This document shows positions 1-47,348 of a stretch of 47,348 nt of DNA, one piece after another. Source of the DNA: Thiotrichaceae bacterium (GTDB lineage Bacteria > Pseudomonadota > Gammaproteobacteria > Beggiatoales > Beggiatoaceae); the NCBI GenBank assembly GCA_011391085.1, contig JAABRD010000039.1, positions 1-47,348 on the forward strand. The letters run 5' to 3'. Position numbers and translations under genes: made by a program. The notes below the pieces were generated by a model, which worked only from the letters and a program-made list of their open reading frames with translations, ran no database searches and was not told the DNA's origin. How positions within the stretch are numbered: position 1 is the first letter of the stretch; every line of letters starts with the position of its first letter.

Positions 1-132
1 GTTGTCCGTTTTTTGGTAGTGTGTACACTCCGAACACGGACAAAAAAGTCTAGTTTCGCATTTCAATTTCTCGGACATATCTATTACCATATTAATTATC
101 TATTTAACGGGGGAGTCTTAACCTTAGTTTAG

Positions 133-330
133 TTTGGCTATTTTAACACACCTCCGTTAAATTGCAAGGACTACCCGTTTATTGGTGTGCAGAGTAATTA
201 TTATTGGTCGGCGTCTTCCTTCGCCTACGGCACGACTTACGCTTGGGTCGTGTACCTCGGCAACGGCGACGTGAACGCCCACGACAAGAGTTACCCGTAC
301 TGTGTCTGGCCCGTGCGAGGCGGACAATAG
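133..330 (+). pseudogene. C-terminal fragment of a DUF1566 (Lcl C-terminal-like) protein
   Basis: Read in frame from 133 to the TAG at 328-330, the translation has the typical end of the DUF1566 domain: YYWSASSFAYGTTYAWVV, then a short G/N/D segment, then CVWPVRGGQ and stop. The frame is closed upstream by a TAG at 130-132 and has no convincing start, so only about the last 60 residues survive. DUF1566 domains are usually secreted or surface-located and of unknown function. Positions 1-132 show no readable extension of the gene. The window edge is close, but the in-frame stop shows this is a broken copy and not simply a gene cut by the edge. Confidence 0.7.
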
Positions 331-373
331 AGACTTGGAGAATTTGGAGGATTTGAGGCTTGAAAGGGGGGTG

Positions 374-403
374 CAGGGGGAATCCCCCTGCCCGGTTTTT
401 TTT
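374..403 (+). terminator. Rho-independent terminator after the DUF1566 remnant
   Basis: A perfect 7-bp GC stem (CAGGGGG / CCCCCTG) with a 3-nt loop at 374-390 is followed within six bases by a run of eight T at 396-403. It lies about 45 bp downstream of the DUF1566 stop on the same strand. Confidence 0.75.
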
Positions 404-471
404 AGGTTATTGCCGGTGACTAGATGCTGGAGATGTGTTAATCTGGTGTTTTCTCAACCATTGAGAACTGA

Positions 472-622
472 TATAGTAATATTCCTATAAATTTGTACCC
501 TTCCGCTGGAGCGGAATCAGAATTATTGCGCCGTTTGCCCGCTATGCTACGGCGCGATACCGCGCAATAATTCTGATTGCGCTCCAGCGGGAATCGTACA
601 GATTTGAACGAATATTACTATA
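472..622. mobile_element. MITE, family A (TIR TAGTAATATTC, TA target duplication)
   Basis: The terminal inverted repeats TAGTAATATTC (474-484) and GAATATTACTA (610-620) are each flanked by TA (472-473, 621-622), the pattern left by Tc1/mariner/IS630-type transposition. Inside is a second, longer imperfect inverted repeat (501-530 with 563-593), so the element would fold into one long hairpin. It has no coding capacity. Other copies lie at 1019-1175 and, as a left end only, at 47181. A degenerate end is visible near 19569. Confidence 0.75.
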
Positions 623-631
623 ACTGAAACA

Positions 632-1021
632 ATGCCAAGAAAAGATATTTACCATGAGACCGTGAAACGCGCTTTAATCAAGGATGATTGGACCATCACG
701 CATGACCCATTTAGTTTTAAATTTAGTTTTAAATTGGGTCAAAAGTATTTATTCGCAGACTTAGGGGCCGAACGTTTGATAAGTGCGGACAAAGGTTTTC
801 GCCAAATTATTATTGAAGTCAAAAGTTTTGTTGGACGTTCCGAGGTCAATGATTTGGAAAATGCCGTGGGACAATATGTGTTGTATCAGCAAGCCCTGAA
901 AGAAGCGCAGATTAACCGAGACTTATACTTGGCCGTCACTCAACCTACTTTTAACCAAATATTTCAAATTCCATTAGGTGGTATTTTGTTGAAAAACCAT
1001 ATCATTCGCCTAATGGTATAG
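632..1021 (+). pseudogene. xisH: XisH family protein, C-terminus cut by a MITE
   Basis: The protein begins MPRKDIYHETVKRALIKD and continues with the XisH hallmarks WTITHDP, FADLGAERLI, IIIEVKSFVGRSEV and LENAVGQYVLYQQAL, closely matching the family named after the Anabaena fdxN-element excision factor XisH (an endonuclease-like PD-(D/E)XK fold). The family normally runs about 8-15 residues past the RLMV seen here. The TAG stop (1019-1021) is the first three bases of the inserted family A MITE. Reading across the excised element would continue V-F-D, which matches the usual XisH tail. The protein may still be made. The partner xisI is damaged, so the pair is probably inactive. Confidence 0.85.
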
Positions 1022-1177
1022 TGATATTCATCTACTTTTGTACCTTCTCGGTTTCCCTGTAGGGTGGATTAAGCGAAGCGTATCCACCAAATTCTATAAC
1101 CCGTGGTGGATACGCTTTGCTTAATCCACCCTACATTTTAAATCAAAATGGTACAAAGGTGAATGAATATTACTATA
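1017..1177. mobile_element. MITE, family A, inserted between xisH and xisI
   Basis: The ends TAGTGATATTC (1019-1029) and GAATATTACTA (1165-1175) are flanked by TA duplications at 1017-1018 and 1176-1177. Nested inside is a second palindrome: arms at 1059-1089 and 1104-1134 with the GTAGGGTGGAT...ATCCACC core, the family seen again at 8195-8299. The left terminus provides the stop codon of xisH. Confidence 0.8.
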
Positions 1178-1178
1178 T

Positions 1179-1394
1179 TTGACGCAACCAACAATGGGTT
1201 GGTATGGGGATAACTATGTTCACCATGCCCCCATTCATTTGGAACTGATTGCGGATAAAATCTGGATTCAGGCGGACGATACCGAAGAGGGTGTGGCTAC
1301 CGATTTGTTAGAAGCGGGGGTCCCAAAGAAACAGATTGTCTTGGGTTTTAAACCGCCCGGGATACGTCCCTATACGGGGTTTGCGGTAGCGTGA
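1179..1394 (+). pseudogene. xisI: XisI family protein, N-terminal part missing
   Basis: From about 1194 the translation matches the second half of XisI: MGWYGDNYVHHAPIHLEL, then DKIWIQADDTEEGVATDLL, then the characteristic end GVPKKQIVLGF...YTGFAVA and stop at 1394. XisI proteins are about 110 residues and only about 65 remain. The first 45 or so residues, plus the end of xisH, were lost by a deletion, and the MITE sits at the junction. No ribosome binding site is seen upstream, since the upstream DNA is the MITE end. Confidence 0.8.
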
Positions 1395-1454
1395 TGGATT
1401 ATGACACAACGAGAGGAGTTACGCCTCCGCCAATTCAAACAGGAGAATCAATGT

Positions 1455-1697
1455 ATGCCAAACACCGTGACACTTACCTTGAATGACGATATTTACGCCA
1501 GGTTCTGCATTTATGCGGACACCCATAATCGCAGCGTGGCGAACTTGATTGAAACCGCAGCACTCCGCTACCTTCAAGAACACGAAGATACCGACGAGTT
1601 TGAAACGGCGGAAATAGCCGGAAACAACCTCTTACAAGCCGCCCTGCAACGCGCCTGGCAAGATGCCAAAGAACGTCAAGGCCGGTGGGTGCCATGA
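1455..1697 (+). CDS. Antitoxin of a RelE-type pair (ribbon-helix-helix-like)
   Basis: An 80-residue protein starting MPNTVTLTLNDDIYARFCIY. This start is preferred over an upstream TTG/ATG because AGGAG lies at 1441-1445. The N-terminal strand followed by helices (IYARF...NRSVANLIETAALRYL) resembles ribbon-helix-helix/CopG-type antitoxins, and the acidic C-terminal half would bind the toxin. The stop overlaps the start of the downstream toxin by four bases (ATGA, 1694-1697), the usual translational coupling of type II pairs. Such antitoxins normally autorepress the operon. No operator could be picked out because repeat DNA and the xisI remnant lie immediately upstream. Confidence 0.75.
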   Translation: MPNTVTLTLNDDIYARFCIYADTHNRSVANLIETAALRYLQEHEDTDEFETAEIAGNNLLQAALQRAWQDAKERQGRWVP

Positions 1698-1975
1698 GGT
1701 ACGAACTCTTTGAAACCGATGAATTTATCAAGAGTATCCAACAACTTCAGCCTCAAAATGCACGTTTTATCCGAAACAAATTAGAGACTTATGTTTATCC
1801 GCAGTTGCGTAGGGAGCCTCATTTCGGATTGAATATTAAAAAACTCAGAAACTATAAACCAGATACTTGGCGCTATAGAATCGGCGATTATCGGGTATTT
1901 TATACCATTGATGAAAATGATTGTCTGGTTTTATTCTTGGTGGTTGAAAACCGGGATAAAGCCTATAAAAGGTAG
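1694..1975 (+). CDS. RelE/ParE superfamily toxin
   Basis: A 93-residue protein starting MRYELFETDEFIKSI. It carries the RelE/ParE pattern: an N-terminal strand, two helices (residues about 10-40), then KKLRNYKPDTWRYRIGDYRV, FYTIDENDCLVLFLVV and the terminal RDKAYKR. Members are mRNA interferases acting in the ribosome, or gyrase inhibitors. The many basic residues plus YRIGDYRV fit the mRNase side, but this cannot be settled from sequence alone. It is fused in an operon with the antitoxin by an ATGA overlap. The gene appears intact. Confidence 0.85.
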   Translation: MRYELFETDEFIKSIQQLQPQNARFIRNKLETYVYPQLRREPHFGLNIKKLRNYKPDTWRYRIGDYRVFYTIDENDCLVLFLVVENRDKAYKR

Positions 1976-2085
1976 CCAGTGTAGGGTGCATACCAGCCAA
2001 GGTAGAGTGGGCAAGTGTGTCTTTGCCCACCTCCACAAATAATTTGGTAGGCCACGAGAAACTTGTTGCCCATCCTAATCCACAA

Positions 2086-2259
2086 ATGTTATCTAGGATG
2101 TTGGAAACCTTTGGAACAACGTCGGCTGTGGAACTACCGACACCGTTGCCACGAGTGACCAAAAGACAACGAGAAACACTGTTAGCAACCCTTGCCAAAA
2201 CCCCTTTTCCTAGCGAAGAAGCCAATTCCGCGCAATGGTCAGTTGGAGTACGGAATTGA
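2086..2259 (+). CDS. Hypothetical short protein ending inside a repeat
   Basis: From the ATG at 2086 (or 2098) the frame encodes about 57 residues with protein-like composition (VTKRQRETLLATLAKTPFP, SEEANS). The last nine residues and the TGA come from the 100-bp repeat that begins near 2237, so this may be the truncated N-terminal piece of a longer gene. No family was recognised and no clear ribosome binding site is present. The upstream 1976-2085 DNA is a degenerate copy of the GTAGGGTGGGCAAG repeat. Confidence 0.3.
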   Translation: MLSRMLETFGTTSAVELPTPLPRVTKRQRETLLATLAKTPFPSEEANSAQWSVGVRN

Positions 2260-2436
2260 TTCCGTGGTTGCCGTTGGTACGGAATTTCTTTCGCTGTCGG
2301 CAACGGAATCAATTCCGTACTCCAACGGCCACCAGTGGTCAGTTGGAGTACGGAATTGATTCCGTGGTTGCCGTTGGTACGGAATTTCTTTCGCTGCCGA
2401 CAACGGAATCAATTCCGTACTCCAACGGCCACCAGT
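2237..2436. repeat. Two tandem copies of a 100-bp repeat (AATTGATTCCG type)
   Basis: Units start with GGTCAGTTGGAGTACGGAAT at 2237 and 2337 and are nearly identical. A third start at 2437 is cut off after about 15 bases by another repeat. Each unit is itself an imperfect palindrome, with GGAGTACGGAATTGATTCCG at one end and CGGAATCAATTCCGTACTCC at the other, so it belongs to the same family as the arrays around hemE. Confidence 0.85.
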
Positions 2437-2453
2437 GGTCAGTTAGAGTCTGT

Positions 2454-2543
2454 GTAGGGTGGGCAAGTGTTTTTTTGCCCACCTTAACAAAAACAAACTG
2501 GTGATGCGTGGGCAACGATAAACCTGTTGCCCACCCTACATAA
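2454..2543. repeat. Inverted repeat, GTAGGGTGGGCAA family
   Basis: GTAGGGTGGGCAAG at the left and TTGCCCACCCTAC at the right enclose a shorter internal hairpin (GGGCAAGTG / TTTGCCCACC). Related copies lie at 1976-2085, 3414-3440 and 19665-19740. The rest of 2544-2598 shows nothing recognisable. Confidence 0.65.
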
Positions 2544-2598
2544 CTTGATAGTCGAGTAACAGGTTTACTAAACCCTATTCATCAATGAGTGAAACAAT

Positions 2599-3144
2599 AT
2601 GATTGACTTGCAACATGTTCCAGAGGAACAATCTTTAGATATGCCTAGTTTAAACCATTCTCTCGTCCAAACCCGGCTGGTACGTCTTATCGATGAATCA
2701 CGTTTTGTTCCTCTCACGGAACTGTCTCTGGATCTCACCTCTCATGCCCACAAAATGAATGAATCGATGTTAAATTCTCTTGGCCCCGCCAGGGAACTGA
2801 AACCCGATATTTGTTTATATGATGCCCGTGATACGACCATCGATATAATCGATGTGGGAGAGTCTGATGACTTGGTGAAGGTGGCCAAAGAACCTTTACT
2901 AGCCATTGAAATTTTGTCGCCCTCACAAGGGACCAGAGAAATTTTTGCGAAATTTCGTGCCTACTTTGCAATGGGAGTGAAATCTTGTTGGCTGGTTGAC
3001 CCTGCTATGAAGGTGATTGATGTGTTTTCTACCGCCACAGAGTCTAACATTTATGACATGTCAGATGGACAGGTAACTGATAAGACTTTGAATATTCAGT
3101 TACCCATGCTTAAAATTTTTGGAAAACGGGTGGTTGCTGGGTAA
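2599..3144 (+). CDS. Uma2 family endonuclease-like protein (DUF820)
   Basis: A 181-residue protein of the Uma2 family, a PD-(D/E)XK nuclease-fold group expanded in cyanobacteria and large sulfur bacteria and of unknown cellular role. Diagnostic segments are ELKPDICLYD (Asp70), PLLAIEILSPSQGTREIFAK (Glu104, Lys118) and YFAMGVKSCWLVDP. The length is typical. The start at 2599 has only a weak Shine-Dalgarno sequence (GAGTG). The gene stands alone between repeats. Confidence 0.8.
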   Translation: MIDLQHVPEEQSLDMPSLNHSLVQTRLVRLIDESRFVPLTELSLDLTSHAHKMNESMLNSLGPARELKPDICLYDARDTTIDIIDVGESDDLVKVAKEPLLAIEILSPSQGTREIFAKFRAYFAMGVKSCWLVDPAMKVIDVFSTATESNIYDMSDGQVTDKTLNIQLPMLKIFGKRVVAG

Positions 3145-3461
3145 AATGCGTTCCTCAAATTCTGGAGAAACCTGGAAATGAACTTGATCTTTGGTGGCAA
3201 GAACCATTTGGCTTTGGACTCGACACCCTCACTCAAGGAGAAGCGGGGCACCTTGCCAAAGCCCCCAATTTTGACACCCTCCGAGAGAGACTCTCTCAGG
3301 CAAGATTTGAAGGAGAGTGTTGAATATCTAAGGCTAAAACTCAGCCGGTCCCAGTTAGGGCCAGTGTAGCAAGTGCCAATCTCGGCGGGCTAATCGGGCT
3401 ACTCTGAAAAGCCAGGGTAGGGTGGGCAAGTGTTATCCCTGCCTACGTGACTACCTGACGG
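3145..3461. other. Intergenic stretch with a displaced reading frame and repeat pieces
   Basis: In a +2 frame relative to the Uma2 gene, 3141-3323 reads through without a stop and looks protein-like (ELDLWWQEPFGFGLDTL, then HLAKAPNFDTLRERLSQARF) before a TGA. It has no start of its own, so it may be the tail of a decayed gene. No family was recognised. Downstream, 3414-3440 is a GTAGGGTGGGCAAG repeat fragment. Confidence 0.3.
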
Positions 3462-3873
3462 TCATTCGGATTTCGGTGTCACCGGGTTACGGACGGCCTT
3501 CAAACAACTCTGTTGCAAAGGCCGGATCCGGGCAATCGTGTCAAAGTCCCGATCATCGTGAACCAGCAAACATTGATTTTCCATGGCCAATTGGGCGATA
3601 CCACAATCAATGAGACTTCTGACCGTTAAGCCTTGACGGCGAAGTTCATAATAACGCAGGCCAGGTCAATTCGTTGATTTCTAAATAAGTTTGATGGGAC
3701 AGGTACTCGTGTAACAGAGACCATTCCCGTTCATCTTTGCAACCTTGTAACAGTTCCAGTTGATTAAAACGGGTCAACACCACCGGCCGCCCAGATAGCC
3801 AGTTTTGTAAATGGATACTTTCTTGACCGCTTTTATCCCGGAAGACACGAACCCACAAGGAGGTATCAATCAA
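3462..3873 (-). pseudogene. PIN-domain toxin (VapC-like), frameshifted
   Basis: Read from the TTG at 3873, the frame gives VLIDTSLWVRVFRDKSG, then LTRFNQLELLQGCKDEREW, and runs into a TGA at 3646 just after ELTWPA. In another frame from about 3660 down to the stop at 3462, the rest of a PIN domain continues: YYELRRQGLTVRSLIDCGIA, then LLVHDDRDFDTIARI. The catalytic acidic residues (Asp of IDTS, Glu of QLELLQG, Asp of IDCGIA and HDDRDFD) are therefore split by one frameshift near 3650-3660. Its start overlaps the end of the antitoxin gene, as in intact vapBC pairs. Confidence 0.8.
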
Positions 3874-4075
3874 AACTCTGGCGCATGGTGCGCAAAGATT
3901 GAGGGTCATAAGGTTCCTGAAAATCAATTTGTCCTGCTAATTCAAACAGGCTTTTAGGCCGATGATGTTGAACCAGTTTTTGTAAAGCCAGATGAATCAA
4001 TTCTTGGTGAGTATTCACTTGAGTTAACTGAAAGGAGAAGGGAGTCGTGGTAAAATAAAGTCTGAAGGAGTCCAA
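3866..4075 (-). CDS. VapB-like antitoxin (DUF2191 type), N-terminus uncertain
   Basis: The C-terminal part LTQVNTHQELIHLALQKLVQ, then KSLFELAGQIDF, matches the DUF2191/VapB antitoxins that precede PIN toxins. The N-terminal part is shorter than usual: the DNA-binding strand plus helix expected before LTQ is reduced to TTTPFSFQ. The only upstream start is a TTG at 4075, inside a 26-bp palindrome. This suggests that the 5' end was damaged. Its partner is frameshifted, so the pair is probably dead. Confidence 0.6.
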   Translation of the reverse strand: MDSFRLYFTTTPFSFQLTQVNTHQELIHLALQKLVQHHRPKSLFELAGQIDFQEPYDPQSLRTMRQSFD

Positions 4076-4092
4076 GACAGGTCTTGGACTCC
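4067..4092. repeat. Palindrome GGAGTCCAAGAC/GTCTTGGACTCC
   Basis: Perfect 12-bp arms with a 2-bp centre. It overlaps the apparent start of the VapB-like gene. Related sequences (GGAGTCCAAAGCG / CGCTTTGGACTCC) lie at 5045-5175, 16665-16684, 17914-17942 and 36868-36891. Confidence 0.8.
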
Positions 4093-4132
4093 ACGCCTAC
4101 TGTTATCCCTAAATTAACCAAGAACTTAAATC

Positions 4133-4981
4133 ATGCAAGTCGCTTCCTTACGTTACGATGTCATTTTCAAAAAAGCCTTTGGCAATGTGCAAGTCTTCAA
4201 AGCCTTTGCCAAAGATTTTCTCGGTGTGGAGTTGAACATCGACAAGGTCGAAACCGAGAAGAAATTCAGTCCACCGATTGGCAATGTGGACTCCCGTTTT
4301 GATTTATATGCCGAAGACCTAAAAAATCGCGTCATCGTGGATATTCAACATCGGCGTTACGATGACCATTATGATCGGTTTTTACACTACCACTGTGCGG
4401 CCTTGTTAGAACAGGTGAGTACCGCTAAAAATTATTCACCCGCGTTGACGGTGTTCACGATTGTGGTGTCCACGTCGGGGACCAAAGAAGATGTAGCCAT
4501 TGCCGAAATCAACTTTGACCTCTTTGATTTTCTCACCCAACAACGGCTTCATAAAATTCATCACCGCGTGCTGTACTTGTCCCCTAAACATGTCAGTGAC
4601 CAAGTGCCACAACCCTATCGGCAATGGTTGCAGTTAATTCAAGACAGTTTGGATGAACAAGCGGATGAATCATGCTATGACAAACCCGAACTCCAAACCA
4701 TTTTGGACTTGATTAAGGTGGACGGGCTAACGCCCCAAGACCGTGCCCGGTTGAAAGATGAATATGCGCTAGAACAGGCGGTGCGACAGGATAAACAGGA
4801 GGAGTTTGAGAAGGGATTGGAAACCGGTCTCGAAAAAGGGATTGAACTTGGGGAACAACGGGGACGCGAACAAGGACTGGAACAGGGAAAACTGGAGATT
4901 GCCCGCAAACTACAAGCCCAAGGAATGCCCCTCGACTTAATTGAACAATTAACGGGATTGTCCCGTGACCTGTGGCAGTGA
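4133..4981 (+). CDS. Rpn family recombination-promoting nuclease/putative transposase
   Basis: A 282-residue protein with the Rpn/PD-(D/E)XK transposase-like N-terminus: SLRYDVIFKKAFGN, then RFDLYAEDLKNRVIVDIQHR, with Asp57 and the D70-x-Q72 site. Many relatives carry E-x-Q, so the Asp is a mild variation. This is followed by HYHCAALLEQV. The C-terminal third is a charged coiled coil (residues about 215-265) with repeated KG/EQG steps (LETGLEKGIELGEQRGREQG), common in Rpn proteins from large sulfur bacteria and cyanobacteria. Rpn proteins stimulate RecA-independent recombination and some act in phage defence; that role is inferred from the family only. The start ATG at 4133 has a weak ribosome binding site. 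Confidence 0.85.
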   Translation: MQVASLRYDVIFKKAFGNVQVFKAFAKDFLGVELNIDKVETEKKFSPPIGNVDSRFDLYAEDLKNRVIVDIQHRRYDDHYDRFLHYHCAALLEQVSTAKNYSPALTVFTIVVSTSGTKEDVAIAEINFDLFDFLTQQRLHKIHHRVLYLSPKHVSDQVPQPYRQWLQLIQDSLDEQADESCYDKPELQTILDLIKVDGLTPQDRARLKDEYALEQAVRQDKQEEFEKGLETGLEKGIELGEQRGREQGLEQGKLEIARKLQAQGMPLDLIEQLTGLSRDLWQ

Positions 4982-5003
4982 GAGGAAACAAGACCAGTCA
5001 CCA

Positions 5004-5037
5004 AGGGATAACACCCCTAGAAATGGGTGTTATCCCT
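5004..5037. terminator. Strong hairpin downstream of the Rpn gene
   Basis: AGGGATAACACCC pairs with GGGTGTTATCCCT around an 8-nt loop (13-bp perfect stem). There is no T-run, so termination is only likely. Partial copies of TGTTATCCCT occur at 4104 and 3430. The DNA from 5045 to 5204 carries two pieces of the GGAGTCCAAG repeat and nothing coding. Confidence 0.5.
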
Positions 5038-5204
5038 AACAAAAGCTGGAGTCCAAGACGTGTGACTCCGATCGTCTGCTGAAGGGAAGCAAATTATCTG
5101 GCGTGACGCTAGAGAAATGGGAACGTGCTGGAGAAAGGAGTGGTTATCGAGAAAAAGCGACGCTTTGGACTCCTAGACCGGTAGTACCGTTATATCAGTA
5201 AAAC

Positions 5205-7322
5205 TTAGAAGCAACTTGCCTTCAAAACGCCACTGGGTACCGCATTCGACTCAGTTTTAATCTTGATGAGATAATATCCCTCCCCTTGCGTTGCACTGAC
5301 GGAACAAGGAAGAGAAGAACAAGCAGTTTGGGTCCAGTCCCGTTCATGCCAAAGTTTCAGCGCAACCTCGTTTTCTTGACCATTTAGCGTCACCGTGTTG
5401 CCACCATTATCCCGAAGACTGACTCGTGTACAACTGTCCGAAGCGTACCATTGAAAGACAGTTAAGGATTTGTGACCATTGTAAGTCACCGCCCAGTCTT
5501 GAGTTTTACCTGTGCCAGTGCCAGCTTTAGAAATGAGGGAACCATTTCCTGTCCAATAGTAAGAAAAGTCAAAATCCACTAACTCTGGGATTAGCACCGT
5601 TCGGTTGTCGTAATTATCGGTTAAGGGGTCGTAAGATTGTTTGCAGTATGCAAAAATTTCTGCCGATGTGGTTAAAGGGGTTGTGGATGTCACTGCCACG
5701 ATGTTCCATACCGATTCTCCAAGGACACTCAGAGGTAGATGACCCTGGTAAGCAGTCGTATTAAAATGATTATCCCACGCCCTTGATTGAATTATCACCT
5801 CCCCAATATTGGCGTTCGAGGAGATGTCGATGTGGTCGCAACGACTGTCATTTTTCCATTGAAATACCACCGTGGACAAAGCGCCACTGTGGGGGTGCAT
5901 GATGGTTTCATCTTGGTTGCAACCCCAACAAGCTTGGGAAGAATCTATGAGGGAACCAGCACCGTCGAAGTGGCCAAATTTACCACCACCGGTTCCCGAA
6001 AAGTAACTCATCCAAGTGTTCCAGGGAAACGTTCCAGGGCAAGCTGTATTAGTGCCTGGCATGTCATTATGGGCGCGAATACCAGGGACGTCAGCTTTGG
6101 CCGCTGGGCGAGTTTTAGGAATCGCATAGAGGTCGGCAAAGTAACGCGCCATATCAGCGGAAGCCTTTAGCAACGGGGTTGTCCAGGTGGTGTTCCACCC
6201 TTCAGAATTGGCCACGGTGACTTCATGTTCAACACCGATGGAACGGCTGTTATTGTATGGATAACCACTTGCCCCAGCGTGCCATGCGGTGTTGTCGACG
6301 GCAACGATTTGAGTGATCTCCCCGGTGGCACTGACAATAAAATGGGCACTGGCTTGACGAGTGCAATTATGAAAGGTGGAAATCGCACCAGCATAAGTGC
6401 CTGTACCAATCCAGTGGTTAATCCAGGTGTCGAGGACGTGATTACGTCCAGCTTTGTAATTGCAAGGAGTTAAATTGGCCACCGCTGGCGCATAGTCAGC
6501 CGACCTGGTATTTCGGCTGGCTGTTTGAGGAGAAATGTGAATATCTGGGTGAGGGTCTAAACGAATGGTTTCTCCCCATAACGTGTTGGACACCACGCCC
6601 GTTTTGATCACGTTGTAATAACGGCGGGCTTGCATGTCACGTAACTCGTCATTGATGAGTCCACTAAACTGTTTGACCGCCTCAAACCAATCTTCCAATT
6701 TAGTGAAGTTGCTACGTTGGGGACCCGCATATTTGGCCAACAAAGCGGCGGCCCCACGAATATTTTGGAAAGCGTCATCCTTCAGCACTGGTTGCGAAAC
6801 ACCTAGCAAATTGGCCGCCTCCGTCAAAGTATCGGCATAATCGTTTTGAACCAGGTGCATGATTCCCCAACCTTGGTCAATGGAGGGACCCATCTGCGTC
6901 CAGTTGTTTTCGACTTGACCAATGGCTTGCAAAATCTCTACAGGCACTCCAAACTCTTGGGCCGCTTTGGTGAAAAAATGCTGAACCGTCTCCACACTGG
7001 GATGCGGTTTGCGCAAATATTCGCGCCAGTATTGGTAATTTTCCCCGTGATTATGCAACGCATCATCGGTATGTTCAACGATACGGTCAACGACACCTTC
7101 TAAGTTACGACGCAAATACAGGTGGGGATGTCCTTCTGCATCCACTTCTGTGTAACCGACTACTTTATCAAGCGTTTCAGTATCCAGAAGGAGATATTCT
7201 GCTTGCGCATTAACTGCTGAAGCAGACAAACGGTCCTGGTTAATTTTACCATCTGCCCACACTCCCAAGGGAGTACACAGGACTAGGACGAGTAACCCGT
7301 TGTTGATAATGTTGGTATTCAT
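5205..7322 (-). CDS. Secreted peptidoglycan hydrolase: lysozyme-like domain plus amidase_2 domain
   Basis: A 705-residue protein with a signal peptide (residues 1-23, ending GVWA). Residues 115-245 look like a lytic-transglycosylase/lysozyme fold: FGVPVEILQAIGQVENNW with candidate catalytic Glu138, then DQGWGIMHL. Residues 285-445 form an N-acetylmuramoyl-L-alanine amidase (amidase_2) domain with candidate zinc ligands His303, His418 and Cys428 and catalytic Glu365 (SIGVEHEV, GIRAHNDMPG, TACPG). Residues 450-705 are beta-rich with several cysteines and were not recognised; they may bind wall or polysaccharide. Together these would cut both glycan and peptide links of peptidoglycan in the periplasm or outside. 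The ribosome binding site AGAGGA lies about 10 nt before the ATG. Downstream of ydbL on the same strand, but separated by a 150-bp repeat. Confidence 0.82.
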   Translation of the reverse strand: MNTNIINNGLLVLVLCTPLGVWADGKINQDRLSASAVNAQAEYLLLDTETLDKVVGYTEVDAEGHPHLYLRRNLEGVVDRIVEHTDDALHNHGENYQYWREYLRKPHPSVETVQHFFTKAAQEFGVPVEILQAIGQVENNWTQMGPSIDQGWGIMHLVQNDYADTLTEAANLLGVSQPVLKDDAFQNIRGAAALLAKYAGPQRSNFTKLEDWFEAVKQFSGLINDELRDMQARRYYNVIKTGVVSNTLWGETIRLDPHPDIHISPQTASRNTRSADYAPAVANLTPCNYKAGRNHVLDTWINHWIGTGTYAGAISTFHNCTRQASAHFIVSATGEITQIVAVDNTAWHAGASGYPYNNSRSIGVEHEVTVANSEGWNTTWTTPLLKASADMARYFADLYAIPKTRPAAKADVPGIRAHNDMPGTNTACPGTFPWNTWMSYFSGTGGGKFGHFDGAGSLIDSSQACWGCNQDETIMHPHSGALSTVVFQWKNDSRCDHIDISSNANIGEVIIQSRAWDNHFNTTAYQGHLPLSVLGESVWNIVAVTSTTPLTTSAEIFAYCKQSYDPLTDNYDNRTVLIPELVDFDFSYYWTGNGSLISKAGTGTGKTQDWAVTYNGHKSLTVFQWYASDSCTRVSLRDNGGNTVTLNGQENEVALKLWHERDWTQTACSSLPCSVSATQGEGYYLIKIKTESNAVPSGVLKASCF

Positions 7323-7365
7323 TTGATGAATGTCCTCTTGGTTAAATTGGTTGATAAACGGCCAT

Positions 7366-7505
7366 TCAGTTAAGGAATTGAAGTGGCGAAAGAATTAAAA
7401 TAGCAGGGGACTAGAGGCTTTAGCCGGTAGGGGGGCTTTGCGATTTCAATTATCTTCTGCACCCTCCGGCTAAAGCCTCTAGTCCACCTCCGTTTTAATT
7501 TCTGG
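7366..7505. repeat. Inverted repeat, GGACTAGAGGCTTTAGCC family B
   Basis: Arms GGACTAGAGGCTTTAGCCGG (7408-7427) and CCGGCTAAAGCCTCTAGTCC (7466-7485) enclose a variable centre. Outer flanks (CAGTTAAGGAATT at the left, TTTTAATTTCTGGGAG at the right) are shared with copies at 29916, 32075 and 38328, so the full unit is about 140-160 bp. Confidence 0.8.
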
Positions 7506-7522
7506 GAGACCCTGGCTGGCTG

Positions 7523-8149
7523 TTATCGTTGTTGCCACTCCCCCTTTTTATTCTGATACCACCATCCCGCAGAAGCACGGCTAATCCAGCGGGTGGCAAA
7601 GGTGGCCCGAATGTCTGCTTCCCATTCAGGATGACCGTTGGCGGTGGCTATTTCACGGTATAATGCTAACCGTTCTTGGTTCTCTTCAGCAACTAGCTGT
7701 TTCACCTGAGTACGTGATTTTAACGGCACTTTGTTGGGGTCACGTAACGTAATCAAGGCGTCATTGGTTAACCCTATGGCACCACTTTCATAATGAGGCA
7801 ATAACTTCTGATGCCGTTTTGTCATGTTGGCGGTCAACGCCGCAATAGCCGGGCTGGAAATGTCTAAATCGGCGCCTGCATACGCGGGTGACACCATGAA
7901 ATTGATTAGGTTTTCAGCCCATTGTGAAGAAGGTGATAGCCAAGATTTTTGGTCTGTTCCAGCCGGTTTCTCTTCCGCCGGTTTCGAAGGGGTCTCTGAT
8001 TCAGGTTTGGATTCATTGCCATACACTTGGTTTACAATTCGATCCGCAGCTTCCTGGGCCGCCGCGGCTGGGAAATAGACGTTGATGGTTACACATGCGC
8101 TGAAAAATAGGGTAACTAGGGTTAGGGTGGAAATACGAAAAATGGGCAT
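7523..8149 (-). CDS. YdbL-like DUF1318 lipoprotein
   Basis: A 208-residue protein. A type II signal peptide ends in the lipobox FSAC (Cys19), followed by the DUF1318 signature VTINVYFPAAAAQEAADRI. The C-terminal half (NQERLALYREIATANGHPEW, then SAGWWYQNKKGEW) resembles E. coli YdbL. In E. coli YdbL assists YdbH and the lipoprotein YnbE, which together form an intermembrane lipid-transport bridge. Here the gene follows a YdbH-like gene on the same strand, which supports the assignment. The ribosome binding site AAGGAGG lies six bases before the ATG. Unlike E. coli YdbL, this one appears to be a lipoprotein with a Pro/Glu-rich linker (residues about 45-75). Confidence 0.8.
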   Translation of the reverse strand: MPIFRISTLTLVTLFFSACVTINVYFPAAAAQEAADRIVNQVYGNESKPESETPSKPAEEKPAGTDQKSWLSPSSQWAENLINFMVSPAYAGADLDISSPAIAALTANMTKRHQKLLPHYESGAIGLTNDALITLRDPNKVPLKSRTQVKQLVAEENQERLALYREIATANGHPEWEADIRATFATRWISRASAGWWYQNKKGEWQQR

Positions 8150-8194
8150 AGTTTAGCCTCCTTATTTTGGAATGAAAATAAATTATAGCCTTTC

Positions 8195-8299
8195 GGTGGA
8201 TACGCGCAGCGAAATCCACCCTACGAACTACGAACTGACTTATAATATATTTGGTTAATTAGTTAATTAGTAGGGTGGATTTCGCTGCGCGTATCCACC
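8195..8299. repeat. Inverted repeat, GGTGGATACGCGCAGCG family C
   Basis: Perfect 30-bp arms (8195-8224 and 8270-8299) with GGTGGATACGC at both outer ends and GTAGGGTGGAT at the inner ends, separated by 45 AT-rich bases. It fills the gap between the YdbH-like and YdbL-like genes. A related palindrome is nested in the MITE at 1019-1175. A piece of the AGGACTTACGC repeat follows at 8313-8330. Confidence 0.85.
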
Positions 8300-8332
8300 A
8301 ATATCCTTACCTCAATTGGCGTAAGTCCTGAC

Positions 8333-10501
8333 TTATTTCACCACCGGTGTTTTAACCTGGGAAATTCGTTTGAGACGATTTAGTAATTCTTCCCAATCGA
8401 CTTTTAGATTATATCCAATGACATCAATTCTTGGCAAGCCTCCGCCTTTGACAATGTAATAACCAGTGGCCGCCGTGGCCGCCCCGCGCATTTGGCAAAT
8501 GCCGTTTTGAAACACACAGCCCCAGCCAATTTGGTCATAAGAGAAGTTTTCAAAGACGCGCAAGACGCTTTGGGAAAGGGCATTGACGACGCCACCGCTA
8601 CCACCTAAATTAGACAGGTTGTTAATCGCTTGTTGGCTAATTTTTTTGGGCAACGTGTTGTCCTTGGGAGTGGCAAAATAGGCGTCAAAGGAGACCGGTT
8701 GCCAATTGATTAGGTGTAATTTATGTACATAACCAGATAATTGCCCTTGAATGTCGCCAAACTCGGTCACTTTGGTTAACGTTTTCAGGTTGAATTTATC
8801 AATGTCAATGTCTGCTTGCAAATCTGACACCGTATCAAAGAGAAGCGTTAATTTGGGCACGGTCACTTCGCCCTCAAACACTTGAAGTTTTAAATTGCCT
8901 TTGAGGTTTAACTGTTTGTTATGATAGACAATGGGTGGAATCTCTCCAGAAATTTGTCCATTTAAAGTAGGTCCTCCTAACGTGGTACTGAGAGAGTGTA
9001 GCGAAATCGGTTGTAATTTGCCACGTAATTCCCACTTCATGTCTTCCTTTCCCAAATTCTCTAAATCAAATTTCTCTAAAACAATGGCGCCGTCCAGAAA
9101 GGGTTGTGACCACGGGGCTAAGAGGCGCAGACGAGGACCTGAAAAATTGGCTTGCAATTGACTGGCCCCTAACTTTACTTTTGACATGACATAAGCACCC
9201 GACCAGCGTAATTGAGAAGGTAACTCGGTGCGCTGACTATGCCAGTGAATGTTACCGTTTAAGTCTTTCCAACCATAGCTTTGGTCTTTTGCAGCAATAC
9301 TCAGATGATACAGATTGGCTACCACCGCATGAGTCTCGTTATCCCAGTCCCAGCGGCCATCTAGCATTCCAGACCACTCGTGATTTTCACCCAGCCAGGC
9401 TTGTAAGTAATGGGTATAAAAGGCTTTTAAGGGACTTTGACGCAGTTCGAGTGTCAAGTGATTGACCGCAACTTTGTCACCCAAGGTCACGTCACCAAAA
9501 CCTTGCAATCGAATGACTTGGGGATGCGTATAAGCATACGAGTGAATCTGTAATTGTGACGGTTGCCAAGTCAAGTCAATGGCCACCGTCACGGGTGAAT
9601 GGTCGCCGACAGTGGCATAAATCGGGTCACTGTAAATGTCTCCACTGGTGAGAGAGAGAGTGCTGGTGATATGCCATTCGCTAACTTTTTGGCTGTCCGT
9701 CGCAGGTGCAAGTGGAACTGGATTGGCCTCTGTTTTGGCTACGGTGGATTTCGTTTTACTCTTAATAGATGCCGGTGCCTTCGGCGGCGTCTTCCCTTTG
9801 GAGTTATCCAAAGAGGTTTGACGGGCTTGAAGGGTCAACTTCGCGGTCACATTTTCGCCGGCTTGAGACCCAGCACTGTTGGCATATTTTAAGCCAGTCG
9901 TCTCGCCTTCTAACTGCACTTGTTGAAGAGTGTCTTGACCAGCTAAAGTGATTTTTAAGAGATTGATGTTCCCACCCAAACTGACAGTAGGTAACTCGAT
10001 AAAAGTGGCTATTGAGGTTAACCATTTTTCTAAATCGATACTTTTCAATTGTAACTCCGCTTGCCAACCTTTGGCAGTAGATTTGGCTTGTGCCGTGATG
10101 TGTCCACCTGCGAAAGTCCATTTAGTGATACGGAAGTCGAGATGGTGTTGATTCAACCAGTAAGTAAAAGATAACACCAGCGGAGATTGGTCTAACCAGC
10201 CTTGTTCTATCTGTAATTGCGCCTGTGGACAAGTAATTTGGTCTGCGGTATATTTCACGGACGCGCAGGCGAGACGAAGTTTCTGCAAAGGTTGTTTCAG
10301 GGTAGGCAAAGTCAGGGAGGCTATGTCTAACGTCAAACTCATATTCTTCTCATTGAATCCTTGCCAGTGGACGACGACGCCGTCGGCTTGCCAGCCGGTG
10401 GCAGAGAGAGAACCGAATTGTAGGGTGAGACTGTCTATGGCAAACGCCTGAGTGACCACACTGCACCAGCCGATGATTAGCAAAATGAATTTGTTGTGCA
10501 T
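8333..10501 (-). CDS. YdbH-like AsmA-superfamily intermembrane protein
   Basis: 722 residues from the ATG at 10501, where a signal peptide/anchor begins (MHNKFILLIIGWC, ending AFA). The open frame extends 68 codons further upstream, but that part is translation of an intergenic palindrome and is rejected. The body is the repetitive beta-strand pattern of AsmA/TamB/VPS13-like lipid-transfer proteins. The C-terminus has the YdbH signature: TLLFDTVSDLQADIDID, then GQLSGYVHKL, GYYIVKGGGLPRIDVIGYN and VDWEELLNRL. YdbH is one of three paralogous bridges (with TamB and YhdP) that carry phospholipid to the outer membrane. A basic/Ala/Pro/Lys linker at about 245-285 looks like an insertion. Confidence 0.82.
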   Translation of the reverse strand: MHNKFILLIIGWCSVVTQAFAIDSLTLQFGSLSATGWQADGVVVHWQGFNEKNMSLTLDIASLTLPTLKQPLQKLRLACASVKYTADQITCPQAQLQIEQGWLDQSPLVLSFTYWLNQHHLDFRITKWTFAGGHITAQAKSTAKGWQAELQLKSIDLEKWLTSIATFIELPTVSLGGNINLLKITLAGQDTLQQVQLEGETTGLKYANSAGSQAGENVTAKLTLQARQTSLDNSKGKTPPKAPASIKSKTKSTVAKTEANPVPLAPATDSQKVSEWHITSTLSLTSGDIYSDPIYATVGDHSPVTVAIDLTWQPSQLQIHSYAYTHPQVIRLQGFGDVTLGDKVAVNHLTLELRQSPLKAFYTHYLQAWLGENHEWSGMLDGRWDWDNETHAVVANLYHLSIAAKDQSYGWKDLNGNIHWHSQRTELPSQLRWSGAYVMSKVKLGASQLQANFSGPRLRLLAPWSQPFLDGAIVLEKFDLENLGKEDMKWELRGKLQPISLHSLSTTLGGPTLNGQISGEIPPIVYHNKQLNLKGNLKLQVFEGEVTVPKLTLLFDTVSDLQADIDIDKFNLKTLTKVTEFGDIQGQLSGYVHKLHLINWQPVSFDAYFATPKDNTLPKKISQQAINNLSNLGGSGGVVNALSQSVLRVFENFSYDQIGWGCVFQNGICQMRGAATAATGYYIVKGGGLPRIDVIGYNLKVDWEELLNRLKRISQVKTPVVK

Positions 10502-10528
10502 AAGTGAAATGTCTCTGGAAGGGGTAAC

Positions 10529-10760
10529 GTAGGGTGCGTCCCACGCACCATTTTCAGGTAGTGATGCAATCTGGGTGATATTCATAAAGTTGCCCTCACC
10601 CCCGGCCCCTCGGAGAGAGGGCGTGGGGAGACAGGCGGCACCCGTGGTTTTCTCCCCTCTCCCCCTGGGAGAGGGGCCGGGGGAGAGGGTAAACATATCA
10701 CACACATTGTATCACTACCCATTTTCAAAATTGCACGGTGGTGCGTGGGACGCACCCTAC
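10529..10760. repeat. Nested palindromic element (families D and E)
   Basis: Outer 22-bp perfect arms (GTAGGGTGCGTCCCACGC...) at 10529-10550 and 10739-10760 enclose a second inverted repeat (GTAGTGATGCAAT at about 10558, ATTGTATCACTAC at about 10707). That in turn encloses GC-rich CCCTCACCCC / GGGGGAGAGGG arms. One element has evidently inserted into another. It separates sirB2 from the YdbH-like gene and contributes the false N-terminal extension of the latter. Confidence 0.8.
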
Positions 10761-10773
10761 CCATTATTGTCTG

Positions 10774-11148
10774 TTACCATTCCAACGGATTCGCCAACCG
10801 TTTCAAAGCCACCGTGACCATGTAAGAAAATATGCCCATTGCCCCTAACCAAGCCGTGACCCGAATCGTTTTGGTCTTGCCGCGCCGGAGTGCGATGTTA
10901 CCCAAGATGATATATAGCAACAGTCCAAAAAATTTGGCCGTTAGCCAACCGTCTGTGAGAGGGTATTGATGCAGATGGTAAGCTAAAGTGATGCCACTGG
11001 CTAATAAGACCGTGTCAATCAGATGAGGGGCAATTTTGACCCACCATTTTTGTAACCACGGGCTGTTTTGCATCATCCACAGGCCGCGGAAGAAAAAGGA
11101 GGTAAAGGTCAGGATAACACAGAATTGATGAAGTTCTTTGATGGTCAT
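10774..11148 (-). CDS. SirB2 family membrane protein
   Basis: A 124-residue protein with four predicted membrane helices: residues about 7-27, 40-60, 70-90 and 96-118. It matches the SirB2 pattern: MTIKELHQFCVILTFTSFFF, then PHLIDTVLLASGITLAY and LTAKFFGLLLYIILGNIALR. SirB2 proteins are small inner-membrane proteins of unknown biochemical function, named for an effect on Salmonella invasion-gene expression. The ATG at 11148 is preferred over a GTG five codons upstream because AAAGAG is correctly spaced before it. Confidence 0.85.
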   Translation of the reverse strand: MTIKELHQFCVILTFTSFFFRGLWMMQNSPWLQKWWVKIAPHLIDTVLLASGITLAYHLHQYPLTDGWLTAKFFGLLLYIILGNIALRRGKTKTIRVTAWLGAMGIFSYMVTVALKRLANPLEW

Positions 11149-11251
11149 TGTCTCTTTACTCACCAGTTATTTTTAAAGACTACAGCATTATAGAAAGTAA
11201 GGCACCTTACGCACCTCTTTAGTTTGAATCACAAATTGCCACAGATGATAC

Positions 11252-11371
11252 CGATTTCGGGTAGTGATGCAATGTGGGTGATATTCATAAGAGTTGCCCT
11301 CACCCCCGTAGGGAGAGGGGCCGGGGGTGAGGGTAAAAATATCACCCACATTGCATCACTACCCGATTTCG
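11252..11371. repeat. Inverted repeat, GTAGTGATGCAATGTGGG family E
   Basis: 31-bp perfect arms (11252-11282, 11341-11371) enclose a GC-rich CCCTCACCCCC / GGGGGTGAGGG hairpin. The same family is nested in 10529-10760 and recurs at 35672-35783. A palindrome of family F (AGAAACTAAGTTTCT / AGAAACTTAGTTTCT) follows at 11421-11453. Confidence 0.85.
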
Positions 11372-11501
11372 CATGCGTAAGGTAAGAAAGTAAGTTTCTT
11401 TGGGATGATAGTAACACTACAGAAACTAAGTTTCTTAAAGAAACTTAGTTTCTCACAACCGCTTTATTTGGAACAATATTGCACAAATTTTTCAATTACC
11501 C

Positions 11502-11530
11502 TTGACAAATGTCATTGGGCAAGCTACATA
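11502..11530 (+). promoter_or_regulatory. Sigma-70-type promoter for the PAS protein
   Basis: A perfect -35 TTGACA (11502-11507), a 17-bp spacer and a -10 TACATA (11525-11530, followed by AT). It would give a leader of about 80 nt before the ATG at 11621. Confidence 0.55.
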
Positions 11531-11620
11531 ATTAAGTATCTGAATAGAAAAAATTCGATGTATCAGTATATTCATTATCCATTATCCCATTAGCAAGTCC
11601 ATCATAAGGAGTATATTACC

Positions 11621-12091
11621 ATGACAACGCTAGTTCAAAATAAATCAAACGTCCGCAAGGTCACCATGAAGCATCATGATGGCACGCAACGCCTCGTCAC
11701 TGTGACTGACAAAGAGACCCCTTTTCCCAAAGGACATCTGCTGATTTCTCATTCCGATTTGTCAGGAAACATCACTTATGTCAATCGCTGGCTGATCCAC
11801 TTATCAGGCTACAAGGAATCCGAACTGGTTGGCAAGCCTCATTATATCTTGCGGCATCCGGATATGCCGGCGGCGGTGTTTAAAGAAATGTGGACCACTA
11901 TCCAAGACGGTCATATTTGGCAAGGGCCTCTCAAGAATTTGCGGAAGGATAATGGTTTTTTTTGGGCCGATATGACCGTGACCCCCAGTACCCGTAAGGG
12001 CAAACCCATTGGTTATGTGTCAGTCTATCATGAGTTGGACCGTAGCGAAATCGAGGAGTATGAAGAACGGTATGTCGAGGAAGTCGTGTAA
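11621..12091 (+). CDS. Stand-alone Aer-like PAS domain protein
   Basis: A 156-residue protein made of one PAS domain (residues about 35-140) with the motifs of the aerotaxis receptor Aer family: DLSGNITYVNRWLIHLSGY, HPDMPAAVFKEMWTTI, then WQGPLKNLRKDNGFFWADM. In Aer this domain binds FAD and senses redox or oxygen. Here no output domain is attached, and the C-terminus ends in an acidic helix (EIEEYEERYVEEV) that could dock to a partner. AAGGAG lies 9 bases before the ATG. It converges with pcm. No chemotaxis gene is next to it. Confidence 0.85.
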   Translation: MTTLVQNKSNVRKVTMKHHDGTQRLVTVTDKETPFPKGHLLISHSDLSGNITYVNRWLIHLSGYKESELVGKPHYILRHPDMPAAVFKEMWTTIQDGHIWQGPLKNLRKDNGFFWADMTVTPSTRKGKPIGYVSVYHELDRSEIEEYEERYVEEVV

Positions 12092-12115
12092 CTCCTGCGT
12101 CCGAGTCTGTTAAGC

Positions 12116-12150
12116 GTTGTCAAATCTGGTTCAAATCGAGATTTGACAAC
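12116..12150. terminator. Palindrome between convergent genes
   Basis: TTGTCAAATCT and AGATTTGACAA form an 11-bp stem around 13 nt, between the 3' ends of the PAS gene and pcm. It may serve as a bidirectional terminator. The same sequence family recurs at 28148-28180. Confidence 0.45.
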
Positions 12151-12177
12151 TTTTCAAAAGATTGTCAAACATGGTCG

Positions 12178-12834
12178 TCAAATCTGATCATTCAACGTTT
12201 CCCTCCCCCTCGTCAGCGGCACAAAAGCCACTGGCAACACTTTCCGACTTTGCAGTTGTCCCTCCAAATTCTTTTCTATCAACATCAATGACTGCACTTG
12301 AAAACGTTCCCCCACAGGGATAATCAGCCGTCCCCCATTTTTCAGTTGAGACACGAGAGGAGGAGGAATGTCCATTCCTGCGGCAGTCACAATAATCGCA
12401 TCATAGGGCGCATGTTCCTGCCAGCCCAGATAGCCATCCCCAATTTTCACTTCGATATTTTGATAATCCAAAATTTGAAAACGTGGTTGCGCTTCCTTGC
12501 CAAGGGCTTCAATGATTTCAATGGTATAAACTTGTTTCACTAATTTTGACAGAATCGCGGCTTGATAGCCAGACCCAGTGCCAATTTCTAACACAATGTC
12601 AGTCAGTTCAAGGTCCAACAAATCGGTCATCAAGGCTACGATATAAGGTTGTGAAATGGTTTGACCGTGCCCAATGGAAAGGGGACGATTGTCATAAGCA
12701 CAAGGCTTTTGAGAATCTGGAACAAATTCATGGCGTGGTATTTTTGCCATCGTATCCAGTACGCGCTGACTCAATTCTTCTCTACCCGTTTCGTAGGCAG
12801 TTTGTTTGGCAATGTCTTGAATGGTTCTAATCAT
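12178..12834 (-). CDS. pcm: Protein-L-isoaspartate O-methyltransferase
   Basis: 218 residues. The enzyme uses S-adenosylmethionine to methylate abnormal L-isoaspartyl residues and start their repair in the cytoplasm. Visible motifs are RHEFVPD, YDNRPLSIGHGQTISQPY (substrate loop), VLEIGTGSGYQAAIL (SAM-binding motif I), PYDAIIVTAA (motif II) and NGGRLIIPVG (motif III). The ATG at 12834 is chosen because it has GAGG upstream and matches the usual N-terminus. It overlaps the end of wecG by eight bases, so it is translationally coupled. Confidence 0.93.
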   Translation of the reverse strand: MIRTIQDIAKQTAYETGREELSQRVLDTMAKIPRHEFVPDSQKPCAYDNRPLSIGHGQTISQPYIVALMTDLLDLELTDIVLEIGTGSGYQAAILSKLVKQVYTIEIIEALGKEAQPRFQILDYQNIEVKIGDGYLGWQEHAPYDAIIVTAAGMDIPPPLVSQLKNGGRLIIPVGERFQVQSLMLIEKNLEGQLQSRKVLPVAFVPLTRGRETLNDQI

Positions 12835-13597
12835 GGTATTGACCTCGCCAAGTGCGATAGACAATGACAAAAAATTGCACGTCTTTCAAATAGCGAATGG
12901 CCAACCGACGCGGGTCTTGGAGGAGGCGGTGGAGCCATTCTAAACCGAATTTTTGCATCCACTGCGGTGCCCGCTTCTCGGTGCCAGCGGCAAAGCCAAT
13001 GGAGGCGCCAATGCCTAACAGAACTCCCGTCTTGAGGAGGTGACGATTATCTGCTATCCAATATTCTTGTTTAGGCGAACCCAGTCCGACAAAAATGAGG
13101 TCTGGAGAACATTGGTTAATTTGGTTCACAATGCGTTGACATTCTTGTGAGTCTTTTTCAAAGCCAAAGGGGGGACTGTACCAACCGGCCACTTTGAGAG
13201 TGGGATAAGCCGCGGTCAATTTGGTGGCAGCGATTTCGGCAACCCCTTCGGCGGCGCCTAAGAAATAGACACTTAATCCGACCAGGGCCGCTTCTTTACA
13301 CAAATGGGGGAGAAGATCAGCCCCCGTAATTCGTTCTGGCAAGGGATTACCTAGCCATTTGGAGGCCCATACCACTGGCATTCCGTCGGCCACAATGAGA
13401 CTTGCACCTTGATAGACGGCTTGAAATTTTGGGTCCGTTTGAAGACGCACGATATGGTCCGCATTAGGAGTGACCACGTATTTGGAACAATGTTCACGGG
13501 CAATGGCGATGATTTGTGCTACGGCTTCCTCAAAAGAGAGGTTATCGATTTGGATACCTCCCAATTTGAGGGAAGTGGAGGTGGAGGGTTTGTTCAT
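12827..13597 (-). CDS. WecG/TagA/CpsF family glycosyltransferase
   Basis: 256 residues. Family GT26 enzymes transfer N-acetylmannosaminuronic acid or N-acetylmannosamine to lipid-linked GlcNAc during envelope polysaccharide synthesis. Hallmarks are VVTPNADHIVRLQTDP, LIVADGMPVVWAS, RITGADLLPHLC, PDLIFVGLGSPKQEYWI and GIGASIGFAAGTEKRAPQWM. The start ATG (13597) overlaps the msrQ stop (ATGA) and the stop overlaps pcm, so the three genes form one operon. No other polysaccharide gene is nearby, so the substrate is unknown. Confidence 0.9.
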   Translation of the reverse strand: MNKPSTSTSLKLGGIQIDNLSFEEAVAQIIAIAREHCSKYVVTPNADHIVRLQTDPKFQAVYQGASLIVADGMPVVWASKWLGNPLPERITGADLLPHLCKEAALVGLSVYFLGAAEGVAEIAATKLTAAYPTLKVAGWYSPPFGFEKDSQECQRIVNQINQCSPDLIFVGLGSPKQEYWIADNRHLLKTGVLLGIGASIGFAAGTEKRAPQWMQKFGLEWLHRLLQDPRRLAIRYLKDVQFFVIVYRTWRGQYHD

Positions 13598-14199
13598 GGT
13601 GACTGTGGTTTGTTTAACCAATTTAGCAAAGGTGGATAGCGTAAGAGTAGTAACAAGGTAAGGAGGAATCCATACATCAACGGTTCTCGCACATCCACTT
13701 TACTCATGGCCAGCAACCAAAAGTGTGCCACGCTACCGAGGGCGGTGAGATAAATAAGTTGATGTAATTGTTTCCAACGACGTTTGCCTAGTAAATTTAT
13801 CATGGTCTGGTTAGAAGTCAATGCTAACGTGGTAAGGAATAGGAAACTCAAGCCACCGATGGCAATAGCAGGACGTGTGAAAATATCGGAGAGGATGTCG
13901 GACCATTCAAAAGATTGGTCAAACCAGAGGTAGCAGAGGAGGTGCAAACTGCTATACCCAAATGCCGATAGGCCGAAAGTGCGACGTAAATGATTACTCT
14001 CGGAATCTTGTGCAGGCCATTTCAGCAGGGCGCGTAGAGGTGTCACACAGAGGGTTAGGAGGAGGAAGCGTAAACTCCAGATACCTGTCTCATACAAGAG
14101 GGTAGCTACAGGATCGGCGCCCAAGGAATCGGTGCCCCACTGAAAGGTTAGAATAGTTAGGGGGAGGAGGCAAAGGATGGGGGGGAGGAGGGTTAACAT
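13594..14199 (-). CDS. msrQ: MsrQ heme-binding membrane subunit of the periplasmic methionine sulfoxide reductase
   Basis: 201 residues with about five to six membrane helices and the MsrQ/YedZ pattern: WSLRFLLLTLCVTPLRALL, then RRTFGLSAFGYSSLHLLCYL (heme-ligand His), KRRWKQLHQLIYL and GSVAHFWLLAMSKVD. MsrQ passes electrons from the quinone pool to the molybdopterin enzyme MsrP, which repairs oxidised methionine in envelope proteins. No msrP lies upstream here: the 14200-14412 gap is repeats only. Its partner must be elsewhere or absent. Confidence 0.88.
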   Translation of the reverse strand: MLTLLPPILCLLPLTILTFQWGTDSLGADPVATLLYETGIWSLRFLLLTLCVTPLRALLKWPAQDSESNHLRRTFGLSAFGYSSLHLLCYLWFDQSFEWSDILSDIFTRPAIAIGGLSFLFLTTLALTSNQTMINLLGKRRWKQLHQLIYLTALGSVAHFWLLAMSKVDVREPLMYGFLLTLLLLLRYPPLLNWLNKPQSP

Positions 14200-14239
14200 G
14201 GTTTAATGGACAATCAATAAGTAGTGAAGAAGACGGCCT

Positions 14240-14400
14240 GTCTTTATTTACTAAACCGCAGTCAGGACTGGCAGTTCTTTAAGGACTGCCAGTCCTTACC
14301 TATCACCCATATTATATCACTACCCCAGAAATTAAGTTTCTGGAAGAATGCGGTTAAGAAACTAAGTTTCTCTGAAGAAACTTAGTTTCTACGTTTCTAC
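14240..14400. repeat. Mixed short palindromes upstream of msrQ
   Basis: Contains GGACTGGCAGT / ACTGCCAGTCC arms (about 14256-14296), a TATCACCC...ATCACTACCCC piece of family E, and a family F palindrome AGAAACTAAGTTTCT / AGAAACTTAGTTTCT (14358-14390). Nothing coding was seen. Confidence 0.7.
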
Positions 14401-14412
14401 TGAAAGGAGTGA

Positions 14413-16557
14413 TTACAACGGCAACACCGGCACAATTAACAACGCCACAATATTGATAATCTTAATCAACGGGTTAATAGCAGGACCTGCCGTATCCTTA
14501 TACGGGTCCCCTACTGTATCACCCGTGACGGCAGCTTTATGGGCATCCGACCCTTTGCCGCCATAATGTCCTTCTTCAATATACTTCTTGGCATTGTCCC
14601 AAGCACCACCGCCCGTCGTCATGGAAATGGCGACAAACAGACCCGTGACGATGGTACCTAAGAGGAGGCCACCCAAGGCTTTCACTCCTAAGAAGTAACC
14701 GACTACAATGGGAATGAGGACGGGGAGTAAGGAGGGAATCACCATTTCCTTAATCGCTGATTTGGTCAACAGGTCCACCGCTTTGGAATAGTCAGGTTTG
14801 CCAGTCCCTTCCATGATGCCAGGGATTTCCCGAAATTGCCGACGCACTTCTTCGACCACGCCACCTGCGGCACGCCCGACGGCTTCCATGGCCATGGCAC
14901 CAAATAAGTAAGGCACCATGCCACCAATGAACAGTCCAATGATGACCATCGGGTCAGACAAGTCAAAGCGACTGGTACTTTCTGCAAATTGGATGGCGGC
15001 ATCGCCCGTAAAGCCTTTGCTAGGCGCAATTTCTAAGGCCCGTTCTTCTAATTTGTGAACATAGTCCGCAAATAGCACTAAGGCCGCCAGACCGGCCGAA
15101 CCAATGGCATAACCTTTGGTAACGGCTTTGGTGGTGTTGCCAACCGCATCCAGAGGGTCGGTGATGCTACGCACTTTGTCGTCTAAACCTGCCATTTCGG
15201 CAATTCCGCCGGCGTTATCAGTGATAGGACCATAAGCGTCCAGGGCCACGATAATACCAGTCATAGACAACATCGCAGTGGCGGCAATGGCGATACCATA
15301 GAGTCCGGCGAATTGGTGGGCTAACGCGATACTCGCACACACCGCTAACACTGGCAGGGCGGTGGATTTCATGGAAACACCTAAACCTGCAATCATGTTC
15401 GTGGCATGACCTTTGGTGGAAGCCTCCGCAATATGACGAACGGGACTATATTCCGTAGCCGTGTAGTATTCCGTGATGACGACCATTAAGGCAGTCAGGA
15501 GGAGACCCACAAGGGCGGCCCCATACAGTCTCATGAGGGAATAATGGACGACCGTATCTCCGGATCCGGACAGAACGGCTTTACCAATGTCACCCATCAG
15601 TAACCAGATGATAGGGATAAATGCCACGGCAGCCACGGCACCTGCCACTATCACGCCTTTGTATAAGGCATTCATAATTTTAGCCCCTTCGGTGGTCTTA
15701 ACAAAGAATGTACCGACAATCGAGGCAATAATCGAGACTCCGCCTAAGACCAGCGGAAGTAAGACGGCATTACTAGCCAGTGCCGGGTCAGTCTTGAAAA
15801 ACACCAAGCCCCCCACCAACATGGTAGCAATAATGGTAACCGCATAAGTCTCAAACAAGTCGGCAGCCATACCAGCACAATCACCGACATTATCACCGAC
15901 GTTATCGGCAATGACGGCAGGGTTACGAGGGTCGTCCTCAGGAATGCCGGCTTCCACTTTACCGACTAAGTCTGCGCCCACATCGGCGCCTTTGGTGAAG
16001 ATACCGCCACCTAACCGGGCGAAAATAGAAATGAGAGAACCACCAAATCCTAAGCCAACCAGCGGTGCCAAATCGACCAATGTAGTGGGGTCACTATGGT
16101 TCATCAATAACACGAGGTAATAACCCGCTACGCCTAGTAGTCCTAGACCAACAACTAGCATACCAGTGATAGCACCGCCCCGAAAAGCTAGACCTAAAGC
16201 GGCATTGAGACCTTCATTGGCAGCTTGGGCAGTACGCACATTGGCACGCACAGAAATGTTCATACCAATAAAACCTGCGGCAGCTGAACACAGTGCGCCA
16301 ATCACAAAACCAAACGCGGTGGCCCAACCCAGGAAAACGCCAATGAAAAGGCATATCACCACGCCCACACCAGCGACGGTGGTATACTGCCGTTTTAAAT
16401 AGGCCGAAGCCCCTAATTGAATTGCTTTGGCAATTTCCTGCATTCGGTCATTGCCAGCAGGCTTATCTAGTACCCATTTTATCGAGACGATACCGTATAC
16501 AAGGGCACCGACTGCACATAAAAGGGAAATTACTAACCATACAAATTGAGATGTCAT
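14413..16557 (-). CDS. hppA: Membrane-bound proton-translocating pyrophosphatase, K+-independent type
   Basis: 714 residues, about 16 membrane helices. It couples hydrolysis of pyrophosphate to proton pumping across a membrane. The signature DVGADLVGK (192-200), the metal-binding [19 protein letters not shown] and the C-terminal [20 protein letters not shown] are all present. The K+-dependence site reads [10 protein letters not shown] with Lys477 and Thr480, as in the K+-independent H+-pumping class (K+-dependent enzymes have Ala at these places). AAGGAG precedes the ATG at 16557. It stands alone, flanked by repeats. Confidence 0.95.
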
Positions 16558-16962
16558 ACGTGAAAGATACTCCTTATTTCTTATTTAGGTTAAAATAATG
16601 AATGTTAAAATGGTTTAGTGAACCACTTCAAATAACATACAGACCATGATATTTCTTCTCAGAAGTCCAAAGCGTAGCTTTGACAAAGCCACGCGGTTTC
16701 CTCCTGGGGAGGACAAAACCAGGTTTTGGACCCCTTCGAAATCCTCTGTCCTTGGCATTCTTGTGGTTAACTATCCTCACTTTAACAAGCCCTTTTAGTA
16801 TATTTCAATCCGTCGTCAAAATGCAACGAAAAAATTTCATGGGATTACCCCATAAAATACTTATATGTAAATAATAACTTATAATCCAAACCTATCCCTG
16901 GCATACTTTTAGCCTTTCACCCCCTCACGAGACTCCACTTACTTTAAGGAATCATAACAAAT
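16558..16962. other. Intergenic region between divergent hppA and YiiX-like gene
   Basis: About 400 bp hold both 5' leaders. A GTCCAAAGCG/CGCTTTGAC-type palindrome lies at 16665-16684 with a degenerate continuation to about 16730. An AT-rich stretch at 16850-16885 contains a TATAAT-like box (about 16878) on the plus strand but no clear -35, so no promoter is called. Confidence 0.4.
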
Positions 16963-17886
16963 ATGCAAACGCCCAAAAACGATTTCACTGCAAAACTGTT
17001 TAGTACCTTTGGCAACCTCAGATATTCTACAAAGCCACTGTTTCTCAGTTACAAACCCCAAACCTTTGCCCTCAAAGGTGGCCATGCCCGCGAAATTATG
17101 AAAAGGGTACAAATAGGCGACCTCCTGGTACGCAGTTATAACAACTACCTGGATGGTTTTTTTGTCCCAGGCACCTTCACCCATGCGGGATTATATCTAG
17201 GCCCCGTGACCGAAGATAACTTGAGAAAGATTGCCAAAGTCGACCTTTCCAATCCCCACATCAACCCAGGCGACCAGACTGTCATACATGCCATTGGTAA
17301 CCAAGTTTATTTGGACCACCTGATCGACTTCTGCCGTTGTGATGGCCTGGCCATTATGCGTTTTCCACGACAATTGAAAGCCACCAGTGGGCAATCCATT
17401 CCTGACCACTTACAAGCCTATCTAGCGGATCCCACCCCATCATCGATTTCAGAAGCCTCTCCCCCACCTGCTGAAGAAGAAGAACCCAAAAAGGGTAAAA
17501 AAGCCAAGCAGAAAAAAGTCGAAGAACCCGTGGCTGCCCCTGAACCTGTCAAATTGGATGACGAGACCCTCAAGTTGATCGAGAACGAAAAGAAAATCGC
17601 CTACGCCCTGGCCCAAGGCAAAGCCGTTGACTTTCAACAAATCCAAAAACTACTCTACTTGATCGCCTTGAAGCAACTCAAAGCCCCCAGTGACTACGAT
17701 TTTGGGTTTGACCATTTCGCCTGCACCGCCTGCACCGAACTGGTTTATTTTATTACCAAGAGTATCTGCTGGATAAACGACCTCCAGCCAACTCCTCAAA
17801 AGGTGTTCTTCAAATCACGTCGCGTCATCTTACCCGACGCCTTTGTTGATTGTGGCTTAGAAGAAGTGTGGAAGGAAGTCCATTAG
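16963..17886 (+). CDS. YiiX/NlpC-P60-like permuted papain-fold protein with charged insert
   Basis: 307 residues. The order of motifs is that of circularly permuted papain-like hydrolases (YiiX, peptidase family C92-like): GDLLVRSYNN, then FTHAGLYLG with His74, TVIHAIGNQV, and near the C-terminus ACTELVYF with Cys257 as the likely nucleophile. Between the two halves (about 157-225) sits a low-complexity segment rich in Pro, Glu and Lys (KKGKKAKQKKVEEP) that relatives usually lack, likely an exposed linker. No signal peptide is evident. These enzymes cleave amide or lipid-type bonds; the substrate is unknown. AAGGA lies 12 bases before the ATG. Confidence 0.72.
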   Translation: MQTPKNDFTAKLFSTFGNLRYSTKPLFLSYKPQTFALKGGHAREIMKRVQIGDLLVRSYNNYLDGFFVPGTFTHAGLYLGPVTEDNLRKIAKVDLSNPHINPGDQTVIHAIGNQVYLDHLIDFCRCDGLAIMRFPRQLKATSGQSIPDHLQAYLADPTPSSISEASPPPAEEEEPKKGKKAKQKKVEEPVAAPEPVKLDDETLKLIENEKKIAYALAQGKAVDFQQIQKLLYLIALKQLKAPSDYDFGFDHFACTACTELVYFITKSICWINDLQPTPQKVFFKSRRVILPDAFVDCGLEEVWKEVH

Positions 17887-17913
17887 TATTCACAACACCC
17901 CACCACCCCTCCA

Positions 17914-17942
17914 GGAGGAAAAAGCGTAGCTTTGACTCCTGG
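17914..17942. repeat. GGAGTCAAAGC-type palindrome
   Basis: GGAGGAAAAAGCGTAGCTTT is followed by GACTCCTGG. It is an imperfect copy of the GGAGTCCAAAGCG repeat, between the YiiX-like gene and the next ATPase gene. Confidence 0.5.
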
Positions 17943-17989
17943 CCATCTGACTTCAGGACTACTCAAATTCTATTTTAATGAGAACCGTT

Positions 17990-19537
17990 ATGCACAGATT
18001 CTTTAACACTGCTGGTCCCTGTCAGCCGGTACGCCATTACACGGTCAACCCGTTACCACGTTTAACTGGTATTCGAGAACTGATTGACGGGGCGCATTAC
18101 TTCATCATTCACGCCCCCCGTCAAACCGGCAAGACCACTTATTTATATGCCCTCATGCACCAACTCAATGGCGAAGGGAAATATACGGCCTTGCAAGTGA
18201 ATATTCAAGCGGCCGCCAGTGGCAAGGATCCGGCCCAAGCGATGCAAATTGTGGCGGCCGATATTTACAATCAAGCGCTACAGTATTTACCTGCGTCTGA
18301 ACTGCCACCAGCAGTCACGGAGGTCAGTCCCAATTTTGGTAGTTTAAAGAATTACTTACAACAGTGGGCCCGACAAAATCTCAAACCGTTGGTTTTATTT
18401 ATCGACGAAGCCGATTCCTTAATGGACGACCTCTTTTTAGCTTTGTTACGCCAACTCCGGTCGGGCTTTGAAACTCGTCCCTCTGGCTTTCCCCAATCGA
18501 TAGCTTTGGTGGGATTGCGCGATGTCCGTGACTACAAAATTCACGTCCGTCCTGAGAGTGCCAGTTTAGGCACCGGGTCCCCCTTCAATGTCAAAACCGA
18601 ATCTTTATTTATGTTAGGTTTTACCGAAGCCGAAGTGAACGCTTTATTGGACCAACATACTCAAGAGACGGGTCAACGTTTTGAAAGCGAAGTGATTCAG
18701 GAGATTTATCGCCTGACCCAAGGTCAACCGTGGTTAACCAATGCACTGGCCAATCAAATCGTCAACAAGGTGCTGAAAAATGACTATTCCCAACCCATCA
18801 CCCTAGCCCACGTCATCCAAGCCAAAGAGGAGTTGATTCAACGGCGCGATACGCATTTGGATAGCCTCATTGACAAATTACGGGAACCGTCCGTGAAACG
18901 AGTGGTGGTGGCGATTATCAATGGGGAAGCACCGGCGTTTGACGAATTAAATGACGCGCTGGCCTACACTCGTGATTTAGGACTCATCGCCCCCAAACCA
19001 CCCGTGCGCTTTGCGAATCCCATCTATCAAGAAATTGTTCCCAGAGTATTAAGTCTGGGGTTTCAAGAAGTGTTGCCACAAGATTTGGTGGACCCCCGCT
19101 GGTATATCAAGGCGGGACGGTTGGATGTGGAAGCGTTGTTAAAAGCGTTCCAAAAATTCTATCGTCGTTATTCCGAAGCCTGGCTGGGTAAGTATGACTT
19201 CCGCGAAGTCGGTAGGCAATTGTTACTGATGGCTTTTCTGCAACGAATTATCAATGCCAGCGGTCGGGTGGAACGCGAGATGGCCATTGGCAATGGGCGG
19301 TGTGATTTATGGATAGAATATGGACCTGACCAATTTGTGATTGAATTGAAATTATACCGTGATGAGGAGACCCGTCAAGATGGTTTGGAACAGACCGCCC
19401 GGTATTTGAGTCAAATGGGATTGTCACAAGGCTATTTGATTCTGTTTGAAACGCGGGTGGGGAAGACTTGGGAGGAACGAATTTATCGGGAAGAGGTCGA
19501 AGTAGAAGGCAAGACGGTGATTTTGATAGGTATGTAG
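17990..19537 (+). CDS. AAA-like ATPase with C-terminal PD-(D/E)XK nuclease-like domain
   Basis: 515 residues. N-terminus MHRFFNTAGPCQP; Walker A APRQTGKTT (42-50); Walker B VLFIDEAD; LTQGQPWLTNALANQIV in the lid region. Residues about 425-500 carry a nuclease-like core (MAIGNGRCDLWIEYG, then FVIELKLYRDE and a following Gln), the D...ExK pattern of PD-(D/E)XK enzymes. The family is abundant in filamentous sulfur bacteria and cyanobacteria and is thought to be mobile or defence-related; its role is not established. An ATG 12 bases upstream (17978) is also possible. GAGAA lies before 17990. Confidence 0.8.
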   Translation: MHRFFNTAGPCQPVRHYTVNPLPRLTGIRELIDGAHYFIIHAPRQTGKTTYLYALMHQLNGEGKYTALQVNIQAAASGKDPAQAMQIVAADIYNQALQYLPASELPPAVTEVSPNFGSLKNYLQQWARQNLKPLVLFIDEADSLMDDLFLALLRQLRSGFETRPSGFPQSIALVGLRDVRDYKIHVRPESASLGTGSPFNVKTESLFMLGFTEAEVNALLDQHTQETGQRFESEVIQEIYRLTQGQPWLTNALANQIVNKVLKNDYSQPITLAHVIQAKEELIQRRDTHLDSLIDKLREPSVKRVVVAIINGEAPAFDELNDALAYTRDLGLIAPKPPVRFANPIYQEIVPRVLSLGFQEVLPQDLVDPRWYIKAGRLDVEALLKAFQKFYRRYSEAWLGKYDFREVGRQLLLMAFLQRIINASGRVEREMAIGNGRCDLWIEYGPDQFVIELKLYRDEETRQDGLEQTARYLSQMGLSQGYLILFETRVGKTWEERIYREEVEVEGKTVILIGM

Positions 19538-19565
19538 TCCCTATATGGAGCCGTGTGTCTAGCCA

Positions 19566-19740
19566 GTTATAGTCATATTCCTATAAATTTTGTCTCGTTC
19601 TCACGCAGAAGCGTGGGAATGCCGTGGATTCTTTCGCCGTGGGCAACGCGCCAGCCAGGTAGCCAGGTAGGGTGGGCAACGTCTCTTTGTTGTCCACCAT
19701 TTAGGTGGTGAAATAGGTGGGCAACGGTAAACCGCGTTGC
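19566..19740. repeat. Repeat mosaic: family A end, GTAGGGTGGGCAAC element, broken by the next feature
   Basis: ATAGTCATATTCC at 19569 resembles a family A MITE end. From 19667 a GTAGGGTGGGCAAC element runs to GGGCAACGGTAAACCGCGTTGC and stops at 19740. Intact copies continue into CCCACCCTAC, so something interrupted it at 19741, where the probable group II intron ends. Confidence 0.5.
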
Positions 19741-20545
19741 ATGGTGATAGAGAAATACATCTTCTCTTACTAGAGATTAGGTCTTCCCCCACCCCAAACC
19801 GTGCGGGAAACGGTAGCGAAACACAGCTTTCAAAGGTTTTGGTCGGGGCTAGCTTACCCAATGACCACCAGCCGTTTCAAAACACCAGCGGCTGGCCTTA
19901 ACTCACGGTCTTGGTAGATGAGTAACCCGTTTTAGTAGCGAAGCTAATCATCAAGTTGATTCTCCTACGATGACCTGTAGACTCTCAATCAACAACCTTG
20001 ATGCTGGTTAAAAATCCAAAGAACTCAGATGGGCTAAGAAACCCCCTAGCGTACTTTGGTTCCCAAAGTCATTGGGATTCGTGTGTTTCTCTCAACCACG
20101 ATAAATTAATCATTCCATTGACTTACATACTATTACGCCTCTGTAAGATGATTTAGGAATTAGCTAACACCTAGTCGTCTGACACCTAATCACCTCATCC
20201 CTAGTTTCAGTCGTTAAGTTTTTAATGTCAGTTTTAGGTAGTGTCTGTACCCCGACGGCTTTTGGGAGTGTTATACTCTAGGATGGACGAGAGCATACCA
20301 GCCGCTTTGACCCTGTTAAGTTTACGAGGCTTCAAGCAACACTTCAGAAATTTCTTTACCATGACTGTCTCTCCAAGCGGTGGTGTGTTTAAACAAAGCC
20401 TCCTAAGTGAACCTTTCCGCATTTGTCCTGTCGCTATACACCCTAATAGTTTGTTAGAATTTCAGAGGTCTGACCGTAAGGACTCCATCTACACTCCATG
20501 GAGGGGGAATCTCACTCCATCACTTCACACCTAACTAGGCACACC
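19741..20545 (-). ncRNA. Probable ORF-less group II intron or intron remnant
   Basis: On the minus strand the stretch begins at 20545 with GTGTGCCTAGTTAGGTGTGA, close to the classic group II 5' end (Lactococcus Ll.LtrB starts GTGCGCCCAGATAGGGTGTT). Near the other end it carries a domain-V-like segment, AAAGCTGTG...CGCACGGTTTGGGGTGGGGG, in the register AGCYGUG / CGCACGGUU expected for the lower helix. The upper helix lacks the usual GAAA loop, so it may be decayed. It is about 805 nt long with no reverse transcriptase; only a 62-residue frame of no recognised family. The inferred 3' end falls exactly where a palindromic repeat is interrupted (19740/19741). Confidence 0.5.
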
Positions 20546-20585
20546 CATTCTACTTAACCCAATTCAACTGAAAGAGGAGAACAAC

Positions 20586-22379
20586 ATGTTAAAATTTCCT
20601 TATGGCATCAGCGATTTTGCCAAAATTAGGACCAACCACTACTTTTATGTGGACCGTACTCACTTACTTCCTGCCATTGAAGAAGCTGGGGAACAACTGT
20701 TATTTTTGCGTCCCCGGCGCTTCGGCAAGAGTCTGCTACTCTCCATGCTAGAGAATTACTATGACGTCGCCAAAGCCGACCAATTTGAGAAACTGTTTGG
20801 TCAATTGGCGATTGGGAAAACTCCCACGCCTAAACATAACCAGTATTTCGTCTTAAAATGGGATTTTTCCGAGGTTCGCCCCGACACGGCTTCGCAAGAC
20901 CTGCAACTGGCTTTGCATCGTTATCTGAATCGTTGCATTCAAGATTTTGCACTGGCTTACCAGGATCGACTACCTCTCGCTATTCAGATTACTCCAGAGG
21001 ATGCTATGGACTCGTTTCATTCGTTGTTGGCGGCCGTGCGACAAACCCCTTATCGCCTTTATTTGTTGATTGACGAATACGACAACTTTGCCAATGAATT
21101 GATGATGGCACCCTCAAACTCCACGCCTGGTCTGGAAGCCACGTTACGGGCCGGTGAAAGTGCGCTGAAAGCCGTCTTAAAGGTGGTCAAAGCGGCCAGT
21201 GCCGGGCGGGGTCTGGACCGCGTGTTTCTCACCGGCATTTCCCCAGTCATCCTGACGGACCTTACCAGTGGCTATAATGTGGCTGAGAATATTTATTTAG
21301 AACGCGAATTTCAGGCGTTATGTGGCTTTACGGAAGCGGAATTGGCCGGCGTTTTAACCCAACTTGGGGAAGAGTGTCAGTGGCCTATCGAGAAAATCAC
21401 CGAGGCCCTGACCACCATGCGACAGTTTTATAATGGCTATCGCTTCAGTGAACGCAGTCAGGAGTCTATCTATAATCCCACCCTGGCGTTGTATTATTTG
21501 AAGCAATTGCAAAAAGAGTGTCAACCACCGGCTAAGATGTTAGACCATAATCTGGTGATGGACCGCCATAAATTGACTTATCTAGCGCAATTGCCTCAAG
21601 GCGAGAAAGTTATCTTTACCGCCTTGGGTGAACACCCACCATTAACTCTTCCAGAGTTAACCGACCGCTTTGGGATCGAAGAATTTCTCCGACCGTCGCA
21701 GGACCCGGCCTTGATAATTTCCTTATTGTATTATTTTGGCATTTTGACGCAAGCTGGCCGCACCGAGTTTGGTCAATTGCGCTTAACCATCCCCAACTTA
21801 GTCGTGCGCAAGTTGTATGTCGAACAATTACTGGAACGTTGTTTGCCGGACCAGACCAACGTAGTGGCTTCACTAGCGCAAACTTTTTATCAAACTGGCG
21901 ATGTGCAACCCGTGTGTGAATTTATCGAACAACGTTATTTCAAAGTCTTGGATAACCGTGATTACGCCGCGGCCAAGGAATTGACGGTGAAAATGGCATT
22001 CTTGACCACCTTATTTAACGACCGGTTTTATGTCATGGACTCGGAAACTGCTTTGGAACGCGGTTATGCAGATTTGACCATGATAGTGCGCCCTACCATG
22101 CGACAATATCGGTTATGGGATTTTTTGTTTGAATTTAAGTTTGTCAACTTGAAACAAGCGACCTTACCGAATGAACCGAAAGTGACCGGCGAAGCCTTGA
22201 AACAGATGACCGTGGCGGAGTTGAAAATGCGTTGTCAGTCACTGTTGACGGCGGCCTGTGAACAATTGCAACGGTATCGGCAGACGTTGGTGAAGACTTA
22301 TGGGGAGAAATTACGTTTGAAAGTATTTGCGGTGGTGGCCATTGGGTTAGAACGGTTAGTGTGGGAGGAAGTGAATTAA
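20586..22379 (+). CDS. AAA-ATPase-like / PDDEXK_9 (DUF1703) protein
   Basis: 597 residues. The start MLKFPYGISDFAKIRT is typical of the AAA-ATPase-like family (PF09820-type); Walker A LRPRRFGKSLL (about 41-51), Walker B LYLLIDEYDNF. The C-terminal 150 residues hold the nuclease-like PDDEXK_9 pattern (FYVMDSETALERGYADLTMIV, FLFEFKFVNL, LQRYRQTL). AGGAGAACAAC precedes the ATG. A paralogue with the same start, motifs and ribosome binding site lies at 26299-28098, and both have the same length within two residues. The function is unknown; these are highly multiplied in large sulfur bacteria and gut anaerobes. Confidence 0.87.
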   Translation: MLKFPYGISDFAKIRTNHYFYVDRTHLLPAIEEAGEQLLFLRPRRFGKSLLLSMLENYYDVAKADQFEKLFGQLAIGKTPTPKHNQYFVLKWDFSEVRPDTASQDLQLALHRYLNRCIQDFALAYQDRLPLAIQITPEDAMDSFHSLLAAVRQTPYRLYLLIDEYDNFANELMMAPSNSTPGLEATLRAGESALKAVLKVVKAASAGRGLDRVFLTGISPVILTDLTSGYNVAENIYLEREFQALCGFTEAELAGVLTQLGEECQWPIEKITEALTTMRQFYNGYRFSERSQESIYNPTLALYYLKQLQKECQPPAKMLDHNLVMDRHKLTYLAQLPQGEKVIFTALGEHPPLTLPELTDRFGIEEFLRPSQDPALIISLLYYFGILTQAGRTEFGQLRLTIPNLVVRKLYVEQLLERCLPDQTNVVASLAQTFYQTGDVQPVCEFIEQRYFKVLDNRDYAAAKELTVKMAFLTTLFNDRFYVMDSETALERGYADLTMIVRPTMRQYRLWDFLFEFKFVNLKQATLPNEPKVTGEALKQMTVAELKMRCQSLLTAACEQLQRYRQTLVKTYGEKLRLKVFAVVAIGLERLVWEEVN

Positions 22380-22462
22380 GTCAGGAATGGAATATCAGCA
22401 ATGAATTGGCCATACTGGTGCAATTCTTTCGCAGCAACCCTTGTGGTTGCCCATAAGTTAAG

Positions 22463-22531
22463 GTAGGGTGCGTCCCACGCACCATTTCAGGAACCGCACC
22501 ACGTCTAATCGGTGCGTGGGACGCACCCTAC
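22463..22531. repeat. Inverted repeat, GTAGGGTGCGTCCCACGCACC family D
   Basis: The arms are at 22463-22483 and about 22511-22531, same family as the outer arms at 10529-10760. A half copy is at 26265-26286. A neighbouring palindrome (GCTAACGCCTGTGG / CCACAGGCGTTAGC, 22560-22573 and 22606-22619) continues into TCTAGTCCACC, relating it to family B. Confidence 0.8.
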
Positions 22532-22672
22532 CCAACGCGCTTAACTGAATGGCATTGAAGCTAACGCCTGTGGTAGGTACCCCCAGATGTTAAGAACGGG
22601 GACACCCACAGGCGTTAGCCTCTAGTCCACCCAGGTTTGGAGGAGAGAAGTGATAACCCACTTCAAAGAGAC

Positions 22673-23479
22673 CTATTCATCTCCCGAATCATCACCACCC
22701 TTCCCACTCTTCTTCTGAAGCGCCTTCAACAACTTTTTATGCTTCGTCTTGATTTTTCTGAACGTCCCATCCAGATAAATCGTCCTTAACCCCTGATTGA
22801 AATCAATCAGTTTCAAGTCGGCATCCACAGCCTTTTTGGAAATGGCGACATACATCTTGTTCATCGCCAACACCGGTTTGATAAACTCGACCTGATCACT
22901 GAGACCTGGCGTCTCCTTATCCAACACCTGTTCCATCATGTACTTGACCGCCGCTTCCGTGTCTGTCATCAGATCCAAGCTACCACTGTACAACATCTTG
23001 ACGCCCACGTCACTGCTGGTCACGACGACCTTATTCAGATAATCGGCCGCGTCAAACGCCTTGCTGGTGGCATAGTCTTTCACAACCCCAATACGATAGG
23101 TTTTCAGGTCGGTTAACTCTTTAAAAGAGATGTTAGCATCTTTCTTCCTAAACAGACCTGTACGTGCCTGCGAAATGGGCGCCGAGAAGTAATAAGACTC
23201 AGCCCGTTCTTCGGTGTAATACGCACCTAACAGGGCATCATAGTAACCTTGTTTGGTGTACCGAATCGCCTTTGTCCAGGGGACAAATTTCATTTCCACT
23301 TGATACCCCTGAGTTTCCAACGCGGTTTTTACGACTTCCGCGACCCAACCATTGTCAGGCAAGTTACTTGCGTAATAGGGAGGAAAGTCGACGGTGACTA
23401 AAGAAAATCGTTTTTCACCAGCCGCAAAACTATTTATAGACAGTAATGTAAGAACCAGAAACGTAATAATTTTTCTCAT
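22673..23479 (-). CDS. Periplasmic solute-binding protein, family 3 (amino-acid ABC type)
   Basis: 268 residues. A signal peptide (1-19, ending SFA) is followed by the SBP_bac_3 pattern: FSLVTVDFPPYYASN, NGWVAEVVKTALETQGY, FVPWTKAIRYTKQGYYDALL, YFSAPISQARTGLF and RIGVVKDY. These proteins bind amino acids or similar small ligands in the periplasm. No permease or ATPase is adjacent, so it may be an orphan receptor or sensor component. The C-terminus ends in an unusual Lys-rich then Asp/Glu/Gly/Ser tail (KTKHKKLLKALQKKSGKGG). AAAGG lies upstream of the ATG. Confidence 0.85.
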   Translation of the reverse strand: MRKIITFLVLTLLSINSFAAGEKRFSLVTVDFPPYYASNLPDNGWVAEVVKTALETQGYQVEMKFVPWTKAIRYTKQGYYDALLGAYYTEERAESYYFSAPISQARTGLFRKKDANISFKELTDLKTYRIGVVKDYATSKAFDAADYLNKVVVTSSDVGVKMLYSGSLDLMTDTEAAVKYMMEQVLDKETPGLSDQVEFIKPVLAMNKMYVAISKKAVDADLKLIDFNQGLRTIYLDGTFRKIKTKHKKLLKALQKKSGKGGDDSGDE

Positions 23480-23627
23480 ATAAACCTTTACCCTACCAGA
23501 TTTTCATAAGGTATTGCTTTGGCAGGAAGCTAAATTGTGGTCTGCACCAGAATGGAAAGACATTTTAGAATGAACAGAATCATAAAACTGTTTAATTCTA
23601 TGTATTCTCAAATATCTTTACTAGGAC

Positions 23628-23740
23628 TTACGCACTTACCCCACCCCACCCCACGGGAGGGAGTGATTCCCCCCGTGTACGGGGGGATAGGGGGGTATCA
23701 AGTCAACGAATGACAAAAACGGTTGCGTAAGTCCTGTTTA
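23628..23740. repeat. MITE-like element with AGGACTTACGCA ends
   Basis: AGGACTTACGCA at the left and TGCGTAAGTCCT at the right are perfect terminal inverted repeats about 107 bp apart. The inside is GC-rich (CCCCCCGTGTACGGGGGG). A single end of the same kind lies at 8318-8330. The remaining intergenic DNA (23741-24040) holds a family F-like AAGAAATTTGGTTTCT piece and AT-rich sequence with no gene recognised. Confidence 0.7.
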
Positions 23741-24040
23741 CTTGTTAAGATTGACGCAACGATGCCAAAGAAACCTTATTTCTTTAAGAAATTTGGTTTC
23801 TCATCAGCATTGATATTGCCTTTCCCATCTCAACATTCTGTTTCAGAATATTTTGGCATCCTAATTCCAGTTGAAAATGAAGATTTTTTGGAGGTGTGGG
23901 GTAACAAATATTAACTTGTCACACCCTTTTGGCAAAACTGAAAGTTTGCCACTCCATGTTATAGTAAAAAAAATCGAATAAAAAATCAAATTAGTTGACA
24001 TATTATTCTTGAGTGTAACCCAGCGGCCTTTAAAACTCAA

Positions 24041-25855
24041 CTACAATTTAAATAAACCAGCGGGTTCCACCTGCCGTCCTGGCACCGTATGCCTAAACAT
24101 TACCGTCGCCATCAGATATGATACCAGCAACGTGATAACACCCACGAGGGCATAGTCCCATATAGACAAAGGTAATAACGTTAAATCGCTTACCAAGATA
24201 TGGTCTATATACGGCTTTTGTACCACCATTTTAGCAAATTGTACACTCAACCAGCCTTGTACTATTTGCATCATTCCTACCGCAACCAGCAATGCCATGC
24301 CAAAACTCAAGGTGACTTGCCCCAATATGATTTGATACAATTGCCACCAAGAGACGCCTTTAGCCAACAATATCCCATAATTGTGTTGGCGATGAGTAAT
24401 GACCATTCCCACTTGCACGATCAGCAAAATCACCAAGAATATAAAAAAGAATGGACTATAAACGACCTTCAGCAAATCCATGACTTTTTGAATGAACAAA
24501 AAGCGCATAAACGCATCTTGATAGGTCGGGTGAACATAAAAGGCCGGGCGACTATCAGTGCGACTTTGAGGGAATTTTGGCAATTTCTCCAAATAAGCCG
24601 CCAAGTCGGCACGATTTTTGACGTAACCCCAGGCTTTCTGATACCCTCCCACTAACTCTACCATATCTGCCGTGGTGTGTCGAACAGCACAAACGGTACT
24701 TTTCAACTCGCGCCAAGTAGCGGACTGTATCACAGAGTCACACGGTTGACAAGCCGAATGAGATTGGTCACAAAATAAAGTCAAATAATCTCGATCATAT
24801 TCAAACAGATGACTCACAGACTCCTCCGTAATTGTGACATAAGGAAACGAAGTCAATTGACCGTAGCCCTGATGCAACGGTATCCCCGCCCATTGCAAAC
24901 ACCCATCGACGGTCTGTCTAGGTAACGGATACTGAAAACTCCATCTCTCCCCATGTTCTTGTAACTCCCCCAAACAAGATTTCAACCTTGCCAAATTCTC
25001 TCCCTTCTCCTCTCCACCGGTTTCACTGTGCCAGATCATCACTTCCTTGACGCGGTGGCGTACCGAAAATTGCGCTTCTGGATAATAGCGTACTTGAGTG
25101 AAATTACCAGACACTTGCAACGTGTGCAACGTACTCAAAGGAAACAAAAATGCCAACGGGTACATCGTTGGAATCCGTGGCAACCAATGAATCTGAAATG
25201 GCAATAACTCCCGTTGTGCAACCCCCACTGTCACATCTAACCATAACCGATTGTCGGTCAAACAAGACAACTTCCCCGTCTCCGCCCCCATCTTATCGCC
25301 ACCCACCCCGTTGGGAAACGACCAAAATGGCAACCGCTGCTGCACGGCTTCCATATAAGCCTGGCAATCAAAATACTGTTCAAATAAACTCTCACTCAAC
25401 ACGATTTCCAAAGGTGGGAACTTACCCACCGGCACCGTTGAATCGTCTCTTCCCAACTGCCACAATGGGTCCTCCGAAGACACGGCCCAGCCAGAAAATT
25501 TCACTTTATCACCCCATACCGTAGGTCCAGAAGGCTTACTTAGTAAGGCCACTTCAAAGGATTCCACTTCACGATAAGGAAATAAGGTCAGTTCCGACGA
25601 TTCCAACCACTCTCGTCCAATCCCTTCCTCATTATTGGCGACCACCCAAATGGGAATGCCAATACCTTTTAAATTTCCCAGGGACACATCGATAAAGCGA
25701 TTCAAGAGTCCTTCACGACTTCCCCATAGCAACAATGCCAAGGTTAATGTCAGCCACAATAAGACGGCTAACCAGAAAAAATCATGGTTGTCTTTACCAG
25801 TCCAGCGAAAACTGCGATACCATTCAATCCAAGCTAATCTTTGCCAAGCGTTCAT
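24041..25855 (-). CDS. FtsX-like permease with large extracytoplasmic domain
   Basis: 604 residues. One membrane helix near the N-terminus (FFWLAVLLWLTLTLALLLWG), a large periplasmic region of about 410 residues, then three C-terminal helices (FFFIFLVILLIVQVGMVI and two more). Between helices 2 and 3 lies HNYGILLAKGVSWWQLYQII, the cytoplasmic coupling-loop pattern of FtsX/MacB-type permeases. Such permeases need a dedicated ABC ATPase, but none is adjacent. The periplasmic part has several Cys residues (CDQSHSACQPCDS) not typical for the family. The specific function is unknown. Confidence 0.65.
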   Translation of the reverse strand: MNAWQRLAWIEWYRSFRWTGKDNHDFFWLAVLLWLTLTLALLLWGSREGLLNRFIDVSLGNLKGIGIPIWVVANNEEGIGREWLESSELTLFPYREVESFEVALLSKPSGPTVWGDKVKFSGWAVSSEDPLWQLGRDDSTVPVGKFPPLEIVLSESLFEQYFDCQAYMEAVQQRLPFWSFPNGVGGDKMGAETGKLSCLTDNRLWLDVTVGVAQRELLPFQIHWLPRIPTMYPLAFLFPLSTLHTLQVSGNFTQVRYYPEAQFSVRHRVKEVMIWHSETGGEEKGENLARLKSCLGELQEHGERWSFQYPLPRQTVDGCLQWAGIPLHQGYGQLTSFPYVTITEESVSHLFEYDRDYLTLFCDQSHSACQPCDSVIQSATWRELKSTVCAVRHTTADMVELVGGYQKAWGYVKNRADLAAYLEKLPKFPQSRTDSRPAFYVHPTYQDAFMRFLFIQKVMDLLKVVYSPFFFIFLVILLIVQVGMVITHRQHNYGILLAKGVSWWQLYQIILGQVTLSFGMALLVAVGMMQIVQGWLSVQFAKMVVQKPYIDHILVSDLTLLPLSIWDYALVGVITLLVSYLMATVMFRHTVPGRQVEPAGLFKL

Positions 25856-26059
25856 AACTGTTATGTCTGTGAAATGTTTATTTATATATTATACAGATTG
25901 ATTGATTCCCAAAGAAACTCAGAATCCATTGGCTATTCTCCATTACTTATAAATGTTATCTTATTAAGAGGTTGTTTTAAAAGCATATTGTATGATTAAT
26001 TTTAAAAACATTCTAAAATAAAGGGATTTAAATCGAAAGTCTGTCGGTGAAAACTGACT
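25856..26059. other. Intergenic leader of the FtsX-like gene
   Basis: AT-rich DNA with no reading frame of interest and no recognised promoter. From about 26030 it merges into the decayed transposase. Confidence 0.4.
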
Positions 26060-26264
26060 GCCAAAGTTGAACCCAGGGGGTTCGATGTCCATAAATCGAC
26101 AACAGGACGCAAACGACATATTTTAGTGGATACCAGGGGTTTGTTATTAGCTGTGATTATCATGGCTGCCAACGTGACCGACCGTGACGGAGCCCTTTCC
26201 ATTTTCGATAAAATTCACGATAACTTTTCTCTGCTCAAGGTAATTCGTGCCGACCAAGCCTACT
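26060..26264 (+). pseudogene. IS5-family transposase fragment
   Basis: In the plus frame through 26081 the translation reads GFDVHKSTTGRKRHILVDT, then GLLLAVIIMAANVTDRDGAL, then LLKVIRADQAYS. This matches the middle of IS5-type DDE transposases (GRKRHILVDT and the second catalytic Asp in RADQAY). A preceding D-C-Q-S, in a frame shifted by one, matches the usual DSQSVK block, so at least one frameshift is present. The copy ends abruptly at a half palindrome of family D (26265-26286). No terminal inverted repeats were found. Confidence 0.75.
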
Positions 26265-26286
26265 CGGTGCGTGGGACGCACCCTAC
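26265..26286. repeat. Half copy of family D palindrome
   Basis: CGGTGCGTGGGACGCACCCTAC, the right arm of family D, without its left arm. It cuts the transposase remnant. Confidence 0.7.
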
Positions 26287-26298
26287 TTTTAACGGGTT

Positions 26299-28098
26299 CT
26301 AATCCATTGCCTCACACACCAGCCGTTCAAACCCAATGGCCACCACGCTATAACTGTGCAACCGCAATCCCTCTCCATATCTCGCTTGCAAGGTGGACCG
26401 ATAAGTTTGTAATTGCGTCCGCGCTTGTGTCCGTTTCTCAATCACGGGTTTCAATTGCGACAGTGCCTCCCCCGTCAATTCTCGCACCGCTTGACCACTC
26501 AAATTCACGTCTCCCAGTTTGAGATATTTAAATTCCAATAGCAAGTCTAATAGCTGATATTTGCGCATATCGGGACGCACTAGCAAGGTCAAATCGGCAT
26601 ATTGCCGCGACAAGACGGTTTCTGAATCCACAAAATAGAAGACATCTTGACTGGATAGCAAAGTGAGGAACGCGGTTTTGAGAGTCAATTCGTTGGCCCA
26701 AGGAGAATCACGATTGTCTAGGCGGTTGAGACAATGTTGTTCGGTGAACTGACACAACGGTTGCAACTCCCCCGTTTGACAGACGAGTCGCGCCACGCGG
26801 GTGGCTTCTTCGCGTTCGGATAACCCTGGTAACAGACGTTCGCGTAGTTGTTCGGCGTACAGTTGACGGCTGACTAGGTTGGGAATTTTCAGGGACAACT
26901 GACCATAAGGAGTATCGCCATTGAAGGTCAACACGCCAAAGTAGTAGAGGAGGGAAGCAATGAACGTTTGGTCTTTCACCGCATTTAACATGTCTTCCAC
27001 GCCAAAGCGGTCTGATAATTGGTCAATTAGCACACTGCTTTCCTCCCGCAAGGCTTGCCACAGTAATGACTCGCCATTGGGGAGTTGGGAAATATAAGCC
27101 AGTTTGGCACGGTCCATCGCTAGGTTGTGGTCTAGCATTTGGCGTGGGTAGCGGCAATGCTTCTGAAAATATTCTAAGAAATACAATGACATGGTAGGAT
27201 TATAGACCAATGAATTGGGTGGCCCCTCGGTGATGCGGAAGCAATAGCCATTGTAAAACGTTCGCATCAAGTTCAAGGCATCGGTGACGCGGTCCGGTGA
27301 CAGGCCACAGTCTTTAACCACTTGGGTTAACATCGCTTGAATTTCGTCTTCCCGAAAGCCACAGAGGTCTTGGAATTCTTCTTCAAAATAAATATTTTTG
27401 GCGATGTTGTAAGCATTGGTCAAGTCACTCAAGACCACGGGCGAAATGCCCGTCATCAACACGCGGTCTAAACCTTGGCCACTGCTGGCCGCTTTGACCA
27501 CTTTAAACAAGGTTTTGAGGGCGCCTTCCCCGTACAATAAGGTTTGGTAACGTCGGTCCGTCACCGGGTGGTTTCCCATCATCAATTCATTGGCGAAGTT
27601 ATCGTATTCGTCAATGAGTAGATAGAGACGGTAGGGGGTTTGAGAAACCGCCGTTAACAGGGATTGAAGCGAGTATACTGCATCGTTTGGGTCGCAGACA
27701 ATCGGGGTTTTCAGTTGGTCGCGATAAAACTGGCTAAAGTGTTCGATGCAACCATTGATATGGTTGTACAATGCTTGTTGAATGGATGCCACTTCACCTG
27801 TGGCACGGATCATCGAGAAATCCCATTTCATCACGAAATACTGGTTATGCTTGGGCGTCGGTTGTTTGCCAATGGCCAAGTGCCCAAATAACTTGTCAAA
27901 CTCCTCGGCTTTGGCTACGTCGTAGTAATTCTCCAGCATGGAGAGTAGCAGACTTTTGCCAAAGCGGCGGGGGCGTAGAAAGAGAAGTTGCTTTCCTGCT
28001 TCTTCGATCTCAGGAAGAAGAGAAGTGCGGTCCACATAAAAATAGTTCTCGGTCATCAACGTGTGAAAATCGCTGATACCATAAGGAAATTTTAACAT
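26299..28098 (-). CDS. AAA-ATPase-like / PDDEXK_9 (DUF1703) protein, paralogue of the 20586 gene
   Basis: 599 residues from MLKFPYGISDFHTLMTENYF. The frame is open 40 codons further up, but AGGAGAACC just before 28098 and the paralogue's start fix this one. Walker A LRPRRFGKSLL, Walker B LYLLIDEYDNF, C-terminal nuclease-like segment FYFVDSETVLSRQYADLTLL and LLLEFKYLKL. It is strongly similar to the 20586-22379 protein throughout. It lies downstream of the phosphatase gene on the same strand, but a perfect 33-bp palindrome separates them, so it is probably a separate transcript. Confidence 0.87.
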   Translation of the reverse strand: MLKFPYGISDFHTLMTENYFYVDRTSLLPEIEEAGKQLLFLRPRRFGKSLLLSMLENYYDVAKAEEFDKLFGHLAIGKQPTPKHNQYFVMKWDFSMIRATGEVASIQQALYNHINGCIEHFSQFYRDQLKTPIVCDPNDAVYSLQSLLTAVSQTPYRLYLLIDEYDNFANELMMGNHPVTDRRYQTLLYGEGALKTLFKVVKAASSGQGLDRVLMTGISPVVLSDLTNAYNIAKNIYFEEEFQDLCGFREDEIQAMLTQVVKDCGLSPDRVTDALNLMRTFYNGYCFRITEGPPNSLVYNPTMSLYFLEYFQKHCRYPRQMLDHNLAMDRAKLAYISQLPNGESLLWQALREESSVLIDQLSDRFGVEDMLNAVKDQTFIASLLYYFGVLTFNGDTPYGQLSLKIPNLVSRQLYAEQLRERLLPGLSEREEATRVARLVCQTGELQPLCQFTEQHCLNRLDNRDSPWANELTLKTAFLTLLSSQDVFYFVDSETVLSRQYADLTLLVRPDMRKYQLLDLLLEFKYLKLGDVNLSGQAVRELTGEALSQLKPVIEKRTQARTQLQTYRSTLQARYGEGLRLHSYSVVAIGFERLVCEAMD

Positions 28099-28147
28099 GT
28101 TGGTTCTCCTGTATTGAAATTGAAACGAAGTTTTTGGAAAAACGGAA

Positions 28148-28180
28148 AGATTTGACAACTTTTGAAAAGTTGTCAAATCT
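28148..28180 (-). terminator. Perfect 33-bp palindrome, probable terminator
   Basis: AGATTTGACAACTTTT and AAAAGTTGTCAAATCT form a 16-bp stem just after the phosphatase gene's stop on the minus strand. A related but looser palindrome is at 12116-12150. The 3' side is not a T-run, so it could be a repeat only. Confidence 0.5.
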
Positions 28181-28207
28181 AAATCAAATCTAAATTCAAA
28201 ATCAAAT

Positions 28208-29869
28208 CTAAAATCCAAACCCCACCACCGTCACATCATCTTGTCTTTCATTTTCTCCTTGATATTCTCGAAACGCTTTCAGTAAGGAGGCGTCTTGTTC
28301 TATCACCGGGTAATGGCGGTGTTCTAACAGCCAGGCTTGAAAGCGTTTATTTCCTAGTGGCAATCGCTGCGGTCCACCTAATTGGTCGATCAAACCGTCG
28401 GTGGCTAAATAAAAGGTCATCCCCGGTTCTAGTGGTAACGTATGTGTCGTGAAGTTGAAGTTGACATTCGACCGCTTGTAACCTAAATTTTGCTTATCTC
28501 CTTTAATCATCTTCACCTGGTCATGGTGCAGATAATAAAGTGGCAGTTTGGCCCCGGCGAAGAGTAATTGTTGTGCTTGCGGTTTGACCAGACAAATGGC
28601 AGCATCTAAGCCGTCATCGGAACGGGCTTGTTTGGTGTCTTGTTGCAACGAGGTTTTGACTAACCAGCTTAATCGCTGGAGGATGTCGGCGGGTTGATGA
28701 CAACCTTCATCTTGGATAATGCGTCGCAATTGCGTCGTGGCTATCATGGTCATAAAGGCACCAGGCACACCATGGCCTGTACAATCCAAGACAGCAACCA
28801 GAAAGTCTGTTCCAAATCGTTCAAGGTATAACATGTCGCCACCAACCACATCTCTGGGTTGCCAGATGAAAAAATTGTCGGGCAGGTAAGTTTTCACGGA
28901 GTCGAGGTTAGGCAGTAAGGAGGACTGAATGAGTTTCGCATATTGGATACTTTGCATAATCTTATTATTGATGGATTCAATCACTTCACGCGCCTGTTTT
29001 TCTCGATTCTCGCGTTCCAACCGTTCTGTAATATCTTGGAAAGCGGTAATCGCATAGGTGATGTGACCTTGTTCATCAAAGACGGGAGTCGCCCAAAATT
29101 CTATTGGAATCGTTTTATCGGCTTGCTGAATCTCCAGATTATGGGCACTGGCCTTTTCCCCGGCTAGGGCCCGTATGAGTGGATGCTGGGTATTGGGATA
29201 GGGTTCACTCGTGTCGACTTTCGACAGGTCTGGCCAGGAGAAGGTGAGGGGAGAAATTTGTTTGTCACCCAGTAGTTGTTGGGCCACACGATTTGCGTAA
29301 AAGGGCGAACCTTTGGCATCTATCACAAAGACGCCGACGGGCATGGCTTCTAAGAATTGGGTTAAGCGACTTTCGTTGTCGCGTAATTCCTGATTTCTCG
29401 TTTGTAACGTTTTGAGTGACGCTTCCAATTGTTGTTCAACCTTTTTCCGTTCGTTAATTTCTTGGGTGAGGGCGAGATTCGCGGCTTCTAATTGGGCGGG
29501 ACTGGGGGCGTCCAGGGCGATAGGTATCAAGGGGACTAGCATGAAGCTAAACACGTATAAGGAGATTACGGCATTCATAGCTTTGACGGTGCCTCCTAAC
29601 CAGTAGGCTGGGTACCAAATTGTAATCGCTTCTAGTAGATGAGTGGTGCCGCAGGTGACAAATACGAAAAAGGTGCCGATTAGTAAAGTGACCGTTTTGA
29701 CCGGCAAATCTTTTCTACCGTGCGTAAAGTACACAATGGCACCGGCCACTAGGTAATAAGCGGCAGTGGTGAGAACATCTGAGATAAAATGTAGCCAAAC
29801 CACTTCTGGCTTCCAAGTGTAGCAATAGCCATGGGGTATGAAGTCGGTTGCAAAAAAGTTTTCTAACAT
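28208..29869 (-). CDS. Membrane PP2C/SpoIIE-type phosphatase with PAS and ethylene-receptor-like sensor (SiaA-like)
   Basis: 553 residues. Residues 20-115 form three to four membrane helices with the ethylene-receptor pattern: ISD (Asp31), AYY (Tyr38), FVTCGTTHLLE (Cys73, His77). These align with ETR1 Asp25, Tyr32, Cys65 and His69, the last two being the Cu(I) ligands. ETR1 Pro36 is not conserved. A coiled coil (125-165) and a PAS domain (about 168-285) follow. Residues about 300-553 are a SpoIIE-type Ser/Thr phosphatase with the metal-binding acids in VVGGDML (Asp345), LDCTGHGVPGAF (Asp362), ATDGLIDQ and QDDVTVV. It lies last in a cluster with siaB and siaC, where the phosphatase SiaA is expected, so it likely dephosphorylates SiaC. 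Confidence 0.82.
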   Translation of the reverse strand: MLENFFATDFIPHGYCYTWKPEVVWLHFISDVLTTAAYYLVAGAIVYFTHGRKDLPVKTVTLLIGTFFVFVTCGTTHLLEAITIWYPAYWLGGTVKAMNAVISLYVFSFMLVPLIPIALDAPSPAQLEAANLALTQEINERKKVEQQLEASLKTLQTRNQELRDNESRLTQFLEAMPVGVFVIDAKGSPFYANRVAQQLLGDKQISPLTFSWPDLSKVDTSEPYPNTQHPLIRALAGEKASAHNLEIQQADKTIPIEFWATPVFDEQGHITYAITAFQDITERLERENREKQAREVIESINNKIMQSIQYAKLIQSSLLPNLDSVKTYLPDNFFIWQPRDVVGGDMLYLERFGTDFLVAVLDCTGHGVPGAFMTMIATTQLRRIIQDEGCHQPADILQRLSWLVKTSLQQDTKQARSDDGLDAAICLVKPQAQQLLFAGAKLPLYYLHHDQVKMIKGDKQNLGYKRSNVNFNFTTHTLPLEPGMTFYLATDGLIDQLGGPQRLPLGNKRFQAWLLEHRHYPVIEQDASLLKAFREYQGENERQDDVTVVGFGF

Positions 29870-29915
29870 GAGAAATGTTTCCTAATAGGTGAAAAAATAG
29901 CGAGTCCTTTTAAGT

Positions 29916-30070
29916 TAAGGAATTAAAGAGGCCCAAGAATTAAAATTGTGGTGGACTAGAGGCTTTAGCCGGTAGCGGGTCCCCGCGATTTCAATAGTGT
30001 TCCGCCCCCCACCGGCGAAAGCCTCTAGTCCACCTGTATGTTAATTTCGGGGGCGGTTTTCCTTGTGCAT
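29916..30070. repeat. Inverted repeat, family B
   Basis: GGTGGACTAGAGGCTTTAGC and its inverted arm (GCGAAAGCCTCTAGTCCACC) at about 29951-30034, with outer flanks TTAAGTTAAGGAATTAA and TTAATTTCGGGGGCGG. It separates the phosphatase from the cyclase gene. Confidence 0.8.
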
Positions 30071-30085
30071 TATTATCCTAAATTT

Positions 30086-32017
30086 TTACATCCGTTCAAG
30101 CCATTGTTGTTTCAAATACCGATGACTTAAATGAACTCTCACTCGCGCTAATACCTCTTCCCGTTGGAACGGTTTCGTGATATAGTCCACGGCGCCTACT
30201 TCAAAACCTTTGACTTTAGATTCTGTTTCGGTTAAAGCGGTGATAAAAATCACTGGTATATCTTTGGTATGGGGTTGTGCTTTCAATCTTTGACAGGTTT
30301 CAAAGCCATCCATGCCAGGCATCATCACATCTAATAAAATTAAGTGAGGAACGTGGGTCTCCACCATGGTCAAGGCGGTTTGACCATCGTAGGCGACTAA
30401 TACTTCAAACTGGTTTGCCGTTAAAATATAAGATAATATTTTGATATTTAATGGCGTATCATCCACCACCAGAATTTTAGCCGCCTGTGGCATCGTCATT
30501 CCTAATATTTCCTGGCAACGGTTCAGGTAAATTTGTGCCACCTTATCCATTTGATTTTGTTGCCAAATTTTTTCAAACAAGGGGTGGGCATCGGCAAATT
30601 CTCCAGAATGATACTGTACGAAGCCAACTTCAAAGTCTTCACGGGTTTTATCTTTCCAGGCAATCATTTCAGGCGAGTCGCTGTCATAGATTTCATAAAT
30701 AGTCACCTCCTCCGTTTTGCCCTTGACTTTCACCACGTCTATTACCCGAATATGATACTGCATAGGGTCTGCCAACTTCAGATAGGTGTGTTCGGTAATC
30801 AGAAGTGGGGTCTGGTAAATTTTGGTCAGTCCTTCTAATCTGGAAGCCAAATTGACGGCATCGGATAGAACCGTGCCATCCATGCGATTTTGACCACCGA
30901 TAGTGCCAAGTACCATCTGACCTGCATTCAGACCAATACCAATTTGAATCTGCGGCAAGGTGGAACGATCTAGCAGTTGATTATATTTGGTCAAAGTCTT
31001 CAACATGGTAATCGCAGCCGTCACGGCGTCATCGGCATTGGTTGGAAACACGGCCATAATGGCATCGCCAATATATTTGTCAATGATTCCATGATGATTC
31101 AGAATAATCGGTTCCATCTGTCCTAAATAATTATTAATAAAGTCAAAAATTTCTAGTGGTCGCATCGTTTCTGAGATACGGGTGAACTCGCGAATATCCG
31201 AAAACAAAATCGTCATGTCTTTTTCAGTTTGGTCACCTAATTGAACTTCAACAATGCTATTTTTGTTTAATAAACTTAAAAATTGACGTGGCACAAAACG
31301 TTCGTAAGCCTTATTCAATTGTGCCAATTCTCGTGTAAATTGCAACCGTTCCACTTCCGCCCGTTTCCGTTCCGTGATGTCTTGAAAGACGGCAATGGCA
31401 TAAGCAATGTTCTTCTCGGCATCAAAGATGGGGGTGCCCCACACTTCGATGGGAATAATCTTGCCAGGTTGATGAATTTCTATATCATCGACACTGGAGA
31501 GTTTACCTTGCAAGGCTTGGACAATGGGTTGACGTTCTGGAGGATATAACTGCGTGGTACCAGCCAGATAGGCTTGATAAACTTCTGGTAAGGCCGTGGT
31601 ATTGGCAGACGGAATGAGTCCTTTGCCAAGAATTTGCTGGGCTTTTTGATTGGCGTAGTAAGGAAAACCATTCGCATCTAGCACAAAGACGCCGACGGGA
31701 ACGGCATCTAAAAATTGGGCCAGGCGTTCCTCCGTAGCCCGCACTGCCTCTTCGGCCTCTTGTGCTTTGTGTTGTAATTCCAAATTACTGGATTGAAGTC
31801 CTTCCGTGCGAGTCGTCAACTGACCTTGTTGCAGGTCACCCATTTTCACCAGTAGTTTGGTTTGTTTGAGTAATTTTTTGTAGTCTTTGACGAGACGTTC
31901 ATACTCTTGCAAAACTTGCAAAAGAGGCATCTCCTGGTGCTTAAATTGTTCTACCACGTTGGTAGCTTTTTCTAATACCGCTTCCTCGGTTTGAAACAAA
32001 GTGGATTTTTCAGCCAT
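30086..32017 (-). CDS. PAS - class III nucleotide cyclase - receiver protein
   Basis: 643 residues. An N-terminal coiled coil (15-100), PAS (about 100-218), class III cyclase catalytic domain (about 265-445), a helical stretch, and a C-terminal receiver domain (513-635; Asp519/Asp520, phospho-acceptor Asp563, Thr593, Lys615). Cyclase residues: metal-binding Asp274 (LFSDIREFTR) and Asp318 (GDAIMAVF), base-selecting Lys314, transition-state Asn389 and Arg393 (DAVNLASRLE). The second base-selecting position is Thr382, where classical adenylate cyclases have Asp; Lys/Thr is the class IIIb pattern, so ATP to cAMP is most likely. It lies between siaC and the phosphatase, where SiaABCD systems have the diguanylate cyclase SiaD. 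Confidence 0.9.
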   Translation of the reverse strand: MAEKSTLFQTEEAVLEKATNVVEQFKHQEMPLLQVLQEYERLVKDYKKLLKQTKLLVKMGDLQQGQLTTRTEGLQSSNLELQHKAQEAEEAVRATEERLAQFLDAVPVGVFVLDANGFPYYANQKAQQILGKGLIPSANTTALPEVYQAYLAGTTQLYPPERQPIVQALQGKLSSVDDIEIHQPGKIIPIEVWGTPIFDAEKNIAYAIAVFQDITERKRAEVERLQFTRELAQLNKAYERFVPRQFLSLLNKNSIVEVQLGDQTEKDMTILFSDIREFTRISETMRPLEIFDFINNYLGQMEPIILNHHGIIDKYIGDAIMAVFPTNADDAVTAAITMLKTLTKYNQLLDRSTLPQIQIGIGLNAGQMVLGTIGGQNRMDGTVLSDAVNLASRLEGLTKIYQTPLLITEHTYLKLADPMQYHIRVIDVVKVKGKTEEVTIYEIYDSDSPEMIAWKDKTREDFEVGFVQYHSGEFADAHPLFEKIWQQNQMDKVAQIYLNRCQEILGMTMPQAAKILVVDDTPLNIKILSYILTANQFEVLVAYDGQTALTMVETHVPHLILLDVMMPGMDGFETCQRLKAQPHTKDIPVIFITALTETESKVKGFEVGAVDYITKPFQREEVLARVRVHLSHRYLKQQWLERM

Positions 32018-32074
32018 GGGGGTTCGTAAGTATTGACGGTTGAAGAAACTGAGTTTTTTAAAGGACAGGGAACT

Positions 32075-32235
32075 GTCATTAAGTTAAGGAATTTAACTGT
32101 AAAGGAAAAAAGTCCCCCGAAATTAATCGCCAGGTGGACTAGAGGCTTCAGCCGGCTGGCAGTAGGCATCACCCCCTACCCCAAAACTGAGGGTCGCCTA
32201 CCGCCAGCCGGCTAAAGCCTCCACTCCACCGTACC
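32075..32235. repeat. Inverted repeat, family B
   Basis: CATTAAGTTAAGGAA, then AGTCCCCCGAAATTAA, then GGTGGACTAGAGGCTTCAGC with a matching inverted arm (GGCTAAAGCCTCCACTCCACC) up to about 32230. It separates the cyclase gene from siaC. Confidence 0.75.
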
Positions 32236-32248
32236 TTGTTGACACCTC

Positions 32249-32632
32249 TCACCGTTTAACCAAGTTAAAAGTCAGCACCTCTAAATCCTCTTTAAATTCT
32301 TCCCCAAATTCTTCGGCACTGTCGTTGTCTGCCACGTAAATCCAGTTCACGGTAATGTTGTTACCTGCTGTGGTAGCCTCTTCTAAACGGTCAAATAAAT
32401 CTAATAACATTTTGGAGGAACTGCTGTTAAAATAGATAAGTTCAATATTTACCGTGAGGTGTTGATCGGAAGTGGCTTGGGCAAGATAATTGGTTATCCA
32501 AGTGAACAACGGTTCTGACATTTGGCCCACATTTTCGGGGTAAGATTCCCCCTTCATAGAAAGCACGTTGGTGGCCGCCTCAAAATAGATTTCTGGCGTA
32601 TGCTTAGTCGCTTCGATTTTCCAAGTGTCCAT
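32249..32632 (-). CDS. siaC: SiaC family regulatory phosphoprotein (DUF1987)
   Basis: 127 residues matching SiaC/DUF1987: TPEIYFEAATNVLSMKGESY, PLFTWITNYL, then VNIELIYFNSSSSKMLLDLF. In Pseudomonas, SiaC is phosphorylated by SiaB on a Thr in the equivalent loop, dephosphorylated by SiaA, and in the free form binds and activates the cyclase SiaD. The equivalent site here would be Ser70 (first Ser after Asn69). AAGGAGG lies just before the ATG and overlaps the siaB stop region, with only 13 bases between the genes, so siaB and siaC are co-translated. Confidence 0.87.
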   Translation of the reverse strand: MDTWKIEATKHTPEIYFEAATNVLSMKGESYPENVGQMSEPLFTWITNYLAQATSDQHLTVNIELIYFNSSSSKMLLDLFDRLEEATTAGNNITVNWIYVADNDSAEEFGEEFKEDLEVLTFNLVKR

Positions 32633-32645
32633 CGATTCAGCCTCC

Positions 32646-33194
32646 TTAGATGGTGGTTTTCAACGAAAAAAATGAGAATTGATTCTCCACCGGTTGAAAA
32701 TTAAATTCAACGGGTGTGACCGAGTGGCGGGCGAGTTCAATAAAACCCAAGCCGGCCCCTTTGCTACTCGCCGGGGCTTCCTTTTTACGTTGTTCTTTGT
32801 AGTAACGTTTGAGTTCTTCCTTGTTCATCTGTTGTAATCTCGTCAATTGGTCACGCAACGTATCAACTACCTCAGCGTCAATGAAGTTGCCACATAAAAC
32901 GTAATAATGTTGGTGTTCATAACCAACTACGATGATGCCACTTCTTAACATGGCCTTATCAGACCTGTCTGGGGGGACTTTTTCTGCGGAGTAGTAGATG
33001 ATATTTTGGGCTTGTTCTACAAACATGGAAAACACTTTGAGAATGGTAGAAGAACTAGCGTCTTCCTGCTTCATCTTGTTTTTCAGGGTGTCACCAATTT
33101 CCACTAGGAGTTCTTGTGACAGTGGGCCGCTGAAGCAAAAAAAGATACCGCGTTGGTTCAGTTCCTTTTTGAATTGGTACAGATTGTCTAGCAT
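32646..33194 (-). CDS. siaB: SiaB family protein kinase (DUF6272)
   Basis: 182 residues. The family is a GHKL/HATPase-like Ser/Thr kinase that phosphorylates SiaC. Matching segments are RGIFFCFSGPLSQELLVEIG, then VFSMFVEQAQNIIYYSAE (the helix with the Glu/Asn of the ATP site), GIIVVGYEHQHYYVLCGN and GAGLGFIELAR (glycine-rich lid near 147). GGAGA precedes the ATG. First gene of the cluster siaB-siaC-cyclase-phosphatase. The pairing with siaC is the strongest evidence for the identity. Confidence 0.85.
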   Translation of the reverse strand: MLDNLYQFKKELNQRGIFFCFSGPLSQELLVEIGDTLKNKMKQEDASSSTILKVFSMFVEQAQNIIYYSAEKVPPDRSDKAMLRSGIIVVGYEHQHYYVLCGNFIDAEVVDTLRDQLTRLQQMNKEELKRYYKEQRKKEAPASSKGAGLGFIELARHSVTPVEFNFQPVENQFSFFSLKTTI

Positions 33195-33255
33195 GGTGCG
33201 ATTCTCCGGGTTGAATAAAAATGGATGTAATATGGTTGATAACCGTTTTTATGGT

Positions 33256-33284
33256 ATGATAGTATAAGATCAGTTGAATAGCAA
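33256..33284 (-). promoter_or_regulatory. Probable promoter of the siaB cluster
   Basis: On the minus strand TTGCTA (33279-33284) and TATCAT (33256-33261) are separated by 17 bases, giving a leader of about 55 nt before siaB. On the opposite strand a weaker box pair (TTGATA, TAGTAT, 18-bp spacer) could serve uvrD. Confidence 0.45.
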
Positions 33285-33337
33285 GGAGGCGTGTTGCTAA
33301 ACTTTTATGGAATCGCGAATATAAAGCACATCTTGAT

Positions 33338-33400
33338 GGGACTAAAGGCCTTAGCCAAGTGGCAATGGCATGTCACCGGCGTAAGCCTCTAGTCCACCTT
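33338..33400. repeat. Short inverted repeat, family B variant
   Basis: GGACTAAAGGCCTTAGCC faces GGCGTAAGCCTCTAGTCC across about 25 bases, upstream of uvrD. Confidence 0.65.
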
Positions 33401-33459
33401 GATATGTTTCATTCTTCACTAGCTTTACTACCCATTTTTCATTTTGAAAAAATATAGAC

Positions 33460-35415
33460 ATGTTATCCCTTCTTAATTCTCTCAACCCGGCCCAACGTGA
33501 GGCGGTTACCGCGCCGCCGGGGCATACTTTAGTTCTTGCTGGTGCTGGTAGTGGTAAAACCAAAGTGTTGATTCATCGCATTGCCTGGCTACTGGCTACT
33601 GGTAAGGCGCATCCGCATAATATTTTGGCAGTCACATTTACCAATAAGGCGGCTAATGAGATGCGTGCGCGGCTGGATTCTTTGTTACAGTCTGCCGTCC
33701 CTGGCCCCTGGATAGGTACATTTCACGGCCTCGCCCATCGTTTGTTACGCATTCATTGGCAAGCGGCGAATCTGCCGCAATCTTTTCAAGTGCTGGACAG
33801 TGATGATCAGTTGCGCACGATTAAGCGCGTGTTGAAATTTCTGGAACTCAGTGAAGATATTTATGTTCCCAGTGATATGCAACATTTTATCAATACTCGC
33901 AAAGACCAAGGTCTCCGGGCGAGAGAATTGGTGGTGGAGGGGGAGACGCGGTTTATGAAAATGTTGGATATTTACCTGGCTTATGAGAATATTTGTCAAC
34001 GTACTGGGTTGGTGGATTTTGCGGAATTGTTGTTGCGTAGTTATGAGTTGTTACGCGATAATCAGGAACTTCGAGAATATTATCAACAACGTTTTACCTT
34101 TTTGCTGGTGGACGAGTTTCAAGACACGAATACGTTACAATATCAATGGTTACGGGTTTTAGCAGGTGGGCATGGGAATGTGTTTGTGGTGTTTGATGAT
34201 GACCAATTGATTTATTCTTGGAGAGGGTCGCGAATGGAAAATATTCAAAATTTTAGCCACGATTTTCCGCATCGCAACCTGTTTCGTTTGGAACAAAATT
34301 ATCGTTCCACGGGGACTATCTTGGCTGCTGCTAATGCCTTGATTGCCCACAATACGGGTCGTTTAGGTAAAACGTTGTGGACGCAGAGTGATGCAGGCAG
34401 ACCTGTTCACTTGTATCATGCCTATAATGAATTGGAGGAGGCTGAGTTTGTCACGGCTAAAATTCAAGATTGGTCGGGACCCTTCCGCGACCTTGCCATT
34501 CTTTATCGTACCTCGGCACAGTCGCGGGTTTTTGAGGAAGCGTTGTTGAGGAAACAGATTCCTTATCGTATCTATGGCGGACTCCGTTTTTATGAACGGG
34601 CTGAAATTAAGGATGTAATGGCTTATTTGCGTCTCATTCTACGTCGAGAGAACGATGGTGCTTTTGAACGCATTATCAATACGCCTAGACGGGGGATCGG
34701 TGAAAAAACGGTAGAGTTGGTGCGAAGTATGGCCAAAACTCAACATCTGTCTTTATGGACAGCGGCAGGGGTTCTGATTGAGGGGGGGGATATAAAAGCC
34801 AAGGCAAAAAGTAGTTTGGCCAAATTTTTACAACAGATTGAACAATTGGCCCAACACATTCAGCCGTTACCATTGCATCAACAAATAGAGTCTGTCAAAC
34901 GGGCCAGCGGGTTGATCGAACATTATGGAAAAGAAGGACCAGAAGAGGCCCAACGACGTTTAGAAAACTTAGATGAGTTGGTTGCCGCAGCGCGTGAATT
35001 TGAAAAAGGTCAACCTGACGATAATTCCCTATTGTCTGAATTTTTGGCCCACGCGGCCTTAGAATCGGGAGAAGGTCAGGCCAGTGAGTTTGATGACTGT
35101 GTGCAATTGATGACTTTACATGCGGCTAAGGGATTGGAATTTTCCACGGTATTTTTATGTGGATTAGAAGAGGGATTATTTCCCCATCAAAATAGTCTTC
35201 TTGACTCTGTCAAACTTGAAGAGGAACGCCGTTTATGTTACGTGGGTATCACCCGGGCGCGTCATTTTTTGTCTCTCTGTTACAGCGACAGCCGCTATCG
35301 TTATGGGGCACGATTACCTGCTAGACCGTCACGATTTATTCAAGAAATACCTGTAGAATTGATAGAAGAAGTGCGGTTTCGTGGCAAGTTTTCGCCCTTT
35401 AAAAAAAGATACTAA
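33460..35415 (+). CDS. uvrD: UvrD/Rep-type 3'-5' DNA helicase, UvrD-like, tail missing
   Basis: 651 residues of a superfamily 1A helicase acting in nucleotide-excision and mismatch repair. Motif I AGAGSGKT (27-34), Ia VTFTNKAANEM, motif II LLVDEFQDTN, motif IV LEQNYRST, motif V VQLMTLHAAKGLEFSTVF, motif VI VGITRAR. The VENIQ/ANALIAHNTGRLGK stretch favours UvrD over Rep. Two oddities: motif III reads VVFDDDQLIYSWRG where nearly all relatives have VVGDDDQSIY, and the protein stops about 60-70 residues before the usual UvrD C-terminal end (after RPSRFIQEIP...KRY). ATP hydrolysis residues are present. No in-frame remnant of the tail follows. Confidence 0.88.
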   Translation: MLSLLNSLNPAQREAVTAPPGHTLVLAGAGSGKTKVLIHRIAWLLATGKAHPHNILAVTFTNKAANEMRARLDSLLQSAVPGPWIGTFHGLAHRLLRIHWQAANLPQSFQVLDSDDQLRTIKRVLKFLELSEDIYVPSDMQHFINTRKDQGLRARELVVEGETRFMKMLDIYLAYENICQRTGLVDFAELLLRSYELLRDNQELREYYQQRFTFLLVDEFQDTNTLQYQWLRVLAGGHGNVFVVFDDDQLIYSWRGSRMENIQNFSHDFPHRNLFRLEQNYRSTGTILAAANALIAHNTGRLGKTLWTQSDAGRPVHLYHAYNELEEAEFVTAKIQDWSGPFRDLAILYRTSAQSRVFEEALLRKQIPYRIYGGLRFYERAEIKDVMAYLRLILRRENDGAFERIINTPRRGIGEKTVELVRSMAKTQHLSLWTAAGVLIEGGDIKAKAKSSLAKFLQQIEQLAQHIQPLPLHQQIESVKRASGLIEHYGKEGPEEAQRRLENLDELVAAAREFEKGQPDDNSLLSEFLAHAALESGEGQASEFDDCVQLMTLHAAKGLEFSTVFLCGLEEGLFPHQNSLLDSVKLEEERRLCYVGITRARHFLSLCYSDSRYRYGARLPARPSRFIQEIPVELIEEVRFRGKFSPFKKRY

Positions 35416-35831
35416 TATAGTTTGGAAAATTTGACAGTTGCACTTTACTAAAAACTGTGTATAATCTCAACGTGCTGGCCTAAGAAACATCTTTTTTAAA
35501 GATACTCAGTTTTTTGCGGGGGCCACCGCACCCTAAACATTCAGTTTCTTTAAGAAACTTAATTTCCTGGTAGTGACTGTGGCATCCTAAAAAAACGAGT
35601 GTCTTTAAGAAACTCTGGTTTCTTTGAGATGCTTGGCCCTAAATCCTAAAAAAACGCTGATTCAACTCCAAGGTAGTGATGCAATGTGGGTTCTGTAGGG
35701 GGGCAACCCTTGTGGTTGCCCAAAGATGCCGGCCTTTTGCAACCACAAGGGTTGCCCCCTACAGAACCCACATTACATCACTTTCCAACCCCAAAATACT
35801 CATGATAGTCAAACGGAAGAGGTTAAAAACT
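35416..35831. other. Intergenic region upstream of the FimV-like gene: promoter-like box and repeats
   Basis: A promoter-like pair TTGCAC (35438-35443), 16-bp spacer, TATAAT (35460-35465) lies on the plus strand. Three family F pieces (TTTAAGAAACT...) follow at 35490-35640. A large family E palindrome (GTAGTGATGCAATGTGGG at 35676, inverted arm ending about 35783) encloses a GGCAACCCTTGTGG / CCACAAGGGTTGCC hairpin. Confidence 0.5.
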
Positions 35832-36839
35832 ATGCCCAGAAAACTCAATTTATTTTTTGCGTCTGCCCTAATCGTCATGGCAGCCACCAACACTACTCCA
35901 CTAGGCAACGCTTATGCCCAAGAAAACACGTATGGTCCCGTGAAATCCGGTGAACTGATCTGGAACATTGCAGGTAAAGTGACCCCCAACGCTTCTGTCA
36001 GTCGACAGCAAGTCATTGTGGGCATCCTTCGTGCCAATCCTTCTGCATTCAAAACCCCGTGTAACTTCAATTCCTTGAAAGTTGGAGAAAAGTTGACTGT
36101 TCCAGCCCTGACTGACATACAAGCCTTGAGTCAAGAGGAGGCTAAAAAAGAATTTGACGGGCAGAATGAAGCGTGGAAGAATCGCAAGAAAAATCCTATC
36201 GTCTGCCCAGCGCCCGAAGTGGCTACTCCGGCAGAGACGGCTACCACCGCTACTTCTCCCACCCCGCCGGCCCCCGCCGAAGCGACTCCTCCTAAAGAGA
36301 CGCCCCCTGCGGCGGCACCGGCTACCAATGATTCTCCAACAGGGGCACAGACGCCACCCCCTGCAACGCCACCGACACCTTCTCCAACACCACCTGTGGT
36401 ACCACCTGTGGCCGCGGGGCCGCATCCCACAGAGACAACCACTGCGCCCCCGGTGGTGCCTCCACCTGAAGCACCCAAACCGGCGTCCGAAAATGTTGCG
36501 TCTCCTCCCCCTGTGGCACCCACCAATGCCACTCTGCCAGCACCTGCTTCATCCACCGGCGCCACACCCATGGCATTCTCATCGGATTCTCCTCCCCAAA
36601 CACCCTCCCAATTGCCAGACTTAATCATCTGGATCCTGATCGGAGGAGGTTTATTATCGGCCTTTATCATTGCCGGGTTACTCCATGTCCATGCCAGAAA
36701 TGAAGCGTCCGTTCCGGTAAATCCAAACAAGTATGATTTTGCAGAAAGTAAGAAATTGGCTTCTGATGAGGGGGATGATATGCCTTTACATACTGACCAA
36801 GATGATGGGAATAAGTCAGAGGATGTCGTCAAGGAATAA
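35832..36839 (+). CDS. Short FimV/HubP-like LysM protein with Pro-rich linker and one membrane helix
   Basis: 335 residues from the ATG at 35832 (GGAAGAGG upstream; the longer open frame is repeat DNA). Signal peptide 1-29 (ending AYA). Residues 34-116 match the FimV N-terminal LysM-like domain: YGPVKSGELIWNIAGKV, VIVGILRANPSAF, LKVGEKLTVP, then LSQEEAKKEFDGQNEAW. A Pro/Ala/Thr-rich linker (about 128-255) leads to a membrane helix (about 261-285, LIIWILIGGGLLSAFIIAGL) and a 50-residue acidic cytoplasmic tail. FimV/HubP proteins organise the cell pole by binding peptidoglycan and recruiting cytoplasmic partners. Classic FimV is 700-1000 residues with TPR repeats in the cytoplasmic part, which are absent here. 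Confidence 0.8.
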   Translation: MPRKLNLFFASALIVMAATNTTPLGNAYAQENTYGPVKSGELIWNIAGKVTPNASVSRQQVIVGILRANPSAFKTPCNFNSLKVGEKLTVPALTDIQALSQEEAKKEFDGQNEAWKNRKKNPIVCPAPEVATPAETATTATSPTPPAPAEATPPKETPPAAAPATNDSPTGAQTPPPATPPTPSPTPPVVPPVAAGPHPTETTTAPPVVPPPEAPKPASENVASPPPVAPTNATLPAPASSTGATPMAFSSDSPPQTPSQLPDLIIWILIGGGLLSAFIIAGLLHVHARNEASVPVNPNKYDFAESKKLASDEGDDMPLHTDQDDGNKSEDVVKE

Positions 36840-36867
36840 AGATTAACTGAGCATTCTGGAGCATTCT

Positions 36868-36891
36868 GGAGTCCAAAGCGTCGCTTTGGAC
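36868..36891. repeat. GGAGTCCAAAGCG palindrome
   Basis: GTCCAAAGCG / CGCTTTGGAC around a central T, downstream of the FimV-like gene. It may double as a terminator hairpin. Confidence 0.6.
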
Positions 36892-36982
36892 GCGCCCGGG
36901 CCTGGTTGGTCCGCTTCACTCCAAGCAAATAACGGTAGTGTTGCAAAGGTAATGGTTAGGGGTTTTGGAGTATGGTTAGGGG

Positions 36983-37211
36983 TTTTGGAGTACGGAATTT
37001 ATTCCGTTTCAAGCGGAATTAATTCCGTACTCCAACGGAATAAATTCCGTACTCCAACGGAATAAATTCCGTACTCCAACGGAATTAATTCCGTACTCCA
37101 ACGGAATAAATTCCGTACTCCAACGGAATTAATTCCGTACTCCAACGGAATTAATTCCGTACTCCAACGGAATTAATTCAGTACTCCAGCGGAATCAATT
37201 CCGTACTCCAA
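36983..37211. repeat. Array of nine 22-bp palindromic repeats upstream of hemE
   Basis: Nine units (37014-37211, exactly 22 bp each) consist of the palindromic core CGGAATNAATTCCG plus TACTCCAA. The middle base varies (A, T or C). One inverted unit lies just before the array, and the lead-in GTTGCAAAGGTAATGGTTAG-GGTTTTGGAGTACGG is shared with the array after hemE. The array ends 45 bp before the hemE start, so it lies in the hemE leader or promoter region. Confidence 0.9.
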
Positions 37212-37255
37212 AACTGCTATACCATTACTTGTACAACACTACCCAAATAACTATC

Positions 37256-38329
37256 ATGTCTCTCCTAAAAAATGATCGATTTTTACGCGCCCTCCAGCGT
37301 CAACCAGTAGATGTCACTCCCGTCTGGTTAATGCGACAAGCAGGGCGTTACTTACCTGAATATCGTAATACAAGAACCCGGGCTGGAGACTTTTTGACTT
37401 TATGTCAAACCCCAGAACTGGCCTGCGAAGTGACCTTACAACCCCTCGCACGGTTTCCACTCGATGCCGCTATTCTGTTTTCTGACATTCTCACTATTCC
37501 AGATGCGATGGGATTGGGTTTATATTTCAGCACCAACGAAGGTCCCTGTTTCACTCGTCCTGTGCGCAGTCAAGCAGACATAGAGGCCCTCGGTGTTCCT
37601 GACCCTTATCAAGAACTTAGGTATGTCATAGATGCCGTGACTCTCATTCGCAAAGAACTCGATGGTCGAGTCCCCCTCATTGGTTTTTCTGGCAGTCCGT
37701 GGACTTTGGCGACTTACATGGTGGAAGGTGGGGCAACCAAAACGTTTCGAAAGGTCAAAGGACTCTTGTTTGAACAACCGCAAGTGATGCACACATTGTT
37801 AGATAAACTGGCCCAGTCTGTCACTGTTTATCTGAATGCCCAAATTGCCGCCGGTGCCCAAGCGGTGATGGTTTTTGACACTTGGGGAGGGATTCTAACG
37901 ACCAGAGATTATTTGGAATTTTCGCTACGTTATATGCGATACATTGTCGCCCATCTTACCCGCACTTATGATCAACAACGAGTTCCGATTATCTTATTCA
38001 CTAAAGATGGGAACGAATGGTTAGAAGAGATTGCCGCCACAGGTTGCGATGCGGTTGGTTTAGACTGGAAACTGCCTCTGACTGTGGCACGGGCGCGGAT
38101 TGGTGATAAAGTGGCCCTGCAAGGGAATCTCGATCCTTGTGTCTTATATGCCTCCCCCGAACGTATTCGTCAGGAAGTGGCGACTTTGTTGGCTAGTTAT
38201 GGGGCAGGTCCAGGTCATATTTTTAATTTGGGGCATGGCATTCATCCGGAAGTGGACCCGGACCATGTAGCGGTCTGTGTTGATGCGGTTCATACTCTGA
38301 GTCCCCAGTTTAACCAGCAATGCCATTAA
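37256..38329 (+). CDS. hemE: Uroporphyrinogen decarboxylase
   Basis: 357 residues, the usual length. It removes the four acetate carboxyl groups of uroporphyrinogen III to give coproporphyrinogen III in heme synthesis (cytoplasm). Motifs: [16 protein letters not shown] (substrate-binding arginines), [17 protein letters not shown] (catalytic Asp), [23 protein letters not shown] and [11 protein letters not shown]. The ATG at 37256 gives the standard N-terminus ([13 protein letters not shown]); one nine codons upstream is less likely because it is closer to the repeats. The TAA stop lies at the very edge of a family B repeat (ATTAAGTTAAGGAA). Confidence 0.96.
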
Positions 38330-38392
38330 GTTAAGGAAAACAGTCCCCCGAAATTAACATACAGATGGACTAGAGGCTTTAGCGGGTAGTGT
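38328..38392. repeat. Left half of a family B repeat
   Basis: TTAAGTTAAGGAAAACAG, AGTCCCCCGAAATTAA and GGACTAGAGGCTTTAGC are in the order seen in complete copies, but the inverted right half is replaced at about 38388 by the lead-in of the next 22-bp array. The array element has therefore inserted into, or replaced, half of this repeat. Confidence 0.7.
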
Positions 38393-38409
38393 TGCAAAGG
38401 TAATGGTTA

Positions 38410-38557
38410 GAGGTTTTGGAGTACGGAATTTATTCCGTTTCAAGCGGAATAAATTCCGTACTCCAACGGAATAAATTCCGTACTCCAACGGAATAAATTC
38501 CGTACTCCAACGGAATAAATTCCGTACTCCAAAAACGGAATAAATTCCGTACTCCAA
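38410..38557. repeat. Array of five 22-bp palindromic repeats downstream of hemE
   Basis: Four contiguous units (38445-38532) and a fifth (38536-38557) after three extra A. All have the CGGAATAAATTCCG core plus TACTCCAA. They are preceded by one inverted unit and by the same lead-in as the array at 36983. The array ends 13 bp before the stop codon of the giant gene on the opposite strand. Confidence 0.9.
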
Positions 38558-38570
38558 AACCGCTATATCA

Positions 38571-41500
38571 TTATCCTCCCCCAAACATTACCTGTAACCT
38601 CCCTTCCGGATAGATAATTTGGTAGTCCTCCAACCCATCCCCATTCACGTCCGGCACTACCACCACTTGTACTTGGTCAGTTGCACCACGCGCACCCGAT
38701 GTCACCAAGTAATCCAACTTCCCACGGTAAACACGGCTGCCTACGGCCAGTGTCACCCGTCCATCATTTTCTAAGACCGTGTTGCCTCCAGCGGCACGGA
38801 GGGCGGCGGGATTGGCGGCGGCTGGGTAAATGACTTGGTTTCGACGCTTCCCAGTGTCGTCTTCAAAGACTAAGGCGACGGGGGAGGTGAGAGTCAGTCC
38901 CAACGGTTCTGCTGACGAGGTTAAGGTCGAGTAGAGGTTGGGGCGGGCCATGAAGTAGTTGCCTTCGGCGGAAGGGACTTTGACATTGCCATCCGGTTGC
39001 ATTTCCGCTTGTAAATTCCACTGGTGTAACGCTTCTTGTAAGGCCGCAGGGGCTTGGATGACAGGGGTGCCTATCACTTCGCGACCCATGTAGGTGACAA
39101 AGGTCACCGTGCCATTGGCATCTAAGGTCAGCCCCGCCGTGGTCGAGTCGTCCCGTCGCGAGGAGTGGAAGACTTGGCGGGCGCGTAAGGGTAAGACCGT
39201 GTAGAGATGGTCGCCTACTGGTACGCTGAGGTAGCCGTAGGTTGGGTGTTGCGTTAGGGCCAAGTGGTAGCTTTGTAAGGCGTAGAGGTCGTTGATGGCA
39301 CCTAAGATGCCGCCAATGGCACTGAAGTTGAGGACGTCCGTTTCTAATAGCACCGCTTGTTGACCGAGAATCGAGGTCGCTTTTCTCCCTAACATGCCCG
39401 TCAAATCTAGGTCGTAAGGAATCGTGGCGTTGTCTTCAAAGCGGACGCCTGTGCCTAGTGTGACGGTGTTATCCAGTTCCGTACCACGGCCAATGAGGAG
39501 GTGTTCCAGACGGCTGTTGGGTAAGATTTTGGCGTCATGGAGTTGCGCTACTTGGTTCATTTGCACGGGTTGATGAGGTAATGGCGTGCCTTTGAGGTAG
39601 CCACCGACCATGCCACCAACGATTTGGGTATCCAAAGCTAAGGTGACATCTTGAAGGGTACCGGCATTTTGGATGTTGCCACCCAGGATGCCACCTACCA
39701 CGATACCATGGGAAGTCACTTTGAAGTTTTCCAATGGCGTCGAGTTATTGGTGTTGTTCAAGAAGCAATCTACTAGCGTCGTGTTGAGTTGGCAACCACT
39801 CAAGTCATCTTCGGCTAACGTGATGGTGACCTCAGTGGGGCTGCCTAACATGGCTTTGCCAATGGGGTTGACCAGTTGCACGGAGAAGGTTTCATTGCCT
39901 TCGGTGGCCAAATCATATAGCAAGGGAATCGCTATCGTTTGGGCCGCGGTGTTGCCACTGGGCCAGGTCACCGTACCTTGTTGGGCCGTGTAATCTTGCC
40001 CGGCTTTGGCAGTGCCGTTGCTGGTGGTGTAGGAGACGGTGAGGTCGCCTAAATTGCTACCTGTGCGAGTCACGGTGAGAACGGCTTGTGCGCTGTTTTC
40101 AGGGATGACGAGATGGCTTGCTGAGAATTGTAACAGGGCCGCATCGTTGTCAGTAATCCCTACTCCTGTTTTGGCAGTGGGACCCAGTTGGGCACCGCCG
40201 GTGGGGGAGGTGAGGAGGACGCGAAACGCCTTCGTATCTTCCACTGTTAAGTCATCGAGTAGAGAAATGTTAAATTGTTTCGCCCCGTCTTCTCCCGCAT
40301 TCCAAGTTAACGTTCCTGTGGTAGCCGTGTAATCACTGTCAGCTTGGGCACTGACATCTTCCGTGGTGTAAGTGACACTCACGGCACCTTGAGTGCCTTC
40401 GCTACGAGTGACAGTCAGGGTGACGGTACCATCGTTTTCTTGAACCGTGTAACCAGCACTGGCAAATTGCAGGACTCCCGCTAGATTGACAGGCGTGGCG
40501 GGTGACGAGGGAGACGTGCCCGTGGTGTCTCCTCCAGTGTCTCCTGTGGTAGGCGGTGTGGTAGGTGGTGTAACAGTCCCAGTCACCACGTCTGTCACCG
40601 TCACGGTTGCCTGTAGCGGTTGACCCAATTCAGTTTCCGCACTGGGGTTGGATAAAGTGACTTGGAACTGTTTGTCAGCTTCCGTGAGGATGTCACTGAC
40701 GAGAGGCACTTCTATCAGTTTATGGGTACGGTCCCCATTGGGCCAAGTGAGGGTGCCGGTCATGGCGGTGTAATCGGTGCCATTGAGGGCGGTGCCATCA
40801 CTGGTGGCGTAAGTGATAGAGATGTCTCCCCAGGGGGTGCCAGCACGGGTGACGAGGAGAGTCGCTTTGCCTTCCGATTCGTTCACCGTGTAACTGGGGG
40901 TGGCAAACTGGATGCTGTTATACCAAGGGACATCCAGAAGGGTAATGGTGGCTACCTTGGGGTCGCCTAAACCCACGTCGCCTTGGGTTTCCAAGAGTTG
41001 CACTTGTAACGTCTTCTGGTCATCCTGGGCTGGGTTAGGCAGGAGAGGGACTTGGATAGTTTTATCACTCCGGTCGCCATCACCCCAGACCAATTTGCCC
41101 GTGGTAGGCGTGTAATTGGCCGTGGCCAGTGCCGTACCATCTGCGGTCGTGTAGGAGACCGAGACTTCGCCTTTGGCACTGTTACCCAAACGGCTGACGG
41201 TGAGAGTGACGGTGCTGCTGTCTTCATGGACGCGGTAATTGTCTTGCGAAAATTGCAAGCGATTGAAGCGTTCTAACAAAGCGATGCAATGGGTATCTTT
41301 CGTCACCGTGACTTGACCCCCGGTAGCACAACTACTGTCACCACGCCAGTCGATGACACTGGAACCAGCTTCTGCCGTGGCCGTGAGAGTAACGACGGTG
41401 TCAGGAGAGACGGGCATCGTGCAAACGGTGCCACACTCTATACCAGCAGGTTGGCTAGTGATATGACCACTACCCGACCCAGCGAGACTCACCGTAAGAA

Positions 41501-44500
41501 CCGGAAACGCATCAAAAGTCGCCGTACAATGCCTACTCGCATCCAGCAGTTGGAGTACGGAATTTATTCCGTGGAGTCCGGAATTTATTCCGTGGAGTCC
41601 GGAATTTATTCCGCCATTATTACAATCCCCACTCCACCCCACAAAAGTCGACCCCTCCTTCGGAGTTGCGGTAAGCGTGACCGTTGTCCCATTCGGATAA
41701 CTGGTACATCCTTCTCCACAAGCCGTTCCCGAAGTGGGAGTCACACCGACCTCACCCGTCCCCGTCCCCGTTTGTGTCACCGTCACATTGTAAGTCACGG
41801 TTGGCGTAGGCGGTTCTGGCGGTTGCGGTGGTTCTGGCGGTGTCGGTGGCGTCGAGGCGGAATTGAAGATGGCGGTACACAATTTATGTTGGTCCAACAC
41901 GACTTGACCCGTGGTGCAATCTCCTCCCCAACCGACAAAGAGGGAGTCTGCTTCTGGCGTCGCGGTCAACGTGACGGTGGTGCCAATGGCGTAACTCATG
42001 CACTCGACACCGCAATGGAGACCTTCTGGCGTCTTTGTCACAGTCCCTTTGCCATTCCCAGACAGGGTGACAGTTAAGGTATTGGTAGGGATGATGGTAA
42101 ATAGCGCACTGCATTGTTTATTGGCATTGAGGACGACGGTGCCTTCGTTGCAATCGCCTGCCCAACCTGCGAAGGTGTGACCTGCGGCGGGGGTAGGTGT
42201 CAAGGTGACTTCGGTGCCGGCCAGGTAACTGGTGCAATTGGGACCGCAGGGGGCGCCGGGTAAGTTGGTCGCGACGGTGCCAGTGCCCGTGGTGGTGAGG
42301 GTTAAGGTGTACGTGGGTAATAAGTTAAAGGTCGCCACGCAGTTTTTATCACTGTCTAAGGTAACGTTGCCATCTTGACAATCGTCATCTCCCGTCCAAT
42401 TGGCAAAACTAGACCCTGCGGTGGGGGTCGCAATGAGTTTCACTTTGCCGCCGCCGGGATAGCAATCGTTGTGACATGGGACATCGCCACCTGCCAAGTT
42501 TTGGCCAGGGGTATCCGTGGTGACGGTGCCATGACCTTCGCCGCGGGAACTGAGGGTGAGTTTATGCGGTTTCAGGTGGAAGTAAGCGACACACAGTTTG
42601 GTTGCCGACAGGAAGACTTCCGAGGTGTTGCCGTTGCTGAGACAATCGGCGTCACCACTCCATTGGCTAAACATGGCATTGGCCGCGGGTTTAGCGGTTA
42701 AGGTGACGGTGGTCGGGAGGTCATAGATATAGCAGTCATAGCCTTCTTCACGGACGCAAGTGGTCTTGGGTGTGGGCGTGACGAGGACTTGGCTACCCGT
42801 TTCACCAGTGCCGTCAATTTGTATCATGAGGGCAGCTTCGGTGGGGGGGATGCTGGGGGGAGTGTAGTTGCCACCGGTATTGCCACCGTTGTTGGTTCCG
42901 CCGTTGTTATTGCCACCGTTGTTAGTTCCACCGTTGTTGTTGCCACCGTTATTGTTGTTGCTGTTATCACTGGCGGCGGGAGTGCTAAAACTCCATGTCG
43001 TACCGGCGAAAACGTTACCAGCAACATCTGTAAAAGCGGCATTGGGAACTTGCACAGAGTAAGTTTGTCCTGTGGCAAAATCATTGGTAGGATTGATGGT
43101 CACGACGTTGCCCAAACCGCCGACAGTCACTTGAGGAGAGTTGACACCAATACTCTCTACTACCGTGCCATTCGCATTCTTGATAACAATGTTACCATTC
43201 CCTTTGAGTATGGGTTCATTGAAGTTAATCACGAGGTTGGTAGTGGCAGCAACATTGGTAGCACCATTTGCTGGGGTCAAGGTGTTGACAACTGGAGGTA
43301 TGTTGTCAGCAGTTCCTCCCGTGGTAAAATTCCAATCGGTGTTATCTGTAACCGTTTGGCCAGAAGGCGTTTTAAACGCCGTGGAATCCATGTCAACACA
43401 ATATCTGGTGCTGGGATCCAAATCTCCGCTAGGGTCAAACGACGCGCTTCTACCTTCCGCGTCAAGGTTGGCTTGTGAGGCATCAAACTCGGTCACAAGA
43501 GTATCGCATCCCATCGCTTGGCGCAAGCCTGACGGTCTGGATTTCGTTCCTGTAGAGTCCATCCAAAGACGTATCTTACCTATCCCTTTGAACACAGGTT
43601 GGTTAAACCACAGAACGAGTTTGATATTGGTAGGAACACCTGACTTGTCGTTGTATATGAAGATGGTTACTTTAAGTATCGTTGTCACTGGGGTAGCCGG
43701 ACAAGGGCTGGTGGTCTTGGTCACGACGTTACTGTGGCCGGAATTACCGCCCGCATTGTAAGCATAGACTCGGTAGTGATAGGTCGTGTTGCAAGTTAGA
43801 CCACTGTCATTGTAAATTGTTGTATTGGTAGCAACGGTAACGGTGCTTGCGGAGGGCGCGGGGGGCCAGGTGCTACCGTCTGGCGAACGTTCCAGTTTGA
43901 AGCCATCTTCGTTACTGTTGGTGTCTGTCCAGGAGAGGTCGATTTGAGTTTGGGAAACGACGGTGGCAGAGAGAACAGTGGGAGAGATATTCACTGTAAA
44001 CGTGCCCAGCGAAGCAACTGCATCAGCAAAGTTCCCAGTCACATCACTCACTTCGTTGGCCTTCAAAGCCACCGTGTAAATGCCATTGTCAGCATTATCC
44101 CAACTTCCTCCTGGAGGGGCAAAGGAATAAGTCGCCGTAATTGAGGCATTGTCACTGGCGGGGGAGGCACTGCCCAAGGTTACTGGGAGGTTAAGGCTGT
44201 TAGGGCCTGTTACCTGAATATCAGAATTACCCAGACTGCTATATTTCATCTTATCAGTGTCGCCATAGACCACCGTGAAGGAATATGAGGTACTGCCAGC
44301 CGTAGTGATGTTGGTTAAAGCAGGGTTAATGGTAGCCGTGGGTTTTTGGGTGTCAGCAACAGAAGTGGTGCCTGAAATTGAGGGCACAGTGCCATCCGTT
44401 TTGTAATTAACCGCGCTACTTGTTCCGTTGTAGGGGTAAATTGCAAAGCTGTAGGAGGTAGCCGCGTCCAAGCTGGTAAAGGTGTAAGAATTATCCCCAG

Positions 44501-46079
44501 TAACATGTGCAACGCTTACTGCTGCGTTTTTATCAGTCCAATCGGTCTCGGCAATGACAAACGTTCCGTCTGCCACAGTGGCAACAGTTCCTGTCCCTGT
44601 TTTGGCCACTATCAAATAATTGTCGGGAAGTGAGGTTCCTGTTGAGTCCGTCCAGGTCAATTTAATTTGACCTGCGGTGGTGGATGACGTGTCAATGTCA
44701 AATGAAGTCACATGGTTGGTGGGTTCCTCATCGAGAGTCGTACCTGAAATTGAGGGCACAGTGCCATCCGTTTTGTAATTAACCGCGCTACTTGTTCCGT
44801 TGTAGGGGTAAATTGCAAAGCTGTAGGAGGTAGCCGCGTCCAAGCTGGTAAAGGTGTAAGAATTATCCCCAGTAACATGTGCAACGCTTACTGCTGCGTT
44901 TTTATCAGTCCAATCGGTCTCGGCAATGACAAACGTTCCGTCTGCCACAGTGGCAGGAGTTCCTGTCCCAGTTTTAGCTACGATTAGATAATTGGCGGGA
45001 AGTAAAGTCCCAATAGCATCGGTCCAGGTCAGTTTAATCTGGCTAGTGGTGGTGGATGGGGCATCAATGGCAAATGAAGTCACATGGTTGGTAGGTTCGG
45101 GGACAATTTCTCCCTCATACGCACCAGCATCACAATCACTGGTTGGAAGAGGTTGAGGCCGAGTTACCCCATTCTGGGCAGTGCCAGAACAGTCGGTTGC
45201 ACCATTAGGAACTCTGTCAATAGCAGAAGGAGTACCTCCACTTCTAGGGGGATAGAGTCCTGTGGCGGAGAAATAGGAGTTGTCGAGTATGACGGTGCCG
45301 ATGGTGCCTAGTACGTTATTGTCAGCTACTGATACATCCTGAGTAGCACCATTGTTATTAGCAGGGCAAGCAGTCACAGTGTTGCCCAGTATGTTGTAAT
45401 CTAGGGAGTTTCTAGTACCACTAGCACCACAGTTCTTAATCGTGTTGCCCGCAATGATGCTGTTTTGATATTGAACGTTACTGGCTACGGTTGTAAGAAT
45501 GCCCATGTTGGTATTACCAACAATGGTGCTGTTTTTCACAACACTTGGGAGAGTCGAACTTGCATTAGTACTGAAAGCAATACCATTAAAATTGTTGCTA
45601 ATCGTACTGTTGTTCAAGTGCAAGGCAACATTTCTGTTGACATATATCGCGGCATTCGCAGTGGGCATGGTGGCACTTGTCGTTATAGTGACATTGTTAA
45701 TGGTTACGTCAAAAGTAGGGATAGCACTTTTATCAAGGTTGAAAACGTTGATGTTCCCTGGCCCCTTTATTATCACACTGGACGATAAACTGGAAGCGTC
45801 AATAGTCAAGCTTTTGGCTATGGCTAGGGTAGAAGAAAGAAGGATAGATTGTCCATTGACAGTAGAACCGAAGGAGATGATTTCTCCGTCACCTACGTCT
45901 GTGATAGCCTGTCGCAAACTGCCAACACCGTTGTCATTGTTATTGGCTACTGTTTGGTCAGCAGCATTGGCCACTGGCACCAAACACAATGCCAGCACAA
46001 GAGTTAGTAGGCCAGGAATCAATCCCAATCTTTGAGTCAATTTATCGACTCGAAATAAAAACAATTTTCGATAAGACAT
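38571..46079 (-). CDS. Giant secreted multidomain protein (beta-helix, FN3/Ig-like, InlB-type repeats, Calx-beta)
   Basis: 2502 residues. Signal peptide 1-39 (ending VANA); right-handed beta-helix-like region (about 40-325, GVGSLRQAI...); two nearly identical 124-residue FN3-like units (about 330-580); an Ig-like and an FN3 unit; two Big_5-like domains (PPVVNTLTPANGATNVAATT); Asn/Gly-rich linker (about 1038-1070); six divergent InlB-type repeats (F-x-x-W-x-G-D-C pattern, about 1085-1595); four Calx-beta domains (about 1605-2095, e.g. LQFASAGYTVQENDGTVTLT); a C-terminal region (about 2095-2502) ending in a VPDVNGDGLEDYQIIYPEG Ca-binding-like motif. Such proteins act as adhesins or matrix proteins on the cell surface; that is inferred. 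No sorting or transmembrane anchor was seen. The fifth InlB-type repeat holds an in-frame copy of an intergenic repeat. Confidence 0.88.
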   Translation of the reverse strand: MSYRKLFLFRVDKLTQRLGLIPGLLTLVLALCLVPVANAADQTVANNNDNGVGSLRQAITDVGDGEIISFGSTVNGQSILLSSTLAIAKSLTIDASSLSSSVIIKGPGNINVFNLDKSAIPTFDVTINNVTITTSATMPTANAAIYVNRNVALHLNNSTISNNFNGIAFSTNASSTLPSVVKNSTIVGNTNMGILTTVASNVQYQNSIIAGNTIKNCGASGTRNSLDYNILGNTVTACPANNNGATQDVSVADNNVLGTIGTVILDNSYFSATGLYPPRSGGTPSAIDRVPNGATDCSGTAQNGVTRPQPLPTSDCDAGAYEGEIVPEPTNHVTSFAIDAPSTTTSQIKLTWTDAIGTLLPANYLIVAKTGTGTPATVADGTFVIAETDWTDKNAAVSVAHVTGDNSYTFTSLDAATSYSFAIYPYNGTSSAVNYKTDGTVPSISGTTLDEEPTNHVTSFDIDTSSTTAGQIKLTWTDSTGTSLPDNYLIVAKTGTGTVATVADGTFVIAETDWTDKNAAVSVAHVTGDNSYTFTSLDAATSYSFAIYPYNGTSSAVNYKTDGTVPSISGTTSVADTQKPTATINPALTNITTAGSTSYSFTVVYGDTDKMKYSSLGNSDIQVTGPNSLNLPVTLGSASPASDNASITATYSFAPPGGSWDNADNGIYTVALKANEVSDVTGNFADAVASLGTFTVNISPTVLSATVVSQTQIDLSWTDTNSNEDGFKLERSPDGSTWPPAPSASTVTVATNTTIYNDSGLTCNTTYHYRVYAYNAGGNSGHSNVVTKTTSPCPATPVTTILKVTIFIYNDKSGVPTNIKLVLWFNQPVFKGIGKIRLWMDSTGTKSRPSGLRQAMGCDTLVTEFDASQANLDAEGRSASFDPSGDLDPSTRYCVDMDSTAFKTPSGQTVTDNTDWNFTTGGTADNIPPVVNTLTPANGATNVAATTNLVINFNEPILKGNGNIVIKNANGTVVESIGVNSPQVTVGGLGNVVTINPTNDFATGQTYSVQVPNAAFTDVAGNVFAGTTWSFSTPAASDNSNNNNGGNNNGGTNNGGNNNGGTNNGGNTGGNYTPPSIPPTEAALMIQIDGTGETGSQVLVTPTPKTTCVREEGYDCYIYDLPTTVTLTAKPAANAMFSQWSGDADCLSNGNTSEVFLSATKLCVAYFHLKPHKLTLSSRGEGHGTVTTDTPGQNLAGGDVPCHNDCYPGGGKVKLIATPTAGSSFANWTGDDDCQDGNVTLDSDKNCVATFNLLPTYTLTLTTTGTGTVATNLPGAPCGPNCTSYLAGTEVTLTPTPAAGHTFAGWAGDCNEGTVVLNANKQCSALFTIIPTNTLTVTLSGNGKGTVTKTPEGLHCGVECMSYAIGTTVTLTATPEADSLFVGWGGDCTTGQVVLDQHKLCTAIFNSASTPPTPPEPPQPPEPPTPTVTYNVTVTQTGTGTGEVGVTPTSGTACGEGCTSYPNGTTVTLTATPKEGSTFVGWSGDCNNGGINSGLHGINSGLHGINSVLQLLDASRHCTATFDAFPVLTVSLAGSGSGHITSQPAGIECGTVCTMPVSPDTVVTLTATAEAGSSVIDWRGDSSCATGGQVTVTKDTHCIALLERFNRLQFSQDNYRVHEDSSTVTLTVSRLGNSAKGEVSVSYTTADGTALATANYTPTTGKLVWGDGDRSDKTIQVPLLPNPAQDDQKTLQVQLLETQGDVGLGDPKVATITLLDVPWYNSIQFATPSYTVNESEGKATLLVTRAGTPWGDISITYATSDGTALNGTDYTAMTGTLTWPNGDRTHKLIEVPLVSDILTEADKQFQVTLSNPSAETELGQPLQATVTVTDVVTGTVTPPTTPPTTGDTGGDTTGTSPSSPATPVNLAGVLQFASAGYTVQENDGTVTLTVTRSEGTQGAVSVTYTTEDVSAQADSDYTATTGTLTWNAGEDGAKQFNISLLDDLTVEDTKAFRVLLTSPTGGAQLGPTAKTGVGITDNDAALLQFSASHLVIPENSAQAVLTVTRTGSNLGDLTVSYTTSNGTAKAGQDYTAQQGTVTWPSGNTAAQTIAIPLLYDLATEGNETFSVQLVNPIGKAMLGSPTEVTITLAEDDLSGCQLNTTLVDCFLNNTNNSTPLENFKVTSHGIVVGGILGGNIQNAGTLQDVTLALDTQIVGGMVGGYLKGTPLPHQPVQMNQVAQLHDAKILPNSRLEHLLIGRGTELDNTVTLGTGVRFEDNATIPYDLDLTGMLGRKATSILGQQAVLLETDVLNFSAIGGILGAINDLYALQSYHLALTQHPTYGYLSVPVGDHLYTVLPLRARQVFHSSRRDDSTTAGLTLDANGTVTFVTYMGREVIGTPVIQAPAALQEALHQWNLQAEMQPDGNVKVPSAEGNYFMARPNLYSTLTSSAEPLGLTLTSPVALVFEDDTGKRRNQVIYPAAANPAALRAAGGNTVLENDGRVTLAVGSRVYRGKLDYLVTSGARGATDQVQVVVVPDVNGDGLEDYQIIYPEGRLQVMFGGG
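41551..41614 (-). repeat. Intergenic palindromic repeat inside the giant coding sequence, 21-bp spacing
   Basis: Three units with the core CGGAATAAATTCCG (read on the minus strand). Two are followed by GACTCCA (21 bp) and the last by TACTCCAA (22 bp). They encode GINSGLH, GINSGLH, GINSVLQ, an insertion of about 21 residues (about 1489-1509) between GDCNNG and LLDASRHCTATF. Sister InlB-type repeats have only a short loop at this place. Confidence 0.9.
44371..44955 (-). repeat. Recent in-frame tandem duplication of an FN3-like unit
   Basis: The 213 bases at 44371-44583 and 44743-44955 are identical as far as can be read; the period is 372 bp (124 codons). Flanking parts of the two units differ (for example DAIGTLLPANY against DSTGTSLPDNY), which suggests gene conversion or a recent duplication followed by local change. 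Confidence 0.85.
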
Positions 46080-46089
46080 AGTGATTTAT

Positions 46090-46116
46090 GCAGTGACCAC
46101 TCACTGCATCCTCCTT
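46090..46116 (-). promoter_or_regulatory. Shine-Dalgarno sequence separated from the giant gene's ATG by a hairpin
   Basis: On the minus strand a strong TAAGGAG (46110-46116) lies about 30 nt before the ATG at 46079, too far for normal initiation. Between them a perfect 7-bp hairpin GCAGTGA-GTGG-TCACTGC (46090-46107) would, if folded, bring the effective spacing to about 12 nt. An ATG-CAG-TGA mini-frame directly follows the Shine-Dalgarno sequence. Confidence 0.5.
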
Positions 46117-46199
46117 AGTAAGTCAAGACACCTCAAATGGGGTGTCGGGTGGATGATTGTCTGAATCAGAATTTGCAGAATTTTAGAATTTGCAGAATG
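46106..46199. repeat. 94-bp direct repeat, copy 1 (leader of the giant gene)
   Basis: It aligns without gaps to 47026-47119, with about ten differences. It contains the Shine-Dalgarno sequence (minus strand), the GACACC / GGTGTC hairpin and the pair of AGAATTTGCAGAATT motifs. The remainder of the gap, 46200-46347, shows only short CATTC/GAATG-type inversions and no gene. Confidence 0.8.
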
Positions 46200-46347
46200 T
46201 GTGAAGGGGGCATTCGGAAAATTCTTCAATTCGGAACATTCTGAGTCTGATAAAATAGTTAAACATGTCATGCCAAAAACGGCAACCTACGGGTTCTTGA
46301 GTCTTAGTGATTTACAGATGAAGTATCTTTACCCTCTGATGAAAAAT

Positions 46348-46764
46348 TTACGATAAAAACACCGTTGGAGTCACGACTTTCAAGTGGGGTACACGAGAAA
46401 AATGACGTTCATTGGTAGTGAGAATGGGCAGTGCATGTTCCAAACATGAGGCCGCAATCAGCACATCCTTCACTCCAATATCTTGATTACGACGAATCAA
46501 GTCGGCATGTAAATAGGCGGCCCTGTTAGCCGCTTCCTCCGTCAAGGGTAACACGGTCATGAGTCCCAAGAGGGCATCTTCACCAATGGTCTTTCCACTA
46601 CGCGCCACTCCAAATAGCAATTCATAGACCGTGATGGTCGTCACGTAGCAAACGGACTCTTTGACAGCCTTCTCCACCGCGCCCGCCTCTGGCAGGCGAC
46701 CTTTCAGATAACCAATCAGTACACTGGTATCTAAGCAGATTCGTTCATAGTCCAGGATTGCCAC
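46348..46764 (-). CDS. vapC: PIN-domain toxin (VapC family)
   Basis: 138 residues. PIN-domain ribonuclease with acidic residues in CLDTSVLIGYLKG (Asp), TITVYELLFGVAR (Glu) and IGVKDVLIAASCL (Asp), and a C-terminal ILTTNERHFSRVPHLKV. The start is a GTG at 46764; the gene overlaps the antitoxin end by 34 bases. VapC toxins cleave tRNA or rRNA. The gene appears intact, with an AbrB-type antitoxin upstream. Confidence 0.88.
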   Translation of the reverse strand: MAILDYERICLDTSVLIGYLKGRLPEAGAVEKAVKESVCYVTTITVYELLFGVARSGKTIGEDALLGLMTVLPLTEEAANRAAYLHADLIRRNQDIGVKDVLIAASCLEHALPILTTNERHFSRVPHLKVVTPTVFLS

Positions 46765-46976
46765 GCCCCCTCCAGATAAGTTATCGCCTCCTCAAATGCC
46801 GGATCATCACTTAACACGCCACGCAGTGCTAAAAATTGTTGTAACGGTGTGAATTGCAATGTGTGCTTTTCCACCGTGGTCTTAACCATCTCACCTTCTT
46901 GCAGACGTAATTTTACCAACAGTGAGGATGGCAAAGAAATCAAGTTGTCGTTGGTACTTTTGGCTACTTGCATCAT
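46731..46976 (-). CDS. AbrB/MazE-type antitoxin of the vapC pair
   Basis: 81 residues from the ATG at 46976 (MMQVAKSTNDNLISLPSSLL, then VKLRLQEGEMV), a SpoVT/AbrB swapped-hairpin DNA-binding domain, followed by a helical tail that would neutralise the toxin (LALRGVLSDDPAFEEAITYL). A start 25 codons upstream would include sequence inside the duplicated leader and is less likely, although no clear ribosome binding site precedes 46976. Likely autorepressor of the pair. Confidence 0.75.
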   Translation of the reverse strand: MMQVAKSTNDNLISLPSSLLVKLRLQEGEMVKTTVEKHTLQFTPLQQFLALRGVLSDDPAFEEAITYLEGAWQSWTMNESA

Positions 46977-47025
46977 AAGAAATAGTTTCTTCCAGATTTC
47001 ATGGTTTCTGCCGCGATTAAGTACG

Positions 47026-47119
47026 GCATTCTCCTTATTCAGTAAAGACACCTCAATTGGGGTGTCGGGTGGATGTTTGTCAGAATCAGAATTTGCAGAA
47101 TTTTAGAATTTGCAGAATG
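47026..47119. repeat. 94-bp direct repeat, copy 2 (leader of the antitoxin gene)
   Basis: Same orientation as copy 1 at 46106-46199 and in the same relation to its gene (5' leader of a minus-strand transcript), so the two copies bracket the vapC/antitoxin pair. Confidence 0.8.
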
Positions 47120-47180
47120 GGTAAATGAATTGATTCTGGTTCTTCTGAAAAATCTGTGGAATCTGATTCGGGTTGTTACC

Positions 47181-47348
47181 TATAGTAATATTCCTCATCA
47201 CTTGTACCCCCCCCAGCCCCCCCGCACGCGGGGGGGAGTCAGCCACGCCGCGGAGTCAGCCACGCCGCGGGGGAGTCAGCCACGCCGCGGGGGGAGTCAG
47301 CCACGCCGCGGGGGGAGTCAGCCACGCCGCGGGGGAGTCAGCCACGCC
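47181..47348. mobile_element. Left end of a family A MITE carrying a GC-rich tandem repeat
   Basis: TA plus TAGTAATATTC (47181-47193) matches the other family A left ends. After CCCCCCC-rich DNA, six copies of GAGTCAGCCACGCCGCGG start at 47236, 47253, 47273, 47294, 47315 and 47335 (spacing 17, 20, 21, 21, 20) and run off the window edge. The right end of the element is not in the window. Confidence 0.6.

Follow-up and report, generated by a model that had tools for sequence, protein, structure and literature searches.

We propose that a gene row in the window, by which we mean the whole 47,348-nucleotide stretch of Thiotrichaceae bacterium DNA analysed here, likely encodes a partner switch of the SiaABC type that acts on a class III cyclase, predicted to be an adenylyl cyclase, instead of the diguanylate cyclase SiaD, and in which free SiaC would dock on and activate the cyclase, raising cAMP. 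Open reading frames and Pfam matches confirm the gene content that a first-pass annotation had read from the letters. All on the minus strand, and in this order, lie the genes for a siaB-like kinase (DUF6272, 32646–33194, 182 aa, Pfam E 3.9e-45), a siaC-like phosphoprotein only 13 bp away (PF09345, 32249–32632, 127 aa, E 5.1e-42), a 643-aa effector (30086–32017) and, as the final one, a 553-aa SiaA-like membrane PP2C phosphatase (28208–29869) that carries an ETR1-type N-terminal domain (ETR1_N), a PAS domain and SpoIIE/PP2C (SpoIIE E 1.3e-22). The effector combines a putative SiaC-docking stalk with the motif YKKLLKQTKLLVKMGDLQQ (residues 6–75, 31793–32002, profile match), a PAS domain (residues 97–219, 31361–31729, E 2.4e-10), a class III cyclase domain (Guanylate_cyc, residues 263–439, 30701–31231, E 1.8e-21) and a receiver domain (Response_reg, residues 515–627, 30137–30475, E 2.1e-31). 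Because the gaps between siaC and the cyclase gene (231 bp) and between the cyclase and phosphatase genes (216 bp) each hold a palindromic repeat pair (32133–32230 and 29950–30034, no strand assigned), we describe the row as same-strand neighbours and do not claim it as one transcript.

The window SiaC is 36% identical to P. aeruginosa SiaC, and the alignment places a phosphorylatable residue, S70 (codon at 32423–32425, computed from the ORF), at the position of the P. aeruginosa phosphosite T68. The adjoining SiaB, a predicted kinase, has E60/N64 and GAGLG motifs that are common to both SiaB paralogues of the genome. Pfam gave no GGDEF match in the effector protein, and the module is therefore of the SiaABC rather than the SiaABCD type. 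The SiaABCD system of P. aeruginosa (PMC7647112, PMC8457831) resembles the window in its SiaB-type kinase, its SiaC (PF09345), its PP2C phosphatase and an effector with an N-terminal helical stalk, of which an interface Asp and Gln are kept in the window. It differs in its output (the GGDEF protein SiaD, versus a class III cyclase joined to PAS and receiver domains), its phosphosite (Thr versus Ser), its phosphatase (HAMP type, versus an ETR1-like and PAS protein encoded at the end of the row) and its stalk (two docking motifs in SiaD, against the single one that we recognise in the LF..E-type stalk of the window).

Profile comparisons support homology between the N-terminus of the window cyclase and the stalks of SiaC-linked GGDEF proteins. 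Against a profile of 11 stalks from siaC-adjacent GGDEF proteins, whose rows include zero cyclases and were chosen by eye after the cyclase stalk had been seen, residues 6–75 score 36.3 bits, while the best of 2000 shuffles reaches 13.2. When the same profile was applied to 1632 N-termini (ORFs of at least 200 aa, first set of loci), all those scoring above 5 bits adjoined siaC or siaB or shared their gene row, and the best ORF outside these surroundings scored 4.6 bits. A blind test was provided by 78 loci from across the phylum collected later, in which 55 of 938 ORFs scored at least 20 bits; of these, 53 share the strand of siaC and lie no more than 3.5 kb from it, and two are divergent and adjoin siaB. 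In the reverse direction, a profile of 17 cyclase stalks scored 53 of 54 canonical SiaD N-termini above all scored shuffles, and hhalign matched cyclase stalks to SiaD stalks with a probability of 93.6 (E 2e-7). An initial profile, built from SiaD stalks of Pseudomonas (ten) and Burkholderiaceae (one), matched the window cyclase only weakly (E 0.21) and gave way to the more diverse 11-row one. When the N-terminus of the cyclase was compared with solved structures by phmmer, the hits were all weak (best E 0.36) and fell on unrelated or designed proteins; the SiaC–SiaD entry 7e6g was not among them, so profiles were required.

The putative stalk also carries interface features. D83 and Q86, named as SiaD interface residues in PMC8457831, correspond to D61 and Q64 of the window cyclase; the position of SiaD S82, which bonds to T68, is Gly both here and in the cyclase of a second module of the genome, C108. 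At the SiaC contact positions I71, M75, R103 and L107 the window SiaC has S, L, S and F. Covariation between SiaC interface columns and the stalk core exceeds that of random column sets (p 0.008–0.014, phylogeny not removed). An AlphaFold2 model of the single cyclase chain (mean pLDDT 71.7, pTM 0.45, with 56–82 along the stalk helix) contains helices at residues 9–24 and 33–105, the latter continuing into the PAS domain.

We infer SiaC binding, activation by free SiaC by analogy with SiaD, cAMP as the product, and the signals. SiaB would phosphorylate SiaC at S70, and the phosphatase, sensing through its ETR1-like and PAS domains, would remove the phosphate; unphosphorylated SiaC could then dock on the N-terminal helical stalk and stabilise the active cyclase dimer, with cAMP rising as a result, while PAS and receiver would serve as additional inputs to the cyclase. 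That the same switch controls a cAMP-type cyclase, as the first-pass annotation had suggested, is supported, though not proven, by the SiaD-type stalk on the cyclase and by its recurrent linkage to siaC. The cyclase has a PAS and a receiver domain of its own, and the sequence does not reveal the direction of control. SiaC might accordingly dock as a brake or scaffold, keeping the cyclase inactive or near the membrane phosphatase while receiver and PAS do most of the switching. We regard this as unlikely, since SiaC binding activates SiaD in P. aeruginosa (PMC8457831) and since short stalk-cyclases of 346–352 aa adjoin siaC at three loci (L206, L208 and L228) with no other domain recognised (Pfam run on L206 only), which indicates that the stalk can be the sole input there.

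Linkage bears on whether the stalk is specific to SiaC. The first-pass annotation had called for a search for siaC (DUF1987) next to class III cyclases, and the arrangement recurs: all loci collected hold 19 class III cyclases adjoining siaC, nine of them from the 78 phylum places, which were sampled irrespective of neighbour (from 84 siaC places we dropped three already included, of which G000 accounts for two and G162 for one, and three that were weak or cut off, in G493, G425 and G530). The stalk is inside the called ORF in 18 of the 19, and in the 19th, G783, it precedes the called start without leaving the open frame. The order siaB-siaC-cyclase is conserved among relatives and is also found in other families, whereas a lack of conserved gene order would have spoken against the reading; there are exceptions, however, and the siaC-cyclase linkage is not absolute. 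At least four stalked cyclases do not adjoin siaC: stalk-PAS-cyclase-receiver genes stand away from it in G756, G758 and G759 (siaC elsewhere in the genome) and in G761 (no siaC match), and G757 has a copy, split over two ORFs, without siaC beside it. Other stalk genes occur in G177, G768, G769 and G775, which have no siaC match, and in G776, where siaC is on a different contig; conversely, no stalk match was obtained in five siaC-bearing family genomes (G753, G766 and G779–G781). No same-strand effector was recognised at 22 of the 78 phylum siaC places, and among the best 80 of 299 relatives, which are not a census, GGDEF accompanies siaC in 68 of the 80 siaC rows.

A rival reading is that the stalk is a generic signalling coiled coil, with siaC simply a neighbour of the cyclase gene and SiaC serving another target. 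Stalk genes (E below 1e-5) are found in 5 of 23 family genomes without siaC (E below 1e-10), and 11 of 359 siaC-less genomes of the class match the stalk at E 0.01, ten of them weakly, in a range also seen in the siaC genomes G089, G121 and G162. We consider this reading improbable. At the same family thresholds, the stalk is present in 14 of 19 genomes with siaC (p 0.001), and strong class matches (E below 1e-10, at most 16 candidates scored per genome) are found in 7 of 10 siaC genomes versus 1 of 359 others. All 55 phylum-locus ORFs at or above 20 bits lie near siaC or siaB, and within the genome under study the stalk is on two of 21 class III cyclases, both adjoining siaC (p 0.005), the stalk profile search finding none on the other 19.

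The same genome offers no evident SiaD for its siaB and siaC. A SiaD-like GGDEF protein elsewhere would have spoken against control of the cyclase, and searches with two stalk profiles found no further stalk protein. A third DUF6272 locus (C11, L007), with PAS-GGDEF, DUF6272 and STAS-like genes, was considered as a source of SiaD and rejected, as its GGDEF protein has no match to the stalk profiles. The C108 cyclase is 84% identical to that of the window. In trees from quick searches with SH-aLRT support only, the C108 SiaB and SiaC fall within a group (SH-aLRT 98 and 96) in which each of the 10 remaining rows has a GGDEF effector; the second tree leaves out L170 (very divergent) and L101 (a copy of L078), and effector labels for seven of its loci (L107, L149, L150, L157, L162, L169 and L245) were set by hand. 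Since these proteins are nested among GGDEF-linked systems while the cyclase is close to the window's, an effector swap apparently took place at the C108 locus.

The product of the window cyclase is probably cAMP, judging from its catalytic residues. D274, K314, D318, T382, N389 and R393 match the class III adenylyl cyclase signature, in which the two Asp are the metal positions and Lys/Thr the adenine pair, next to an Asn/Arg pair. P. aeruginosa CyaB is a membrane (MASE2) cyclase that is not known to be controlled by a partner switch. Its class III catalytic domain (PDB 3r5g) is the best solved relative of the window domain (E 3.7e-27), and the Asp, Lys, Thr, Asn and Arg positions agree in the alignment. 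Among the 19 siaC-linked cyclases, the window and C108 proteins and 12 more have the full set; the adenine-type Lys is absent from five (L157, L211, L245, L247 and L249), two of which also lack the Asn, so that the product may differ there, and product identity is seemingly not what the linkage conserves. A degenerate switch, an inactive cyclase or another product, and hence no cAMP signal, is very improbable for the window, even though these five exist and sequence alone does not give the product, in view of its complete catalytic set, its kinship to CyaB and eight cNMP-binding domain matches in the genome, seven of them above the cut-off.

The first-pass annotation knew of no described example of a SiaC switch acting on a class III cyclase, and our literature search, in a collection with few subscription journals that does not prove absence, also found none. 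Parallels named in the discussion of PMC8457831 are HsbA-HsbD and BgrV-BgrR, partner switches in which a STAS-fold protein governs a nucleotide cyclase; there, however, the enzyme under control is a diguanylate cyclase, and a STAS protein takes the place of a SiaC-family one.

In related genomes, the stalk is also found at the front of proteins of the HD-GYP type, of histidine and Ser/Thr kinases and of PP2C proteins. No SiaC fused to a stalk or output domain was found among the listed ORFs, and visual inspection of two long siaC frames showed no second domain. We lean, with less confidence than for the window itself, towards a view of SiaC as a general-purpose switch that plugs into a transferable socket, the helical stalk of some 70 residues, which stands before no fewer than six types of output (GGDEF, class III cyclase, GAF-HD-GYP type, histidine kinase, Ser/Thr kinase and PP2C). 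One chemistry would then drive the synthesis of c-di-GMP or of cAMP, probably also the breakdown of c-di-GMP, or kinase cascades, and modules would exchange their outputs in the course of evolution, C108 being an apparent example. The discussion in PMC8457831 suggests that proteins of the SiaC family generally modulate adjacent proteins, and the stalk finding makes this suggestion testable. If our reading is true, a type of partner switch worked out on a diguanylate cyclase is coupled to cAMP-type signalling, the stalk would provide a rule to predict what other proteins of the SiaC family act on, and the findings would point to a transferable protein-protein switch, perhaps suited to fusion with further dimeric enzymes.

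The first-pass annotation had described a SiaABC switch with a class III cyclase as output in place of SiaD, the GGDEF enzyme of the Pseudomonas aeruginosa SiaABCD system, and a row of genes in one direction. ORFs and Pfam matches bear the row out: siaB (33194-32646), siaC (32632-32249), a 643-aa cyclase (32017-30086) and a 553-aa phosphatase (29869-28208) all lie on the minus strand. The neighbouring genes appear to have no part in the module: one encodes a UvrD-type helicase on the opposite strand, the other an AAA-ATPase-like protein. Because palindromic repeats sit in both the siaC-cyclase gap (231 bp) and the cyclase-phosphatase gap (216 bp), co-transcription is plausible and no firmer. 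A REP-like palindromic element (GGTGGACTAGAGGCTTNAGCCGG) has 9 matches at ≤3 mismatches in the window and 0 in shuffles; its sites (7405-7488, 22609-22631, 29950-30034, 32133-32230, 33376-33398, 38364-38386) contain those of both gap repeats, and it also occurs on contigs C108, C11 and C3 of the same genome. The phosphatase N-terminus carries an ETR1-like domain (29513-29803) with a C-x3-H motif (CGTTH) that resembles the residues binding copper in the ethylene receptors of plants. The PAS domains of the cyclase (31361-31729) and the phosphatase (29021-29353) are 51% identical over 120 positions, and the stretches encoding them appear as DNA repeats in the window.

In the SiaC-SiaD crystal structure, the motifs to which SiaC binds are on SiaD's long N-terminal helix; T68 of SiaC is bonded there to S82 and Q86 of SiaD, and a phosphorylated T68 no longer allows binding (PMC8457831). 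A SiaC scan of relatives' contigs gave 80 siaC genes at 79 loci, the top-ranked part of a larger set, and 68 of these 80 have a GGDEF effector; some loci encode non-GGDEF enzymes, yet the N-termini are alike. We profiled this helical segment, the putative SiaC-docking stalk (residues 6-75 of the window cyclase), from 11 siaC-adjacent GGDEF proteins, picking rows by eye with the cyclase stalk already seen. The profile scored the window cyclase at 36.3 bits, the C108 cyclase at 37.9 and a Thiomargarita cyclase (L010) at 41.2, and none of 2000 shuffles matched any of these. Among 1632 ORF N-termini, which include the training proteins' own ORFs where long enough, all that exceeded 5 bits adjoin siaC or siaB or share their gene row; the best ORF outside such rows reached 4.6 bits. 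A prior profile built from close relatives matched the window cyclase weakly (E 0.21). In a blind test on 78 phylum loci obtained afterwards, 55 of 938 ORFs of at least 200 aa reached 20 bits or more: 53 are on the siaC strand and no more than 3.5 kb away, and the remaining two (L183, L201) are divergent and beside siaB. Conversely, a profile of 17 cyclase stalks ranked the N-termini of 53/54 canonical SiaD proteins higher than any of the shuffles scored (5160 of 5400), and hhalign matched the two stalk families with probability 93.6 and E 2e-7. SiaD D83, Q86 and S82 correspond to D61, Q64 and G60 of the window cyclase, and the last position is Ser in L010. An AlphaFold2 model (mean pLDDT 71.7, pTM 0.45) has helices at residues 9-24 and 33-105, the second continuing into the PAS domain.

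The SiaC columns that face SiaD show more covariation with the core of the stalk than random column sets do, in four runs (155 pairs, p 0.014; 108 stalk-rich pairs, p 0.008; 99 and 76 non-redundant pairs, p 0.012 and 0.011), and in all four the top two pairs join SiaC L107 and I71 to the stalk position of SiaD Y85. This is only suggestive, since shared phylogeny remains in the p values. Across eleven helix-side contact positions, the window SiaC differs from that of P. aeruginosa at I71, M75, R103 and L107 and has Ser for T68; the C108 SiaC differs at I71 and D79.

The window's genome has 21 class III cyclase domain matches, and a 17-row stalk profile finds only the two siaC-adjacent cyclases (7.0e-23, 1.3e-22). 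Its next match (E 0.85) is on a contig that has none of the 21, and a profile made from 11 stalks of canonical SiaD proteins gives a single match at E 0.21. At these values, we saw no SiaD elsewhere in the genome (completeness 99.92) with either stalk profile; such a GGDEF protein, if it co-occurred with this siaB/siaC in all relatives, had been named as a finding that would count against the cyclase reading. Among 369 genomes of the class, siaC is present in 10 and the stalk (E 0.01) in 21, including all ten with siaC, a recall partly built in because some profile rows come from these genomes; this does not apply to how rarely the stalk occurs in the remaining 359. Three of the ten (G089, G121, G162) match weakly (2.7e-4 to 0.0065), and of the 11 siaC-less genomes only G177 matches strongly, through two stalk-histidine-kinase genes. 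In the 42 family genomes (siaC E <1e-10, stalk E <1e-5), 14 have both, 5 siaC alone, 5 the stalk alone and 18 neither (Fisher p 0.001). Stalk genes occur in family genomes that lack a siaC match, namely G177, G761, G775, G768 and G769 (L135:6973-7926 and 9905-11260; L172:7063-9102; L175:1904-3574; L179:7099-7989; L180:6899-7789); the partner may have been lost, or another protein may take its place.

The best solved relative of the cyclase domain is P. aeruginosa CyaB (3r5g, E 3.7e-27). Fifteen aligned stalk-cyclases all have D274, K314, D318, T382, N389 and R393, presumably the adenine-type set of class III cyclases, and 14/19 siaC-linked class III cyclases have the set. The Lys is replaced in L157, L211, L245, L247 and L249 (by N, A, G, N and A, respectively), and in L211 and L249 the Asn is missing as well, so the product of these five may differ. 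The L247 cyclase also has a PilZ domain. Eight cNMP-binding domain matches in the window's genome, seven above the cut-off, make cAMP receivers plausible.

A PF09345 search found two siaC genes in this genome, in the window and on C108, and a DUF6272 search found the same loci plus a weak third on C11. The C108 order is PP2C phosphatase, siaB, siaC, cyclase, so that the cyclase occupies the place of siaD in siaABCD. The C11 locus (L007:8715-11160) is a divergent third module of a PAS-GGDEF protein, a DUF6272 protein and a STAS-like protein weakly similar to SiaC (E 0.003). The window and C108 cyclases are 84% identical, the SiaC proteins 39% and the SiaB proteins 37%. In a 116-row tree of SiaB+SiaC, Thiomargarita is the window's closest partner (support 100) inside a clade of the family, and C108 falls in an 11-row set (98) whose other 10 rows all have GGDEF effectors. 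A 192-row tree under a different model supports this set at 96 and the grouping of C108 with 61 GGDEF rows at 99; with seven effector labels hand-set, its starred branches force at least seven changes of the state 'cyclase'. The C108 SiaB and SiaC group with GGDEF modules, yet its cyclase is close kin of the window's; the simplest reading is that a cyclase copy replaced siaD in a siaABCD-like operon.

Absence of the siaC-cyclase order from relatives had likewise been named as contrary evidence; in the family, a class III cyclase adjoins siaC twice in the window's genome (G000) and also in G770, G771, G772, G773, G783 and G765. The G783 stalk match lies in open frame upstream of the called cyclase start, and in G765 a stalk-PP2C gene stands between siaC and the cyclase. 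Stalked cyclase orthologues without adjoining siaC occur in G756, G758, G759, G761 and, split over two ORFs, G757. In the phylum, 67/398 genomes have siaC (E 0.001), and we took 78 of 84 siaC places, counting as effectors genes on the same strand within 3.5 kb of siaC or a GGDEF gene directly after it. These were GGDEF proteins (22), GAF-HD-GYP-type proteins (22), class III cyclases (9) and histidine kinases (3), with Pfam as the basis for three HD-GYP-type and seven cyclase proteins; 22 places had no recognised effector, although a stalk gene lies divergently at two of them. The nine class III cyclases seen in the phylum stretches are all beside siaC and stalked, and they come from eight genomes in four families, all outside the window's class. 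Over all loci, the called ORF includes the stalk for 18/19 class III cyclases adjacent to siaC, nine of the 19 being non-independent (window's genome, its family or Thiomargarita). Of 11 non-adjacent ones 4 have the stalk, at four loci selected for having it.

Other stalk proteins were seen beside siaC. The GAF-HD-GYP-type proteins (about 680 aa; L202, L209, L219 and another 19 of the loci L182-L259) equal the GGDEF effectors at 22/78 places, three assigned by Pfam and 19 by similarity to one of those. A stalk-Ser/Thr protein kinase lies directly 3' of siaC in Chloracidobacterium (L030:8389-9579, L031:8387-9577), with no siaB detected within these loci. We also noted a stalk-PP2C phosphatase (L105:6991-8001), a stalk-CheA-like protein (L103:5748-7907), a stalk-hybrid histidine kinase (L008:2855-4954) and a stalk-simple histidine kinase (L017:8447-9457); in Sulfuricella (L045:3404-4190) a tandem pair of siaC genes precedes a stalk-GGDEF gene.

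In the mechanism we propose, the ETR1-like and PAS domains of the phosphatase would receive a signal, phosphate would be removed from SiaC S70, and dephosphorylated SiaC would dock on the stalk and switch on the cyclase dimer, with cAMP as the predicted product. SiaB would reverse these steps, the cyclase PAS may sense a cue like that of the phosphatase PAS, and the receiver domain would add a phosphorelay input. Because SiaD's GGDEF feature is absent, the module is of the SiaABC rather than the SiaABCD type. We saw no description of a SiaC-linked class III cyclase in the literature searched; one paper suggests, in general terms, that proteins of the SiaC kind modulate adjacent proteins (PMC8457831). 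We consider it likely that the window module is a SiaABC-type partner switch with a class III cyclase output, and we lean, with less assurance, towards SiaC being a switch with exchangeable outputs; our confidence in both is slightly lower because five of the siaC-linked cyclases lack the adenine-type Lys. For the HD-GYP-type stalk proteins, a SiaC switch controlling c-di-GMP breakdown would be expected.
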